Of a DNA stretch of 53,045 nucleotides, positions 1 to 53,045 are shown one piece after another. The translations under genes and the position numbers were made by a program. This DNA is from Candidatus Poribacteria bacterium. GTDB lineage: Bacteria; Poribacteria; WGA-4E; WGA-3G. The notes below the pieces were generated by a model. It had not been told where the DNA came from, searched no databases, and saw nothing but the letters and a program-made list of their open reading frames with translations. The stretch's first letter is position 1, and each line of letters starts with the position of its first letter. The stretch is from NCBI GenBank assembly GCA_022827885.1, contig JAJEIP010000045.1:1-53045 (forward strand), in the 5' to 3' direction.

Positions 1-3000
1 AGGACATCTGGTTGATACATCGGGCATTCCCACATTTGTGCCCCACGTGGCACGGAAAATTGCTGAATGAATCCAAGGGCTTTCAAACCTGCTTCACGCG
101 AGGTTTTATTTCTGGTAATTCGAGCATGTTTTAAGAGTAAAAGTGCTGATTCAGCACAGGTACCGAGTGCTGTTTCACCTGCCGTTCCGAGGGAAGCGGT
201 TTTCGCGTCTGTTGGGTGCCACCGCCAACTTCCATCCGACTCTTGTGTAGCAATCCGTTGCTGTATTTCTTCCGCCATGTAAGATAATCCGGCACCGATA
301 TTGCCGATGTAAAATGGGAATTCCCATCTTAGAATGTGACACGAACCGCGTGCCGCCAACCCGCCTACTCCGGATTCCGCTATGGTGTTTTTGGCAATTT
401 CTAACACCCGTTCTTTCACGTGTTCATCCTTCGTAGCAAGATAGTCGTACCAAAGTAGCGTGCCGAAACCCGGTTCATTCTGCGGTGCCCAGTCTACACA
501 GTGCCGGGATTTTCGAGTCGCTTCATCCCATGTTGTCTGCATCAACCCGTGCCGCGAAAGTAAAACCTCATCTGCATCGCTACGGGGGGGTGGTAACGGT
601 TCAGGGGCACCGTAAGCATTATTCCAATGCGTCATGGCATCTAAGATAGAAGCATTTCCATCCACGATAATTTCGGTTTTGATGGACACCGGACGCGCCG
701 ATGTGAGTGGATACGGGATAGAAGCCTCTGTTTGGTTCTCTCGGACCCATGCTGGCACAGTCGGGACGAATACGCCGAGGGCGTGATTTTTCTGATACTC
801 ATGCCAATTGGGCGAAGCGAATACTGCAGAGAGCATCTGATTCTCACCGTCCCAGGTGTCCAGAGGATTCCAGATGATACCGACTATGGATTTCTGCATC
901 TCTACTGCCATGACTGGCACTGTGATTTTATACGGATGCGGAACGAGTCGGTTGTCGAACGGTGGAGCTGCGTCGCGTGTACTTGAGGAACGTTCATCGT
1001 TTTCCAAGAACTCGAGTCCAGGAAAAAGTGCTGCTGTTTTCTTCTCGCGATGTCGTCCTTGTCCCGCATAAAGCATCGGACCGCGAAAGGCAAGAAGTTC
1101 TCTGTTGCCATCCGTTTGCAACCGATATTCCGTTTTCACCCGCGTCGCACTTTCGCTAAGCGTCCACTGCATCTCATAAGTCCACTTAACGCCATCTACA
1201 TCTGTATCCGAACCGCTGAGGCGGACAATTGACTCTCCTTGATTGTTTCCAGCAAGTTGATAGTCTGTAGGTGTAAGTTGCGACGTTTGGCGATTTTGTG
1301 ATGCATCTAAATAGACAACCTCAGAGAGTGCCGGGCAGGTAGCTACCTGCTGGTAGTTACCACCTTTTGCAGCAAAGATTATGCAATACGCAAATCCTCC
1401 CTCAATTCCCTTTTTGTCAGAAGTGATGGTCTCTTGCTTGTTTCCATTTTTGGTTGCTGGTATTGCTTCGAGCCCACGGACGAAAACCATACGAAGGTAT
1501 CTGTTTCCCAACACGACGCTACCATTTTCCGTATAGGTATGCAGTTCTTTCACCACCTTGGCAGCAAGTTTAGGGGGCTCAGGCCGAATCACGACGCTTT
1601 CTTGGGCTGTTTGGCGTCCCTCGCCTGCTGAGGTTTGACATTTGAGCGATACGGAAATAGAGACTACAGTCGGATTTGGGAAACGGCGTGCTATCCAAAA
1701 GACAGAGACTTCTTCACCCGGTTCAATTTCTTTAATGGTTTGTCTGGGGCGTCCACGCCGTAGTTTCATACCGTTGATAGAGATTCGCGCCGTATCCGCT
1801 TTACCGAGTGGCGCGGTGCCGGTATTCCGAAGTGTACATTGCACTTCAAAATCTTCGCCTGCAGTGACAACTGCAGCTGTCGCACCTACGTTCACGATTT
1901 CTAATTTCGGTTGTGCCGCGTAAAGCGATATTTTGGCAGGAGACTTTTCGGATTCGTGCGATTCAAGGCATAAATTTGCCACATCGGAAGCCTTCGTTGA
2001 TGTGGATTGACTGAACTCCCGCAATTGCATCGTGTCATCTTTAAAGTGTAGAATAGCGATTCCACATCGTAGTTCCGGTTCGCTGTCCCTTTTCCCTTTT
2101 CGGAGGGACATCTCTTTAAATTTCCGTAACTGTGGTTTACCCCACAAAGCCCACGCGTAGTTACTATTGCCTTCTATATTGCATTCCGTCAGAAATGAGA
2201 TGACGACCTCTTTACCAGCATAAGACGTGAGTTCGATACTTTCTTCTATCCACTGGCATTCGGTTGATATGGATTCAAAACATCTTTCCGGTGCGGTTTC
2301 TAAATCTGTATTAAGAAGATCGAAAATTTCGATGGCGAACTTCACACCTCCGGGCTGTCGCTCCGCGTCGTTAAAAACAACGCCATCCCGTAATCCGGTG
2401 GAAAAATGTAGGAAGAGTTTCTCTTTTTCATCAACCTCCGGCAGTGACAGTGTGTAATCGATTTTGGCGGCTTCTATTGGGGTGGGATGTTCAAAGATAG
2501 CAGGCTTTGTCACGCCGCCGGAACGATCCATTCCGCTGACGGATGCCTGATCTGTACCGGAGACAGTACTGTGTTCAAACATCTCCACGAAGTCATAAAT
2601 TTCTTCAATAATGCCGAGCTCTAAGGGTATGGGTTCTTCCTCAACTTCGGGGGCGGTTGCTTCTGTTTCGGTGTCGCTGCCTCCATCTGCTTCCTGCGGT
2701 AGCGGCGGGGTTACCTCGCCTTTATCTGCTTCAACGTCAAAAACTGGTGCGTGCTGCGCGACAGCCGCCTCACTTTCTTGTTCAGATATTACACTCTCTG
2801 TGGCAGATTCTGTCTCATCTTCGGAAACAGGATCGGTGTCTTCTGATGCCTCAGTTGCTGTCTCATCGGACGGAGCGAGGTTAGCGGTTTCGACGGCAGG
2901 TGTTTCTGCTGTGCTGGGTGTGTCGGGAATGTCGTCCGCACTGGCGTGTGCCTCTTCGGCGATAGAGATGGGTAAGACCTCGCTGTCGGGTTGTGTTTCA

Positions 3001-3287
3001 GGGCTGTCATCATCTTCTATAGCGACAGGGGCCACATCATCTGGAGAAGGGACCTCCTCCGACTCGGACGGCGCGTCAGCGTTTTCGATTTCCGAGGGTT
3101 CAGGAACCGGGGTATCGGCGGCATCTGATGCTTCAGGTTCGGCATCGTTTATGGAATTATCGTCAGCTGCGGATTCCAATTCCGTTTGGTGTTCGTCACT
3201 CTGCCGTGCATCGGGAACTGATGGGTCGGTCTCTTCCTCCGTATTTCCGATACAAGCGGCTAAAAATTGTTGAAAACTGGCAAGCAT
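1..3287 (-). CDS. very large multidomain protein, C-terminus cut by window edge
   Basis: An open frame runs from an ATG at 3287 to base 1 with no stop seen (at least 1095 codons). There is no clear signal peptide. About residues 15-220 are an acidic linker rich in Glu, Asp, Ser and Thr. Residues about 235-400 look like a galactose-binding jelly-roll. Residues about 455-560 look like a CARDB-type beta-sandwich ('VQCTLRNTGTAPLG'). The part nearest base 1 is helical and resembles an alpha/alpha-toroid (prenyltransferase/terpene cyclase or glycosidase type: 'GTAGETALGTCAESALLLLK'). Its ATG directly abuts the TAG of the upstream GH172 gene (TAG|ATG), so the two are probably translationally coupled. 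The domain guesses come from pattern only and the function is unknown. The serine-rich plus-strand frame at 2611-3273 is its shadow. Confidence 0.85.
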   Translation of the reverse strand, partial: MLASFQQFLAACIGNTEEETDPSVPDARQSDEHQTELESAADDNSINDAEPEASDAADTPVPEPSEIENADAPSESEEVPSPDDVAPVAIEDDDSPETQPDSEVLPISIAEEAHASADDIPDTPSTAETPAVETANLAPSDETATEASEDTDPVSEDETESATESVISEQESEAAVAQHAPVFDVEADKGEVTPPLPQEADGGSDTETEATAPEVEEEPIPLELGIIEEIYDFVEMFEHSTVSGTDQASVSGMDRSGGVTKPAIFEHPTPIEAAKIDYTLSLPEVDEKEKLFLHFSTGLRDGVVFNDAERQPGGVKFAIEIFDLLNTDLETAPERCFESISTECQWIEESIELTSYAGKEVVISFLTECNIEGNSNYAWALWGKPQLRKFKEMSLRKGKRDSEPELRCGIAILHFKDDTMQLREFSQSTSTKASDVANLCLESHESEKSPAKISLYAAQPKLEIVNVGATAAVVTAGEDFEVQCTLRNTGTAPLGKADTARISINGMKLRRGRPRQTIKEIEPGEEVSVFWIARRFPNPTVVSISVSLKCQTSAGEGRQTAQESVVIRPEPPKLAAKVVKELHTYTENGSVVLGNRYLRMVFVRGLEAIPATKNGNKQETITSDKKGIEGGFAYCIIFAAKGGNYQQVATCPALSEVVYLDASQNRQTSQLTPTDYQLAGNNQGESIVRLSGSDTDVDGVKWTYEMQWTLSESATRVKTEYRLQTDGNRELLAFRGPMLYAGQGRHREKKTAALFPGLEFLENDERSSSTRDAAPPFDNRLVPHPYKITVPVMAVEMQKSIVGIIWNPLDTWDGENQMLSAVFASPNWHEYQKNHALGVFVPTVPAWVRENQTEASIPYPLTSARPVSIKTEIIVDGNASILDAMTHWNNAYGAPEPLPPPRSDADEVLLSRHGLMQTTWDEATRKSRHCVDWAPQNEPGFGTLLWYDYLATKDEHVKERVLEIAKNTIAESGVGGLAARGSCHILRWEFPFYIGNIGAGLSYMAEEIQQRIATQESDGSWRWHPTDAKTASLGTAGETALGTCAESALLLLKHARITRNKTSREAGLKALGFIQQFSVPRGAQMWECPMYQPDV

Positions 3288-4436
3288 CTATTTTTTCTCA
3301 CTCCATTTCTCTTTCATCTGCTTCATCTCGTCATTGAGCACGAGTTCCACCGAGGGGGTCTGGGCGGATGCTTCAATCTGCCATGCTCCAGATGCGTCCT
3401 TCAGCACAGGCTTGCGTTGCGCTACAGGTAGCACACCAAACGGTGTATGCGGTTCAATTTGATACCAGTATGCCACAGAGGAGGTCTCATTGCTAAGATG
3501 GTTCCCGTGTCCGTGCTCTATCGTAACCCGGATCTCTTTCTCAAAGCGGATCGGGTTTTCAATGTGATAGACGTAAGAGGTCTGGTAGCCATCGGTGTTG
3601 TTTTCGTGGATAGAAGAACCGTTGTGTGCAAAAGCGTTCTGTTGCATGCCCCAAGCTTGATTGAGGTAGTCCTCTGAACCCGTGCCGTGCAGATCTGGGG
3701 GCCACTTATAGCCGTCGACCCAGATCATATCATCACCTTCACCCCACCACGTGCCTTGAAAGTTGGTGATTGACAGGTTGCAACCGATGTAGTGTCCTCT
3801 GCCTTCGGCGGATAGAATCAGATAATTGGTGTCCCACGCGAGCCGTTCTGCGTTGATAATATTGGCTTCGGGGGTGTTCACAGTAATTTCATGTCCCCAC
3901 CCGTCACACGGGTTTTCACGATGGAATTGGGCATGGAAATAGGCAATATCATCATCGAGCGGCTCAGGGTACTGCTCATAGTCGATATAGAAGTATTGGC
4001 GGTGGGTTGTATCACCTTCGTTGACGAGTTCGATCCGTGCACTGCGGTTAAAGGGCATTTGCAAGTAGCAGTTAAGCGCGCATCCTGTATTGAACGTGTT
4101 ATTTTGGTGTGTAGAGGTAGAGAACGGAATAGAATCGTAGGAATTAACGATTTCGTTGCCGAGTCCAAAGAAGTCCCCTAACGGACATAAGACACTCGGA
4201 TGCTCCTCATCGTCCCAAAACATCCGGATCAGTACGTTTCGATACCCATTTGGCTGCGTCATCCAGATGTGATTGATACAGCCGGGTCCTTGAATATCTG
4301 CGATAACACAGGTTTCGCCGGGTTCAATATTCCATGCGTCGTTATTTCTGCCTGTTGTGTCCCATGAAGAAGCGCGTAGCGAACGTGCTTTTCTAACGCG
4401 CGTCAGCGATGACAATAATCCGTCAACATAGGTCAT
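3288..4436 (-). CDS. GH172 / DUF2961 family glycoside hydrolase
   Basis: A 382-aa protein with the DUF2961 look: an N-terminal 'ARSLRASSWDTTGRNNDAW' segment and, near residue 250, 'LHGTGSEDYLNQAW', whose acidic pair matches the conserved active-site segment of the family. DUF2961 is now CAZy family GH172, which includes difructose-anhydride and arabinofuranosidase-type enzymes. The exact substrate cannot be read. No signal peptide is visible, so it is probably cytoplasmic. A sigma-70 promoter lies at 4507-4534 and a strong hairpin sits in the leader at 4461-4480. The stop codon touches the start of the giant downstream gene. It probably acts with the sugar isomerases and galactonate dehydratase just upstream. 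Confidence 0.85.
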   Translation of the reverse strand: MTYVDGLLSSLTRVRKARSLRASSWDTTGRNNDAWNIEPGETCVIADIQGPGCINHIWMTQPNGYRNVLIRMFWDDEEHPSVLCPLGDFFGLGNEIVNSYDSIPFSTSTHQNNTFNTGCALNCYLQMPFNRSARIELVNEGDTTHRQYFYIDYEQYPEPLDDDIAYFHAQFHRENPCDGWGHEITVNTPEANIINAERLAWDTNYLILSAEGRGHYIGCNLSITNFQGTWWGEGDDMIWVDGYKWPPDLHGTGSEDYLNQAWGMQQNAFAHNGSSIHENNTDGYQTSYVYHIENPIRFEKEIRVTIEHGHGNHLSNETSSVAYWYQIEPHTPFGVLPVAQRKPVLKDASGAWQIEASAQTPSVELVLNDEMKQMKEKWSEKK

Positions 4437-4460
4437 AATTTCGTTTCCTAATATACATCA

Positions 4461-4480
4461 CGCTGCACTTATGTGCAGCG
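4461..4480 (-). promoter_or_regulatory. leader hairpin upstream of the GH172 gene
   Basis: A perfect 8-bp stem, CGCTGCAC / GTGCAGCG, with a TTAT loop lies between the predicted promoter and the GH172 start codon. No U-run follows on the minus strand, so it is more likely a REP-like palindrome or mRNA-stabilising leader than a terminator. Confidence 0.5.
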
Positions 4481-4506
4481 TTCAAAAAGTTTTTCCTTGC
4501 TATACA

Positions 4507-4534
4507 ATTATAGCATATACTGCCAGAAAAGCAA
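4507..4534 (-). promoter_or_regulatory. sigma-70 type promoter for the GH172 gene
   Basis: Reading the minus strand: a -35 TTGCTT (4534-4529), a 16-bp spacer and a -10 TATAAT (4512-4507) preceded by TG at the extended -10 position. It lies in the gap between the isomerase stop (4555) and the GH172 start (4436), which argues that GH172 has its own transcription start. Confidence 0.6.
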
Positions 4535-4554
4535 CAGAAAAATCCAAACTTAAT

Positions 4555-5367
4555 CTAACTTTCCACGACAGTCTGCATCTTTTCCAAACCAATCCGAGCG
4601 ACTTCTGCGGGGTTTTGTTCCCAATAACTCGGATTGAACAATTCCAGTGAGATGATCCCTGTATAATCTGCGTCTTTCAGAATAGAGATCATTTCTCTGA
4701 GGTCAAGGATACCGTCGCCAGGGTAAACCCTATCAGCATCTGTTTGTTCCGCACGCGCAGGTTCCGCAGGCGCGTCATTGAAATGAAAAACAGCGATTTT
4801 ATTGCCGGGGATACCTCGCATGTCGTCTATTTCGCCACCGCCACGGTAGATATGGAAAGGATCGAGAACAATCGTGCTATCCGGATGATCTGCCACTTCC
4901 ATCACTTCCCACGCATGCTTCACTTGATTGACACCATCGACGAAGCCGAGAAATTCCATGGTGGGTTTAACCCCGAATTCGCGTCCGAGTTCAAGCAGTT
5001 CTCGATAATTCTCGCCACCTAACTGGAGATCTGCCACTTCACGGGGTGGACTTGAGACGATATAGGTCGATCCGACAGCGGCGGCTTGCGCCATGCGCCG
5101 TTTCGCTTCTTCAATCGCCTCCTGATGTTCGGAGCCTGTTGTGTTAAGCCAACCGTGCAAGGCGATAACGGTAGGCACCGAAAGTCCGTGATCGTCGAGT
5201 GCTTTTTTAACATCCGTAAGCGAACCGCCCTGTTCCTCGTAAGCGGTTAAATCGTCATTCCATAACTCGATCGCTGAATAGCCGGTTTCGGCAGCGATCT
5301 GAATCTTATCCATTAATCCGGCGGGACGGATTGTGCTGGTGTTTAAACCTAATTGAAATTGTGCCAT
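4555..5367 (-). CDS. sugar phosphate isomerase/epimerase (AP endonuclease 2 TIM barrel)
   Basis: A 270-aa single-domain TIM barrel. The opening 'FQLGLNTSTIRPAG', the metal-ligand positions in 'MEFLGF', 'VLDPFHIYRG', 'FHFNDAP' and 'SLELFNPSYW', and the 'VYPGDGILDL' motif are typical of the xylose isomerase-like / IolE-IolI family (PF01261). It probably isomerises or epimerises a sugar or keto-inositol with a divalent metal; the substrate is unknown. It lies with a second isomerase (5435-6247) and a galactonate dehydratase on the same strand, which suggests a sugar-acid catabolic operon. The start is set by AAGGAA upstream of the ATG at 5367, a sequence resembling the dispersed leader element. 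Confidence 0.85.
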   Translation of the reverse strand: MAQFQLGLNTSTIRPAGLMDKIQIAAETGYSAIELWNDDLTAYEEQGGSLTDVKKALDDHGLSVPTVIALHGWLNTTGSEHQEAIEEAKRRMAQAAAVGSTYIVSSPPREVADLQLGGENYRELLELGREFGVKPTMEFLGFVDGVNQVKHAWEVMEVADHPDSTIVLDPFHIYRGGGEIDDMRGIPGNKIAVFHFNDAPAEPARAEQTDADRVYPGDGILDLREMISILKDADYTGIISLELFNPSYWEQNPAEVARIGLEKMQTVVES

Positions 5368-5434
5368 TCTGTTTTTCCTTGGACGGGCAATAATGCACGT
5401 CGCATTTGAGCGAGTACGCCGCAGAATTGCCCTA

Positions 5435-6247
5435 CTACGAACCGGATTGATTCATCAAATCTCTAATGAAACGGACATCTATACGCGCAAGGTCAATAAC
5501 GGTGTCCACAGGCTCTCCACTGTATTCGCTATGGAAACTCACAGGACCTGAAAATTCTATTGTTTGTAGCGTATTGACTGCCGTTTCCCAATCGACAAAG
5601 CCTTTTCCCATTCGGACGACGCTGCCGCCGCGCATGCCGGGTGAACGCGCAAGGTCCTTGAAGGCAATAACTGCGAGGTGCGAGCTGACAATATCCAGCG
5701 CCATGTCGATCGGTTCCCCGACGATGGACAGATGCCCTGTATCTGAAAAAACGCCGACGTGCTGCGCGTCGAAACCTTTTACGAGGTTCATCACCGCACA
5801 CGAGTTCAGTCCCATAGAGGTCCCGGAATGGTTATGGATGCATGTTCGCGGTCCATATTGCGCCGAGAGTTTTGCAAACCCGTCCAATTGCTTGCGGATG
5901 AAATCGACCTGTGCCCAGTATCCGCCATCCTCTGCGGGTTTCCAGTGCCAGTATCCGAGTTTGATGTTTTCAACGCCTGCTTCACCTGCAGCAGCGTAGA
6001 CACGACGCGTCTCTTCCTGTGCTGGGTCGAGGAAATCACCCGGTGTTGTGACGAGTGGGATGGATAAGCCTGCAGCGGCGAACTGCTTTGCGGCGGCAGG
6101 TAATGCTTCCGTCGCGTTTTCTGGGTTCACGGGATAACCCGGACGAACACACAGATCGGCGCCGCTCACGCCGACCGATTGCAGCGCGGTGATAATCTCT
6201 GGAATTTCTAAGCCTTCCAGATGTTTCGTAAACATAATAAATTTCAT
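5435..6247 (-). CDS. sugar phosphate isomerase/epimerase, second copy
   Basis: A 270-aa protein of the same xylose isomerase-like TIM-barrel superfamily as its neighbour but only distantly similar. Visible motifs are 'KLGYWHWKP', 'CIHNHSGTSMG', 'VGVFSDTGHLSIVGEP' and 'VSFHSEYSG', whose His, Asp and Glu residues are likely metal ligands. The N-terminal 'MKFIMFTKHLEGLEIPEI' is a common beginning in this family. The substrate is unknown. The start ATG at 6247 overlaps the stop of a 14-codon upstream ORF (ATGA arrangement), so translation may be coupled to that leader ORF. Confidence 0.82.
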   Translation of the reverse strand: MKFIMFTKHLEGLEIPEIITALQSVGVSGADLCVRPGYPVNPENATEALPAAAKQFAAAGLSIPLVTTPGDFLDPAQEETRRVYAAAGEAGVENIKLGYWHWKPAEDGGYWAQVDFIRKQLDGFAKLSAQYGPRTCIHNHSGTSMGLNSCAVMNLVKGFDAQHVGVFSDTGHLSIVGEPIDMALDIVSSHLAVIAFKDLARSPGMRGGSVVRMGKGFVDWETAVNTLQTIEFSGPVSFHSEYSGEPVDTVIDLARIDVRFIRDLMNQSGS

Positions 6248-6297
6248 ATTTTTCTAACTATGGCCTCCTGGGCACCGCTCCATTTCATTACGCGGTG
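6244..6297 (-). promoter_or_regulatory. leader with 14-codon upstream ORF and hairpin
   Basis: On the minus strand an ATG at 6288 opens MKWSGAQEAIVRKI, whose TGA (6246-6244) overlaps the ATG of the isomerase gene at 6247. A hairpin CACCGC/GCGGTG (6273-6278 with 6292-6297) spans its beginning. The MKW opening matches the upstream ORF before pyrB (16379-16326) and the extension before the SHMT gene (39857). Confidence 0.4.
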
Positions 6298-6400
6298 GTG
6301 CCTGGTTAACCCGCGACTGAAATAAGGATCTGGACGGTTTTAAAGATTTGAGCCACTCTTTTCCATCGGGTTTGTGGTACATCGGCGCGTGCCTACTATT

Positions 6401-7504
6401 TCACCAATCAACAACAGAGCCGTCATCCGGATGGTATGTCACCGGATTCTGCCAATCGTGGTCGATCTTATCTTCAAGGGCATCTTCATCGAGTTCGATG
6501 CCGAGTCCAGGACCCGTGGGCAATTCAACAAATCCATCTTTGAAGACGAAGGGGTTCTTGAGATACCCTTCACCGAGTGTCGTATGCTCCTGCATCAAGA
6601 AGTTCGGGATGGAAGCATCCAACTGAATACACGCCGCTAAAGAGATGGGACCGAGCGGATTGTGCGGTGCAATACCCCCGTAGTAGGCTTCCGCCATACC
6701 CGCGATGATACGCACTTCGTTGATACCTCCAGCGTGGCAGAGGTCGGGTTGGAGAATAGACGCTGCCTGTTTCTCTAAGATTTCACGGAACCCCCACTTT
6801 GTGAACACACGCTCTCCTGTCGCAATCGGAATGTGGGTACTCCGCGCGATTTCAGCGAGGGTGTCCACATTTTGGCACTGAATCGGCTCTTCAATGAACA
6901 TCGGTTGGTAGGGTTCCAACGCTTTAATCAGAACTTTTGCGGTTTGCGGGCTGACCGCACCGTGGAAGTCAATCGCGAGGTCAACTTCTGTACCTGCGGC
7001 TTCGCGCAACGCTGCGAAGTGATCCACGGCTCTGTCGATAAAGGCTTTGTTTTCGATAATACGTGCGGGTCTGCCGCCTGCGGGACCTGTTTTGAATGCA
7101 GTGAACCCTTGATCAATCCACTCTTTGATTCCGTCTGGGTCACCCCCACCTTTATAGAGTCTAATACGGTCGCGTGTCGGTCCACCGAAGAGTTGATAGA
7201 CAGGGACCCCCAGCGATTTCCCCGCGAGATCCCAGAGTGCCTGCTCTACACCGCTCAAGGCACTCGTCAGGATGGGACCCCCGCGATAGAATGCGTGGCG
7301 ATACATCGCTTGCCAGTGGTGGACAACGCGTCTCGGATCTTGACCGATGAGGTAGGGTGCGAGTTCGTCGACGGCTTGCGCACACGTTTTCGCACGTCCT
7401 TCCAGAATAGGCTCGCCGAGTCCGACTAACCCCTCATCCGTATGGATTTTCAGAAAGAGCCAGCGCGGTTGCACCAGAAACGTTTCCAATTTTGTTATCT
7501 TCAT
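6401..7504 (-). CDS. dgoD: D-galactonate dehydratase (enolase superfamily)
   Basis: A 367-aa protein, the normal length for DgoD, with long stretches that I recognise from the E. coli enzyme: 'FLKIHTDEGLVGLGEP', 'FYRGGPILTSALSGVEQALW', 'LAIDFHGAVSPQTAKVL', 'MFIEEPIQ', 'TGERVFTKWGF', 'ILQPDLCHAGGI' and 'APHNPLGPISLAACI'. These hold the metal ligands (Asp of DFHG, Glu of EEP, Glu of GER) and catalytic His residues of the galactonate dehydratase/mandelate racemase group. The expected reaction is D-galactonate to 2-keto-3-deoxygalactonate. A related sugar acid is possible, because this subgroup is promiscuous. It is the first gene of a three-gene minus-strand block with the two isomerases. A copy of the dispersed leader element precedes the ATG. 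Confidence 0.85.
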   Translation of the reverse strand: MKITKLETFLVQPRWLFLKIHTDEGLVGLGEPILEGRAKTCAQAVDELAPYLIGQDPRRVVHHWQAMYRHAFYRGGPILTSALSGVEQALWDLAGKSLGVPVYQLFGGPTRDRIRLYKGGGDPDGIKEWIDQGFTAFKTGPAGGRPARIIENKAFIDRAVDHFAALREAAGTEVDLAIDFHGAVSPQTAKVLIKALEPYQPMFIEEPIQCQNVDTLAEIARSTHIPIATGERVFTKWGFREILEKQAASILQPDLCHAGGINEVRIIAGMAEAYYGGIAPHNPLGPISLAACIQLDASIPNFLMQEHTTLGEGYLKNPFVFKDGFVELPTGPGLGIELDEDALEDKIDHDWQNPVTYHPDDGSVVDW

Positions 7505-7570
7505 TTTTTAATTATTCCTTGCGGTTAAATGACGCGGGTTTGGACGTTAGCGTTCCTTTCTTGAATCCGC
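7505..7570 (-). repeat. leader element copy A (before dgoD)
   Basis: Minus strand: GGAGAGCGGATTCAAGAAAG, then AAACCCGCGTC, then AACCGCAAGGAATAATTAAA running straight into the ATG at 7504. It is one of at least ten copies in the window of an 80-bp class leader that ends at a start codon. Confidence 0.7.
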
Positions 7571-7812
7571 TCTCCAAATGTAAAGCTAAGACAAATTATG
7601 CCATTTAAGGAGAACCTAATTTCATTACGAGCTACGATTTTCTATTTTACGGATGCCTTGAAAGTTAATAGGTGCTTGCCGGCAGCATCTCACTACTTGA
7701 AACGGATTGCTTTGTGGGTTTTGATGTTACCTTACCATTTTCCCTGAATTTTGTCAACAATTGCAAAATTCCGTAAGATAATGCGCGCAAGAACTATGGA
7801 ACCCGATTGACG

Positions 7813-7864
7813 CAATTTTTGCGACTCCTTAAGCAATTTTTGCATGTGAAGCTACAATTTTTGC
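7813..7864 (+). promoter_or_regulatory. three 21-bp-phased direct repeats (candidate enhancer sites)
   Basis: The decamer CAATTTTTGC occurs at 7813, 7834 and 7855, identical each time and with exactly 21 bp between starts, i.e. two helical turns, so all lie on one face of the helix. They lie about 200-245 bp upstream of the sigma-54 promoter at 8058, a plausible distance for binding sites of a sigma-54 enhancer-binding protein. The role is inferred; the spacing is directly visible. Confidence 0.65.
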
Positions 7865-7937
7865 GTACCGACGATAAGCAGTATCCTACAAATGTATTCC
7901 ATTTTCTCAGCGAGAATATTCTATTTTAAGGGGCACA

Positions 7938-7947
7938 GAAACGTTTC
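7938..7947. promoter_or_regulatory. GAAACGTTTC palindrome, LacI-type operator candidate
   Basis: A perfect 10-bp palindrome with a central CG and AAAC/GTTT arms, the form common in LacI/GalR-family operators. Only one copy was seen and no LacI gene is in the window, so this is weak. Confidence 0.25.
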
Positions 7948-8057
7948 CGATCACTTTGACAAGCTTAGGGGGCCGTGTATTTCGGACGGATCATTCATCA
8001 AATAGATGCTTGAAGTTTTAACGGTTTACGGACAAAATATGCGTTTATTTTCTGAAT

Positions 8058-8073
8058 TGGCACGAAACTTGCC
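8058..8073 (+). promoter_or_regulatory. sigma-54 (RpoN) promoter
   Basis: TGGCACGAAACTTGCC matches the consensus TGGCACG-N4-TTGCW except its last base. The invariant -24 GG (8059-8060) and -12 GC (8071-8072) are separated by exactly 10 bp. Transcription would start near 8084 and give a 5' UTR of about 175 nt before the ATG at 8259. It is the obvious promoter for the lectin-like gene array. Confidence 0.8.
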
Positions 8074-8258
8074 ACTTTTGTAGCAGAATCTGTATGAAGA
8101 TTTAAATATGCGCAAGATTGACGCAAACCCTCAGACGTGTTATTATTTTTGCAATACGTTGGTTCGGTGCAGCACGGTTAAAGTCATTTTCCGTGTGTTT
8201 TTTGCACAATAACCTTTTTGAGCAAAACACTTCAAATTTAAAAAAGGAGACTTGCACA

Positions 8259-9467
8259 ATGAACCATTCTTATATCTCTTCCCTTGCAATTTTTATCGTC
8301 AGTATCATGCTGCTGTTTTCCCTGTCTCTCCAGAGTGCTGCTACGACATTTTCCGGTCGCGTTGTTGATAGAGCAGGGCATCCGATTGCTGGGCTTACGG
8401 TGGTCCTCGTTCCCGTTGAGGACGGTCATGGCGCGTGGTTTCCAATTGAAGTGAATGCGTTTGAGTGGCCAGACGATCCGACGGCGTTCCAAACGGAAAC
8501 CGATGCAGAGGGGCGTTTCACCATTACCGATGCCATTGTCGGTCCCGTGTTATTAGCATTATTTCCGTATCATAAGCCAGAGGCACATATCTTAAAGGTT
8601 CAAATCGGCGACATGTTTCTCTATGCACCTGAAGAACCGTGGGGACGCGGCATCGTGTTTTCTGTGGAACCGGGAAAGTCCATTGAGGATGTTGAAGTCA
8701 CGGTGCAGCGGTTTCTACAACTCCGAGGGACAGTGCTGAAGATGGACGGAAGCCCACTCGTCAATGCACAACGGGTCAAGTTCAGGGTAAAGCAACTCAG
8801 TTTAGATGGGGAATACGATGGTAGAACGTCATGGGGCACAGAAACGGATGCCGAAGGGAATTTCGTGCAGTACATTCCCCCGTATGTGGATGGACCTATG
8901 TTTTACTTCATGTCTGTCACATGTGGGGCCGGAAGCGCACAATTGGATCCAATTGTGGTTAAACCTGGAGATCTAAGGCATGAGGCGGTCTTTACGTTCG
9001 AGACCCCGCTAATCCCTAATATGCCCGGGGACGCTGTCCCTCGTTTCCATGGTGGGCTTGACGCAACAGGCGTATGGATCGTCAATCCCGAAAATGGGCA
9101 TGCCTACAAAAAGATCCGTTTTAGCGGCGTAGAGGATGCTATCGCTCAAGCAGCGAAAGAAGACGCGCATCTGGTCGCGATTAACGATGCAACAGAGCAG
9201 CAATGGTTGGAGCAAGCCTTTTCCCCAATGCGAACTTTGATTGGACTCAACGATGTTGAAGCAGAGGGACAATGGCAGTGGCACACTGGGGAACCCGTCA
9301 CATATACCAATTGGGCACAGTATGAACCGCAGGATACTGACAACGGTGATGAAGATTACGTCATTATGATGGGTGATAAATGGATAGATATAGGTCCTGG
9401 AGACATCCGATGGCGTTTTATTCAGACGGTGCTTTTTGAGAAGGAAAAACCTCCTGTGCAGAAGTGA
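8259..9467 (+). CDS. exported C-type-lectin-like domain protein, paralogue 1
   Basis: 402 aa. The ATG at 8259 is chosen over an upstream in-frame start because AAAAGGAGA lies 8 bp before it and a signal peptide begins there (hydrophobic 'LAIFIVSIMLLFSLSLQSA'). Domains: a carboxypeptidase-regulatory-like beta-sandwich at about residues 34-130 ('GRVVDRAGHPIAGL', 'DAEGRFTITD'), a second beta-sandwich at about 150-255 ('TDAEGNFVQYI'), and a C-type-lectin-like domain from about residue 272 ('VNPENGHAYKK', 'IGLND', 'WHTGEPVTYTNW'). CTLDs of this form bind ligands or sugars, and no catalytic site is apparent. It is the first of four paralogues on this strand, behind a sigma-54 promoter. It is probably secreted or periplasmic; the ligand is unknown. 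Confidence 0.88.
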   Translation: MNHSYISSLAIFIVSIMLLFSLSLQSAATTFSGRVVDRAGHPIAGLTVVLVPVEDGHGAWFPIEVNAFEWPDDPTAFQTETDAEGRFTITDAIVGPVLLALFPYHKPEAHILKVQIGDMFLYAPEEPWGRGIVFSVEPGKSIEDVEVTVQRFLQLRGTVLKMDGSPLVNAQRVKFRVKQLSLDGEYDGRTSWGTETDAEGNFVQYIPPYVDGPMFYFMSVTCGAGSAQLDPIVVKPGDLRHEAVFTFETPLIPNMPGDAVPRFHGGLDATGVWIVNPENGHAYKKIRFSGVEDAIAQAAKEDAHLVAINDATEQQWLEQAFSPMRTLIGLNDVEAEGQWQWHTGEPVTYTNWAQYEPQDTDNGDEDYVIMMGDKWIDIGPGDIRWRFIQTVLFEKEKPPVQK

Positions 9468-9508
9468 GCATTGTGCGTTCACAAGGGATGTTTCATGGAG
9501 AGAAAACG

Positions 9509-10927
9509 ATGAAATATACAAATTCGAAAAGAAAAATTCTAATCTGTCGAATGATGGTGGCTACGCTTCTCATCAGTTTTGTTTCGGTGGGTGTTGCTCA
9601 GGAAGATACGGGGACTGTTACCGGGCGCGTTGTTGATCTGGATGGGAAGCCGGTTGCCGAGTTGCCGATATTTATTGCACCCCTTGATGATGATGGCGAT
9701 GGAAACATGTCGCCGGTGTTTTTACCGAATGAACACGCGCAGTTGCGTCGGGCGCGCACAGACCGAGAAGGTCAGTTTTCTATAACAGGTGTCCCCTCAG
9801 GTCCGGTATACATCGGTGCACTTCCTTATGACATAGATACACGCCTACCCAAGGACTTTGAAAACATTGTAGACGAGTTCACGTCGAAAGATTGGACGGA
9901 ACTTACACAAAACGATATAGATGCGTTCGTTTCCAGTAACTTCGGTATGGATCCAGAGGACTTTGAACCAGACGTTGAAATTTTGTCCCTCCGTATCCGA
10001 GGGATAACCTTATACCCGCGCTATGATTATGATGAAATCGCGTTCGGTCTCAAACCCGGCGCGCTTATAAAGAACGTAGAGGTCACGGTGCAGCCGCGGA
10101 TGCGAATTCGCGGACGTATCCTTTTCAAGGACGGAACGCCACTTGTCAATACACGCATCGGGCTCTACACTCGCTCTCGTAATGTGGATAATGCTGGTTC
10201 CAGCAGCGGCGGTGGTGACGTGTGGGTAGACGCTGACGGATACTTTACCCGCTATATAGATGAAAAAAATGATGCTGCATTCTACACGTTTTCTTTTGAA
10301 TATCAAAATCTTTCTGTGGAGGCTGACCCGATTCGTCTTGATCCGGGGGACCGATCCGACGGACTGACATTAACCTTTGACAGCGAACCGATTCCGCCCA
10401 AACGTCCCACTCAAAAAACGGAAACAGACGAGCCTGAACTATCTCCGCCTACACCAGAACTACCGTCGATACCAGCGTCTTCTTATGACGTGTGGGTCGT
10501 CAATCCCGAAAATGGGCACGCCTATAAAAGGGTTCACTGCGAAACTCGCGACGATGCCGTTGCCCAAGCCATTGAGGAGAAAGCACATCTCGTTGTGATT
10601 AATAACGAAAAAGAGCAGGCGTGGTTAGAGGCAGTTTTCGGTCATAAATTCTATTGGATAGGACTCAAACGCGTCCCCGCGACAGGCGCGCTTTCTAAAC
10701 GGACAAAAGAGTGGTGGCAATGGGACAACGATGATCCTATCACCTATGCAAACTGGGTAACCAACGATTTCTTTGCTGAGTCTTTAGATGCCAGTGAAAG
10801 GGACTATGTCGTTATGACCCTCCCTGATGGAAAGTGGTATGCGGTGAGTCCTGAAAGTGTTATCTGGCGTATGACAAAGATGGCGATCCTCGAAAAAGAT
10901 GGATTAGTGTCTACGATAGGGAAGTAG
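9509..10927 (+). CDS. exported C-type-lectin-like domain protein, paralogue 2
   Basis: 472 aa from the ATG at 9509, which has GGAGAG upstream and begins a signal peptide ('ILICRMMVATLLISFVSVGVAQ'). An in-frame GTG at 9464 overlapping the previous gene would put extra residues before the signal peptide and is less likely. The architecture matches paralogue 1: regulatory-like sandwich ('GRVVDLDGKPVAEL'), second sandwich ('FKDGTPLVNTRI', 'VDADGYFTRYI'), a Pro/Glu/Thr-rich linker near residues 300-325, then a lectin-like domain from about 328 ('NPENGHAYKR', 'FYWIGLKR', 'DPITYANW'). The first sandwich carries an acidic insertion of about 60 residues absent from its siblings. Confidence 0.88.
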   Translation: MKYTNSKRKILICRMMVATLLISFVSVGVAQEDTGTVTGRVVDLDGKPVAELPIFIAPLDDDGDGNMSPVFLPNEHAQLRRARTDREGQFSITGVPSGPVYIGALPYDIDTRLPKDFENIVDEFTSKDWTELTQNDIDAFVSSNFGMDPEDFEPDVEILSLRIRGITLYPRYDYDEIAFGLKPGALIKNVEVTVQPRMRIRGRILFKDGTPLVNTRIGLYTRSRNVDNAGSSSGGGDVWVDADGYFTRYIDEKNDAAFYTFSFEYQNLSVEADPIRLDPGDRSDGLTLTFDSEPIPPKRPTQKTETDEPELSPPTPELPSIPASSYDVWVVNPENGHAYKRVHCETRDDAVAQAIEEKAHLVVINNEKEQAWLEAVFGHKFYWIGLKRVPATGALSKRTKEWWQWDNDDPITYANWVTNDFFAESLDASERDYVVMTLPDGKWYAVSPESVIWRMTKMAILEKDGLVSTIGK

Positions 10928-10997
10928 GGTGTCTTTTCACGTTTCAGACGGTTCCGACGCCACGATAGACGGAACCAGCGATAAGGAAGTGTTTCTA

Positions 10998-12536
10998 TTG
11001 AAATATGTATTTTTAGGCGGCGCAGGCGAAGTCGGGGCATCGTGTTTGTTAGTATCCGTTGCTGATCGGAACATCCTCATCGATGCGGGGATTCGGGTCA
11101 ACGCGTCCGGTGAAGCCGCCCTGCCAGACTTCAAGACCCTCAGAGAGATGACATCGACGCTCGATGCGATCTTTATCTCTCATGCCCATGCCGATCACAT
11201 CGGTGCCCTGCCGTTGGTCCATCAGCTGTTCCCACAAACGCCGATCTATACCACCTTACCCACCCAACGGCTCTCCGGAGTGATGTTAAGCGATGCCGTG
11301 CGGGTGCAGGAATTCGGTGCGGAGAAACTCTTTAACCAAGAAGCCGTCGATACTGTCCTCTGGAAGATGGAAACGGTTGAAATGGGGATCTGGCATCCGC
11401 TCTGGGATGATTTCCGGTATCAGTTTCACGCTTCCGGACACGTCTTGGGTGCCGTCTCTATCCTCTTAGAGACCCCCGAAGGCAAGCTGCTTTATTCTGG
11501 AGATGTCTCGGCATTTAACCAGAACACCATCGACGGCATCAAGGATATTAGTTTTTTTAAACCGGATCTGATGTGGTGTGAGGCGACGTACGGTGCCTCT
11601 AATCATCCGTCCCGCAGTGAAGAAGAGAAACGGTTGGCAACATCGGTTGCAGAAGTCATTGAAGGGGGCGGTTCGGTGCTGATCCCATCTTTCGCGCTCG
11701 GACGCGCCCAAGAGATCATTTTGATCCTCAAGAAGATGCAAGAGGCGAAAACGATCCCGAAGTTCCCCGTCATCACCGACGGGTTAGTGAATGTGATCTG
11801 CTCGATTTATGAGTCGCTCCCGCCGCATCTGGGTACGAAACTTCACAATTACATTCTCAACTCCCGGCAGCCGATTTTCCATACCGCCTCGGTCCGAAAA
11901 GCGAAACCGGGTGAACGTGAAAAACTTCTCAATGATGGAAGACCGAAGTGTATTATTGCCTCATCTGGGATGCTAACGGGGGGTGCGTCTGTGTTTTATG
12001 CGACAGGACTGGCAGGTAACGAAAAAAACGCCATATTCCTCTCTGGCTACCAAGACGCGGAATCCCCTGGACGTAGACTACAGGAATTGAAATCCGGCGA
12101 TGAACTCCAGCTCGCGGATAAAACGGTGGAAGTCAAGTGTCGGATCGATCGTTTCGGTTTATCGGCACATTCCGACCAACAACAACTTATGAATATGATC
12201 CGCCAGGCTGCTCCGAAGGCACTTGCACTGGTGCATGCTGAACCTGAAGTCGCTGAGGCACTGCGGGAGCGGATCTATAAGGACTACATTATGTATTCGC
12301 CTATCAACGGGCAGGTAGAAGATGGAACACAGCGTCCACTCTGGCAACCCCCGGAGAAGAAGGTAAAACCCGAGACACCGCCCCCATTGGACTTTGATAT
12401 CGCCTTTGGAGAGGCGAATACCTTGCATATCCCTGATGAGATTGCCGATGTCGATCGCTGGAAGGCGTTCATTGAAGGTGAGCATACGGCGCGATTAAAG
12501 GGAGATGCGTTGATCATTCGAAAGCGAGAACCGTGA
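10998..12536 (+). CDS. metallo-beta-lactamase / beta-CASP RNA-processing nuclease
   Basis: A protein of the CPSF73/YSH1-like beta-CASP group. The metal site is complete: 'SHAHADHIGALPL' (HxHxDH), 'HASGHVLGA' and 'LYSGDVS'. The beta-CASP motifs follow: 'WCEATYG', 'RFGLSAHSDQ' and 'ALVHAEPEV'. Such enzymes are zinc-dependent endo/exoribonucleases. The chosen TTG start at 10998 (AAGGAAG 8 bp upstream) begins 'LKYVFLGGAGEVG', the usual beginning of the family. A GTG at 10929 would add 23 unlikely residues. The C-terminal 60-80 residues extend beyond the nuclease core. It sits between lectin-like paralogues 2 and 3 on the same strand, with no obvious link in function. Confidence 0.88.
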   Translation: MKYVFLGGAGEVGASCLLVSVADRNILIDAGIRVNASGEAALPDFKTLREMTSTLDAIFISHAHADHIGALPLVHQLFPQTPIYTTLPTQRLSGVMLSDAVRVQEFGAEKLFNQEAVDTVLWKMETVEMGIWHPLWDDFRYQFHASGHVLGAVSILLETPEGKLLYSGDVSAFNQNTIDGIKDISFFKPDLMWCEATYGASNHPSRSEEEKRLATSVAEVIEGGGSVLIPSFALGRAQEIILILKKMQEAKTIPKFPVITDGLVNVICSIYESLPPHLGTKLHNYILNSRQPIFHTASVRKAKPGEREKLLNDGRPKCIIASSGMLTGGASVFYATGLAGNEKNAIFLSGYQDAESPGRRLQELKSGDELQLADKTVEVKCRIDRFGLSAHSDQQQLMNMIRQAAPKALALVHAEPEVAEALRERIYKDYIMYSPINGQVEDGTQRPLWQPPEKKVKPETPPPLDFDIAFGEANTLHIPDEIADVDRWKAFIEGEHTARLKGDALIIRKREP

Positions 12537-12654
12537 ACCCTTCGGCGAAAATGGAATAACTTTTCGCATTCACATCCAGGGACTGTGTAAATAAGCCTTT
12601 ATATTAGCGAATCTGCTGTTCCGATTCATTATTATTGCAAAAGGAGAATTTACC

Positions 12655-13878
12655 GTGAAACTTCACAGTTTCAGACAAAATCTTGGATTACTTTTCTCAA
12701 TAACGACACTTTCCCTTCTGATATCATCACCTATCGTAGCACAGCAAGGGGCGCGGATTTCCGGACGCGTCGTTGACGAACTTGGGAGCCACGTTTCGAA
12801 TATTTCCGTCGTCGTCCTACCCCACGGTGAGATGGGCGGGCCACCGCAAATTGGATTCTTGCCCTTACAGCAAACATGGACCGATGCAGAGGGACGTTTT
12901 TCTCTCACAAACATTGGACAGGAATCGGTTACCTTGATCGTAGGTGATAGAGACAACGAGATGGAGGTGCTTTCTATTGAAATCGGGAAACTGAGCCTTT
13001 ATCCGATCCGTCACCCACATTTTGGTAAAATTAGGTTTTCACTGGAACCAGGAACCGAAATTGGAAACGTTGTCATTACAGTGAAGTTGGAGACGAAACC
13101 GCAGATTCGCGCACGGGTCGTTTTTGCTGACGGAACCTCACTTGCGAATGCTTCGATTTATAGGATCCTGCAATATAAAAACCTTGATGGAAGTCGCAGC
13201 GGGAGTTCAAGCGGTGCAGCGGATACCGATGCAGACGGATATTTTGTGGAAGACCTCGATGAAGAAGACGATTTGGGATTCTATGTGCTCGGGGTTGAAT
13301 ATGATGGACTCGTCGCAAAATCCGTTCCGTTCATGCTCTATGAGGGACAACCGCAAGTGCATCTGCTTTTGACGCTCAACGGCAATCTGAGCCCGCTAAC
13401 GCAACGCATGCCGGATCCCATAGAAATGGGTGCCGCATTGGCGAAGTTCCTCAATCCACAAGCAGTATGGGTGGTGAATCCCGCGAATCGACACGCTTAT
13501 AAACAAATTGATACTCACGGGATCACGGACGCAATCGCACAAGCGACTGGGGAGAATGCGTATCTTGTCGCGATTAACGATGCCTCGGAAGCCGACTGGA
13601 TACAGAAAATCTTCGGAAGAAAACAGTTTTGGATTGGACTCAACGATGTCGCCGAGGAGGGACGGTGGATGTGGGACAGCGGCGAACCTGTTACGTATAC
13701 CAATTGGGATCGGTATAGTGTAGAAGGCGGTAACACCAAGATGAAAGATTACGTCATCGTTGCATTTAGCGGTCAATGGCAGGCGGTTGAAGCAAGAAAT
13801 CCGCGAACCCGCCGTATCACAAAGGCGATTCTTGAAAAAGCAGCAACGCCTGTCAAAATACCCGCTGCGGACAATTAG
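12655..13878 (+). CDS. exported C-type-lectin-like domain protein, paralogue 3
   Basis: 407 aa starting at GTG 12655 with AAAAGGAGA upstream. A signal peptide ('LLFSITTLSLLISSPIVAQQ') leads to a regulatory-like sandwich ('GRVVDELGSHVSNISV', 'DAEGRFSLTN'), a second sandwich ('FADGTSLANASIY', 'TDADGYFVEDL') and a lectin-like domain from about residue 271 ('NPANRHAYKQ', 'FWIGLND', 'WDSGEPVTYTNW'). The last block is closest to paralogue 1. The leader (12537-12654) contains a GCGAAAA/TTTTCGC stem without a U-run. Confidence 0.88.
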   Translation: MKLHSFRQNLGLLFSITTLSLLISSPIVAQQGARISGRVVDELGSHVSNISVVVLPHGEMGGPPQIGFLPLQQTWTDAEGRFSLTNIGQESVTLIVGDRDNEMEVLSIEIGKLSLYPIRHPHFGKIRFSLEPGTEIGNVVITVKLETKPQIRARVVFADGTSLANASIYRILQYKNLDGSRSGSSSGAADTDADGYFVEDLDEEDDLGFYVLGVEYDGLVAKSVPFMLYEGQPQVHLLLTLNGNLSPLTQRMPDPIEMGAALAKFLNPQAVWVVNPANRHAYKQIDTHGITDAIAQATGENAYLVAINDASEADWIQKIFGRKQFWIGLNDVAEEGRWMWDSGEPVTYTNWDRYSVEGGNTKMKDYVIVAFSGQWQAVEARNPRTRRITKAILEKAATPVKIPAADN

Positions 13879-13902
13879 CTGGACTCCAAAGGAGAATTGA
13901 AT

Positions 13903-15207
13903 ATGAGTCGCCTGGATTTCACACGTTTTGTATGCCTCGTCGGAATTGCAGGATTCTGGTTCATCGCAGTAGTCCCGTGTATCGCGCAGGAAGATATGGG
14001 ATCGCTTTCGGGACGTGTCCTTGATATGGCGGATGAACCGATTGCTGACTTCACGATTGCCCTATCACCCGTTGTAATAGAGGACAGCGGAAGCATGCAT
14101 AGACCGATGGGACCTCCGCACCCGGGTTTTCTAACCGAAAAGACGGATGAAAACGGGGCATTCACGTTTACCGAAATTAAGCCTGGACCGTTGCAATTTC
14201 TGATACCCCCGCAGCAATTCAACTTTCAAGGTGATGATGAAATTGTTTCCACCAAAATCGGAGGTATGACGCTGTATCTGGACAGGCATGTGCCTTTCGG
14301 AAGTGTCACGTTCGGACTGCAGCCCGGGGGTGATGTTGAAAATGTCGAGGTTACGGTGCGACCCCGGATGCGGATTCGAGCGAGAGTCGTTTTTAAAGAT
14401 GGAACCCCTTTAGCCAACGCCTCCATTTCCAGAGAAATCAAAAGTGAGGACGCAGACGGGCGCGGCGAGGGACATTCCAGTGGAGGGGCTACTACGGATG
14501 CCGAGGGATACTTTATGCATTATATCCATAGGCATAATGATCCGGCGTTTTATACGGTGTTCGTTAGGTATGAGGGACTCTCCGCAAAGTCGGAGGAGTT
14601 CCTGATGGAACCGGGGGCACGTTATGATGACTTGGTCTTGACGCTTGACAGTCAAGTAACACCTAACGCGGAAACTTCTCCAGAGTCCGTCAAGTTGGCC
14701 CGACCGCCTATCCCCACAAAATCTGCTACGCCGAAGCCGCGTGTCCCGGTTCGACCGCTGCGGCTGCCAGACAATAAGACGGCATGGGTTGTGAATCCTG
14801 AAAATGGACACGCTTATGCAAAAATTCGGTGCAGAAGTCTTCAGGAAGCACGAGACCGAGCCGCCACCGAAGGCGCGTCTCTCGTCGCTATTAACGACGA
14901 AGCCGAGCAGAGATGGCTATCTGCTTTCTTTGGAAATTACCTCTATTGGATAGGACTCAGCAATGCCGAAGCAGAAGAGACGTGGGTATGGCATACCGAA
15001 GAACCTCTGACCTATACGAACTGGGGACCCGAAAATAGGTTTTTTCGGAGCATCTTCTCGGCAAAAGAAAAAAAAGGCGTTCTCATGACTTTTGTAGATG
15101 GAGAATGGCACGCCGTTGGTCCCGGCGACCTTTTCTGGGACAAAACCGGCATGGCGATCCTCGAAAAACTGGATGGGTTTGATGGGCCTTCTGTCGAAGA
15201 GAAATAA
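13903..15207 (+). CDS. exported C-type-lectin-like domain protein, paralogue 4
   Basis: 434 aa from the ATG at 13903, 8 bp after AAAGGAG; the gene follows paralogue 3 by 24 bp. The signal peptide contains 'VGIAGFWFIAVVPCIAQ'. Regulatory-like sandwich ('GRVLDMADEPIADF', 'DENGAFTFTE'), second sandwich ('FKDGTPLANASISRE', 'TDAEGYFMHYI'), a Pro/Lys-rich linker, then a lectin-like domain from about residue 294 ('NPENGHAYAK', 'YWIGLSNA', 'WHTEEPLTYTNW'). It closes the array; the convergent pyrB gene ends 8 bp downstream. Confidence 0.88.
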   Translation: MSRLDFTRFVCLVGIAGFWFIAVVPCIAQEDMGSLSGRVLDMADEPIADFTIALSPVVIEDSGSMHRPMGPPHPGFLTEKTDENGAFTFTEIKPGPLQFLIPPQQFNFQGDDEIVSTKIGGMTLYLDRHVPFGSVTFGLQPGGDVENVEVTVRPRMRIRARVVFKDGTPLANASISREIKSEDADGRGEGHSSGGATTDAEGYFMHYIHRHNDPAFYTVFVRYEGLSAKSEEFLMEPGARYDDLVLTLDSQVTPNAETSPESVKLARPPIPTKSATPKPRVPVRPLRLPDNKTAWVVNPENGHAYAKIRCRSLQEARDRAATEGASLVAINDEAEQRWLSAFFGNYLYWIGLSNAEAEETWVWHTEEPLTYTNWGPENRFFRSIFSAKEKKGVLMTFVDGEWHAVGPGDLFWDKTGMAILEKLDGFDGPSVEEK

Positions 15208-15215
15208 GAACCGCC

Positions 15216-16295
15216 TTATGAAAGTAAATTTCCGCAATACGCACAGGCGTGCAATTGGACATCCCCCTTAAACGTTTCACGTTCAGGTGTTAGATATGTC
15301 TCGTGATTCGTAACGCAGTTTGTGTTTTCACACGTCCGTGTAGCAGGAGCGATGTCTCGTTCTGGCGGTTGTGTTAAGATGAGTTGTTCGAGTCCCATCA
15401 GGCTGGCAATCAATGCCATCCGCACCGGTACTGCGTTCGCGGATTGCTCGAAATACGCCGCACGCGGATCGTCATCTAACTCATAGGCGAGTTCATTGAC
15501 ACGGGGAAGTGGATGCATAATCATTGCATCGGGTTTGGCATGCTTCATAACAGCTGCGTTCAACAGGTAGCTACCCCGGACGTCAGCCGCGTCCATATTC
15601 GGCGGGAGCCGTTCCTCCTGAAGTCTGTTGACGTAGATGACATCCAGCCTATCAATCACCTCTGTAATGCTTTCTACCTCAAGTGGTATCTGCCTATGGC
15701 ACTGTTCCAGTTGGGCGAGCACCCACGGTGGCATTTGTAAGGATTTCGGCGCAATATGAACCAGATTCCCACCAAATCGCGCCACTGAAAGGGCAAAAGA
15801 GTGTGCCGCTCGTCCGAACTGAAGATCCCCACAAATACCGACAGTTAATCCCTCTATCTGTGATTTTCGCTGTATAATGGTATACAGGTCCGCAAGTGCC
15901 TGTGTTGGGTGTGTATGACTTCCATCACCGCCGTTGATGACTGGGATGTGTGCGTGCTGGGCAATGACGCGCGCTGCACCTGCCCAATTGTGCCGAACGA
16001 CAATGAGATCGGCGTAGTTTGTTACCATCCGTGCGGTATCGGCAAGTGTCTCTCCTTTGGTAGCGGAAGTTGCTTGTGGATCGGCGAAGCCGAGGGTGCC
16101 ACCGTTAAGCCGTTCCATCGCACTTTCAAACGAAAGCCGGGTCCGCGTACTCGGTTCATAGAAAAGCGTTGCCAGCAGTTTACTTCGGCAGATGCCTGCC
16201 CATGTCTCCAGTTGCGACTGCATGCCTGCGGCGAGTCGAAAGATTTGTTCAATCTCAAAATTCGACAAATCGTCGAGTGTTACCAGATGCCTCAT
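15216..16295 (-). CDS. pyrB: aspartate carbamoyltransferase fused to a PyrI-type zinc knuckle
   Basis: 359 aa. The first ~308 residues are a complete ATCase catalytic chain: carbamoyl-phosphate loop 'FYEPSTRTR', 80s loop 'SATKGETLADT', 'DGSHTHPTQALADLY', and aspartate-site 'HPLPRVNE' with 'SANAVPVRMAL'. The extra C-terminus carries Cys322, Cys327, Cys351 and Cys354 in the pattern C-x4-C-x23-C-x2-C. This is the same spacing as the zinc domain of E. coli PyrI (Cys109, 114, 138, 141). The allosteric nucleotide-binding half of PyrI is absent. The product catalyses carbamoyl phosphate + aspartate to carbamoyl aspartate in UMP synthesis. It lies next to pyrD on the same strand, and a leader element copy precedes the ATG. 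Confidence 0.92.
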   Translation of the reverse strand: MRHLVTLDDLSNFEIEQIFRLAAGMQSQLETWAGICRSKLLATLFYEPSTRTRLSFESAMERLNGGTLGFADPQATSATKGETLADTARMVTNYADLIVVRHNWAGAARVIAQHAHIPVINGGDGSHTHPTQALADLYTIIQRKSQIEGLTVGICGDLQFGRAAHSFALSVARFGGNLVHIAPKSLQMPPWVLAQLEQCHRQIPLEVESITEVIDRLDVIYVNRLQEERLPPNMDAADVRGSYLLNAAVMKHAKPDAMIMHPLPRVNELAYELDDDPRAAYFEQSANAVPVRMALIASLMGLEQLILTQPPERDIAPATRTCENTNCVTNHETYLTPERETFKGDVQLHACAYCGNLLS

Positions 16296-16380
16296 TTTCC
16301 TTTTTTAATTTTCCTTGCGGTTCGGTCAGGCGGGTTTGACATTTGATGTGCCAATTCGTATATCCGCCTTCCATTTCATT
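16296..16380 (-). repeat. leader element copy B with upstream ORF (before pyrB)
   Basis: Minus strand: an ATG at 16379 opens MKWKADIRIGTSNVKPA, ending at TGA 16328-16326. The ORF lies inside the repeat AAGGCGGATATACGA...AAACCCGCC...GAACCGCAAGGAAAATTAA, which ends just before the pyrB ATG. AGGCGG and CCGCCT can pair. The rest of the gap to 16505 has no gene. Confidence 0.65.
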
Positions 16381-16505
16381 ACAGGCTTGGTTTTTGATCT
16401 TAGAAGATCAGTATCGCGGTTTTCAATTGGTATAGGAAGGTGAAAACACCAAGCAAAATACTCCAATACGTCTGTCACGATCTCTCTTATCCTGTAAGTC
16501 CTGAC

Positions 16506-17447
16506 TCAGGCAATTGTTGGCGGATCGACTTGCAAACTACCAACCAATTCCTTAATTGACCCTATATCTGCTTCTTTGAGGTAGGCGTGAAGACCTTTCA
16601 CAACCTCCATCGATGCCTGTGGATTGACGAAGTTGGCTGTCCCGACCGCCACGGCGGATGACCCAGCGATGAAGAATTCCACAGCGTCTGTTGCCGTCAT
16701 GATGCCCCCCATTCCAACGATCGGAATAGAGACGCTCTTATAAACCTCCCACACCAATCTTAATGCCACCGGCTTTATCGCGGGACCTGAGAGTCCACCT
16801 GTCACGTTTGCGAGTTCCGGTTTCCGGGTTTCCGCGTTAATCGCCATGCCGAGGAGCGTGTTGATCGCAGAGAGCGCGTTCGCACCGGCATCCTCAACAG
16901 CGCGAGCAATCAGCGTAATATCTGTGACGTTTGGGGAGAGTTTGACCAATATCGGTAGGTGGGTCTTCGCTCGGACTTCTGTGACGAGTTCGTGTGCCAA
17001 TGTCGCATCGACACCGAAACTCATACCACCACAATCTAAGTTCGGACAGGAGATATTCAGTTCTATACCCGCAACACCATCCGCACTGTTCAGTTTTTCA
17101 GTTACGATGAGGTATTCTTCAACCGTTTTGCCACAGACGTTAACAATCACCGGCACATCAAAATCACGCAGATAGGGGAGTTTCTCCGAAATGAAGCCAT
17201 CTACGCCGACGTTTTGGAGTCCGATCGCATTCAGCATGCCGGACGGGGTTTCCATGATGCGTTGCATCGGGTTGCCGGGCCACGGCACACTCGTAACGCC
17301 TTTAACGACCACCGCACCGAGCTGGTTCAGATCCACAAAGTTAACGTATTCACTACCGTAGCCGAATGTGCCAGATGCCGTCATGACAGGATTTCGCATC
17401 TGGATTCCGCCGATATTCACATTGAGTGATAAATCTGTTGCGTCCAT
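16506..17447 (-). CDS. pyrD: dihydroorotate dehydrogenase, class 1B type
   Basis: 313 aa from the ATG at 17447. The frame is open back to 17543, but that would overlap the upstream membrane gene and add residues foreign to the family. Family marks: 'NPVMTASGTFGYGSEY', 'MQRIMETPSGMLNAIGLQN', 'NISCPNLDCGGMSFG' (the Cys after NISCPN is the class 1 catalytic base position), 'VKLSPNVTDI', 'NTLLGMAIN', 'GGLSGPAIKPVALRLV', 'IPIVGMGGI' and 'GSSAVAVGTANF'. It oxidises dihydroorotate to orotate with FMN. Class 1B enzymes normally pair with PyrK, and no pyrK is seen here. Confidence 0.93.
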   Translation of the reverse strand: MDATDLSLNVNIGGIQMRNPVMTASGTFGYGSEYVNFVDLNQLGAVVVKGVTSVPWPGNPMQRIMETPSGMLNAIGLQNVGVDGFISEKLPYLRDFDVPVIVNVCGKTVEEYLIVTEKLNSADGVAGIELNISCPNLDCGGMSFGVDATLAHELVTEVRAKTHLPILVKLSPNVTDITLIARAVEDAGANALSAINTLLGMAINAETRKPELANVTGGLSGPAIKPVALRLVWEVYKSVSIPIVGMGGIMTATDAVEFFIAGSSAVAVGTANFVNPQASMEVVKGLHAYLKEADIGSIKELVGSLQVDPPTIA

Positions 17448-17476
17448 TGGATATAAATCGAGAGAGGTTTGTAGCT

Positions 17477-17731
17477 TTAGCGAAAATAGTCGAGAACAGT
17501 AGAGAAAAACAATAAAACGCCAACTATAACAACAACTACCCAAGAAGTCGGTATGCGTCGTTGGTACAATTGAGAGGGTAATTTGCCTTTAAAAAGGGTT
17601 GAAAGAGCTGGAACAGATAATAGGACGAAGATTGCGACTGCGTCGATAATATTTGCCGATAGAACCTTATCTATTGCCAAGACTATCGCACCTATCACAG
17701 CGAGGATACAAACAATATGGTGCCCTTTCAT
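17477..17731 (-). CDS. small two- or three-helix membrane protein, unknown
   Basis: 84 aa with hydrophobic stretches 'IVCILAVIGAIVLAI', 'IIDAVAIFVLLSVPAL' and 'WVVVVIVGVLLFFSTVL'. The basic loop 'KGKLPSQLYQRRIP' is probably cytoplasmic. The family is not recognised. A GGAGCG motif lies before the ATG. It ends 29 bp before the pyrD start on the same strand, so the two may be co-transcribed. Confidence 0.6.
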   Translation of the reverse strand: MKGHHIVCILAVIGAIVLAIDKVLSANIIDAVAIFVLLSVPALSTLFKGKLPSQLYQRRIPTSWVVVVIVGVLLFFSTVLDYFR

Positions 17732-17862
17732 AGGACGCGCTCCTACAGACGATATGTTTTTGAAGTATGTTAAAAATTCACCCTTTCAATTCAGTAGGAA
17801 AAGTGTAACACCAATATATTTCAGAAGTCAAGGAAATTTTCGTACGCACTTAGCGAGAGATG

Positions 17863-19872
17863 TTACCAACTCAGATAGACGACGCGAAAATCGAAAATCA
17901 ATCCCAGAATGCTAATGATGGATGCAACGATCACGTCCCCGATAACCAAGCCGATGAAAAACGGAATAGAACGTCTATATAAGCGAACACCGCCTGTTGA
18001 AAGCAGGATCCGTTTCACAATCCAGCTGATGAGGAGCGGAAACCAGAGTCCTGTGAAAGTCCACCAACTTGAAACCACGTAGCCGACGGGGTGTAGGGGC
18101 CACTGAACGAATCGCCATCGCAGGAGCAAAAGACTGACGGCGAAAGCGAATCCACCCGTGGTATAAAGCATGCCGCTGATGCTCGTTTCGCTCGGATTGT
18201 AGAGCCATCCCGCCAGCCTGTTGAAAGCGGCGCGGGCATACCACGAACGTGCTTGTTCTAAGCCGACTTCGTAGGAGAGATGCAGGTGTCCCCATGCGGC
18301 GGAGAGCGCACCTACAAAAATCGCGATTGCCAATACCCACAGCAGCTGGGTCGGGTTGAAACGGGTTTGATGTGCGAGTTTCAAGCCCTCCAGTTGGTGC
18401 GGCATCGGGTGTGCGCGATAGGATAGATGATTCAGCCAGAAAAAGAGCGACATCACCGAGAGATTCCGATTCCCGATGCGCCGTGTACCGAGGGCATCTG
18501 TCAGGAGCAAGTCTGGGCCGGCGTTGTAAAGGTCGTGTGCCGGCGGTCCCAATTCGGCACGAATGCGGGTGATCGTTATAGACATTGCAAAATAGAGGAC
18601 GAAAAATAGACCCGCAAACCAGAGCGACATCCCCGCCTTGAGACAGAATCCCATAATCAAAATAAATCCGACAAGCACGCCGATACCGGCTGTCCTGTAG
18701 CGTAACGCCTCACCTTCGTCACTGGTCCTGCCTGTGTAACGTTGGGTTTCACTGCGTTCAACCCAACCTACAATAGTTTGCAGCACTACCTTAACATGGG
18801 CGCGTCCCATCCATAATGTCCAGAGGAAGAGGGCTATCCATACACCTCGGATTTGCGCCATTTCCCTCGGAAATCCGATGGCACTTCGCCAACCGAACAT
18901 CTCACCGACGATCCGTTGGAAGTGCCAAAACAGATGGAAGAACCAGCAAGAAAACCCTAAATCCAGTGGAATCAGGAAACCTACGCCAATCGCAAACGGG
19001 AAAAAACTGATACGGAAACCCGGGTTGTTCATCGCGCTCCACGGCTTATCGGGGAGGCGGAAGCCGCGATACAACGGAATTGTAGGGAAAGCAGGATCGA
19101 TTTGGTGTAAACTATAGAGGAGGTTCAGGAGCGCAGCGATGCATAAGCCAACAACCATCATCCGTTTATTAAAAAATAGATGAGATGTCATTCGCAGCGA
19201 GTTTCCTACGTTTGAAGCTGCACGTGTGATTTCGTAAGGCAGTTGTGCGATCGGATAGGTGAGTCGTTCATGTTCCTGCCACTGCTTGCGCAAAAGCACG
19301 TTGAGGCAGAGCATTGTCACCCCGATGACCAGGCAGAACCCCACCCATATCAGTGTTGGTAGCAGCCATGCCTCTATGTGTGTCTGAAGATAGAATGTGG
19401 ATTCGCCTTTGTAGAACCCCTGCAGGACCTCTTGTTTTCCGACGACGAGCCATTCGGGGAGGTGTTGATGGAAGAGGTATGCCCATTCGTTTTCGGTTGT
19501 TGCGTACCAGAAACCGTTACCCATCAACGGGACTAGGACTTGTAGCATATCGCGACCTGCGAAAACGGAGGCTTGGCACAGCATCGCATAGATGGTTAAC
19601 AATTCACTCTGTGTAAACGCCAGTGTGGGGCGTAAACGCCGCAGGACCGCGCTGAATCCGATAAGAACAAGCAACGTAAATAGAACATTAAAGAGTAATG
19701 CCAAACTCGTAGGTCGGTTGGAATCCCAGATGTAACTGAGATGTAGAACCCAGTAGCTATTAAAGGGGATGAGAAGGATACCGATCAGCGTTGCGCGTAG
19801 CGTAATAGGACTGTTTGATGTTTTAACGATTGAATCCGGGCTGCTGCGTCCGTTGTCCTTGCGGTATTCCAA
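17863..19872 (-). CDS. polytopic membrane protein (DUF6785/DUF6784-like)
   Basis: 669 aa with about a dozen transmembrane helices. I recognise the general form of the DUF6785/DUF6784 proteins of Planctomycetes and Poribacteria, distantly reminiscent of oligopeptide transporters: 'QSELLTIYAMLCQASVFAGRD', 'ERLTYPIAQLPYEI' and 'RAELGPPAHDLYNAGPDLLL'. The function is unknown. Translation appears to start at TTG 19872, with GAGAGG upstream and no other early start. Odd feature: the loop near residues 365-385 is encoded by a palindromic repeat (18741-18767) read in frame as 'VGWVERSETQ'. The small gene at 19923 is divergent. Confidence 0.8.
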   Translation of the reverse strand: MEYRKDNGRSSPDSIVKTSNSPITLRATLIGILLIPFNSYWVLHLSYIWDSNRPTSLALLFNVLFTLLVLIGFSAVLRRLRPTLAFTQSELLTIYAMLCQASVFAGRDMLQVLVPLMGNGFWYATTENEWAYLFHQHLPEWLVVGKQEVLQGFYKGESTFYLQTHIEAWLLPTLIWVGFCLVIGVTMLCLNVLLRKQWQEHERLTYPIAQLPYEITRAASNVGNSLRMTSHLFFNKRMMVVGLCIAALLNLLYSLHQIDPAFPTIPLYRGFRLPDKPWSAMNNPGFRISFFPFAIGVGFLIPLDLGFSCWFFHLFWHFQRIVGEMFGWRSAIGFPREMAQIRGVWIALFLWTLWMGRAHVKVVLQTIVGWVERSETQRYTGRTSDEGEALRYRTAGIGVLVGFILIMGFCLKAGMSLWFAGLFFVLYFAMSITITRIRAELGPPAHDLYNAGPDLLLTDALGTRRIGNRNLSVMSLFFWLNHLSYRAHPMPHQLEGLKLAHQTRFNPTQLLWVLAIAIFVGALSAAWGHLHLSYEVGLEQARSWYARAAFNRLAGWLYNPSETSISGMLYTTGGFAFAVSLLLLRWRFVQWPLHPVGYVVSSWWTFTGLWFPLLISWIVKRILLSTGGVRLYRRSIPFFIGLVIGDVIVASIISILGLIFDFRVVYLSW
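18741..18767. repeat. REP-like palindrome inside a coding sequence
   Basis: GTTGGGTT and AACCCAAC flank an 11-nt loop. The sequence belongs to a widespread bacterial intergenic repeat type (GTTGGGTTTC...AACCCAACC). Here it lies inside the 669-aa membrane protein gene and is translated without a frameshift. Confidence 0.6.
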
Positions 19873-19922
19873 TTGTGAAGAAACCTCTCATAACCTAAAG
19901 CAGATGAAGGAGATAACCAGAG

Positions 19923-20144
19923 ATGGTAATGGTGATAATATTTAGTCTCGTTGTTATAATTATGATCTGTGGGGGTGTGCTGCTTGCACGCTTGGCAACG
20001 GTTGCCAAATCTAAGAGGTCGTGGATATGGGGATTTTTCATTCTCATCGTGCTTATCTGCGTGCCACTTTTTCTATTGGGTCTCGGCGTGTGGTTTCTCC
20101 ACTTTCGTGGAATATCGTCGGGACAATTTAGTCCATTTGGTTAA
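19923..20144 (+). CDS. small membrane protein, unknown
   Basis: 73 aa with two hydrophobic helices ('VIIFSLVVIIMICGGVLLA' and 'IWGFFILIVLICVPLFLLG') joined by a basic loop 'TVAKSKRSW'. AAGGAGA lies at a good distance before the ATG. The family is not recognised. It starts 50 bp from, and divergent to, the 669-aa membrane gene, and converges on the M50 peptidase gene. Confidence 0.65.
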   Translation: MVMVIIFSLVVIIMICGGVLLARLATVAKSKRSWIWGFFILIVLICVPLFLLGLGVWFLHFRGISSGQFSPFG

Positions 20145-20159
20145 TAGCGTGTTGCAAAA

Positions 20160-20852
20160 TCAGAGGTCTTCCGCCGCAGATATTTCTGCTTGGGCAACTG
20201 GCGTTTTGCCTGCCAGATACAGAAACCATAGCGTAAGTGCGATTGCAATGAGAATCCACAGGACCCCCCAAACCTCAGTTGGAATACCTGTGATCTCCGA
20301 GAGCATTCGGGCATCCGAACGGAGGTTCGATCTGTCCAGAACATCGCTTTTAATGTCAAGAATCGCGTAGAGACAGCTCGTCACACCGATAATACGGAGA
20401 ACCCAATCGTTGAACGCTTCTGGGAGATAGAAACCGATGGCAACCAGCGCGATGCCAAAACCGATGCCGAACAGATACGTAAACGTGCTCTCCCCGTAGC
20501 CGATGGAGATAGCCACCATACCGATGCCGATAAGGATACTAATCACTTTATCGAAGTTAGTTCTCGCTGCCAAGAGTAAGATGAGTCCACCCCACAGCAG
20601 ACTGCCAAGATACCCCGCGGTCAACGTCAAGAACCGCGAGCCGCCTTGTGTCAGGGCGTGCCCGCCCTGCTGCGGGTTAATCTGAATCTCTACAATGCGA
20701 CCTCCGGTTGCGACCGCCGCGAGTCCGTGGCTCACTTCATGCATAAAGACGACAAAGATTTTGAGGGGATACACAAACAGGGTATTCCATAAAAACACAA
20801 TGCCAATGAAAATCAGGAGTAGCGCAATGTAACGTTTAAAAATTGATACCAT
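20160..20852 (-). CDS. M50-type membrane metallopeptidase
   Basis: 230 aa with about six transmembrane segments. The zinc-binding HExxH sits in the first third ('VFMHEVSHGLAAVATGG'), preceded by the hydrophobic 'LLLIFIGIVFLWNTLF'. This is the arrangement of small M50B-like peptidases (PF13398-type). The later 'FGIGFGIALVAIGFYLPE' region is helical. A second metal-ligand Asp motif (NxxPxxxxDG) is not obvious, so activity is uncertain. The substrate is unknown. Confidence 0.8.
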   Translation of the reverse strand: MVSIFKRYIALLLIFIGIVFLWNTLFVYPLKIFVVFMHEVSHGLAAVATGGRIVEIQINPQQGGHALTQGGSRFLTLTAGYLGSLLWGGLILLLAARTNFDKVISILIGIGMVAISIGYGESTFTYLFGIGFGIALVAIGFYLPEAFNDWVLRIIGVTSCLYAILDIKSDVLDRSNLRSDARMLSEITGIPTEVWGVLWILIAIALTLWFLYLAGKTPVAQAEISAAEDL

Positions 20853-20971
20853 AGAATCCTTTAAATTGCTTGCTTTTTACGGCAGAATCTGATATAGTAT
20901 ACCATAACATGCTCAAAATATACAATTCTAAAGGTAAGGGACACACTTTCAAAGCGTGCCTGTAAAAATAA

Positions 20972-22057
20972 ATGAATACATTCGGTCATCTTTTTCGGAT
21001 TACAACCTGGGGCGAATCCCACGGCGGAGCTGTCGGCGTTGTCGTTGACGGGTGTCCACCGCAGATCGACCTGGATATATCCACAATACAATTTGAACTG
21101 GATCGGCGGAGACCGGGGCAAAGTCGACTCACGACACCGCGTCAGGAGAGCGATGTCGTTGAGATACTTTCGGGTGTCTTTGAGGGAAAGACGCTCGGAA
21201 CGCCTATCTCCATGCTGGTGTGGAATAAAGACGCGCGTCCGTCAGCCTACGAACACCTGAAAGACCTTTACAGACCCTCACATGCCGATTTTACATATCA
21301 AGAGAAGTACGGTATCCGAAACTGGCAAGGTGGCGGTAGAGCGAGTGCACGGGAAACCATCGGACGTGTCGCGGCGGGAGCAATTGCGAAGCAAGTTTTG
21401 CGCGAAATGTCTGGAACTGAAACGCTCGCTTATGTCAAACAGATTCATACCTTGGAAGCCGAAGTCGATGCAGACATGGTGACACTTGAAGAGATAGAAG
21501 CGAGTCCTGTCCGGTGTCCCGACCCTATTGTCGGTCCGAAAATGGCGGAACGCATCGATCAGGCGCGACGGGATCTCGACTCCCTGGGGGGTATTATCGA
21601 ATCGGTTGCGCGTAATGTTCCTGTCGGACTCGGCGAACCGGTGTTCGATAAACTCAAAGCGGATTTGGCGAAAGCAATGATGTCGCTCCCCGCAACGATG
21701 GGGTTCCAAATCGGCTCCGGCTTTGGCGGTGTTACGATGACGGGGTCTGAACATAACGATCCGTTTTATCTGGAAAAGGACGACCAAACGGCGCGCATTC
21801 GGACGCGGACAAATAATTCCGGCGGCACACAAGGCGGTATTTCAAACGGCGAAAATATTCTGTTCCAAGTCGCTTTCAAACCGACAGCGACAATCGGTAA
21901 ACCGCAACAGACCGTTGATATGCACGGGAGTGAGGTGACGTTAGAAGCAAGCGGACGACACGATCCCTGTGTTTTAGTGCGAGCCCCCGCTATTGTCGAA
22001 GCGATGGCAGCACTTGTTCTCACGGATCATCTACTCCGGCATCGTTCCAGATCTTAA
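20972..22057 (+). CDS. aroC: chorismate synthase
   Basis: 361 aa, the normal length. All signatures are present: '[20 protein letters not shown]' at the N-terminus, '[17 protein letters not shown]', '[20 protein letters not shown]' followed by '[20 protein letters not shown]', '[14 protein letters not shown]', '[16 protein letters not shown]' and '[12 protein letters not shown]'. It converts EPSP to chorismate with reduced FMN in the shikimate pathway. The gene stands alone; no other aro gene is in the window. A TTTTCGCC/GGCGAAAA stem (22104-22130) lies just after it, without a U-run. Confidence 0.96.
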
Positions 22058-22157
22058 TAGCCAAAGGTTTCCAATAGTTCCATAACGATTGATATGGTTG
22101 GTATTTTCGCCTATTTTTTATTGGCGAAAACTTACTCTTCTGATGAGGATCAGAATA

Positions 22158-22655
22158 ATGGCTACAGGATCGGAAATCAAAGATATCGTACCTGACGAAG
22201 CGTTGGAGGTCTGTGCTCGACAGATAATTGTGGGTTACTTTCATGAGATGCTGTCCTATAAAGAGGGTGCCAAAGAGGGAACTGATATCGGATTTGTCCA
22301 TGATATGCGTGTCACCTCGCGTCGGTTACGAGCCGCGATGGACAATTTCGCTGACTGTTTTCCAAAGAGACCGTTCAAAAAACATTACAAAAAGGTAAAG
22401 GCAATAACCCGAACCATGGGAGCCGTGCGGGATCTGGATGTCCTTATCGTTCGTTTTGAAAACGAATTGGTGAATCTGACAGAAGGAGAGCGGTCGGACA
22501 TCCGAGAGGTGATTGAGCATCTACAGCGGAAACGGAAAGACGCACGAGAACCGATGCTGATGCTCTTTGAAGAACTCGAAGAAACCGGTTTTGAGACCGA
22601 GTTTTTGGAATTTTTTACAGGTTGCCAATCCACCTCACTGAACCGCAAGGTATAA
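22158..22655 (+). CDS. CHAD domain protein, N-terminal half
   Basis: 165 aa from the ATG at 22158 (TGAGGAT upstream). It contains the first of the two helical repeats of a CHAD domain: 'VHDMRVTSRRLRAAMDNF' and 'AITRTMGAVRDLDVLIVRFE', then a charged helix to 'ETEFLEFF'. The last residues (about 'GCQSTSLNRKV') are encoded by a copy of the dispersed leader element, so the native protein was cut here. The second half follows in another frame at 22663. CHAD domains bind polyphosphate-type polyanions. The two halves may still assemble. Confidence 0.8.
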   Translation: MATGSEIKDIVPDEALEVCARQIIVGYFHEMLSYKEGAKEGTDIGFVHDMRVTSRRLRAAMDNFADCFPKRPFKKHYKKVKAITRTMGAVRDLDVLIVRFENELVNLTEGERSDIREVIEHLQRKRKDAREPMLMLFEELEETGFETEFLEFFTGCQSTSLNRKV

Positions 22656-22662
22656 TTAAGAA
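22620..22662 (+). repeat. leader element copy C, inside a CHAD gene
   Basis: GCCAATCCACCTCACTGAAC then CGCAAGGTATAATTAAGAA, followed directly by ATG at 22663. It matches copies G and B but lacks the upstream GGCGG arm. It supplies the stop region of the first CHAD half and the ribosome site and ATG of the second. Confidence 0.7.
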
Positions 22663-23157
22663 ATGGCAAAGGCGCACAAGATCATCGGCGTTGCACCCGA
22701 GCGGAGTTATCAGGAGAACGCACGCATCATTCTCCCACAAAGGCTTGAAGAGGTGTATACGTGGGAACCGTTCATTCGAGACGAGACGAAGCGTGAAGAA
22801 CTCCACAATATGCGAATCTCCATTAAACGCCTCCGGTATACGATGGAACTTTTTCGCGTAGTTTATGGATTACCGACTGCTGACAGTCGGTACGCTGAGT
22901 TTCTCGCCGTTATTGTTGATTTACAAGAGATACTCGGTGATATTCACGACGCTGATGTTGTCTTGGAGGTCTTAGCGGATTATACGTCTCAATCCGGAAA
23001 CCGGAAAGGACAGGTGGATATCCCATCGGGTGTAGCAACGCTCATCGTTCGGACGCAGGAAACCCGCAAAGCGGATTATGAAACGTTTTTGGAAAAGTGG
23101 GATCAACTCTCCGCCGCAGGTTTCAAACAGGAATTGTTATCATTTTTACTATCATAG
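22663..23157 (+). CDS. CHAD domain protein, C-terminal half
   Basis: 164 aa carrying the second CHAD repeat: 'LHNMRISIKRLRYTMELF', 'FLAVIVDLQEILGDIHDADV' and the terminal helix 'FLEKWDQLSAAGFKQELL'. The early 'RIILPQRLEEVYTW' belongs to the linker of a complete CHAD domain. The frame is shifted by one relative to the first half. The only ribosome site is the AAGG of the leader element. Together the two ORFs make one full-length CHAD domain. Confidence 0.8.
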   Translation: MAKAHKIIGVAPERSYQENARIILPQRLEEVYTWEPFIRDETKREELHNMRISIKRLRYTMELFRVVYGLPTADSRYAEFLAVIVDLQEILGDIHDADVVLEVLADYTSQSGNRKGQVDIPSGVATLIVRTQETRKADYETFLEKWDQLSAAGFKQELLSFLLS

Positions 23158-23161
23158 AAAA

Positions 23162-23228
23162 ACCAAACACGCAAGCCCGTAACATTGTCCCGCAGGTCTC
23201 TGCTATAGACTTGCGCCAAGAGGGCGGA
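23162..23228 (+). repeat. hairpin repeat, copy 1
   Basis: Contains GCCCGTAACATTGTCCCGCA and a stem GCAGGTCT/AGACTTGC (23192-23199 with 23207-23214), then GAGGGCGGAT. The same unit occurs at 34135-34198 with a differently based stem. Both lie immediately upstream of a leader element copy. Confidence 0.55.
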
Positions 23229-23247
23229 TCTACGCAAGGGCATATTA

Positions 23248-23292
23248 CGTACCAAACCCGCCTCAACGAACCCCAAGGAGGGTTAAAAAATT
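23248..23292 (+). repeat. leader element copy E (before the ROK gene)
   Basis: CGTACCAAACCCGCCTCAAC then GAACCCCAAGGAGGGTTAAA ending 2 bp before the ATG at 23293. The usual CCGCAAGGAA is CCCCAAGGAGGG here, a stronger ribosome site. Confidence 0.6.
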
Positions 23293-24267
23293 ATGAGTTC
23301 TAATGTTATCGGTGTGGATATGGGGGGCACCAAGATTCTGTCTGCTGTCATTGATGCAGAAGGGAATATCTTAGCCACGGCCAAAGTCCCAACGAAAGCG
23401 GACAAAGGCGCGTCCGAAGTGATTGATCGGATCGCAGGTTCCGTCCAGAAAGCGATTGACAAATCAGGCGTTGCCGCCGATTCAATTCAAGCGATCGGCA
23501 TTGGTGCCCCGGGCCCGCTTGACCCCGCAACAGGCGTTGTCATTTTCGCACCGAATCTCGGCTGGCGGGACGTTCCACTGAAGACAGAGTTAGAAACACG
23601 CACTGGCTTCCCAACTTTTGTTGACAATGATGTGAACGTCGGAACGCTCGGTGAACACGTGTTTGGTGCGGGGCAAGGTGTTCAGAATGTCGTTGGGATT
23701 TTTGTAGGCACGGGTATTGGCGGTGGCATCATTCTAAACGGCGAATTGTTCCATGGCGCGAGTAAGACAGCCGGTGAAATCGGACATATCATCGTCAAAG
23801 CGGGCGGACCTCGCTGTGGCTGCGGTACGCGTGGCTGTTTGGAAGCAATCGCCAGCCGCACGGCGATGACCAAGCAATTCCGAAAGGCTATTCTAAAAAA
23901 GGGAAAGAAGAGTATAATTTCCGAACTCACCGGCGGTGACCTGAGTGCGATTCGGAGTGGGGTTTTGGCGAAAGCGATCCGCGCAAACGATAAGTTGACC
24001 CTCAAAATTTTTAAAAAAGTAACGAAATATCTTGGTATTGGCATTGGTTCCATTGTAAATTTCTTGAATCCGGAGATGATTGTGTTGGGTGGGGGTGTCG
24101 TTGAAGCATTGGACGATAAATTCTTGGACGATATCCGTACCGCCGCTGAAAAATACGCGCTGCCCAATACGCTGAGCGGGGTTCAAATTGTACCGGCAAA
24201 ACTGGGCGATAATTCCGCTATTCTTGGCGCAGCTGCCTTAGCACGACAGCGATCCGAAACGGCGTAG
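23293..24267 (+). CDS. ROK-family sugar kinase (glucokinase-like)
   Basis: 324 aa. The N-terminal phosphate loop is 'VIGVDMGGTKILSAVID'. The sugar site is 'FAPNLGWRDVPL', then 'TFVDNDVNVGTLGEHVFGAG' with the catalytic Asp in 'VDND'. 'GIFVGTGIGGGIILNGELF' and 'AGEIGHIIV' follow, and the ROK zinc motif is 'CGCGTRGCLEAIASRTA'. The family includes ATP-glucokinase, polyphosphate glucokinase and N-acetylmannosamine kinase. Which one applies is not decidable by eye, although the CHAD genes just upstream make a polyphosphate link conceivable. Cytoplasmic. Confidence 0.88.
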   Translation: MSSNVIGVDMGGTKILSAVIDAEGNILATAKVPTKADKGASEVIDRIAGSVQKAIDKSGVAADSIQAIGIGAPGPLDPATGVVIFAPNLGWRDVPLKTELETRTGFPTFVDNDVNVGTLGEHVFGAGQGVQNVVGIFVGTGIGGGIILNGELFHGASKTAGEIGHIIVKAGGPRCGCGTRGCLEAIASRTAMTKQFRKAILKKGKKSIISELTGGDLSAIRSGVLAKAIRANDKLTLKIFKKVTKYLGIGIGSIVNFLNPEMIVLGGGVVEALDDKFLDDIRTAAEKYALPNTLSGVQIVPAKLGDNSAILGAAALARQRSETA

Positions 24268-24319
24268 CGAAACTGAGACCCGACGGTATCGTTTTATTAA
24301 GTGCGGGGAGGGTAAATCT

Positions 24320-25999
24320 ATGTTAGTTGATGATAACAGAGAAGAACACCGGATGATGATTTTCGGCAACGATAGCCGTCTCGTTCAAGAGCGGTTAATC
24401 GTGGAAAAAGATGCAAAGCGGGATGGAATCTTGGCACAGAAGGTTCACGTGGACTCCTATACCGTCACGCTGTATGTGTTGCTGAAGGATTACGGACTTA
24501 CGCCGGTCTTTCGCATCAAGCCACGCATCCGCTTCCATCGCTCTAACTACGATAACCTCTCTTCGAGTGCACCCCTAAAGTACCGTCTTGATGACATCAT
24601 CCATTTCGCTGAGTTAAAACGCGGCATTGATTTGACAGAAAAGATTGATGATGTCAAACTTGCGGAAATCCTCGGAGACGCACCTGCCCTCAAGGATGTA
24701 ACGGGGGACCCAGCGTTGCATCTCGTCTCACAACGCGATGTTTTCCTTCGAAACCCTCCTTTTAAAACCAAAACCAAGGTTTTTGGAAAGAATGAAGATG
24801 AAGGTGTAGAAGAAGGGGGGATTCAGATTGGAACGTTCCTTGATGCGCTCAATCAACCGAAACAGACTGAGCAGATTTTCAAACGTTTTGCACGCGGAAA
24901 AGAATTTGCCCGTGATTTGCGAGAAGCCTTAGCACCTTATGAAGACTTTGAATTTCAGTTTGGACTCTATTCTCGGTATGAACGGCGAGATTGCATATTA
25001 GCGGATGGAGATGCGGAAACCAGCGGGAACTACAGGGCAACATTCGACCCATGGACAGCACTCGGCTATATCCGAACTGCCGGCGACGCGCAGCAATTCC
25101 AAATTTTAATGCATGAACGCGGCACCCGATGGGAGCATAAAGTTATGTTGGAGCAGTTGGATGCCCCAACGCTTGAACGCCTTGCTACGGAGATCCCTGG
25201 ACTCCGTCGTGAGTACCTGATCGGACGCGTTCTGTCGAAAAGCCAGACGGCTCTGACCCGATTGGCTGAACTTCGCCAATCCCAGCTGAATCTTACAACG
25301 GATTTACATACCGGATATACGCTCCAGTTAGAAGTACCGGTCACGAAGAAGCGGTTTTCTGTCATAGAACATCGTCGAAAGTTGCGAAGTATTTTTAACG
25401 GTGGTGGTGCTTATTGTCTGCATCCGTTGAACGGAGAGTTTGTTGAGAGGCATCATAACATGGCGAAGGGCATCCGAGATGGCATCGTCTGGACGTTGGA
25501 TTCCGTTGAGTTGTTTACGGGACAACCGCCATTAGATGAGCAAAGTGAAGAGTTTCTGATCATCAAAACGCCGCATCAGAACAAATTCGTAGTCCGCTCT
25601 GCTGGGGAACTTCGCGAACGCCTCCCCCAAAACGGGTTTGAAAGGTGTTGGAATGAAGCCGTCGATATCGGTGGGTATACCATCCTCAGTCGAATGACCG
25701 GGAGGGTCTATCTCGTGAGTTACGGACGGAGGAATATCGGTAGCATCCGTGAAGGCAACGTTACCCAGGACGATGTTGCGCATTATCTCTCAATTGAATA
25801 CTTAGGACTGGATCCTAATCGTATTGGAAATTCACGTTTCGGCGTGCCGCTCCATGTTCAGCAGGGTTTCTTTGAAAGAATCTTCAGCAGGCGACCTGTC
25901 CCGCCCATCTTTAGCCAGTTGATGCAAACCGAGGCACAGGTCATCGCAGAAATGAAAACCCTCGCTCGGCACTGTAAAGAGAAACTGGAGATTCCATAA
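24320..25999 (+). CDS. conserved-looking 559-aa protein of unknown function
   Basis: GGGGAGGG lies 6 bp before the ATG. No signal peptide or transmembrane helix. The sequence is rich in charged residues ('RIKPRIRFHRSNYDN', 'VEEGGIQIGTFLDALNQP', 'FEFQFGLYSRYERRD', 'ERHHNMAKGIRDGIVWTLDS'). I do not recognise a domain. The gene follows a ROK kinase and a CHAD pair on the same strand. A CYTH/VTC-like polyphosphate function was considered because of the neighbours, but the ExExK signature was not found. Confidence 0.75.
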   Translation: MLVDDNREEHRMMIFGNDSRLVQERLIVEKDAKRDGILAQKVHVDSYTVTLYVLLKDYGLTPVFRIKPRIRFHRSNYDNLSSSAPLKYRLDDIIHFAELKRGIDLTEKIDDVKLAEILGDAPALKDVTGDPALHLVSQRDVFLRNPPFKTKTKVFGKNEDEGVEEGGIQIGTFLDALNQPKQTEQIFKRFARGKEFARDLREALAPYEDFEFQFGLYSRYERRDCILADGDAETSGNYRATFDPWTALGYIRTAGDAQQFQILMHERGTRWEHKVMLEQLDAPTLERLATEIPGLRREYLIGRVLSKSQTALTRLAELRQSQLNLTTDLHTGYTLQLEVPVTKKRFSVIEHRRKLRSIFNGGGAYCLHPLNGEFVERHHNMAKGIRDGIVWTLDSVELFTGQPPLDEQSEEFLIIKTPHQNKFVVRSAGELRERLPQNGFERCWNEAVDIGGYTILSRMTGRVYLVSYGRRNIGSIREGNVTQDDVAHYLSIEYLGLDPNRIGNSRFGVPLHVQQGFFERIFSRRPVPPIFSQLMQTEAQVIAEMKTLARHCKEKLEIP

Positions 26000-26049
26000 C
26001 ATACTCACCCAACTGTAACGGAGAATGAATATACGAAAAGGCAGTTGAA

Positions 26050-26092
26050 ATGCGAATCCCACATTATCTGAACCGCAAGGAATGTTTAAAAA
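26050..26092 (+). repeat. leader element copy D (before the SDR epimerase)
   Basis: GAATCCCACATTATCTGAAC then CGCAAGGAATGTTTAAAAA directly before the ATG at 26093. Upstream, 26024-26047 contains AATGAATATACGAAAAGGCA, a degenerate version of the GCGGATATAMGAAAGG block seen in other copies. Confidence 0.65.
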
Positions 26093-26920
26093 ATGGAAAA
26101 TCGTAGAAAAGTCCTTATCACCGGTGCATCCGGCTATATCGCCGGACGGATGCTCCCCGAATTTCGTCAACGCTACGAACTCGTCCTGTTAGACGTGAAA
26201 ACCACGAATCGGCAGGGAGAAGAGGTTGAAGGTATTCAAATTGCTGAACTCACTGACCCCAATCGAGACGCATACCGACATCATTTTGAGGGTGTTGATG
26301 CAGTCGTCCATTGTGCATTTAAGGGCGGCAGCTTTGAGAATGAACTTGCCAACGTCCAGATGGCATACAACCTTTATCAGACATGTATTGAGACCGATGT
26401 CCGGCGCGTCGTCGTCTGTAGTTCCAACCACGCCGCCGACTATTACGAGCGGCTCATCTGGGCAGATAAATGGGATGTGGTAACACCAGAGATGCGTCCG
26501 CTCTCCGATAATTTCTACGGATGGGCAAAAGAGGCGTATGAGCACCTCGGCTTTGTCTTTGCGACGGGACACGTTGAGGGTAAGAAATTACAGAACGTCC
26601 AATTGCGTATCGGTGGACCGCGCGAGACAGATATGGCGAATTCTTCAGCGGATGATTTGAAGGCGATGCACCGCGGACTCGGCGCGTATTTGAGCATCCG
26701 AGATCAGGTCCAACTCTTCGTCAAGAGCATTGAGACGGAGAACATAGAGGACGAAAACGGGATCCCGTTCCAGATCTTCTACGGCATCAGCGACAATTCG
26801 CATAAATTCTGGAGTATCGCCAATGCGCGGAAGGTGATAGGCTACGCCCCAGAGGACGACAGCCAACGCCGTTTCGCCGACCGCTTGGCAGAATTGCTAA
26901 AGCAGGCGAAAGACAAGTAG
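26093..26920 (+). CDS. NAD-dependent epimerase/dehydratase (extended SDR)
   Basis: 275 aa. The Rossmann motif 'VLITGASGYIAGRML' at residues 8-22, 'DAVVHCAFKGG', 'VVVCSSNHAADYYE' and the catalytic 'YGWAKEAYE' (YxxxK) mark an extended short-chain dehydrogenase close to uronate dehydrogenases. A likely reaction is NAD-dependent oxidation or epimerisation of a sugar or sugar acid. It is followed after 24 bp by an Ldh2-family dehydrogenase, so the two probably form a small catabolic operon. Confidence 0.85.
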   Translation: MENRRKVLITGASGYIAGRMLPEFRQRYELVLLDVKTTNRQGEEVEGIQIAELTDPNRDAYRHHFEGVDAVVHCAFKGGSFENELANVQMAYNLYQTCIETDVRRVVVCSSNHAADYYERLIWADKWDVVTPEMRPLSDNFYGWAKEAYEHLGFVFATGHVEGKKLQNVQLRIGGPRETDMANSSADDLKAMHRGLGAYLSIRDQVQLFVKSIETENIEDENGIPFQIFYGISDNSHKFWSIANARKVIGYAPEDDSQRRFADRLAELLKQAKDK

Positions 26921-26944
26921 TTTCGTCCCTTAAGGATTCCCACA

Positions 26945-27970
26945 ATGCTGAGCTTTACAGCAGAAGAACTCACCGAAATTTGTCTCAACGTCTTCCAGAA
27001 ATTAAATATCCCAACAGCCGAAGCGGAAGTCGTAACCAAGTCTATGGTGGATGCCAACCGCGTCGGACACGATTCACACGGCGTTATCCACCTCCCGAAG
27101 TATGTGCGTGAATTGGAAGACGGGTTAATCCAGCCCGGTGCGCCAACAGAAACCTTGCACGAATCCGCTTCAATCGCCGTCTTAGATGGAAATTGGGGCT
27201 TCGGTCCCGTCATTGCGACGCGTGCCGTTGAATTGGCAATCCGGAAAGCGAAGCAGACGGATATCAGCTCGGTTGCTGTTTCACGGTGCAATGAGGTGGG
27301 TAGGTTAGGCGGGTACGCCTGCCTCGCCGCAGATGCTGGGATGATCGCAGTGCTCATGGCAAATGATCACGGCGGTGGCACATGTGTCGCACCGCATGGC
27401 GGAACTGAAGGCAGACTCTCTACAAATCCGATTGCGTGTGCAGTGCCGATTGAGGGAAAAGATCCGATTGTGCTCGACATGTCCACGAGTGTCGTCGCAT
27501 CAGGGAAGATTCGGGTCAAACAGCATCGGGACGAAGCACTCCCGCACGGATGGCTCATTGATGCAGCAGGCGAGTCAACCACGAATGCGGACGATTTCTA
27601 TGATGTACCACCCGCCGCCTTGCTACCCTTCGGTGGAGCGGTTTCAGCGCATAAAGGGTTCGGACTGAGTGTCATCGTTGACCTTCTGTCGGGCGCACTC
27701 ACAGGAGCAGGCTGTAGTAAAGGAGAAGATGCCCGCGTCGGTAACGGGCTGTTTGTGCTGGTGATGAGCGTTGCCAGTTTTAGGGAGTTTCCCGGGTTCA
27801 GTGCGGAGATAGAACGCTTTATCGAATATCTCAAATCGGCAAAACGCGCTGCTGGGGTCGAGGCAATTCGGGTACCGGGTGAACGCGGTTGGGTGACACA
27901 ACGCAAACGCGAACGGGAGGGCATTCCAATAGATCCCGAGACATGGGCACACATCCAGACCTTAAAGTAG
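26945..27970 (+). CDS. Ldh2-family malate/lactate/sulfolactate-type dehydrogenase
   Basis: 341 aa of the LDH2/MDH2 oxidoreductase family (PF02615): 'ANRVGHDSHGVIHLPKYV' with the catalytic His, 'NWGFGPVIATRAVELAI', 'RCNEVGRLGGYACLAADAGM', 'TNPIACAVP', 'MSTSVVASGKIRVK' and 'HKGFGLSVIVDLLSGALTG'. These NAD(P)-dependent enzymes reduce 2-oxoacids or handle ureidoglycolate. The specific substrate is unknown. It follows the SDR gene closely, in keeping with sugar-acid breakdown. Confidence 0.88.
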   Translation: MLSFTAEELTEICLNVFQKLNIPTAEAEVVTKSMVDANRVGHDSHGVIHLPKYVRELEDGLIQPGAPTETLHESASIAVLDGNWGFGPVIATRAVELAIRKAKQTDISSVAVSRCNEVGRLGGYACLAADAGMIAVLMANDHGGGTCVAPHGGTEGRLSTNPIACAVPIEGKDPIVLDMSTSVVASGKIRVKQHRDEALPHGWLIDAAGESTTNADDFYDVPPAALLPFGGAVSAHKGFGLSVIVDLLSGALTGAGCSKGEDARVGNGLFVLVMSVASFREFPGFSAEIERFIEYLKSAKRAAGVEAIRVPGERGWVTQRKREREGIPIDPETWAHIQTLK

Positions 27971-28000
27971 TAGGCACGCTCCGTCGTGCCGTTCACTTAT
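27971..28000. repeat. REP-like palindrome between convergent genes
   Basis: GTAGGCACG-ctccgt-CGTGCC (stem 27973-27978 with 27985-27990) lies between convergent gene ends. A related GTAGGCAC palindrome is at 30187-30222. It may work as a two-way terminator. Confidence 0.45.
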
Positions 28001-28013
28001 GGTAAGCCTCTAT

Positions 28014-29129
28014 TCAATCAATACCGCTATTCTGCTGTGCCACGGTTAAGGATTCACCTGTCTCTGGATGAAATAGATGCGCTTTCTCCATATCAAAACG
28101 AACTGTCAACTGCGCGTTGTCTTGCGGCACGTTAGCAAGATCAGATTGGGCAACGAAACTGTTCTTCTCTGTCCGCAGATATAAAAGAGCATGATTCCCG
28201 AGCGGCTCAACCAGTTCTACCTGTGTGCCGACACTGTTGTTCCCGTTTTCACCGATATGAATATCCTCTGGACGAATGCCGAGCGTCACCGAATCCCCTG
28301 AAAGTTTTCCGAGTGCCGACTGCAAGCGATCATTCAGTTCCACTTTGAAGGTTTCAAATCTGAGCATCGGAGCACCGCCATTATTCACGATGCCTGTCTC
28401 TATAAAGTTCATTGGGGGGGTGCCAATGAATCCACCGACGAATTGGTTTGCGGGTTTATGATAAAGCGTTCCCGGATCGGCAATCTGCTGGATTTTCCCT
28501 TCATTGAGCACCACGATCTGATCCCCCATCGTCATCGCTTCGACTTGATCGTGTGTGACGTAGACCATTGTGGCGTTGAGTCGGTCATGCAGCCGACTGA
28601 TCTCCATCCGCATTTGCACGCGCAGCTTCGCGTCAAGGTTGCTCAACGGCTCATCGAACAGGAAGACTTTGGGATGTCGGACGATCGCTCTACCGACTGC
28701 AACGCGTTGGCGTTCACCACCGGAGAGGTGCTTTGGTTTACGGTTCAAGAGGTGTGAGATGCTCAGAATCTCCGCTGCCTCTTTGACACGCGCCTCGATC
28801 TCTGCTTTCGGATATTTCCGAAGTTTCAACCCGAATGCCATGTTCTTATACACTGTCATGTGTGGATAAAGCGCATAATTTTGGAAGACCATGGCAATGT
28901 CCCGATCTTTGGGCGGAATGTCATTGATCCGTTCATCGTCGATATAGATATCGCCTGCGGTTATCTCTTCCAATCCAGCGATCATCCGCAAGAGTGTCGA
29001 TTTCCCACATCCCGATGGACCGACAAGCACGGTAAACGACTCATCGGGAATCTGAAAATCTGCCTGTTCAACTGCAAGAACGTCACCGTCGTAAATTTTA
29101 GTGACATCTTTTAAAGTAAGGTGTGCCAT
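28014..29129 (-). CDS. sugar ABC transporter ATP-binding protein (MalK/UgpC type)
   Basis: 371 aa. Walker A 'GPSGCGKSTLL', Q-loop 'MVFQNYALYPHMTV', signature 'HLSGGERQRVAVGRAI', Walker B 'VFLFDEPLSNLDAKL', switch His in 'VYVTHDQVEAMTMGD', and a C-terminal MOBE/TOBE region ('LGIRPEDIHIG') as in MalK, UgpC and MsmK. It probably energises import of a carbohydrate. No permease or binding protein is nearby, so like MsmK it may serve several importers. It sits 19 bp downstream of the stop of a thioredoxin-like gene's reading direction partner (29149). Confidence 0.92.
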   Translation of the reverse strand: MAHLTLKDVTKIYDGDVLAVEQADFQIPDESFTVLVGPSGCGKSTLLRMIAGLEEITAGDIYIDDERINDIPPKDRDIAMVFQNYALYPHMTVYKNMAFGLKLRKYPKAEIEARVKEAAEILSISHLLNRKPKHLSGGERQRVAVGRAIVRHPKVFLFDEPLSNLDAKLRVQMRMEISRLHDRLNATMVYVTHDQVEAMTMGDQIVVLNEGKIQQIADPGTLYHKPANQFVGGFIGTPPMNFIETGIVNNGGAPMLRFETFKVELNDRLQSALGKLSGDSVTLGIRPEDIHIGENGNNSVGTQVELVEPLGNHALLYLRTEKNSFVAQSDLANVPQDNAQLTVRFDMEKAHLFHPETGESLTVAQQNSGID

Positions 29130-29148
29130 TGCCTCTCCTTGAAGCCTG

Positions 29149-30159
29149 TTACTGAGGGGCTACATCCTCTTTTTTCCCCACTGCTCTCGCGAGATTTTCC
29201 TGCACCAGGTCTGCGACGGCGTGTTCAAGCGCGTTTCCACGGAGATTCGTTTTGCGAATGATACCCTCACCGTCAATCAGAAACGTAGACGGAATCCCCC
29301 GCACCTTATACAGCGTGCTGACCTGACGGCTTTTATCCCAGTAATGAAGCCACTTGAGTTCCTCTTTGTCAATATAAGCCGCAAGCGGTTTCATTGACCG
29401 GTCCAGACTGATACCGATAATTTGAAACTTCTGATCTTTATACTTTTTGTAAGCCTTCTTAACGTTCGGTATCTCTGCGATGCAGGGTCCGCACCATGTT
29501 GCCCAGAAATCGAGGAGCACGACCTGTCCGCGGTATTCTTCCAATGAGAGTTCTTCACCCTTCACATCCGTCACCTGAAAATCGAGGGCTGGCTTACCGA
29601 TCCACCCCCTTGGATTCAGGATCGCCCCAGGCGGTTTCGGTAATTCACCCTTCCGTTCAGTTTTATCCTGTTCGAGAATCCTCTTCGCAAACTTCGCCTG
29701 TGATCGTGAACCATATTTCGGATGGTCTATCAATTTTTGGTAAGCACTGTCTGCTGCATCGTGATTGCCGAGTGTGTCGTATGCCAATCCCAAATCCAAC
29801 AGACAGCGTTCAACGTAGCGAGCCTCTGGATATTCCTTGATGACTTTTTCAAAAACCGTGATGCCTTCTTCAACGCGCCCTAACTCAACCAAGGCGTTAC
29901 CGAGCAGATAATAAACCTCATCCACCCGTTTGTATGCTGGATGTGCCGCAACAAAATCGGAGGATTTCTCAACTAATTTCTCCAAATCTTCCTGTTTCTT
30001 CTGATGCTTGAGACGCTTAGAAATCGCCTTAATTTCCTGATATATGTAAGCCGCTTTCCTCGGGGCAGCACTGGCGAGATTCACACAAAAACCTATGAAC
30101 ACGAGACTGCTGAGCACGCATAGAACGTAAGCACAGCGGTTTCCATTTCGGGAGAACAT
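29149..30159 (-). CDS. exported TPR-thioredoxin (TlpA-like) protein, copy 1
   Basis: 336 aa from the ATG at 30159, preceded by GAGGAGAT. An upstream in-frame start at 30195 would put 12 residues before the signal peptide ('AYVLCVLSSLVFIGFCVNLA'). Residues about 75-175 are TPR-like ('YYLLGNALVELGRVEEGITV', 'DLGLAYDTLGNHDAADSAYQ'). Residues about 190-320 are a TlpA/ResA-type thioredoxin fold with 'LLDFWATWCGPCIAEIPN' and cis-Pro 'RGIPSTFLIDGEGII'. It probably acts as a periplasmic thiol-disulfide reductant. It is a paralogue of the next gene. Confidence 0.88.
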   Translation of the reverse strand: MFSRNGNRCAYVLCVLSSLVFIGFCVNLASAAPRKAAYIYQEIKAISKRLKHQKKQEDLEKLVEKSSDFVAAHPAYKRVDEVYYLLGNALVELGRVEEGITVFEKVIKEYPEARYVERCLLDLGLAYDTLGNHDAADSAYQKLIDHPKYGSRSQAKFAKRILEQDKTERKGELPKPPGAILNPRGWIGKPALDFQVTDVKGEELSLEEYRGQVVLLDFWATWCGPCIAEIPNVKKAYKKYKDQKFQIIGISLDRSMKPLAAYIDKEELKWLHYWDKSRQVSTLYKVRGIPSTFLIDGEGIIRKTNLRGNALEHAVADLVQENLARAVGKKEDVAPQ

Positions 30160-30186
30160 TGCTAATCTCCTCTGTTGTAAAAGTAG

Positions 30187-30222
30187 TAGGCACACGCCGT
30201 GTGCCGTAACCCTTCACGGCAC
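30187..30222. repeat. REP-like double palindrome
   Basis: GGCACAC-gcc-GTGTGCC (30189-30205) overlaps a second possible stem GTGCCGT/ACGGCAC (30201-30207 with 30216-30222), so the two folds exclude each other. It begins GTAGGCAC like the palindrome at 27971. Confidence 0.45.
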
Positions 30223-30238
30223 GACGAAGTCAAAGTAC

Positions 30239-31249
30239 TTAATTCGCTAAATTCTCCCGCACGAGTTCAGAGACCGCATTCTCAAGTGCGAAACCACGGA
30301 GGTTCACCCTACGAACAATCCCTGCCCCGTCAATCAGAAACGTAGACGGGATTGCGCGCACATTATATAAACTGCTAATTTGACCAGTGCTATCCAAACA
30401 TTGCCGCCACTCAATGCCTTCTCCATGAATGTATGCGTCAAGCGGTCCCATGGATCTATCTAAGCTGATGCCGATGATTTGGAACTGTTGATCTCTGTGT
30501 TTCGCATAAGTTCGCTTAACGTTCGGCATCTCGGCGATACACGGTTGGCACCACGTTGCCCAGAAATCGAGGAGCACAACCTGTCCGCGATACTGTTCCA
30601 GGGTCAGTTCCTCACCCCTTATGTCCATCACCCGGAAATCTGGAGCGGGTTGATTTACGAATTGGTTCCGATCCGGGTGTGGATCCGCACCAGATGAACT
30701 TGATAACTCACCTGTTCGCTCCGTTTTATCCTGTTCAAGGAGTTGCTGCGCAGTTACAGCATATCTGCCGTTACGGTACTTTGGGTGATTTGCCAATTTT
30801 TCGTAGAGGACATCTGCTTGATGGTGCTCGCTGATTTTGTCGTAGGCTAATCCTAATGTTAGCAGACTCGGTTCGACGTATGTAGCAAAAGGATAGTCCC
30901 GAATCAGTTCTTCAAGGACCGCAATACCTTCTTCGGTGCGCTGTAGATCAACTAAGATGGAACCCAGAAAATAGTAGACTTCATCTACCCGTCTGTATTT
31001 TGGATAGGTCTTGATGAAAGTCCTTAATTTCTCAATCAACGCGTCATAATCAGCCGGTTCGCCACCCTTTGAAAGTTCATTGAGAGCGGTTTTAATTTCG
31101 CTATACGCGCCGTTGGCTGAAACCGAATCCGAAATCGTTGCGGTAAGCGTCGAATTCACACAAGAAGCCATCAAGAACAATCCCATCAGCACAATGGCAA
31201 GGTGATGCCAGCCTTCATTTATTCTCATAGGTTCGCTTCGCGGAAACAT
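30239..31249 (-). CDS. exported TPR-thioredoxin (TlpA-like) protein, copy 2
   Basis: 336 aa; AAGGAGA precedes the ATG at 31249. The N-terminus has a hydrophobic stretch ending 'LFLMASC', which could be a lipoprotein box. TPR part: 'VYYFLGSILVDLQRTEEGIA', 'LGLAYDKISEHHQADVLYEK'. Thioredoxin part: 'LLDFWATWCQPCIAEMPN' with active site CQPC instead of CGPC, and 'RAIPSTFLIDGAGIV'. It aligns along its whole length with copy 1, so the pair is a tandem duplication. The changed active-site residue may alter redox potential. Confidence 0.88.
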   Translation of the reverse strand: MFPRSEPMRINEGWHHLAIVLMGLFLMASCVNSTLTATISDSVSANGAYSEIKTALNELSKGGEPADYDALIEKLRTFIKTYPKYRRVDEVYYFLGSILVDLQRTEEGIAVLEELIRDYPFATYVEPSLLTLGLAYDKISEHHQADVLYEKLANHPKYRNGRYAVTAQQLLEQDKTERTGELSSSSGADPHPDRNQFVNQPAPDFRVMDIRGEELTLEQYRGQVVLLDFWATWCQPCIAEMPNVKRTYAKHRDQQFQIIGISLDRSMGPLDAYIHGEGIEWRQCLDSTGQISSLYNVRAIPSTFLIDGAGIVRRVNLRGFALENAVSELVRENLAN

Positions 31250-31280
31250 TGTCTGTCTCCTTCAAGTGGATGGGCGTTTA

Positions 31281-31871
31281 TCAAACGGCGTTCCGATAGG
31301 AGTATGCCAGTAGCAGTTTGATCTCTTCCGCCTGCACCTGTTGCAAGAAACGGGTTACATCCGAATCGGAATCGCCTTCGGCAGCTTGGCACCAATCAAT
31401 AAACTGATAAGAATCCCAATTCTCTTCCGCTCCGATAGCCTGTCCGATCTCTGTAAGCGCGTCCGATGGGTTCTCTGTTTCTGCAAACAGTTCGAGTGCC
31501 CGTTCACGGAGTGCTGGGAAAATCGGATGTGTCCCGACCCTGCCGAACCAGTACTTGGAGTTGGGGTAATCGGGTTCACGACGGTGCATGATGCCGTGCC
31601 AGTAACTACCCGTCTGATCCGCCAATCCTTGTGAGATCGTATGCGATTCATCCAGTGCGTCGTTCCACAGAAGTAAGCCGCTTTTGATGGCTTCAGCGAA
31701 CGTCGTATTTTTGAACGACGCTCCGTCAAAAAGTTCATCGAGGGACGCCGCTTCCAAAGTATCCGTCAGTGCACTGCTCCATGCCCTCTGTGGCACGAGT
31801 GTTGGGAGTGGGTTACCCGTTTCTAATTTTTCGATAACTTCGGCAATTGCTGATGTATATGTTACATCCAT
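31281..31871 (-). CDS. conserved-looking protein of unknown function
   Basis: 196 aa. The ATG at 31871 has AAGGAG 6 bp upstream; an earlier in-frame ATG at 31892 lacks one. No signal peptide. Largely helical, with 'NDALDESHTISQGLADQTGS' and 'YWHGIMHRREPDYPNSKYWF'. The His and acidic residues in 'ESHTIS' and 'WHGIMHRREPDY' look conserved-site-like, but I do not recognise the family with certainty. It lies just before the TPR-thioredoxin pair on the same strand. Confidence 0.7.
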   Translation of the reverse strand: MDVTYTSAIAEVIEKLETGNPLPTLVPQRAWSSALTDTLEAASLDELFDGASFKNTTFAEAIKSGLLLWNDALDESHTISQGLADQTGSYWHGIMHRREPDYPNSKYWFGRVGTHPIFPALRERALELFAETENPSDALTEIGQAIGAEENWDSYQFIDWCQAAEGDSDSDVTRFLQQVQAEEIKLLLAYSYRNAV

Positions 31872-31960
31872 AAGAAACTCCTTAGTGTCCAAATGGGTCT
31901 AATTTCAAAGTAATTTATCATCTTTCGTCAAATAAATCAAGCGTTTTCAGATTTTTCGCG

Positions 31961-31989
31961 TTGCTATTTACTCCGAAATATAGTATGAT
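31961..31989 (+). promoter_or_regulatory. sigma-70 type promoter
   Basis: TTGCTA (31961-31966), a 17-bp spacer and TATGAT (31984-31989), 44 bp before the ATG at 32033. Confidence 0.5.
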
Positions 31990-32032
31990 GAAAAGCACGC
32001 ATTAAGGATGTACGGCATAGATTGGACGGAAC

Positions 32033-32389
32033 ATGGGAACTGCCTTTAAAAAAGCCTTCATCGTTTTTATTGGTTTTATTGTCGTTTTGGGAGGCATTTT
32101 GATTGGTGTCATTCAGCGCTTCTCCCAATACGGGTCGCTGCCCGAAACGATGCAGATGGTAGACTTCTCTGGAATATTGGTGGCGGTTTTGGGCGCGTGT
32201 CTCCTGAGTTTGGTCAGCGTTGCGTTAACCTTTTGGTTGGCGCGGGCATGGATAAACGAGCAACCGAAACTCGGTGAACGGATCATCCGTCTCGCGCTCG
32301 CAGTCAGTATCAGTTTTATTGTTGTTTTCGGGGGATTGGCAGGCGGATTGATTGTTCTACGGACTTTATGGACAATCGGCTTTTTTTAA
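32033..32389 (+). CDS. small membrane protein, unknown
   Basis: 118 aa with three hydrophobic helices: 'AFIVFIGFIVVLGGILIGVI', 'LVAVLGACLLSLVSVALTFW' and 'FIVVFGGLAGGLIVLRTL'. No known family recognised. Only a weak GGACGGA ribosome site. It is followed by its own transcription boundary and the infC promoter, so it is probably not part of the translation-factor operon. Confidence 0.65.
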   Translation: MGTAFKKAFIVFIGFIVVLGGILIGVIQRFSQYGSLPETMQMVDFSGILVAVLGACLLSLVSVALTFWLARAWINEQPKLGERIIRLALAVSISFIVVFGGLAGGLIVLRTLWTIGFF

Positions 32390-32390
32390 C

Positions 32391-32419
32391 TTGCATTTTT
32401 GTTACCGATATGGTATAAT
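32391..32419 (+). promoter_or_regulatory. infC operon promoter
   Basis: TTGCAT (32391-32396), a 17-bp spacer and TATAAT (32414-32419) with TGG before it (extended -10). The start would be near 32426, giving a leader of about 100 nt before infC. Confidence 0.65.
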
Positions 32420-32447
32420 TAGTTAATTCATTACGGATGTAGATTTT

Positions 32448-32503
32448 AAGCACGTATTGGACGTGCTTTTCAGTTGGATTTGCAAGCGGCGCACTGCAGC
32501 GCC
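32448..32503 (+). promoter_or_regulatory. infC leader hairpins, possible attenuator
   Basis: First stem AAGCACGT/ACGTGCTT (32448-32455 with 32461-32468), followed by TT and forming an 8-bp hairpin ending in a short U-run. Second stem GGCGC/GCGCC (32488-32492 with 32499-32503). Both lie between the promoter and the infC start. The first could be a weak attenuator. Confidence 0.45.
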
Positions 32504-32523
32504 TTGACTTGGGGGTGTGAAAA

Positions 32524-33069
32524 ATACACTACAAAGGCAGACGTAATCAGAGGACGAAGGAAAGACAGAGTCGTTCCAATTATCAGATTCGAGCCAAAGA
32601 GGTTTTGCTGATAGATCACGAGAACAAGCAATTGGGAGTCATGACGCCTCGCGACGCAATGAAACTTGCTGAGGAAGTCGGGTTGGATTTGGTAGAAGTT
32701 TCACCGAATGCCAAGCCTCCCGTTTGTAAGATCATGGACTACGGGAAGTATCAGTATGAGAAAAACAAGCGCGCACGCGAGGCTCGGAAAAAGCAATCGA
32801 AGGTCGTCCTGAAAGGAATGCAGTTCCGTCCTGATACCGCGGAACACGACTACCAGTTCAAAAAGCGGCATGTCGAAGATTTTTTGAAAAATGGGTGGAA
32901 GGTTCGCGCGACCGTGCGGTTCCGAGGCCGCGAGATGCTTCATACCGACCTTGGGAGAGGTTTGCTTTTACGACTTAAAGACGATTTGGAAGAGATTGCC
33001 GATGTGGAACAACCGCCACGGATGGAAACCCGCATCATGTCAATGATCCTCGCGCCAAAATCTGTGTAA
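32524..33069 (+). CDS. infC: translation initiation factor IF-3, start at AUA
   Basis: 181 aa if started at ATA 32524, close to the 180 aa of E. coli IF-3. The frame opens after TGA 32518-32520 and has no ATG, GTG or TTG before TTG 32605. That TTG would delete the conserved 'NYQIRAKEVLLID' beginning. Family marks: 'QLGVMTPRDAMKLAEEVGLD', 'VSPNAKPPVCKIMDYGKYQY', 'FRPDTAEHDYQFK', 'VRFRGREMLHTDLG' and 'MSMILAPK'. GGGGGTG lies before the ATA. A rare start codon in infC is established as the basis of IF-3 autoregulation. It is first in the infC-rpmI-rplT operon. Confidence 0.9.
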   Translation: MHYKGRRNQRTKERQSRSNYQIRAKEVLLIDHENKQLGVMTPRDAMKLAEEVGLDLVEVSPNAKPPVCKIMDYGKYQYEKNKRAREARKKQSKVVLKGMQFRPDTAEHDYQFKKRHVEDFLKNGWKVRATVRFRGREMLHTDLGRGLLLRLKDDLEEIADVEQPPRMETRIMSMILAPKSV

Positions 33070-33370
33070 TGTTTTTGTTGTCGCACGCGTGTTTCCGCTT
33101 ATAATTTTTTGCAGAGCGATCTCCGGGTCACGACCTCTTCTCTTTCTGTCGACGCGACCCCTTTGACGCGATACGTTTATACGCGGTATCGCTCGTGGGA
33201 GAGAGAAATCTTTAAAAAAAAACGTACAGGTTCTGAGTTGCGTCGGGAGTCGCCGAATACCATTGTGGAACGAAGTGGAACAATTTAACCATCAACTCGT
33301 GCTTTAACATTTTATAACGGCGTCGAGTTGATGGTTAACAGGGGCCATAATTGGAAAAAAGGATATTCTA
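33070..33370 (+). promoter_or_regulatory. structured rpmI-rplT leader, no gene
   Basis: A 301-nt gap with no coding frame. It contains the stem GCGATAC/GTATCGC (33168-33174 with 33186-33192) and a perfect 15-bp inverted repeat TTAACCATCAACTCG / CGAGTTGATGGTTAA (33285-33299 with 33324-33338, 24-nt loop) ending 33 nt before rpmI. L20 autoregulation through leader structures is known in other bacteria, and this may be the counterpart here. No U-run follows the long stem. Confidence 0.55.
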
Positions 33371-33565
33371 ATGCCGAAAATGAAAACACATAAAGGTGCG
33401 GCAAAACGTTTCAAGTTCACGTCGAAAGGCAAAATTCGCCGTAATCGCGCATACGCAGGACACCTGTTTATTTCAAAATCAGCAAAACGCAAACGCAGAT
33501 TGCGACAGGCAACCCTTGTCGATCCGAGCAACGCGAAACGCTTGAAACGCCTCATTCATCAATAA
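33371..33565 (+). CDS. rpmI: 50S ribosomal protein L35
   Basis: 64 aa, usual length, with the L35 signature 'MPKMKTHKGAAKRFKFTSKG' and 'RRNRAYAGHLF'. It lies between infC and rplT as in most bacteria. GGAAAAAAGGA precedes the ATG. Confidence 0.97.
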   Translation: MPKMKTHKGAAKRFKFTSKGKIRRNRAYAGHLFISKSAKRKRRLRQATLVDPSNAKRLKRLIHQ

Positions 33566-33662
33566 AAATGAATGCCCGGCATCTATGATAACAACGACAC
33601 ATATCCAGGCAGATTGTAGACCCGATCGCCGATAGCACCGACGGTCGGAATAGGAGTTTTAA

Positions 33663-34010
33663 ATGGCACGAGTAAAAACAGGGAGTGTGCGACGCAAACG
33701 CCGTAACCGGATCTTGAAACATTCTAAAGGTTACCGGGGTGGGCGAAACAATCTCAAACGCACGGCTAAAGAAGCGGTAGAGAAGGGATGGAACTATGCC
33801 TACGCACACCGACGCGCTCGCAAACGCGATTTCCGACGACTGTGGATCGCGAGAATTAACGCCGCCGCCAGATTGCACGGACTCACCTATAGTCGATTCA
33901 TACATGGGCTCAAAGTCGCTGGTGTTGAACTCGACCGGAAAGCCCTTGCTGACATCGCCGTGAACGATGAAGCCGGTTTTGGACAACTCGTCACCCTCGC
34001 AAAAGGTTAG
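33663..34010 (+). CDS. rplT: 50S ribosomal protein L20
   Basis: 115 aa with the typical '[20 protein letters not shown]', '[20 protein letters not shown]', '[20 protein letters not shown]' and '[16 protein letters not shown]'. L20 binds 23S rRNA early in assembly and in several bacteria represses its own operon. AGGAG precedes the ATG, and a rho-independent terminator follows. Confidence 0.97.
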
Positions 34011-34040
34011 GTGTAGGTGTGATCCTCTCTTCTTGATAGA

Positions 34041-34103
34041 TGCCTATTACTTTGTCCTGATAAGGAAATTAACCTTTGTAGGACAAAGTGACAGGCATTT
34101 TTT
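34041..34103 (+). terminator. rho-independent terminator after rplT
   Basis: A long stem: TGCCT, then ACTTTGTCCT (34049-34058), pairs with AGGACAAAGT (34080-34089), then AGGCA, followed by six T (34098-34103). Confidence 0.8.
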
Positions 34104-34134
34104 GTTGGGTGTCCTGTGTCGGTGTCTTCGTAGC

Positions 34135-34198
34135 ACCAAACCCGTAGCCCGTAACATTGTCCCGCAAGCCCACACGCGGCTTGCGATAGGAGGGCGGC
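34135..34198 (+). repeat. hairpin repeat, copy 2
   Basis: Shares GCCCGTAACATTGTCCCGCA with the copy at 23162 and has the stem GCAAGCC/GGCTTGC (34164-34170 with 34178-34184). Relative to copy 1 both arms changed and pairing is kept, which suggests the fold matters. Confidence 0.6.
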
Positions 34199-34260
34199 TT
34201 TAAGAAAGGCACGTGAAATTTGAGACGCACGTTGTTTAACCGCAAGGAATAATTAAAAAA
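34190..34260 (+). repeat. leader element copy F (before pheS)
   Basis: GGAGGGCGGCTTTAAGAAAG, then GTTGTTTAACCGCAAGGAAT and AATTAAAAAA, directly before the ATG at 34261. Confidence 0.7.
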
Positions 34261-35277
34261 ATGAAAGCGGAATTACAAGCGATTCAAGCCGAGGCACTTG
34301 AAGCTTTAAAGGCAGTGAAAACACCAGACGCGCTTGAATCGCTCCGAATCACATATTTTGGGCGCAGAGGAAAACTCACCGATGTCATGAAGGGCATGGG
34401 CAAACTTTCCAAAGAGGAGCGGCCGGTAATCGGTAAACTCGCAAATGAGGTGCGCACCACGCTCACAGAAGCGTTTGACGCAGCGACGCAAACACTGCAT
34501 CGGCAGCAACAGGAACAGCAGCTTGAAGAAGAAGCCGTTGACATCACGCTTCCTGGGCGGAAACCGGCTTACGGGAAGGCACACCCCATCATGCAAACGT
34601 TGGAGCGGATTGAGGCAATTTTCTGTCAAATGGGGTTCCAAGTGGTGACGGGACCCGACGTTGAGACCGAGTATTACAACTTCGATGCGCTAAACACGCC
34701 TGCGGATCATCCGGCTCGCGATTTGCACGATACTTTTTACCTAACGGACGGACGTCTTTTGAGGACCCATACCTCGCCTGTTCAGGTCCGCGCCATGGAG
34801 ACCCAAAAACCGCCGATCCGAATTATCGTGCCAGGGAAATGCTATCGAGTAGACTACGATATCTCCCACACCCCGATGTTCCATCACGTGGAAGGTTTGC
34901 TTGTGGATACGCGCGCCACTTTTAGCGAACTCAAAGGCGTTCTGACCTCCTTTGCTCGACAAATGTTCGGAGACAAGACGCAGATGCGCTTCCGTCCCCA
35001 CTTCTTCCCTTTTACAGAGCCGAGTGCGGAGATGGATATCTCCTGTGCCGTCTGTCAAGGAAAAGGGTGTCGGAGTTGTGGCGGCACAGGCTGGGTCGAA
35101 ATCTTGGGGGCTGGTGCTGTGGATCCTGCTGTATTTGAAGCCGTGGACTACGACCCGGATCAGGTTACAGGATTCGCCTTCGGTATGGGGGTGGAACGGA
35201 TCGCGAACCTCCAGTTTCGCATCCCGGACATCCGCATGCTCTACGAAAACGATCTTCGGTTCCTACGTCAATTCTAA
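34261..35277 (+). CDS. pheS: phenylalanyl-tRNA synthetase alpha chain
   Basis: 338 aa, usual length. An N-terminal coiled coil precedes the class II core: 'HPIMQTLERIEAIFCQMGFQ', 'TGPDVETEYYNFDALNTPAD', 'HPARDLHDTFYL', motif 2 'GKCYRVDYDISHTPMFHHVE', 'MRFRPHFFPFTEPSAEMDI' and motif 3 'AFGMGVERIANLQF'. A Cys cluster 'CAVCQGKGCRSCGGTGW' sits before motif 3, as in many PheS. No pheT follows; SUMF1-like and CRTAC1-like genes do instead, so the synthetase subunits are apparently unlinked here. Confidence 0.95.
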   Translation: MKAELQAIQAEALEALKAVKTPDALESLRITYFGRRGKLTDVMKGMGKLSKEERPVIGKLANEVRTTLTEAFDAATQTLHRQQQEQQLEEEAVDITLPGRKPAYGKAHPIMQTLERIEAIFCQMGFQVVTGPDVETEYYNFDALNTPADHPARDLHDTFYLTDGRLLRTHTSPVQVRAMETQKPPIRIIVPGKCYRVDYDISHTPMFHHVEGLLVDTRATFSELKGVLTSFARQMFGDKTQMRFRPHFFPFTEPSAEMDISCAVCQGKGCRSCGGTGWVEILGAGAVDPAVFEAVDYDPDQVTGFAFGMGVERIANLQFRIPDIRMLYENDLRFLRQF

Positions 35278-35289
35278 TGTGGGGCATAG

Positions 35290-36171
35290 ATGAAACGCTT
35301 TTGTTTTGCAATCGTCATACCCATCCTTATTCTCTACACTAATTCTGCTGTTTCCGAAGTTAACGACGCTGCTCAACAGGTCCTCACCACTATAGAATGG
35401 GTCTCAATTCCCGAAGGCACCTTTCTGATGGGGTCAACCCCCGAGGAGACGAAAGCCGCTTACGAAGATGCGAAATTGCGGAGTTCCATGTTGGAGCAAC
35501 ACACTTTCCACGCTGAATTGCCACGACACCCCGTCTACTTGAGCACTTACGAAATATCGCGGTATGAAATCACCAATGCACAATACCGCGCCTTCGTTGA
35601 AGCAACAGACCGTCCCACGCCGCGCGGGCACAATGGTGAGGAGACGTGGGCAGATGAAACACTCAACAGCGACACACAGCCCGTTGTCGGCGTGACATGG
35701 TTTGATGCACAAGCGTTTTCAGAATGGATCGGCGGAAGTCTACCGACCGAAGCACAGTGGGAACGTGCAGCACGTGGTACAGAGGGACGAACATATCCGT
35801 GGGGGAACACACCCCCGAAAGCACGTCAGCATGCCAACTTCGCGCGCCGTTACAATCGTCCGATACCGGTAGGTCAGTTCCCGAAAGGCGAATCTCCGAA
35901 CGGCATCGCAGACCTTGCCGGAAATGTATGGGAGTGGTGCCTCGATGAATATAGTCCAACTTTTTATCAGCAACATAACGGTGGAACCTCCCAGGATCCA
36001 CTTAATCTCCGATTCCGAGATGTCCTACGTGCAAGAGTCATTCGGGGCGGCGCGTGGGATGTCGGAAGAGCGTTTCTGCGTTCAAGTCTACGGTTCAAAT
36101 TCTATCCTTTGGATTCAACACATACAATCGGATTTCGGGTTGTCCGTCCCCGTCCAGGAATAAAAGAATAG
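35290..36171 (+). CDS. exported SUMF1/formylglycine-generating-enzyme-like protein
   Basis: 293 aa with a signal peptide ('FCFAIVIPILILYTNSAVS'). FGE-sulfatase fold marks: 'WVSIPEGTFLMGSTPEE', 'PRHPVYLSTYEISRYEITNA', 'QPVVGVTWFDAQAFSEWIGG', 'LPTEAQWERAARG', 'YPWGNTPP', 'GIADLAGNVWEWCLDEY', 'VIRGGAWDV' and 'TIGFRVVR'. The paired cysteines of true FGE are not seen; only the Cys of 'WEWC' is near that site. It is therefore probably a ligand-binding or structural member, not a sulfatase activator. It starts 12 bp after pheS. Confidence 0.85.
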   Translation: MKRFCFAIVIPILILYTNSAVSEVNDAAQQVLTTIEWVSIPEGTFLMGSTPEETKAAYEDAKLRSSMLEQHTFHAELPRHPVYLSTYEISRYEITNAQYRAFVEATDRPTPRGHNGEETWADETLNSDTQPVVGVTWFDAQAFSEWIGGSLPTEAQWERAARGTEGRTYPWGNTPPKARQHANFARRYNRPIPVGQFPKGESPNGIADLAGNVWEWCLDEYSPTFYQQHNGGTSQDPLNLRFRDVLRARVIRGGAWDVGRAFLRSSLRFKFYPLDSTHTIGFRVVRPRPGIKE

Positions 36172-36178
36172 CCCGCCC

Positions 36179-37843
36179 ATGACCATGCGCCAACGGAAAC
36201 ACGACGTGCCTCGCCTCCTGTCCCTTATATTACAGACCTGTCTCTTTCTCATACACCCACTGCTCGGTAGTGCTGCGCCCTATTTCCGAGACGTGACCGA
36301 TGCAATGGAACTTGACTTTCGACACATCAACGGTTTCTCAGCGGAACGCCGACTCGTTGAAACCATGGGTAGCGGAGGCGTGCTCTTTGACTTTGACAAT
36401 GATGGCGACTTGGATCTCTATCTCGTTCAAGGCAATTCGCTCTTGCCGGCAACAGAATCATCACCCACAAACCGTCTCTATCGAAACGATGCGGGTATTT
36501 TTGTTGACATCACGACCGCCGCAAACCTCGGTGATACGGGTTATGGTCTGGGTGCTGTCGCCGCGGATTATAATTCTGACGGGTATCGCGATCTATATGT
36601 GACAAACTTAGGCAAAAATGTCCTCTACCGAAACAACGGGGACGGCACATTTACGGATGTAACCGAACACGCACGGGTAGGCTGTCCCTTGTTAAGCGCG
36701 AGTGCCGCATTCGCGGACATTGACCGAGATGGTGACTTGGATCTTTACGTGTGTAACTATGTCGAGTACGCCTTGGAGACCGATATTCCGTGTTATTACA
36801 AAAACGTTCTGCGTATCTACTGCGGTCCCAATGAATATCACGGCATCGCCGATGTGCTTTACCGAAACAACGGGGACGGCACCTTCACAGACATAACGAA
36901 ATCTGCAGGGGTCTATGAACCTACGACGCGAGGACTCGGTGTCGTTTTCACAGACGTGAACAACGACGCATGGCTGGACATCTACGTCGCAAACGATATG
37001 TCTCCGAATACACTTTTCATCAATCAGGGTAACGGCACTTTTCGAGAAGAGGGTGTGTTTCGCGGCGTTGCCTACAACGGCGACGGCATAGCAAACGGTT
37101 CTATGGGCATAGACGCTGGAGACTACGACAACGACGGTGATATTGACCTCTGGGTATCCAATTTTGCCTTGGAGGCGAACTGCCTCATGCAAAACGATGG
37201 CGACGGCTATTTCGAGGATGTGACGTTTGACACAAACCTCGCCGATCCTTCTTTCTATGCCCTCGGTTTCGGTACCCGTTTCATCGACTTTGATAACGAC
37301 GGTTGGTTAGATCTACTCGTCGGGAATGGACATATCTGGGACAACGTGGAACAGATTGACGCGAAACAGAGTTACGCCCAACCTGTCCAGCTATTTCGCA
37401 ATCAAGGTGGCACTGGGTTCACCGAGATTACCGCCGAAGCAGGGCTGGATGAAACACCTTACGTCGTCCGCGGAATGCTCTTTGGGGATATAGATGCGGA
37501 TGGTGATGTGGACGTTGTGCTCTGTCAATCGAACCGCCCAACAGTTATTCTCAGCAATGAAATCGGCAGTGAAAATGCATGGTTAACAGTGAGATTGGTG
37601 GGAACAGACGGAAATACGGATGCAATCGGCGCGCAGGTTCAGTTAGAAGCAGGCGGTATGACCTTCTTACGGGAGGTGATCTGCGGGGCAAGTTACCTAT
37701 CGGGTAACGATCTGCGTCTCACCTTTGGATTGGGAGATGCCTCACAACTGAACAACCTCCAGGTCCGATGGCACAACGGAAAGGTGCAGCAGTTAGATAG
37801 TAAAGTGCCAATCCGTCAAATTGTTACATTTTCCCAGAATTGA
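36179..37843 (+). CDS. exported FG-GAP/VCBS repeat protein, CRTAC1 family
   Basis: 554 aa with a signal peptide ending near 'HPLLGSAAPYF'. At least seven FG-GAP/VCBS blades with calcium-binding loops are visible: 'LFDFDNDGDLDLYLV', 'AADYNSDGYRDLYVTN', 'ADIDRDGDLDLYVCN', 'TDVNNDAWLDIYVAND', 'DAGDYDNDGDIDLWVSN', 'IDFDNDGWLDLLVGN' and 'GDIDADGDVDVVLCQ'. The C-terminal ASPIC/UnbV part is 'NAWLTVRLVGTDGNTDAIGA' to 'VRWHNGKVQQL'. It is a beta-propeller adhesion-type protein, extracellular or periplasmic; the ligand is unknown. It starts 7 bp after the SUMF1-like stop, so the two are co-transcribed. Confidence 0.92.
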   Translation: MTMRQRKHDVPRLLSLILQTCLFLIHPLLGSAAPYFRDVTDAMELDFRHINGFSAERRLVETMGSGGVLFDFDNDGDLDLYLVQGNSLLPATESSPTNRLYRNDAGIFVDITTAANLGDTGYGLGAVAADYNSDGYRDLYVTNLGKNVLYRNNGDGTFTDVTEHARVGCPLLSASAAFADIDRDGDLDLYVCNYVEYALETDIPCYYKNVLRIYCGPNEYHGIADVLYRNNGDGTFTDITKSAGVYEPTTRGLGVVFTDVNNDAWLDIYVANDMSPNTLFINQGNGTFREEGVFRGVAYNGDGIANGSMGIDAGDYDNDGDIDLWVSNFALEANCLMQNDGDGYFEDVTFDTNLADPSFYALGFGTRFIDFDNDGWLDLLVGNGHIWDNVEQIDAKQSYAQPVQLFRNQGGTGFTEITAEAGLDETPYVVRGMLFGDIDADGDVDVVLCQSNRPTVILSNEIGSENAWLTVRLVGTDGNTDAIGAQVQLEAGGMTFLREVICGASYLSGNDLRLTFGLGDASQLNNLQVRWHNGKVQQLDSKVPIRQIVTFSQN

Positions 37844-37868
37844 CACTTTTCGCTATTAATACTAAAAT
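37840..37868 (+). promoter_or_regulatory. sigma-70 type promoter
   Basis: TTGACA (37840-37845), a 17-bp spacer and TAAAAT (37863-37868). It overlaps the end of the CRTAC1-like gene and would drive the 118-aa gene through a leader containing element copy G. Confidence 0.5.
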
Positions 37869-37969
37869 GGAAGATACGGTAGCATTGGGAGATGGCTATT
37901 TTTCTCAAAATCCAAGGTGCGTAGTCTGGAACGTAGTGGAGGGGTTTTTGCTAGGGTATTTCTGCGGAT

Positions 37970-38041
37970 TTCCTCTGGATATACGGAAAGGAACGTAAAA
38001 TTCCTAACCCACCTGACCGAACCGCAAGGTAAATTAAAAAA
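37970..38041 (+). repeat. leader element copy G (before the 118-aa gene)
   Basis: CTGGATATACGGAAAGGAAC, then CCTAACCCACCTGACCGAAC and CGCAAGGTAAATTAAAAAA directly before the ATG at 38042. It is one of the cleanest copies. Confidence 0.7.
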
Positions 38042-38398
38042 ATGAAAATTGTTGAAGAAAGAGAAGCGTGGATTCACACGCACTTCATCCTTGATAGTTT
38101 CTTTGTCACCGAGCAGGAACGCAGGCAGATCTCTATCAGCATCGAACCGGAACTCATGCATCTCGGACTCCAATACGGTCTGACGTATAACATCGCGCCT
38201 TCAAAGCATCGCGCCATCATCGTTCTTGAATGCATACCCTTTGATCCAGTCAAAGCGACAATTAAAGAACTGATTAATGGGGTCATCGAGGATTTTCCGG
38301 TCCGACTCCCTGAACAACGGAACGTTGTTACCAACATTACCGTCGCCGACCCAGAAACGGAAACAATCGGTATTAATGGCCGAGTCCCAGCGCAGTGA
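38042..38398 (+). CDS. small protein of unknown function
   Basis: 118 aa, soluble. 'REAWIHTHFILDSFFVTEQE' is followed by alternating strand/helix sequence with 'HRAIIVLECIPFDPVKATIK'. I do not recognise the family. The start is fixed by the leader element. Its last 26 bp overlap the end of the convergent enolase-superfamily gene. Confidence 0.65.
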   Translation: MKIVEEREAWIHTHFILDSFFVTEQERRQISISIEPELMHLGLQYGLTYNIAPSKHRAIIVLECIPFDPVKATIKELINGVIEDFPVRLPEQRNVVTNITVADPETETIGINGRVPAQ

Positions 38399-39728
38399 GT
38401 ACCTGTGTCCCGACAGTCCCATCGGTGATGTTGAAAATGGATGGGAATTCGTCCCGCCAACCATCATTGGCACTTGGACAAAATTGGCGAGCGTTACCTT
38501 CGATAGCCGTTACACTGGGGATCCGCGCAGCGAGTCCGGCGGAATGTAAAAACGACGCACCCGGACACGTCAGATCCTGAACAGCGAGGAACATACCGTA
38601 TCCTGCGGCGGCTGCACCCATCAGCAGCGCTTGAGACTGTCCTTTGCACGCCTTGAGTGCAACACCAGAATACCCTTGCTCGCGTGCCAGTAGAAAGGTC
38701 TCAAAATCGGTCAGTGACTCGTCGATGACCACCGGTTTTATTTCGGCAGCTTTGTGCATCTTATTTTCGGGATGCGCCTTCAGATCCCGGTCTGTCGGTT
38801 GCTCGATATAAGCAAGGCGTTGGAAAGCGTTGCCTTCTGCTTCTTGAATCTGACTGAGAAATTCCAATAGATATTCAACATTCTGACAGGTTTCGTTGAA
38901 GTCAGCAGAATAGTGCCACGTGTCAACACCGCGTTTTGCTTGTGTTTCGGCGGTGATCTTGTCGATTGCGAGAACGCGTGCGACATCCCACGCCAAGTCG
39001 TCGCCGTTCAGTTTAATTTTTAGATGTGTTAGGCCATCGGCAACGATCCATTCAGAGAGCGTTTCTGGGAGCCCGTCATTGAGACGTTCTGGAATATCCG
39101 TGTCGGTGAGTGGATCCAGCGCGCCGACGAGATGGTAAAGTGGTATATCCGGTTTCGGTTGGCGCGCCGTGTATTGGTCAAGATATTTACCCGTAAACCG
39201 TTCATTCAAAAAATGTGACAGGTCCGCCTCAATGAAGTCTTTGCCCAATCCGTCGTAACTATTGATTCCGTTTGCCTTACCGAACGCATCGTGGAGTGCC
39301 GCGTCAATCGGACTTGTCGTAACGACTGTGCAGAGTTTCGGCATCGGCGACGCGAGTTGCATATTATGAGACAACTCATCAGCGAGTTTTAAAAATTCTG
39401 GCTCAAGCACTTCTGAGAGTTCAAGCGGGTGTGCACAAAGTGTGCAATTCCGTGTTGTTGCTACCGCCAATTCGGCGAGTTTTTTCATCGCGGCGAGACT
39501 TTGGTCAAAAGGCGCGTAGCGCGGTGGAAACGCCCAAACGTTACCGAGTGGCATGGAGCCTTTTCCTTCTGCCTCTTGGTTTCCATCGCGCGTCTGGACC
39601 TGTACCCGGACATTAAAGAGGACGCAGTGATCTGTCGGCACGCCACCGAATTTGAGTGGGGTCCGGTATTGGTGTTCTTCAAAATCGTAATGAACGTCAA
39701 GGATGCGAATATCTGTCGGTTTTGGCAT
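38373..39728 (-). CDS. enolase-superfamily enzyme (mandelate racemase/MLE-like)
   Basis: 451 aa, longer than DgoD. Barrel motifs: 'GLTHLKIKLNGDDLAW' (KxK), 'YSADFNET' (Asp ligand), 'AYIEQPTDRD' (Glu ligand), 'PVVIDESLTDFETF' (third ligand), 'ALKACKGQSQALL' (C-terminal Lys) and 'LAVQDLTCPGASFLHSAGLA'. The KxK / Lys arrangement is that of the muconate-lactonising subgroup (dipeptide epimerases, OSBS). N-terminal capping region: 'HYDFEEHQYRTPLKFGG'. The substrate is unknown. It is transcribed divergently from the SHMT-family gene. Confidence 0.82.
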   Translation of the reverse strand: MPKPTDIRILDVHYDFEEHQYRTPLKFGGVPTDHCVLFNVRVQVQTRDGNQEAEGKGSMPLGNVWAFPPRYAPFDQSLAAMKKLAELAVATTRNCTLCAHPLELSEVLEPEFLKLADELSHNMQLASPMPKLCTVVTTSPIDAALHDAFGKANGINSYDGLGKDFIEADLSHFLNERFTGKYLDQYTARQPKPDIPLYHLVGALDPLTDTDIPERLNDGLPETLSEWIVADGLTHLKIKLNGDDLAWDVARVLAIDKITAETQAKRGVDTWHYSADFNETCQNVEYLLEFLSQIQEAEGNAFQRLAYIEQPTDRDLKAHPENKMHKAAEIKPVVIDESLTDFETFLLAREQGYSGVALKACKGQSQALLMGAAAAGYGMFLAVQDLTCPGASFLHSAGLAARIPSVTAIEGNARQFCPSANDGWRDEFPSIFNITDGTVGTQVLTALGLGH

Positions 39729-39856
39729 GGTTCCCTCGTCACAATTGTCTGTTTTCTTTCATGGTAACCGATTTCCTACGGCACGTCAAGCACAAAATCC
39801 GCCCGCAACGGTTTCGCGTGGCGTCGAACTTCTTAATCCAAAGTGCGTAGTTCATA

Positions 39857-39934
39857 ATGAAATGGAGAGCGGATATAAGAAAGGCGTGTCAAACTTCAAA
39901 CCCACACTGTTTAACCACAAGGAAAGTTAAAAAT
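39857..39934 (+). repeat. leader element copy H with in-frame ATG (before the SHMT gene)
   Basis: ATGAAATGGAGAGCGGATAT, AAGAAAGGCGTGTC, TCAAACCCACAC, then TTTAACCACAAGGAAAGTTA ending before the ATG at 39935. The ATG at 39857 (MKWRADIRK...) is in frame with the enzyme, so this copy could yield a 26-residue N-terminal extension. Confidence 0.65.
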
Positions 39935-41173
39935 ATGGCACACAACGCAAAAGTTCAAAAACTCACTTCGCTTCTCGATAAACATCAAACCTATCGGGAC
40001 ACCTGTCTCAATCTCATCGCTTCGGAGAACACGCCTTCGCCATTGGTGGAAGAACTTTTTGACGAACGGCTGGCACGGCGATATGGAAATTATTCTGGCG
40101 TTGACATCTACCAACGGAATTACAAGGGCAACCGCTACATCGCCGAAATAGAGGGGTACACGCAGGAGTTAGCGAAGGAGTTGTTCGGCGCAGCGCACGT
40201 CGATTTCCGCCCATTATCAGGGAATATCGCGGGGATTGCGACGACGTTTGCATTGGCGAAGCCGGGCGATACGGCATTAGAGGTTCATAACGGACACCAC
40301 TATGCCCAAAAACTACTCTCCTCACCCCTCAAGATAGAACTTCAGTCGATTCCGATTCCGTGGGACGGACACCGTTCAAACATCGACCTTGAAGCAACGC
40401 TTGAACTCATTGCGAAACACAAACCCAGCATTGTCAATATCGGATCTGGTATATTTCTCTTCCCGCAACCCGTGCGAGAGTTGAAAGATGCAATGCGCCA
40501 AGCGAATCCAGATGCCTACCTTATCTACGATGCCTCACACGTCATCGGGCTCATTGCCGGCGGACGATTCCAATCACCGTTTGATGAAGGCGCGGATGTC
40601 ATTATTTCCAGCACGCATAAAACACTTGCCGGACCACAAGGCGGAATGGTGCTAACAAACGATGCATCCATCGCTGCGCGGGTTGCGAAGGGTGTCTATC
40701 CGTTGCTGATGAGCAATCACCACCTGAACCGACTTCCAGCGTTAGCAGGGACGTTTATAGAATGGATGGAATGCGGCGCAGCACAAGCAGATGCGATTGT
40801 TACGAATGCGAAGGCACTCGGACAGGCGTTGGCGGAACGTGGTGTTCCGATGCTTGGTGCCGACCTCGGTTTCACGGAGTCGCATACGTTGATACTAATT
40901 GTAGATAAGTACGGGGAAGGCGGTGCACTCGCAAACCATTTAGAGGCGTGCCATATTATCGCAGGTGCCGCCGGATTGGCACCGGAAGTCGGCACATCTG
41001 GACTGCGGATGGGTGTTCAAGAGGTTACCCGATGGGGCATGACCCCAACGGATGCGCCGGACATCGCGGAATGTATTGTCGCAGCACTCTCCGGTAGGAT
41101 TCCTGAAGAACTCAGGCCAAAGGTTGCAGAAGTCGCGCGTCGTTTTGACACAATCCAGTTCACCGTTGATTGA
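39935..41173 (+). CDS. serine hydroxymethyltransferase family PLP enzyme
   Basis: 412 aa from the ATG at 39935. PLP-site motif 'DVIISSTHKTLAGPQGGMVL' (the Lys of THK binds PLP), 'YDASHVIGLIAGGRFQSPF', 'LNLIASENTPSPLVEELF', 'DFRPLSGNIAGIATTFALA' and 'GTSGLRMGVQEVTRWGMT' are SHMT-like. The classical 'YAEGYPGKRYYGG' and 'THKTLRGPRGG' are altered ('YGNYSGVDIYQRNYKGNRYI', LAGPQGG), so it is a divergent member. Folate-dependent glycine/serine exchange is likely but not certain; an aldolase role is possible. Confidence 0.82.
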   Translation: MAHNAKVQKLTSLLDKHQTYRDTCLNLIASENTPSPLVEELFDERLARRYGNYSGVDIYQRNYKGNRYIAEIEGYTQELAKELFGAAHVDFRPLSGNIAGIATTFALAKPGDTALEVHNGHHYAQKLLSSPLKIELQSIPIPWDGHRSNIDLEATLELIAKHKPSIVNIGSGIFLFPQPVRELKDAMRQANPDAYLIYDASHVIGLIAGGRFQSPFDEGADVIISSTHKTLAGPQGGMVLTNDASIAARVAKGVYPLLMSNHHLNRLPALAGTFIEWMECGAAQADAIVTNAKALGQALAERGVPMLGADLGFTESHTLILIVDKYGEGGALANHLEACHIIAGAAGLAPEVGTSGLRMGVQEVTRWGMTPTDAPDIAECIVAALSGRIPEELRPKVAEVARRFDTIQFTVD

Positions 41174-41189
41174 AGTGAACCTAAAAGAC

Positions 41190-41276
41190 ATATAGACCAA
41201 GTAGGACTCGAACCCACTTCACCGCTGGCGAGGTTTCCCAACCTCGCCTTACGATGTCTGAGTATCTCAGTATTTG
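41190..41276 (-). other. tRNA 3'-half-like remnant with a palindrome
   Basis: On the minus strand GTGGGTTCGAGTCCTAC forms a proper T-arm (loop TTCGAGT). A long palindrome GGCGAGGTT/AACCTCGCC precedes it, with a TTGGGAA loop that imitates an anticodon loop. AGACAT and ATGTCT flank the unit. No matching 5' acceptor arm or D-arm is present, so it is not a complete tRNA. It is perhaps a tRNA fragment interrupted by a REP palindrome. A second T-loop-like GGGTTCAATC lies near 41300. Confidence 0.35.
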
Positions 41277-41406
41277 TATACTTTACCATAAAACGATTGA
41301 ACCCATCTGCTTTGTAAGACTTACTGTCACTTCTAAAAGTGACCAATTTCCGCTTCAATTTTCCGCATATTATTGCCAATAATTCTACATAAGATTTAAT
41401 TTTTAC

Positions 41407-41436
41407 TTGACACTTAATAATCTAATAAGGTATAAT
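41407..41436 (+). promoter_or_regulatory. sigma-70 promoter for the ankyrin gene
   Basis: Consensus TTGACA (41407-41412), an 18-bp spacer and consensus TATAAT (41431-41436), 48 bp before the ATG at 41484. Confidence 0.75.
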
Positions 41437-41483
41437 GGTTAAATGATATTTAGCAAAAACACATATAGAAAAGGGAAATATTC

Positions 41484-42761
41484 ATGAAAAATAAACAAAC
41501 CTTTATTACAGCCGTACAAGATGGCAACATAGATACAGTTAGGCATTTATTGGTGGTTGATAAGACCCTCTGCGCGCACATTGACGCACCATGGTTCAGT
41601 TTCGATGCCCCCGCGATCGTGTTTGCCGCTGCCTCTGGCAACCGTGAGCTCATTGAGGTGCTGCTCGATGCTGGCGCGAACATTGATGTCAAGAGCAGTT
41701 GGTGGGCAGGCGGCACTTCAGCATTACACCACACTACCGGTTCCATGCTGAACTACAACAGTGAACTTGCCGACTATCTGATTAAACAAGGCGCAACCAT
41801 CGACGCGCATGCCGCCGCAGGTTTAGACATGTCCGGGAAACTTACCCAACTGATTCGCGAGGATCCCGAAGTCGTTAACGCACCGGGAAGCGATGGCATG
41901 TCTCCACTCCACTTCGCCGCGACCCCTCAAATTGCTGAACTGCTGCTCACACACGGCGCGGATATAAATCTACGCGACCGCGATCACAACGGGACACCAG
42001 CACAATGGACAATGAGAAGACGACCTGAGGTGTGTCGCTATCTCCTTGAACAGGGTGCCGAGGCGGATATTGTCCTCTATTGCGCGATCGGTGATGTTGA
42101 AAGGGCAAGCGCGGAATTTGAAAAAAATCCCAAACTCCTCAATCTCCGGATTAATGTGAAATCTCCTAAAGGCTATATTGTACCAACGTTGAAATCGTCG
42201 GATATTGGCGACGAACAAATAGATGAAGTCCCCGGTGGACATGTCTATGCCTATCAGGTCGGACCTACCATCCCTCTGCTTGAAATGGCTCTTAATTACA
42301 ATCAGAGCGCAATCGTTGATCTTCTGATTGACGAAGGTTATGAAATCAACTTTCGGGATTGGTATGTGCTTGTTGGACAGGGACCCAAGCGGTTTGATAC
42401 ATTGCTGAAGGCGTTTCTTGCCAAAGGCTGGGACATTAATGCCCGTCGGGAACATCGACATGGAATGTGGGCACCGTTGCATTGGGTGGCGCAACGGGGT
42501 CTGACGCATGGGATCCTGTGTCTGTTAGAGAATGGAGCAGATCCGAACATAACTGATGACAAGGGACGCACCCCGCTGCATATCATCGCGCAAAAGGGGG
42601 TCGGAAAGAATCAGGTGCAGTTGCTTATAGAACACGGTGGCGATATTAACGCCCGCGATGCCAACGGCGAGACACCACTTGACTACGCACGAAAAGCGAA
42701 GAGGAAAATCGTTAATAATTTCTTCACAGAATACGCAAATCGGGCAGAAAAAAATGTTTAA
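41484..42761 (+). CDS. ankyrin-repeat protein
   Basis: 425 aa, no signal peptide. Ankyrin repeats are visible along its length: 'FITAVQDGNIDTVRHLLVVD', 'FAAASGNRELIEVLLDAGAN', 'GMSPLHFAATPQIAELLLTH', 'LLEMALNYNQSAIVDLLIDE', 'APLHWVAQRGLTHGILCLLE' and 'GRTPLHIIAQKGVGKNQVQL'. The region near residues 210-245 is non-repeat. It is a protein-interaction scaffold with unknown partner. The Rieske pair follows with its own promoter. An AAAAGGGAAA ribosome site precedes the ATG. Confidence 0.9.
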   Translation: MKNKQTFITAVQDGNIDTVRHLLVVDKTLCAHIDAPWFSFDAPAIVFAAASGNRELIEVLLDAGANIDVKSSWWAGGTSALHHTTGSMLNYNSELADYLIKQGATIDAHAAAGLDMSGKLTQLIREDPEVVNAPGSDGMSPLHFAATPQIAELLLTHGADINLRDRDHNGTPAQWTMRRRPEVCRYLLEQGAEADIVLYCAIGDVERASAEFEKNPKLLNLRINVKSPKGYIVPTLKSSDIGDEQIDEVPGGHVYAYQVGPTIPLLEMALNYNQSAIVDLLIDEGYEINFRDWYVLVGQGPKRFDTLLKAFLAKGWDINARREHRHGMWAPLHWVAQRGLTHGILCLLENGADPNITDDKGRTPLHIIAQKGVGKNQVQLLIEHGGDINARDANGETPLDYARKAKRKIVNNFFTEYANRAEKNV

Positions 42762-42768
42762 TTTTGCC

Positions 42769-42798
42769 TTGACATCTTTAATTGGGTTAGGATATAAT
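42769..42798 (+). promoter_or_regulatory. sigma-70 promoter for the Rieske pair
   Basis: Consensus TTGACA (42769-42774), an 18-bp spacer and TATAAT (42793-42798), same architecture as the ankyrin promoter. TTAGGAGGA lies before the ATG at 42880. Confidence 0.75.
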
Positions 42799-42879
42799 AA
42801 TTTGTATGGGTTAAGTCAAGACAAACATTGTTTTATTACGGCTATGGCAAGCAAAACCAATTAGGAGGAACACAAAACC

Positions 42880-44616
42880 ATGGAACATCAAACACAAAAC
42901 TGGGTGAAAGTCGCCGAGTTGTATGAGGTTTCTGAAGGACAACCGAAAGCCGTTCAGATGGGAGAGGGGCGTAGCATTGCCCTCTTTAACGTTGACGGAA
43001 AAATTTATGCCACGGATAACCAGTGTCCACACATGGGATATCCACTCACACGCGGAACGGTCCGAAACGGTATTCTAACATGTGATTGGCACCGTCGCAG
43101 TTTCGATTTGGAAGGTGGCGGCTGTTTTCATGTTGAATGCGATGATTTGCGCACCTTTCCGGTTGACATCCGCGGTAGTGAGATTTGGATAGAGCCGGGA
43201 GATTTGACTTACCGGCGCGCGGAAGAACATAAACAATTGCTACGAGAAGGGCTCCTAAGCGAAGACCGATGGACGATGTCCAAGGCGATTTCACTGCTGC
43301 TAAAAGGGGGCGTGCCGGAAGAAGAGGTAATGGGAACAATTCTGGAACACGTCAGTCGCCACATCGCCAGTTCCCACGGAGCAGAAGGTGGAGCGGATGT
43401 CTCTCGACTCATCAACGGACTCAGAGTTGGGCGTAGATATACCGGTGCCGATAGACTCATTGCCGTTACGACTGCAGCGTGCGCCGCGGCAGGACCCGCA
43501 TCAGAACGCCTTGACGTTGTCCCCTTGCCGGAACCTGTCACGTGGGAGAAGATAAGTCGATGGATCCGCAACTTCTCTTATGAAGGGCAATCCGGACGGA
43601 TTGAGCGATGCCTATTTACAGCGTATCATAAGGGAGACGTAGAGAAGTTGCGTCCATTGCTCTTTGAATGTGCCGTTGAACCTCATTTCATTGACCTACC
43701 CCATATTCCGCTTTATGTCAGTTATCTCTCGGAAGTAATTGATGAATTCGGGTGGGAGCGGGCTGCCGAACTCGTATTCTATCTCGGTGCCCAGCTCATT
43801 GGACATCGACCCGAAGAACCGGAACGCTACCGCAGAGACGCAATTCAACTCATGCGTCAGGTGCTGCCTACCCTTGAAAATGCTAACTTAGAGCAAACCG
43901 TTGAATTTGACGAAGATGCTTTCGTCGAGGCACTCACAAGTGTCAATCTCCAGCGATCGTTCGAGGCGGTGCAAACAGTCTTGACTGACGGTGTAAAGTT
44001 AGAAAGACTTATTACAACACTTGTCCTTCTTGCGGCAGATAGGATGGCACACACACCCGTGAATGTAGATGCCGGTTGGGAAAATTTAACCACGGAACTC
44101 AACCTCGCCGCATCTTTACGGAGTGCACAACAGATGGGTGGAACCAAGGTTGCAGCGCAAGGGGTTTTCCACAGTGCGTGGCAAATCTTCGCGGATCGCT
44201 GGATAAACATTCCTTCGCGACCCCTCAGTCAACCCCTGAGTCAAGAAAAGTTGGATGTTGCGAACGAGGCAGAGGGCATCAAGCATATTGTTGATACGAT
44301 TGAGACCCTCAACGTCCAAGAAGTGGGAACCCGTGTTCTTGGCTATCTCAACGCTGGTTACTGTGCCGAACGATTGATTGAAGAGATCGGGCATACAGCA
44401 CTTTGGGATGATACAGGGAGCGAAGTCCTCTCGACACTCCGGACCGTGTTTGAGGAATGGAAGCATGCCGAAGGACATCCCGCGCAGCCCCAACTGTTGG
44501 TCGGATTGGCTCGCTATGTCACAGATATACGATCAAACACGGACAATAAATCTGCCGCAACCACCGCAATACGGTTCGCCGAAGGCAGAACGACAATTGA
44601 GGTCTTTGAAGAATAA
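42880..44616 (+). CDS. Rieske [2Fe-2S] domain fused to a large helical domain, copy 1
   Basis: 578 aa. Residues 8-108 are a Rieske ferredoxin domain: Cys49-Pro-His51 in 'NQCPHMGYPL' and Cys68-Asp-Trp-His71 in 'LTCDWHRRSF' are the four cluster ligands. Beyond about residue 120 lies a ~450-residue helical region that I do not recognise ('LLFECAVEPHFIDLPHIPLY', 'LLAADRMAHTPVNVDAGWEN', 'GHPAQPQLLVGLARYVTDIR'). It is not the helix-grip catalytic domain of ring-hydroxylating oxygenases, since the 2-His-1-carboxylate motif is not seen. A tandem paralogue follows. It is possibly a redox enzyme; the substrate is unknown. Confidence 0.85.
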   Translation: MEHQTQNWVKVAELYEVSEGQPKAVQMGEGRSIALFNVDGKIYATDNQCPHMGYPLTRGTVRNGILTCDWHRRSFDLEGGGCFHVECDDLRTFPVDIRGSEIWIEPGDLTYRRAEEHKQLLREGLLSEDRWTMSKAISLLLKGGVPEEEVMGTILEHVSRHIASSHGAEGGADVSRLINGLRVGRRYTGADRLIAVTTAACAAAGPASERLDVVPLPEPVTWEKISRWIRNFSYEGQSGRIERCLFTAYHKGDVEKLRPLLFECAVEPHFIDLPHIPLYVSYLSEVIDEFGWERAAELVFYLGAQLIGHRPEEPERYRRDAIQLMRQVLPTLENANLEQTVEFDEDAFVEALTSVNLQRSFEAVQTVLTDGVKLERLITTLVLLAADRMAHTPVNVDAGWENLTTELNLAASLRSAQQMGGTKVAAQGVFHSAWQIFADRWINIPSRPLSQPLSQEKLDVANEAEGIKHIVDTIETLNVQEVGTRVLGYLNAGYCAERLIEEIGHTALWDDTGSEVLSTLRTVFEEWKHAEGHPAQPQLLVGLARYVTDIRSNTDNKSAATTAIRFAEGRTTIEVFEE

Positions 44617-44670
44617 GGTTTTATCAACCTGAATTATTATGACTCGTTACGATAAGAGGAGACGAATACA

Positions 44671-46419
44671 GTGTTAACAGAGAAAAACAATTTCGTCAAA
44701 GTCGCTGCACTGAGTGATGTAGCAGAGGGAAAGCCGCGGGCTGTCAGAGTTGAAGGACATAGCATTGCCCTCTTCCAGCATGAAGGTGCTGTCTACGCAA
44801 CGGACAACCAATGTCCACACATGGGCTATCCACTCGTGAGGGGACGCGTCAGAAAAGGGGTCTTATCCTGCGATTGGCACGGTTGGAGCTACGACATGGA
44901 AGGCGGTGGATGCTTTACGGGCGGTTGTGATGACCTCGCCACATTCCCTGTTGAAGTTCGGAACGGTGATATCTATATAGATGTTGCCAGTGGTGGAAAG
45001 AAACGCGACGACGCCCATTTTCTCCTGTTGAAAGAAGGTTTGCTTACCACCGACAACTGGACGCTTTCTAAAGCTATCGCCATTATGTTAGCGAAAGGTG
45101 TTTCCGAAGAAGAGACATTGGAACTGATGGTGAAGCACATGGGACGACATATCTCTACAGACAGAGGAGCGTTCGAGGGCGGCAGAAAACTGGCAATGAT
45201 GATGAACGGGGTAAAGGTCGCACGTATGTATCAACCTGAAGACCGACTCATCCCGTTAATGATGGCTGCCGATGGTGCCTCGGGTAGACTCGGCGACCGA
45301 CCTGATCGTCAACCGCTCCCGCCTCCAGTTGATTGGCAGAAACTGCAAGACTGGATTCGAGTGTTTACTGCCGATAAAGAATGGGAAGGTATCGAAAAGT
45401 GTCTTATCACTGCGCGACGGCTGGGAGGACACGATGAAAAAATCATTCCGTTTTTCTTTGAGTGCGCCGTTGAACCCTTCTTCCTCAACCATTACAGAAA
45501 TCTCATCGATCTCGCACACTTGGCTGAATTATTAGAGCAATTTGGGTGGGAGTTGGCTGGGGAGTTGGTCTGCAGTTTGGGCGCGAAGATACTTGGACAG
45601 GGACGCGGTAGACCTGGTGAACTTCACCGTGAAGCCATGCAGAAACTCGAAGAAATCGATCATATCTTTGATGAACTGCCGCAGGAAACATCAGTCGAGG
45701 GTTCCGTTGACTACGACGAAAATAAATTTTCAGCAGCGCTCGTGAGTGGGGATCTCGACGAAGTTTTTGATGCTGTAACGGAAATGCTTACGGCGGGTGT
45801 TCCCATTGATACGTTGGCTACGACTATGGTCATGACAGCAGCGGATAGAATGGCACGCACACCCGTGAACATGAGTCCGGGTTGGTGGGATCTGCGAGAC
45901 GAGATGGAAATCGCATCAACAGTCAGAAAAGTCCTTCGACACGGTGGAACCGAAGTCGCTGCGAAGGCACTCTACCACGCCGCGTGGCGGTTTTTCAACA
46001 ACCGATGGCTTAACATTCGCCACCAACCCATTACGGAGTCAAGGGCACCTTCAACGGCTGCAGTTCTTGATGAAGACACGGCACTCTCCGAAATTTTAGA
46101 GGGTATTGAATCCGTCCGTATCCAGGAAATTGGACGCCGGACCCGCGAGTATCTCAACGCAGGATGTTCCGCGGAGCGACTCATGTCTGAAATGGGGGTA
46201 TGTATCCTCAAGGATGATAACGGCGACGATCTCCTCAGTTCGATTCGCATGGTATCTGAGGAGTGGAAAACGTGTGAAGCGCATCCTGCCAGAAACCAAT
46301 TGATCGTTGGATTGGCGCGGTGGGCAACGGATATCCGTAGGAATGCAGGAAACGACTCCGCTGTCCAAACTGCTCACCGTTTCGCTCGCGGTGAAACCGC
46401 GACGGAACTCTATGAATAG
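44671..46419 (+). CDS. Rieske [2Fe-2S] domain fused to a large helical domain, copy 2
   Basis: 582 aa from GTG 44671 (AAGAGGAGAC upstream). Rieske ligands Cys48, His50, Cys67, His70 with the classical 'CDWHGWSYDMEGGG', where copy 1 has HRR. The helical part aligns with copy 1 throughout: 'FFFECAVEPFFLNHYRNLID', 'MTAADRMARTPVNMSPGWWD', 'VAAKALYHAAWRFFNNRWLN' and 'AHPARNQLIVGLARWATDIR'. The shared motifs mark likely functional positions. It is co-directional with copy 1 after a 54-bp gap, so the two arose by tandem duplication and may form a heteromer. Confidence 0.85.
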   Translation: MLTEKNNFVKVAALSDVAEGKPRAVRVEGHSIALFQHEGAVYATDNQCPHMGYPLVRGRVRKGVLSCDWHGWSYDMEGGGCFTGGCDDLATFPVEVRNGDIYIDVASGGKKRDDAHFLLLKEGLLTTDNWTLSKAIAIMLAKGVSEEETLELMVKHMGRHISTDRGAFEGGRKLAMMMNGVKVARMYQPEDRLIPLMMAADGASGRLGDRPDRQPLPPPVDWQKLQDWIRVFTADKEWEGIEKCLITARRLGGHDEKIIPFFFECAVEPFFLNHYRNLIDLAHLAELLEQFGWELAGELVCSLGAKILGQGRGRPGELHREAMQKLEEIDHIFDELPQETSVEGSVDYDENKFSAALVSGDLDEVFDAVTEMLTAGVPIDTLATTMVMTAADRMARTPVNMSPGWWDLRDEMEIASTVRKVLRHGGTEVAAKALYHAAWRFFNNRWLNIRHQPITESRAPSTAAVLDEDTALSEILEGIESVRIQEIGRRTREYLNAGCSAERLMSEMGVCILKDDNGDDLLSSIRMVSEEWKTCEAHPARNQLIVGLARWATDIRRNAGNDSAVQTAHRFARGETATELYE

Positions 46420-46439
46420 TACCAATTTAGTGATATAAT

Positions 46440-46465
46440 AGGGTGAGGTTTCTGAGCCTCACCCT
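46440..46465 (+). terminator. hairpin after the Rieske pair
   Basis: AGGGTGAGG/CCTCACCCT with an 8-nt loop, followed by ATCTATCTTT. It could end the Rieske transcript. TATAAT lies just before the stem (46434-46439), so it could alternatively be a leader stem of the WD40 gene 16 bp downstream. Confidence 0.5.
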
Positions 46466-46480
46466 ATCTATCTTTGGATT

Positions 46481-47512
46481 ATGAAAAATTTGATTATTGC
46501 TCTTCTGTTTACTTTGTTATGTGTGTCGGTTCAAGCCGCAACCTTGGAGTTTGCTTCCCAACTCGGTGAGAAGCAACAGCCACGACTCGACAAATTGCTC
46601 CCCGACGTCGCGCGACAGATGGCTTTCAGCAGTGATGGGACGAAGTTAATTGCAAGAGGAATGGGCGGCACCGTGGTGGAATGGGATTTCCAGAGCCGAC
46701 AAAAAAGAGAGATAAGCCACATCCACGTGAAACGGTGGTTCGCTTATTCTATTGGAACCGATCAAATGTTGGCCCGAGACGCTGATGACAATATCACTAT
46801 CCTTTCGCTGGGAAATGGCGATGACGCACTCTTGACGAATGGTCAGTATGAAATCGGGAGTCTATCTGCGGATAGCACACTTGCAGTGTTGTCAAAGGGG
46901 AACAATGAAGTTGAAGTTTGGCAACTCACAAAGCAAGGTTCAAAAACCGTGGAAAATGCCGGATCTGCTCGCAAGTTGAAAGTGCTTCGGACAAGTTTTC
47001 CTGTCAGGAACGGTCTGATGCTCTCTGACAACGGTCGGCTCATCGCCGCGGCGGAAGGAACTTACCGAGATGGCGAGGGACATCGAACGGCGATTGAGAT
47101 TTGGAACGCAACCGATGAACGTCCGATGAGAGTTTTTAACACGGGCGAGATTTTAGGGGTCTGGAACCTACTATTCTCACCCGATGCAACAATGTTAGCC
47201 GTTGATACCCAAAAGAACGCCCAATCCGGAATCCGGGTTTGGGAGATTGAAACCGGTAGGCAACGCCTGATGAAGTCCGAATTTGAAGCATATTGGACCC
47301 GTGCCCTTGCCTTCTCGCCAACGTCAGACTATCTCGCTTCGGGTGATGAATCGGGGGACCTTCGGGTGTGGGACATTTCTGAAGGCGAATCGGTAATTTG
47401 GGAAACCTATCCGACCGGCATTCAAGCGTTGGCTTTCTCGCGAAATGGTGAGTATTTGGCAGTCGCCCTTTGGGATGCTACCATCCAAATTTTGCACTGG
47501 AGGGAAGAATAA
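46481..47512 (+). CDS. exported WD40-repeat protein
   Basis: 343 aa with a clear signal peptide ('LIIALLFTLLCVSVQAATLE'). WD40-type repeats: 'MAFSSDGTKLIARGMGGTVV', 'LLFSPDATMLAVDTQK', 'RVWEIETGRQRLM', 'LAFSPTSDYLASGDESGDLR', 'VWDISEGESV' and 'LAFSRNGEYLAVALWDATIQ'. It is a periplasmic or extracellular beta-propeller with unknown partner. Its TAA shares one base with the ATG of the next gene (TAATG), which suggests translational coupling with the HhH protein. Confidence 0.88.
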   Translation: MKNLIIALLFTLLCVSVQAATLEFASQLGEKQQPRLDKLLPDVARQMAFSSDGTKLIARGMGGTVVEWDFQSRQKREISHIHVKRWFAYSIGTDQMLARDADDNITILSLGNGDDALLTNGQYEIGSLSADSTLAVLSKGNNEVEVWQLTKQGSKTVENAGSARKLKVLRTSFPVRNGLMLSDNGRLIAAAEGTYRDGEGHRTAIEIWNATDERPMRVFNTGEILGVWNLLFSPDATMLAVDTQKNAQSGIRVWEIETGRQRLMKSEFEAYWTRALAFSPTSDYLASGDESGDLRVWDISEGESVIWETYPTGIQALAFSRNGEYLAVALWDATIQILHWREE

Positions 47513-48030
47513 TGAACGATGAGAAAAATTTAGAAAAGGGATCTTACATAGATGCAAAAGGGCGAACGCGTTGGCATCAGAACGATGGGATTGCGCTGAA
47601 ATTCTTGGAACTTCACACCTTTCTGATTATTGCTGACTATCCAGAAGACCACGCCTCGCGCTATCCATGGCTGGCGAATTATATCTCTCGGTTTCCGGAA
47701 CCGATGTCGGATCTCATCGTCCAAGGGCGGTTGATAGAGGAGATTCCAGGGGCTGGCGAGGTCGTGGCGAAAATTGTTGAGGAATTTCTGAACACCGGTA
47801 CGAGTGAGAAATTGGAGGAGTTCGCGGGGGATACACCACGAACGGTTGTGGAACTTGTCCCTATCCCTGGACTGGGTGCCAAAACAATCAAGCGGCTCTA
47901 CGAGGAAGTCGGTGTGGATAGTCTTGTTTCGCTCCGAGTCGCAATTGACGAAGGCAGACTCAAAGGTTTCCGTGGCATCGGAAAAAAGACATTGGAGAAA
48001 ATTGAAGCATATCTTGATGAGGTATTATAA
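47512..48030 (+). CDS. helix-hairpin-helix protein resembling the PolX N-terminus
   Basis: 172 aa from the ATG at 47512 (GGAGGGAAG upstream; an in-frame start at 47470 would overlap the WD40 gene further). Three HhH-type motifs: 'IPGAGEVVAKIVEEFLNTGT', 'PIPGLGAKTIKRLYEEVGVD' and 'FRGIGKKTLEKIEAYLDEV', in the order and spacing of the 8-kDa and fingers parts of bacterial family X DNA polymerase. 'LEEFAGDTPRTVVELVPIPG' matches the joint between them. The palm, nucleotidyltransferase and PHP parts are absent. It is probably a non-specific DNA-binding protein or a split-off PolX module. Confidence 0.82.
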   Translation: MNDEKNLEKGSYIDAKGRTRWHQNDGIALKFLELHTFLIIADYPEDHASRYPWLANYISRFPEPMSDLIVQGRLIEEIPGAGEVVAKIVEEFLNTGTSEKLEEFAGDTPRTVVELVPIPGLGAKTIKRLYEEVGVDSLVSLRVAIDEGRLKGFRGIGKKTLEKIEAYLDEVL

Positions 48031-48058
48031 TCACGACTGAGCCTAATAAAGTTAATAT

Positions 48059-48085
48059 TGTTTAACCACGAGAAAAATTAGAAAA
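48059..48085 (+). repeat. leader element copy I (before the interrupted MORN gene)
   Basis: TGTTTAACCACGAGAAAAAT then TAGAAAA directly before the ATG at 48086. It pairs with copy J in front of the intact paralogue at 50741. Confidence 0.55.
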
Positions 48086-48121
48086 ATGGCAAGATCACTT
48101 ACCGAAATTGACGGAATGAAG
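48086..48121 (+). pseudogene. 5' fragment of a MORN/zinc-ribbon gene
   Basis: Encodes MARSLTEIDGMK, closely resembling the start of the intact paralogue at 50741 (MAKSLTDGEM). The reading frame then runs into the left end of the TnpB element. Joining it to 49566-49758 gives an in-frame ORF of about 80 codons. The exact junction is uncertain by a few bases. Confidence 0.65.
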
Positions 48122-48214
48122 GTTTCCCACTGCTTTAGCTTTGGGATGAAATTCCGCTCTCGTGAACACTTTCACGGGTCAATGCGTGAATTTCCACGTG
48201 CTTTTGCTTGTGAA

Positions 48215-48318
48215 TTGTGGTATAATGAGAGTATCAAGTTGGCAGGCATAATCAGCGTTACCGCTGGGTAACGTGTCGGTCCCACCCACTGATTAGGGGT
48301 TAAAGGAAAACTTGATAC
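48215..48318 (+). promoter_or_regulatory. tnpB promoter and nested-stem leader
   Basis: An extended -10, TGG-TATAAT (TATAAT at 48221-48226), starts a leader with three nested perfect stems: GTATCAAGTT/AACTTGATAC (48231-48240 with 48309-48318), TAATCAG/CTGATTA (48249-48255 with 48289-48295) and CGTTACC/GGTAACG (48256-48262 with 48267-48273). The 3' arm of the outer stem lies beside the TAAAGGAAAA ribosome site, so the fold could limit tnpB translation. Confidence 0.55.
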
Positions 48319-48328
48319 TTGATACACC

Positions 48329-49441
48329 ATGAAAACTGAAAAATATGAGTTCTATCATCAGTCGAATATCATACAGATTGGTAATCTACTTGACGACTTG
48401 CATGAGGTGCATGTCCACTTGCTTTTATTGCAGAGACGCTATTATCGTATCTATGGAAAGTATGCGGCCTTTGGGCGTATCTGCTCGCATATTACGAAGT
48501 TAAAGCGTCGGACAAAACCGCATTGGAATCAACTGCCGAGTCAAGTGCTTCAACAAGTCGCCAAGCGTATCCACCTTGGATATGAAAAGTTCTTTGACTA
48601 TCTTGATGATAAAAAGAAAGGATTATCTCCGCGTAAAGTCGGCAAGCCAAAGATAAAGCCAAAACACAAGTATAACTCATTGACGTTCACCCAAGCAGGT
48701 TATGAGATCAAAGACAATCGTATTCATATTAAGTGCCTGAAGAAGCCATTTACATTTTGGAAACACCGTAAATGGACAGGCAGCATCAAGCGTGTAATTA
48801 TCAAGCGTGATAATGTAGGCGACTACTATTTATATCTCGTCTGTAAAGATACGAAACCTGCGAAGGAACTCCCACTGACCGGTCATGAGGCAGGGGCAGA
48901 CTTCGGCATAAAGACGTTTCTAACACTTTCAGACGGTATCAAGATAGAGTCGCCCCAGTTTTTCAAGCAGATGTTAAACGCTATCCGTTCAGCGACCAGG
49001 TCCCTTTCCCGCAAGCAAAAAGGTTCAAACGCATGGTATCGTGCGAAGCGACACCTCGCTCGTCTCTATAAGAAGATCGCTCAAAGAAGACGGGATTGGT
49101 TCTTCAAGTTAGCCCTTCGGCTTGTGCGTAGATACGATAGGATTGCTATAGAGACGCTGAATCTTGAAGGTATGAAACGCCTGTGGGGACGAAAAATCTC
49201 TGATATAGCCTTCGGTGAGTTCTCATTGATCCTCCACTGGACGTGTGCGAAATATGGTAAAACGCTCTTGAGAGCAGGACGTTGGGAAGCGACAACAAAA
49301 CCTTGCTCGGATTGTGGCACCCACACCGAAAATCTTTCTCTTTCAGATAGACAGTGGACGTGTCTCGAGTGTGGTTCATCCCACGACAGAGACATCAACG
49401 CTGCGCGAAACATATTGCGGGTTGGGGTACCCTGGACCTAA
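48329..49441 (+). CDS. tnpB: TnpB, RNA-guided endonuclease of IS200/IS605 family
   Basis: 370 aa and apparently intact. The RuvC-like catalytic residues are all present: Asp191 in 'HEAGADFGIKTF', Glu275 in 'RIAIETLNLEGMKRL' and Asp355 in 'SHDRDINAARNIL'. A C4 zinc ribbon, 'KPCSDCGTHTENL' with 'WTCLECG', lies between RuvC-II and RuvC-III. No HNH domain is present, so it is TnpB rather than IscB. TnpB proteins cut DNA guided by an omega-RNA made from the element's right end, helping the element to persist. The N-terminal ~170 residues are the basic recognition part ('LSPRKVGKPKIKPKHKYN'). Confidence 0.9.
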   Translation: MKTEKYEFYHQSNIIQIGNLLDDLHEVHVHLLLLQRRYYRIYGKYAAFGRICSHITKLKRRTKPHWNQLPSQVLQQVAKRIHLGYEKFFDYLDDKKKGLSPRKVGKPKIKPKHKYNSLTFTQAGYEIKDNRIHIKCLKKPFTFWKHRKWTGSIKRVIIKRDNVGDYYLYLVCKDTKPAKELPLTGHEAGADFGIKTFLTLSDGIKIESPQFFKQMLNAIRSATRSLSRKQKGSNAWYRAKRHLARLYKKIAQRRRDWFFKLALRLVRRYDRIAIETLNLEGMKRLWGRKISDIAFGEFSLILHWTCAKYGKTLLRAGRWEATTKPCSDCGTHTENLSLSDRQWTCLECGSSHDRDINAARNILRVGVPWT

Positions 49442-49563
49442 GCCAGATAAAGCCGATCTGATTCGGAATAAGACCCCGCGGGTGGAGCGACAATAAGCCG
49501 GTGGACGCTTGAGCGAAAACCGCAGTCGCTATGAAACCGAAGCCCACGCCTTTAGGCGTTGGG
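49442..49563 (+). ncRNA. predicted omega-RNA (reRNA) scaffold at the element right end
   Basis: The stretch between the tnpB stop and the right-end hairpin is non-coding and foldable (CCGA-tctgat-TCGG; the terminal CCCACGCC/GGCGTTGGG stem). By analogy with ISDra2, the omega-RNA would span the end of tnpB and this region, and the guide would be the flank just outside, starting near TATCACAGTTACGAAG. Boundaries and expression are inferred. Confidence 0.5.
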
Positions 49564-49758
49564 TGGTATCACAGTTACGAAGACGATGGTAAGACGGTGT
49601 GGCTAATTGTAACGTACAAAAAAGGCGGAAGCCGCGCCAAATCGGATGAATACCCACTCGGTGTCTGTGATGTGTGCGGCGGAGGCAGGCGTTTAGCGTG
49701 GGGCGGTACCTGTCCGAGGTGCGGTAACGAACTGGATCCTCTTGATAGTTGTCAATAA
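49564..49758 (+). pseudogene. 3' fragment of a MORN/zinc-ribbon gene
   Basis: Encodes 'YHSYEDDGKTVWLIVTYKKG' followed by a C4 zinc ribbon ('CDVCGGGRR', 'TCPRCGNEL'). It aligns residue by residue with the last 55 residues of the intact paralogue at 50741-51208. An ATG at 49531 inside the element gives a 75-codon ORF reading into this fragment, so a chimeric short protein is possible. The 5' part of the gene is at 48086. Confidence 0.7.
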
Positions 49759-49851
49759 TGCTTGTAGTATGCAAAGGAAACGTAACAACCTCAAACGCCT
49801 ACCGATAACTGACAACTGAAGACTGATAACTGTTAATAAAAGGAGACTAAA

Positions 49852-50643
49852 ATGATGAGAGTTATAAATGCTTTGATTGCGATAACGGTTCTCTTTATTG
49901 CAGGAATATGGGTTCAGGAAAGCACAGCGAAAATCGATCCAGAAACCCTTATGGGAATGTGGCTCTTTGATCACGGAAAAGGGAATGTGGTTAAAGATTC
50001 CTCACCTAACGGAAACGACGGGGAAATTGTTGACGCGAAACGGGTTGAAGGAAAAGAAGGCATGGGAATCGAATTTGATGGCAGTAATCATGTGGTCATT
50101 CCGGCAAGCAAAACCACGGATGACTTCCTCGATGGATTTACGTATCTGCTCTGGGCAAAACCGCTGCGTAACCCTTCCGGTCCGCACGTTCGACTCATAG
50201 AAAGGGATTGGCATAACCCGAACATTCTTATCGGTCCGACCGACTTTTATGGCAGTTTCCTTAAAGGCGGAATAGATAGTAGTCAAGTCCGCGGCGGCAC
50301 CTGGGAGATGGACGAGTGGAGTTTCGTCGCTTTAACACACGACGGTAAAACACTTATCCTCTATGTCGATGGCGAGGCGGTCGCCGATTTAGGGGTCGGG
50401 AAACCGGATTTCAGTCAGCAGCACGATGGCGGTTCAATCTGGTTAACCCGTTGGAAAGGTGGAGCGGGGTGGGATTTCGCTGGGGTCCTTGACGAAGTTG
50501 CTATCTTTAATACGGCTCTCGGTGAAGATGACCTGAATACCATCATGGAAAAAGGACTTGAGAAAGCACTATCCGTTTCTCCAGTTGATAGATTAACAAC
50601 AACCTGGGGAGACATCAGGAGAATAGCAGTCAGCGGTCAGTAG
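49852..50643 (+). CDS. exported LamG/concanavalin-A-like domain protein
   Basis: 263 aa; AAAAGGAGA precedes the ATG. Signal peptide 'ALIAITVLFIAGIWVQESTA'. LamG-type jelly roll: 'GMWLFDHGKGNVVKDSSPNG', 'GIEFDGSNHVVIPASKTTDD', 'FTYLLWAKPL', 'EWSFVALTHDGKTLILYVDG' and 'AGVLDEVAIFNTALGEDDLN'. The C-terminal 'SPVDRLTTTWGDIR' looks like the conserved tail that I associate with poribacterial LamG proteins; its role is unknown. It probably binds carbohydrate outside the cell. The flanks (49800-49840 and 50630-50660) are runs of ACTGA/CAGTCAG-like filler repeats. Confidence 0.9.
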   Translation: MMRVINALIAITVLFIAGIWVQESTAKIDPETLMGMWLFDHGKGNVVKDSSPNGNDGEIVDAKRVEGKEGMGIEFDGSNHVVIPASKTTDDFLDGFTYLLWAKPLRNPSGPHVRLIERDWHNPNILIGPTDFYGSFLKGGIDSSQVRGGTWEMDEWSFVALTHDGKTLILYVDGEAVADLGVGKPDFSQQHDGGSIWLTRWKGGAGWDFAGVLDEVAIFNTALGEDDLNTIMEKGLEKALSVSPVDRLTTTWGDIRRIAVSGQ

Positions 50644-50715
50644 TCAGTAAAACTTTGTGGCAGGAACGGTTCTCGTTTAAGTTGCACACGCTTTTTACTG
50701 ATGGCTGATTGCTCT

Positions 50716-50740
50716 TAAAACCGCAAGGAAAATTAGAAAA
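50716..50740 (+). repeat. leader element copy J (before the MORN gene)
   Basis: AAAACCGCAAGGAAAATTAG AAAA directly before the ATG at 50741. It has the core only; the upstream arm is missing. Confidence 0.65.
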
Positions 50741-51208
50741 ATGGCAAAATCACTTACAGATGGTGAAATGGTTAATGGCAAGAAGCACGGGTATTGGGTT
50801 ACCTATTACGCCAATGGATTTAAGCGGAGCGAAGGTCGCTATATTGCTGGGAAAAAGGAAGGACTTTGGATTCAGTACTACAAGAACGGCAACAAGACGA
50901 GTGAAGCCACCTTCCGCGATGGCAAGAACGAAGGCGAGTATATGTGCTATTACGAGAACGGGAACCGCAAATGGGGCGGTCCTTATCGAGAACACGATGG
51001 CAGCTCCGCCGATGGCAGAAAAGAAGGCGTCTGGCTCTGCTATGAAGAGGACGGCGAGACGGTGTGGCGTATCATCACCTACAAGAAAGGCGGTGCGCGT
51101 GCGAAACCCGATGAATATCCGCTCGGTACCTGTGATGTTTGTGGCGAAGGCAGACGCTCAACATGGGGCGATACCTGTCCACAATGCGGCACGGAGATTT
51201 CTGACTAA
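50741..51208 (+). CDS. MORN-repeat protein with C-terminal zinc ribbon
   Basis: 155 aa, soluble. About four MORN_2-type repeats: 'NGKKHGYWVTYYANGFKRSE', 'AGKKEGLWIQYYKNGNKTSE', 'DGKNEGEYMCYYENGNRKWG' and 'GRKEGVWLCYEEDGETVWR'. The C-terminus is a C4 zinc ribbon, 'CDVCGEGRR' and 'TCPQCGTEI'. The role is unknown; MORN_2 proteins are often toxin-antitoxin or surface associated, but nothing here proves that. The paralogue at 48086/49564 is interrupted by the TnpB element. The start is set by a leader element. Confidence 0.85.
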   Translation: MAKSLTDGEMVNGKKHGYWVTYYANGFKRSEGRYIAGKKEGLWIQYYKNGNKTSEATFRDGKNEGEYMCYYENGNRKWGGPYREHDGSSADGRKEGVWLCYEEDGETVWRIITYKKGGARAKPDEYPLGTCDVCGEGRRSTWGDTCPQCGTEISD

Positions 51209-51295
51209 TCCTCAAAAATTCTTTCGACTGTAATTGAACTTTGTCACGAAAAGTTGAGCCAATGTGTCTAATTTAACTCAACAGGAGGGTCAATT

Positions 51296-51724
51296 ATGAA
51301 CCAGATTCCAAGTATTGGTTTTCAAATACTCGCCCCCAGCGAAGGCGTTGCAGATGGTTCACTCAATGGATTATGGTTTAAAGTAAAGTCGGATCCCGTC
51401 CCAACTGACGATCTTGTCGTCGGCTTGAAAGTATGCACATCCGACGGAAACGTTAAACAGTCTGGTGTGATCGTGATTTCAAAAGGGGAAAGCCATTCCT
51501 CAGAATTTTTTTTCAAAACAGTGGTAGATGAACAAGATGTATCGCTGGAGATTGAACCCTATGATTCTCTCACCAAATTAGAGTTTCCGATCCTTACGAA
51601 TGAGGGTTACGTTATAGAGGCAGGCTATGAGTTTCCAGCGTATAAGTTAGGAAACTTGTCAAAAATAGTCCCTTATCAGAAGAACAAGCCCCATCAATGC
51701 TTATGGACGGATGAGAATCGCTGA
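51296..51724 (+). CDS. small soluble protein of unknown function
   Basis: 142 aa; a strong AGGAGGG ribosome site lies 6 bp before the ATG. The sequence looks all-beta ('GLWFKVKSDPVPTDDLVVGL', 'SSEFFFKTVVDEQDVSLEIE'), like a single Ig- or Calx-beta-type sandwich. No family is recognised with confidence and no signal peptide is seen. The alpha/beta hydrolase gene follows after 18 bp, so they are probably co-transcribed. Confidence 0.7.
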   Translation: MNQIPSIGFQILAPSEGVADGSLNGLWFKVKSDPVPTDDLVVGLKVCTSDGNVKQSGVIVISKGESHSSEFFFKTVVDEQDVSLEIEPYDSLTKLEFPILTNEGYVIEAGYEFPAYKLGNLSKIVPYQKNKPHQCLWTDENR

Positions 51725-51742
51725 AACTGGTAGAAGATAAAG

Positions 51743-52606
51743 ATGATAATATCCCAGGAACAGATACTTCCGATTAATGGTGTTCAACTTTGGACAGCCG
51801 TTGAAGGCGAAGGAACACCGACGGTGCTCTGCCATGGAGGTCCAGGTGGCTATGATTATCTTGCCCCTGTCGCCGATATGATTTCTGATGTGTGCAAAGT
51901 TGTCCGGTATGACCAGCGTGGAAGTGGACGGTCACAAGCAGTAGGTCCTTACGATGTATCCACATTTGTTGAGGATTTAGAGGAATTGAGAGAACATTTC
52001 AACTTTGAACGTTGGGTTGTCGGGGGACACTCATGGGGAGCGTGCCTTGCTTTAGCCTACGCAGTTAGATTCCCAGCTCGGACAATGGCTGTTCTTCACA
52101 TCGCAGGCACAGGAATAGATGACCGATGGCACGATGAATATCGCGAAAATCGGGTAAACGCTCTAAGTGAATCAGAGCGTGAGGAGTATCAACAGCTGCA
52201 GGCACAAAGAGAATATGCTACAGATACTGAATGGGACCGGATACGAGACCGGCTCCGTTTTTTAAGTAGTAAGACAGATGTTTTCGATCCAAAGCGGGTG
52301 AGCGATCTGCCCAGTTTTGATGCGTACCCTGTGAGTTATAAGGCGAACGAAAAAGTAGGAACGGACTGGAACGATTACACCAAAGATTCAAAATTCCGGC
52401 AATCCGTTTACAATCTCTCGATGCCAGTCTTTTTCCTTCATGGAGCTTGTGATCCGCGTCCGAGTCACTTCATAGAGACACTCGCCTCCAAACTATCTCG
52501 TAGTACCTTCACATTGATTACGGAGTCAGGACACTATCCTTGGGTAGAAAAACCCGACGAAGTAAAAGCATCGGTTAGACGATTTATTTGCAATCAGATA
52601 CCCTAA
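51743..52606 (+). CDS. alpha/beta hydrolase, proline iminopeptidase-like
   Basis: 287 aa. Oxyanion motif 'VLCHGGPGGYDYL', 'VRYDQRGSGRSQ', nucleophile elbow 'VVGGHSWGACLALAYA' (Ser of GHSWG), an acidic residue in 'VFFLHGACDPRP' and the catalytic His in 'ITESGHYPWVEKPDE'. HGGPGG with DQRGSGRS is characteristic of the S33 prolyl aminopeptidase / tricorn-factor group. A peptidase or small-ester hydrolase is likely. No signal peptide. Confidence 0.9.
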   Translation: MIISQEQILPINGVQLWTAVEGEGTPTVLCHGGPGGYDYLAPVADMISDVCKVVRYDQRGSGRSQAVGPYDVSTFVEDLEELREHFNFERWVVGGHSWGACLALAYAVRFPARTMAVLHIAGTGIDDRWHDEYRENRVNALSESEREEYQQLQAQREYATDTEWDRIRDRLRFLSSKTDVFDPKRVSDLPSFDAYPVSYKANEKVGTDWNDYTKDSKFRQSVYNLSMPVFFLHGACDPRPSHFIETLASKLSRSTFTLITESGHYPWVEKPDEVKASVRRFICNQIP

Positions 52607-52958
52607 CGTGGATTCAATAATATGGATCTGATTCGCTACGTGCTAAAGTCGAGTTCGTTAATTTATTTCGCATTTTTTGCTGGGGTAGCAGCTTAGAATG
52701 GGCGGCTTCATTGCATCGCCAGAAGACTTCACCTACGCGCTTACGGTTTCACTGCAGGATTATCTTCACAAATCCAATGGTCCTTTAAAAGATACCACCA
52801 ACAGATTCTAATTCTCACCTACGATTTTAGTCCACCCCTGAATTCAACTTGAACATTTTATGATGAATTTTATTCACCCTCTTCGGTTTAAAGATTTAAT
52901 CTAAAATCTTTCGCTGGCGATATATCTGAGGGTGGTGCATAAATAAAGTTGTGAAGTA
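52607..52958. other. gene-poor stretch, nothing recognised
   Basis: About 350 bp with stops in all frames and no start plus ribosome site that I trust. It contains short A+T-rich tracts (AAAGATTTAATCTAAAATCTTT is an imperfect palindrome near 52890). It may be the decayed flank of the mobile-looking unit at the right end. Confidence 0.5.
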
Positions 52959-53022
52959 TCAGGATAATGGGTATGCTTTAATGAAATCACCCATATAAGG
53001 CATACCCAATGTATTATCCTGA
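52959..53022. repeat. long two-part palindrome
   Basis: TCAGGATAAT/ATTATCCTGA (52959-52968 with 53013-53022) encloses GGGTATGC/GCATACCC (52969-52976 with 53000-53007), i.e. 18 paired positions. The 3' arm overlaps the start of the partial ORF at 53009. Confidence 0.6.
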
Positions 53023-53045
53023 CGCAAAAGAGTATATCACATTTG
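53009..53045 (+). CDS. start of an ORF cut by the window edge, possibly transposase
   Basis: ATG at 53009 opens MYYPDAKEYITF and runs off the window. The ATG sits in the 3' arm of a long palindrome, as in some IS ends, so a transposase is a guess. With only 12 codons nothing firm can be said. Confidence 0.3.
   Translation, partial: MYYPDAKEYITF

Follow-up and report, generated by a model that had tools for sequence, protein, structure and literature searches.

The lectin locus and its upstream region

The window, i.e. the whole stretch of 53,045 nucleotides that was analysed, is contig C141 of a 5.13-Mb genome (148 contigs, 96.7% complete) of the Poribacteria, a phylum known from sponges. 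Features at and around the intergenic region studied here are as follows, with protein domains assigned by Pfam:

6401..7504, minus strand: mandelate racemase/muconate lactonizing type enzyme, conserved left neighbour that served as anchor for locating the empty site
7774..8103 (ends +/- about 10 bases), plus strand: lineage-specific insertion, enhancer-promoter cassette of about 330 bp, from two-flank alignment to genome G041
7813..7822, plus strand: candidate activator site 1, CAATTTTTGC, exact match
7834..7843, plus strand: candidate activator site 2, CAATTTTTGC, exact match, 21 bp from site 1
7855..7864, plus strand: candidate activator site 3, CAATTTTTGC, exact match, 21 bp from site 2
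8057..8072, plus strand: sigma-54 promoter, -24/-12 elements TTGGCACGAAACTTGC, zero consensus mismatches, usual distance to the array
8083..8085, plus strand: expected (putative) sigma-54 transcription start, about 12 bases after the -12 GC
8118..8146, plus strand: sigma-70-type promoter TTGACG-N17-TATTAT, conserved lectin promoter, 10 of 12 consensus bases
8259..9467, plus strand: secreted-type protein, CarboxypepD_reg and C-type lectin domain
9464..10927, plus strand: CarboxypepD_reg and C-type lectin domain protein
10929..12536, plus strand: beta-CASP metallo-beta-lactamase protein (ribonuclease type), inside the lectin operon
12655..13878, plus strand: CarboxypepD_reg and C-type lectin domain protein
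13897..15207, plus strand: CarboxypepD_reg and C-type lectin domain protein

The three copies of CAATTTTTGC are exact and spaced by 21 bp, in agreement with the original prediction for this DNA, and an exact-match search of the whole window found no further copy. Since they are two helical turns apart, the three sites lie on one face of the DNA. The predicted sigma-54 site with GG-N10-GC spacing was likewise recovered, as TTGGCACGAAACTTGCC at 8057-8073: GG at 8059-8060 is followed by ten bases and by GC at 8071-8072, with zero mismatches to TTGGCACG-N4-TTGC, that is, a GG-N10-GC core within TTGGCAC-N5-TTGC. The last activator site, for which binding is predicted, lies 204 bp upstream of this promoter, inside the 80-250 bp range expected of upstream activator sites. 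Transcription from sigma-54 promoters is expected to start about 12 bases past the -12 GC. The segment TGGCACGAAACTTGCCA (8058-8074), which covers the sigma-54 site, is moreover nearly palindromic, and it was flagged as a terminator-like hairpin.

Downstream, the four lectin-like proteins of the original prediction are indeed encoded, but as a run broken by the beta-CASP/metallo-beta-lactamase gene at 10929-12536, and the best sigma-70-like site is not near 8240, as had been proposed, but the one at 8118-8146. Its same-place counterparts read TTGACA-N17-TATCAT in genome G041 and TTGACA-N17-TATTAT in G057. Every one of the 59 family genomes encodes lectin-type proteins of this kind, and the order of the locus (mandelate-racemase-type gene, lectins, carbamoyltransferase gene) is conserved, with the lectins themselves rearranged in the window. 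The left-neighbour enzyme is found beside lectins at 99% identity in G041, G057 and G028.

Phased arrays and a candidate activator

The exact 21-bp pair of CAATTTTTGC has 72 matches, in 20 of the 59 family genomes, against 0 for the reversed control, which rules out a chance origin of the repeats; the pair was not found in 26 genomes of the phylum from outside the family. Distinct same-strand site pairs are spaced by 21 bp in 76 cases, by 42 bp in 29 and by 63 bp in 7, with few departures from this rule (5 at 20 bp, 2 at 19 bp) and none at 10-11, 22 or 31-32 bp. The logo derived from 151 distinct sites, rCAATTTTTGCg, is an imperfect dyad of GCAA and TTGC around some three bases. The number of sites per array varies: besides triple arrays, 42 arrays have two sites, nine have four and one has five.

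A strong same-strand sigma-54 site (at least 21.5 of 24 points; chance rate 0.026 per 400 bp) lies downstream of 67 of the 77 arrays with room for one, where about 2 would be expected, and is lacking at the other 10; the 77 include orthologous loci, and are thus not all independent. This association is not built in, because the arrays were picked by motif and not by promoter. Sixty-three of these sites lie at 150-240 bp from the array (median 202), the distance also seen in the window. The comparison makes the sigma-54 reading of the predicted element in the window well supported. A modest signal of helical phasing between array and promoter peaks near 11.25 bp instead of 10.5 bp and is driven largely by the cluster at 202 bp; such phasing is therefore not claimed. 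A literature search found no paper on sigma-54 control in Poribacteria.

The genome of the window has a single rpoN (contig C82, E 1.3e-57), so that absence of the sigma factor cannot be held against this reading, and nine strong Sigma54_activat proteins (enhancer-binding proteins, bEBPs). A genome-wide search for the 21-bp pair yielded two perfect triple arrays, that of the window and one at C73:11307-11358 (minus strand). Downstream of the C73 array, TTGGCATGAAACTTGCC stands at the usual distance, ahead of genes for a membrane protein of 86 aa and a STAS protein; the array is flanked on the opposite side by a gene for a 380-aa bEBP, transcribed divergently, away from the array. A weaker third array on C64 precedes ATGGCACGAAATTTGC and a gene for an FRG/TPR protein.

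The C73 protein has the features of a bEBP, with a Sigma54_activat domain (E 4e-63) from residue 12, an AAA lid and a GAFTGA loop, and is of the sensor-less, PspF type in that no N-terminal sensor domain is present. Its C terminus resembles a Fis-type HTH weakly (HTH_8 at E 0.03-0.15, below cut-off). An AlphaFold model built from four sequences (pLDDT 40) was uninformative and was set aside. At E 1e-80, this protein has one other match in the same genome, limited to the AAA+ part, and its relatives with names are from Candidatus Poribacteria MAGs. Orthologues at 72-77% identity were found in G024, G003, G028, G041 and G027, all five with an array at the bEBP gene, such that the array adjoins this gene in six of the six genomes with a full-length orthologue. 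In more distant family members, an array with a sigma-54 site frequently precedes the bEBP gene itself, which implies autoactivation. Co-occurrence of arrays and this bEBP clade across genomes is imperfect as evidence, with no close bEBP found in four of the 20 genomes that have the exact pair (G031, G035, G052 and G056), and adjacency of array and bEBP gene was therefore used instead. A sigma-54 regulon under the C73 bEBP is the best reading of the predicted sites.

Two further observations concern arrays and bEBP genes. The single-contig genome G056 has a perfect triple array with a sigma-54 site (L253, G056:C1:4518000-4527000) and no close-clade bEBP was found in it; this array may be read by another bEBP, or be an orphan copy. 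A second, more degenerate array of 3-4 sites stands beside bEBP genes at loci L142, L164, L173 and L181, pointing away from the bEBP, and no recognisable sigma-54 site was found at these four arrays.

Insertion at the lectin locus and dispersed copies

The orthologous intergenic region of G041 aligns with the window on both flanks, up to 7773 and from 8104, and the approximately 330 bases between these best cuts are found in the window only. The syntenic locus of G041 thus represents an empty site, and the cassette sits just upstream of the conserved sigma-70-type promoter. The simplest reading of this alignment is that a sigma-54 unit was added, in the lineage of the window, to an ancestral sigma-70-type lectin promoter. 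Visual inspection of the alignments showed no inverted ends of the insertion; an apparent direct repeat, imperfect at 8 of 11 positions alike, lies on either side of it, TTCCGTAAGAT near 7769 and ATGCGCAAGAT near 8107. The orthologous region of G057 (L246, around 8000-8200) contains a different, MITE-like insert with inverted ends AGGACTTACGCA / TGCGTAAGTCCT, and this intergenic spot therefore appears to take insertions repeatedly.

Such an insertion could have changed little, with the lectin operon still transcribed essentially from the sigma-70-type promoter, which is conserved in G041 and G057 whereas the cassette is not. Conservation of sigma-54 control at lectin promoters was not found: an array with a sigma-54 site upstream is missing at 29 other lectin loci, including that of a 91%-identical orthologue. 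Nevertheless, the cassette of the window is intact, with three perfect sites, a full-consensus promoter and the usual distance between them, even though its spacer has diverged by 20-28% from those of its relatives, which suggests that selection maintains it, and the -35 box of the window (TTGACG) is one base weaker than those of G041 and G057. We consider a largely silent insertion unlikely, if the most serious of the alternatives.

A second gain concerns G041: ahead of a conserved ORF and lpdA it has a cassette that is absent from 28 relatives (1.5 kb upstream read in each). This case is less clean, the left flank not being conserved. Presence and absence at orthologous loci, one mark of mobile promoters, is thus observed both for the window against G041 and for the lpdA locus of G041.

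The other mark, homologous copies with unrelated flanks, is evident as well. Aligned over 261 bp, the core of the window cassette (7813-8073) shares 79% identity with a copy in G027:C2; its identity to copies in G035:C311, G035:C322 and G027:C52 is 72-75%, and the spacer of about 190 bp between array and promoter is shared between copies while both flanks are unrelated. This conservation of the spacer is without evident need. Within single genomes, 20 of 52 cassette pairs have related spacers, and in 13 of those 20 the downstream DNA is unrelated (spacer z scores were obtained from single-base shuffles, and low values are unreliable; strong cases show 70-95% identity over more than 200 bp).

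Could these copies instead stem from old duplications of entire gene neighbourhoods, or from faulty assembly, with no promoter unit spreading at all? Copies in G003 do have downstream genes in common too, and several contigs end at cassettes, such that misjoins are possible in short-read MAGs. Yet unrelated downstream DNA in 13 of the 20 significant same-genome pairs speaks against duplicated neighbourhoods, a weaker sharing of cassettes is also seen in the single-contig genome G054, and the window copy lies within one contig. A chimera is unlikely for this copy because both flanks match one syntenic G041 locus. Duplication or misassembly is accordingly a doubtful explanation, and somewhat more so than a silent insertion.

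MAG contigs ending at or near a cassette are G027:C98, G027:C60, G032:C37, G032:C78 and G029:C3, as expected of a repeat, and copy numbers in short-read MAGs are therefore probably underestimates. Another related cassette copy, in G022:C178, lies between two tandem genes that resemble tyrosine recombinases by eye (L318, G022:C178:86000-95903, 6587-8520), in a region that looks like a defence or mobile stretch. These neighbours are possibly a clue to how the cassette may move.

Proposed mode of action, known systems and scope of the regulon

The element in the window is probably a sigma-54 enhancer-promoter, read by the one-component C73 bEBP, that arrived as a cassette of about 330 bp. Each of its three 11-bp imperfect dyads (rCAATTTTTGC) would bind one dimer of this protein, and three dimers on one DNA face could nucleate an AAA+ hexamer, by analogy with the norR-norVW intergenic region of E. 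coli, where the three NorR enhancer sites upstream of norVW are indispensable and serve as a scaffold for a higher-order bEBP oligomer (PMC2941729). The hexamer would then loop over some 200 bp to sigma-54 polymerase at 8057-8072 and open the promoter, with RNA starting near 8084. By entering the lectin intergenic region, the cassette would have added sigma-54 control on top of the older sigma-70-type promoter, and cassettes before unrelated genes of the family would put those genes under the same activator. As it has no sensor domain, the C73 bEBP is probably regulated through its amount or by factors acting in trans. Such control could come from autoactivation, as implied in its family, or from the STAS and small membrane proteins that recur behind arrays.

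It is improbable that the repeats act by phased T-tract bending of DNA, or bind a protein other than the C73 bEBP: T5 tracts 21 bp apart are in helical phase, eight other strong bEBPs exist in the genome and some genomes have arrays with no close bEBP of the C73 clade, but the CA and GC flanks of the site are as conserved as the T-tract (1.5-1.9 bits) and one-turn spacings are absent, unlike what simple bending would give, which disfavours bending alone, while the adjacency of array and C73-type gene in all six genomes with a full-length orthologue, and the restriction of the sole other same-genome match to the AAA+ part, argue for the C73 protein.

The proposed control by the C73 bEBP has several known parallels. 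NorR likewise has three enhancer sites between the bEBP gene and its target, but contains a GAF sensor domain, and the Poribacterial array differs in recurring at many further loci. PspF, the phage-shock activator, shares an AAA+ sigma-54 activation domain without N-terminal sensor; solved PspF structures align with the C73 bEBP, although the best PDB matches are other NtrC-family proteins, and the C73 protein differs in its C terminus and its wider regulon. In Desulfovibrio vulgaris, genes for one-component EBPs divergent from sigma-54 promoters with EBP motifs have been described by comparative genomics, and the available part of that description mentions no dispersed enhancer-promoter unit (PMC4641369). 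Prokaryotic mobile promoters are short promoter-bearing repeats at several genome places (as cited in PMC8049555), which, as far as that citation goes, is also true of the Poribacterial unit; the latter differs in combining a sigma-54 promoter with putative phased binding sites of one activator.

In the usual view, a regulon gains genes gradually, as single binding sites slowly evolve. The sigma-54 regulon proposed here seems to expand when a ready-made enhancer is inserted together with its promoter, and a close relative has the empty site. It is tempting to speculate, and we give it an even chance, that the whole sigma-54 control unit, from phased array through spacer to promoter, acts as a small non-coding element that spreads both inside Poribacterial genomes and from one to another. 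Wherever it lands, a gene would join the regulon of a single sensor-less activator, which is itself encoded next to the same unit; in the present case the recruit is a lectin operon that may face the host. The novel part is this apparent dispersal of enhancer and promoter as one unit, a putative variant of mobile promoters. For an uncultured phylum, these data supply an activator, a motif and a rule of spacing that can be tested, with the lectin operon among the recent gains.

The first genes behind arrays comprise bEBP family genes and genes for small membrane proteins starting with MFR, STAS proteins, ECF sigma factors and other membrane or secreted-type proteins. Because the same arrays precede so many unrelated genes, the candidate activator is not dedicated to lectins, and in this respect the original prediction has to be revised; its sigma-54 promoter and phased sites stand, and the further 21-bp arrays before sigma-54 sites, the rpoN gene and the bEBP gene that it had suggested looking for were all found, the candidate activator gene having the same array. 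It has been suggested that sigma-54 is generally linked to the cell exterior (PMC3162934).

STAS proteins (anti-anti-sigma type) recur behind cassettes in different genomes (L053, 10496-10846; L139; L147, 4141-4482), which suggests that the regulon is connected to a partner switch. ECF-type sigma factor genes, some with long C-terminal fusions, are the first behind arrays at L166, L170, L175 and L182, and a sigma-54 to ECF cascade is possible.

Follow-up and report, generated by a model that had tools for sequence, protein, structure and literature searches.

The two repeats of the CHAD domain are encoded by separate, conserved neighbouring genes in Poribacteria and in other phyla

Descriptions of CHAD present a polyphosphate-binding module that is built from one chain and has internal twofold symmetry. 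In PMC6537752 (accessible part), two four-helix bundles are arranged with pseudo-twofold symmetry around a pore. In the 53,045-nucleotide stretch of Poribacteria DNA analysed here (the window), the two CHAD bundles are encoded as two ORFs with a stop and a frame change between them rather than as a single polypeptide, and the question arises how this division came about and whether the two products could still act as one module. On balance, we consider it probable that the gene pair, chadN-chadC, represents an old two-gene CHAD, whose chains come together as one module that binds polyphosphate; both their association and the binding are inferred. A conserved two-gene version would divide the binding residues between two chains, and it lets one ask whether a polyphosphate channel can arise at a subunit interface and whether assembly can control binding. 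It further bears on the part that duplication, fusion and fission play in the origin of pseudo-symmetric folds. We found no description of a two-gene CHAD in the titles and abstract openings of the CHAD literature surveyed, most subscription papers being beyond the scope of that survey, and the words split, linker and duplication are absent from the accessible part of PMC6537752.

The features of the locus are listed in Table 1. Both ORFs match PF05235 above its curated cut-off of 25.6 bits (82.4 bits for chadN and 58.0 bits for chadC), and the M-A-K start of chadC is invariant in 11 aligned rows. The cut in CHAD falls at the boundary of its two internal repeats. An earlier sequence-only reading of this DNA was right in assigning one CHAD repeat to each ORF, in different frames and with the motifs that it quoted; the frame differs because chadC starts 505 bases past the start of chadN. 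That reading had also proposed that 43 bp between the ORFs are a copy of a leader element. The copy is real, although the gap from the chadN TAA to the chadC ATG comprises only 7 bases (22656-22662) and the element, which spans approximately 22620-22665, thus reaches into chadN and makes up roughly its final dozen codons. It was likewise borne out that the element ends the first frame and supplies the start of the second, since the chadN stop lies inside it and AAGG and the ATG stand at its 3' end.

Table 1. Features of the CHAD locus in the window
Feature	Position	Strand	Basis
aroC (chorismate synthase), upstream neighbour	20972..22057	+	orthologue in closest relative (G008) PF01264, E 9.9e-138; relative in window locus
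chadN, first CHAD repeat, 165 aa + stop	22158..22655	+	Pfam CHAD 5-132, E 6.4e-23; start aligned with relatives
Leader element, 3' part of genus-specific repeat	22620..22665 (5' limit approximate)	+	ends at chadC ATG, overlaps chadN end
chadC, second CHAD repeat, 164 aa + stop	22663..23157	+	Pfam CHAD 167-227, E 1.8e-15
Likely divergent leader-element copy	23170..23295	+	ends at ROK ATG; by eye and alignment, with six other rows misoriented
ROK-family glucokinase, downstream neighbour	23293..24267	+	TIGR00744, 267.2 bits (cut-off 260.35)

The division is not peculiar to this genome (5.13 Mb in 148 contigs). CHAD matches were obtained in 70 of the 72 genomes of the order, two giving none, and in 62 of the 72 the fetched and inspected loci consist of a pair of neighbouring, unfused ORFs, each holding a single repeat. 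Four genomes carry a long fused CHAD ORF of 518-544 aa (G036, G038, G039 and G048), accompanied in G038 and G048 by an additional partial CHAD match elsewhere, and two carry a standalone fused CHAD (G060 and G061). Halves that are always separate had been named beforehand as an outcome that would speak against a fission, and within the order this is nearly what was found, the standalone fused CHADs of G060 and G061 being the exceptions. A few loci are irregular: in G073 (L179) the second half was found and the first half was not detected, in G049 (L177, L178) the halves lie on different contigs and a 59-aa piece of the first half precedes the second, and in G060 (L065) two tandem CHAD ORFs, along with a piece of aroC and a stretch of X, point to either a duplication or an assembly fault.

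A GTDB scan with an alignment of the second half, from which 80 of 200 confirmed relatives were taken in, extended the pattern to other phyla: among those 80, loci from Armatimonadota (Chthonomonadales) and Actinomycetota (Thermoleophilia) consist of two ORFs, and four Chloroflexota loci of one. When searches were centred on two of these genomes outside the phylum, 92 of 201 genomes in one case and 103 of 199 in the other had a CHAD match; the two-half pattern was seen in 33 of the 92, as counted from the list of matches. Detailed inspection covered 16 pairs from Armatimonadota and 21 of the Actinomycetota/Thermoleophilia type. The split is hence old and common to the Poribacteria order, Armatimonadota and Actinomycetota. 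One Thermoleophilia-type genome (G096) carries a split pair in addition to a CHAD in fused form, and a plasmid search for fused CHADs returned two records, both already annotated as CHAD.

That the split is an assembly error, or that the pair is a decaying pseudogene, would be conceivable insofar as many of the genomes are many-contig metagenome assemblies, in which frameshift errors occur. Against this, 62 genomes of the order, among them several single-contig assemblies, and other phyla besides show the same cut, and the median dN/dS of 0.15 for the N half and 0.17 for the C half (170 Poribacteria pairs with dS between 0.1 and 1.2) is not that of a pseudogene, so that we regard this explanation as practically negligible. 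Both halves are under purifying selection; between the window and its closest relative found (G008), dN and dS amount to 0.016 and 0.235 for the N half and to 0.029 and 0.176 for the C half.

The geometry of the junction also bears on the possibility that recoding, by stop read-through or frameshifting, joins the halves into a single chain. In 11 of the 80 loci from the GTDB scan the halves do lie in one frame with one stop between them, as such a mechanism could use. However, across the 63 Poribacteria junctions (62 genomes and the fragment L092) the frame offsets 0, 1 and 2 occur in 20, 19 and 24 loci, spacers reach 396 nt and some hold several in-frame stops, and the start of the second ORF is conserved, all of which makes recoding very improbable in our view. 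Of the 63 loci, 29 have the halves between -4 and +10 nt apart, with TGAAATGG and TAGATATGG as forms of the tight junction, and 20 have them at least 40 nt apart, exact values depending on the start rule, which favours MA[KRT]. Outside the phylum, the halves overlap in 12 of the 16 Armatimonadota and 18 of the 21 Thermoleophilia-type pairs. This overlap, together with the AAGG and ATG that the leader element gives in the window, suggests that one message would yield both chains, each beginning at a start of its own. We also considered whether the halves carry a common N-terminal tag, as identity between N and C halves is 0.35-0.44 over the first 13 columns vs 0.22-0.33 over the rest; we make no such claim, because the starts were partly picked for that pattern and the linker of the fused Chloroflexota CHADs has a similar stretch.

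What, then, is the role of the leader element? The 5.13-Mb genome contains its 26-base core GAACCGCAAGGNATNNTTAANAAATG 15 times without mismatch and a 25-base core, allowing up to two mismatches, 124 times, with reversed controls giving 0 in both cases. The repeat ends in AACCGCAAGG.ATAATTAAAAAATG, the ATG of which is, in 14 of the 15 exact copies, the start of an ORF 164 aa or longer; within the window, copies of this end lie at 7501-7529 (-), 22638-22666 (+) and 26068-26096 (+). At the same tolerance of two mismatches, the 25-base core was found in 37 of the 38 genomes of the genus (reversed control 0 in every genome), with 94-148 copies in seven relatives and 0-45 in the remaining 30. Among the 34 genomes of the order outside the genus, 2 contained it, with one match each. 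The genus-specific repeat looks like a spreading translation-start element. An Rfam scan of 13 loci matched tRNA alone. At the split junctions of the order, the core CGCAAGG precedes the second start by no more than 40 nt in 18 of 62 cases, and the core or the 3' end is present in 23 of 62, a count that also takes ends with up to four mismatches to the 19-base 3' end; all 23 belong to the genus of the window (38 genomes). Some junctions of the genus hold tandem element copies over 200-400 nt, and the spacers of L047, L053, L054 and L055 (216-377 nt) contain repeated copies of two sequence types.

It had been proposed that the split was made by one repeat insertion, that is, that the element interrupted a fused CHAD gene in this lineage. 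The window invites such a view, as the element covers the junction, takes in the stop of the first frame and runs up to the ATG of the second. The locus of G008 is 95.7% identical over 3069 columns, and its sole gap of more than 8 bases, 25 bp at 22622-22646, lies inside the element; even there, the last 19 bases of the element are exactly retained, including the stop codon of the first half, so that G008 does not represent an element-free site. Nevertheless, the halves remain separate in G008, where they share a frame and are divided by a TAA, and the 25 bp are therefore dispensable. The comparison with sister genomes, from which an unsplit gene without the element had been expected, gave the opposite picture: core and 3' end are missing at 39 of the 62 split junctions, including all 24 outside the genus and 15 of the 38 inside it. 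Since split pairs outside the genus do without it, the element is dispensable for the split as well, and with the core largely bound to one genus and the split present in other phyla, we consider an origin by insertion of the element hardly credible. The element would rather have been inserted later, into a junction that was already split. The junction repeat appears in this light as a passenger and not as the cause of the split, which corrects a tempting story.

The history of the split state itself was addressed with a concatenated maximum likelihood tree of 86 CHADs (322 columns, drawn midpoint-rooted). One clade (support 84/94, below the level starred by the program) unites 47 split forms, ten standalone fused CHADs and G061, and stands apart from the long and other fused CHADs. 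The ten standalone fused CHADs (four from Chloroflexota, four from Armatimonadota and two from the outer Poribacteria G082 and G083) differ from the split pairs, with which they share this clade, in being one ORF of 325-407 aa. They nest with the split forms of Armatimonadota (99/97), and G061 with those of Poribacteria (100/99). Three changes between split and fused states are needed on this tree. A single clade of all split forms is rejected (p 2.8e-6, or 0.004 with G061 added), and the state has thus changed more than once; with a root among the other fused CHADs, the tree reads as one fission followed by two re-fusions. Pfam was run on eight of the long and other fused CHADs that lie outside this clade; none has CYTH, and one, a long fused CHAD at 829-2379 of L024 (G054), has Ppx/GppA domain III on its N-terminal side.

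One could alternatively imagine that the split is ancestral, in that a duplicated half-domain gene was kept as two genes and the fused CHADs arose by later fusions. The rejection of a single split clade fits this reading, and so does a tree of separate halves (70 rows) with its root placed between the N and C halves, in which split halves are basal in both subtrees and two fused groups nest among them. However, the halves tree comprises only 151 columns with weak deep branches, and AU tests on it rejected neither an all-split or all-fused clade (p 0.08-0.28) nor a clade of split and standalone fused forms (p 0.34 and 0.41). Moreover, a root among the long fused CHADs requires three changes as well, and fused CHADs were narrowly sampled. 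We thus think an ancestral split unlikely, albeit worth serious consideration. It is, with a little more doubt still, a tentative thought that the two-gene CHAD is a surviving pre-fusion state, in which half-CHAD genes were duplicated in tandem and fused later, more than once; if true, living bacteria would preserve a stage on the way from a half-domain duplication to a pseudo-symmetric fold in a single chain.

With regard to the protein, the pair of G008 was modelled with AlphaFold2 from 15 rows as one chain, the stop TAA being read as Gln, by which the halves are tethered in the model, and a pLDDT of 86.1 and a pTM of 0.83 were reached. This tethered model matches CtCHAD 6qv7 with Z 29.0 (rmsd 2.9 over 314) and 6qva, which contains polyphosphate, with Z 28.5, followed by RcCHAD 6qv5 (Z 24.1), PptA of Streptomyces (6rn5, Z 19.4) and the CYTH/TTM-CHAD protein ygiF of E. 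coli (5a60, Z 15.2). Two four-helix bundles with pseudo-twofold symmetry are accordingly part of the prediction for the tethered relative. Foldseek, used for the tethered model too, ranks CHAD structures first for the N half of the window alone, with an E value of only 0.0025. CtCHAD and RcCHAD (PF05235; PMC6537752, accessible part) share the sequence family, the predicted fold and the polyphosphate-contacting residues with the window pair; PptA, a single chain, and ygiF share the CHAD fold, PptA being more distant. Unlike the pair in the window, where the bundles are separate ORFs, the solved CHADs matched are single chains. In the two-gene CHAD, each chain would form one four-helix bundle, the two would pair into the pseudo-twofold fold, and the polyphosphate channel would lie between them.

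It could also be that the halves form no heteromeric CHAD, each acting alone or as a homodimer. The N half of the window is predicted to fold by itself (pLDDT 88); furthermore, the repeats are homologous, and profiles begun from either half came to match both. On the other hand, the halves are adjacent in 62 genomes of the order and overlap in the majority of pairs inspected outside the phylum, and each half retains polyphosphate residues of its own, so that we hold this alternative to be improbable.

These residues can be placed by alignment with CtCHAD, in which alanine at H253, R256 and R260, and additionally at R296 and R418/Y419, weakens polyphosphate binding (PMC6537752, accessible part). 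H48, R51, R55 and R91 of chadN correspond to H253, R256, R260 and R296, and R58 and Y59 of chadC to R418 and Y419. In the split pairs, H253 is kept in 97/99, R256 in 99/99, R260 in 98/99 and R296 in 99/99 N halves, and R418 and Y419 both in 100/100 C halves. Judged from these alignments, the known polyphosphate-contacting residues are divided over both halves. The proposal of a two-chain version of a single-chain domain thereby gains from the conservation of the pair, the purifying selection and the residues in both halves, while the pairing of the chains is a probable reading of the same sequences. A complex of chadN and chadC may hold polyphosphate for polyphosphate enzymes, namely PPK2, which is present in the genome, and the products of CYTH and Ppx genes that lie nearby in some lineages. 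PPK2 was found in 70 of the 72 genomes of the order and PPK1 in none of them; five of the 84 genomes of the phylum have PPK1, all from the same class but outside the order. It counts against a polyphosphate role that granules in Poribacteria have been interpreted as carbon stores and not as polyphosphate (PMC5087111, accessible part).

The neighbours of the pair in the window, aroC and the ROK gene, do not speak for a polyphosphate role. The ROK protein was considered as a polyphosphate glucokinase and reached only 48.2 bits, far under the cut-off of 250. Pfam detected no CYTH in chadN or chadC, nor does a CYTH gene adjoin the pair, which hence differs from the ygiF type with its N-terminal CYTH in the same protein, and no Ppx relative was found in the fetched stretch of the window. 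Within the short fetched stretches of the 62 split loci of the order, a ROK relative is present in 58, aroC in 35, a CYTH relative in 6 (mostly in family f4), as a gene of its own upstream of the pair, and Ppx in 2. In L149 (f4), the pair is directly preceded by a separate CYTH gene (Pfam E 3.9e-20) and followed by ROK; there (1335-4059) and in L145, L146 and L147, CYTH, chadN, chadC and ROK stand in a row, so that what a CYTH-CHAD protein combines is spread over three genes. A Ppx/GppA gene follows the pair in L142 (f3), 2 of the 16 Armatimonadota pairs have a Ppx-like ORF downstream, and 11 of the 21 Thermoleophilia-type pairs have one upstream, nearly adjacent by coordinates in four. The presence of CYTH or Ppx near the pair fits a polyphosphate role in those lineages.
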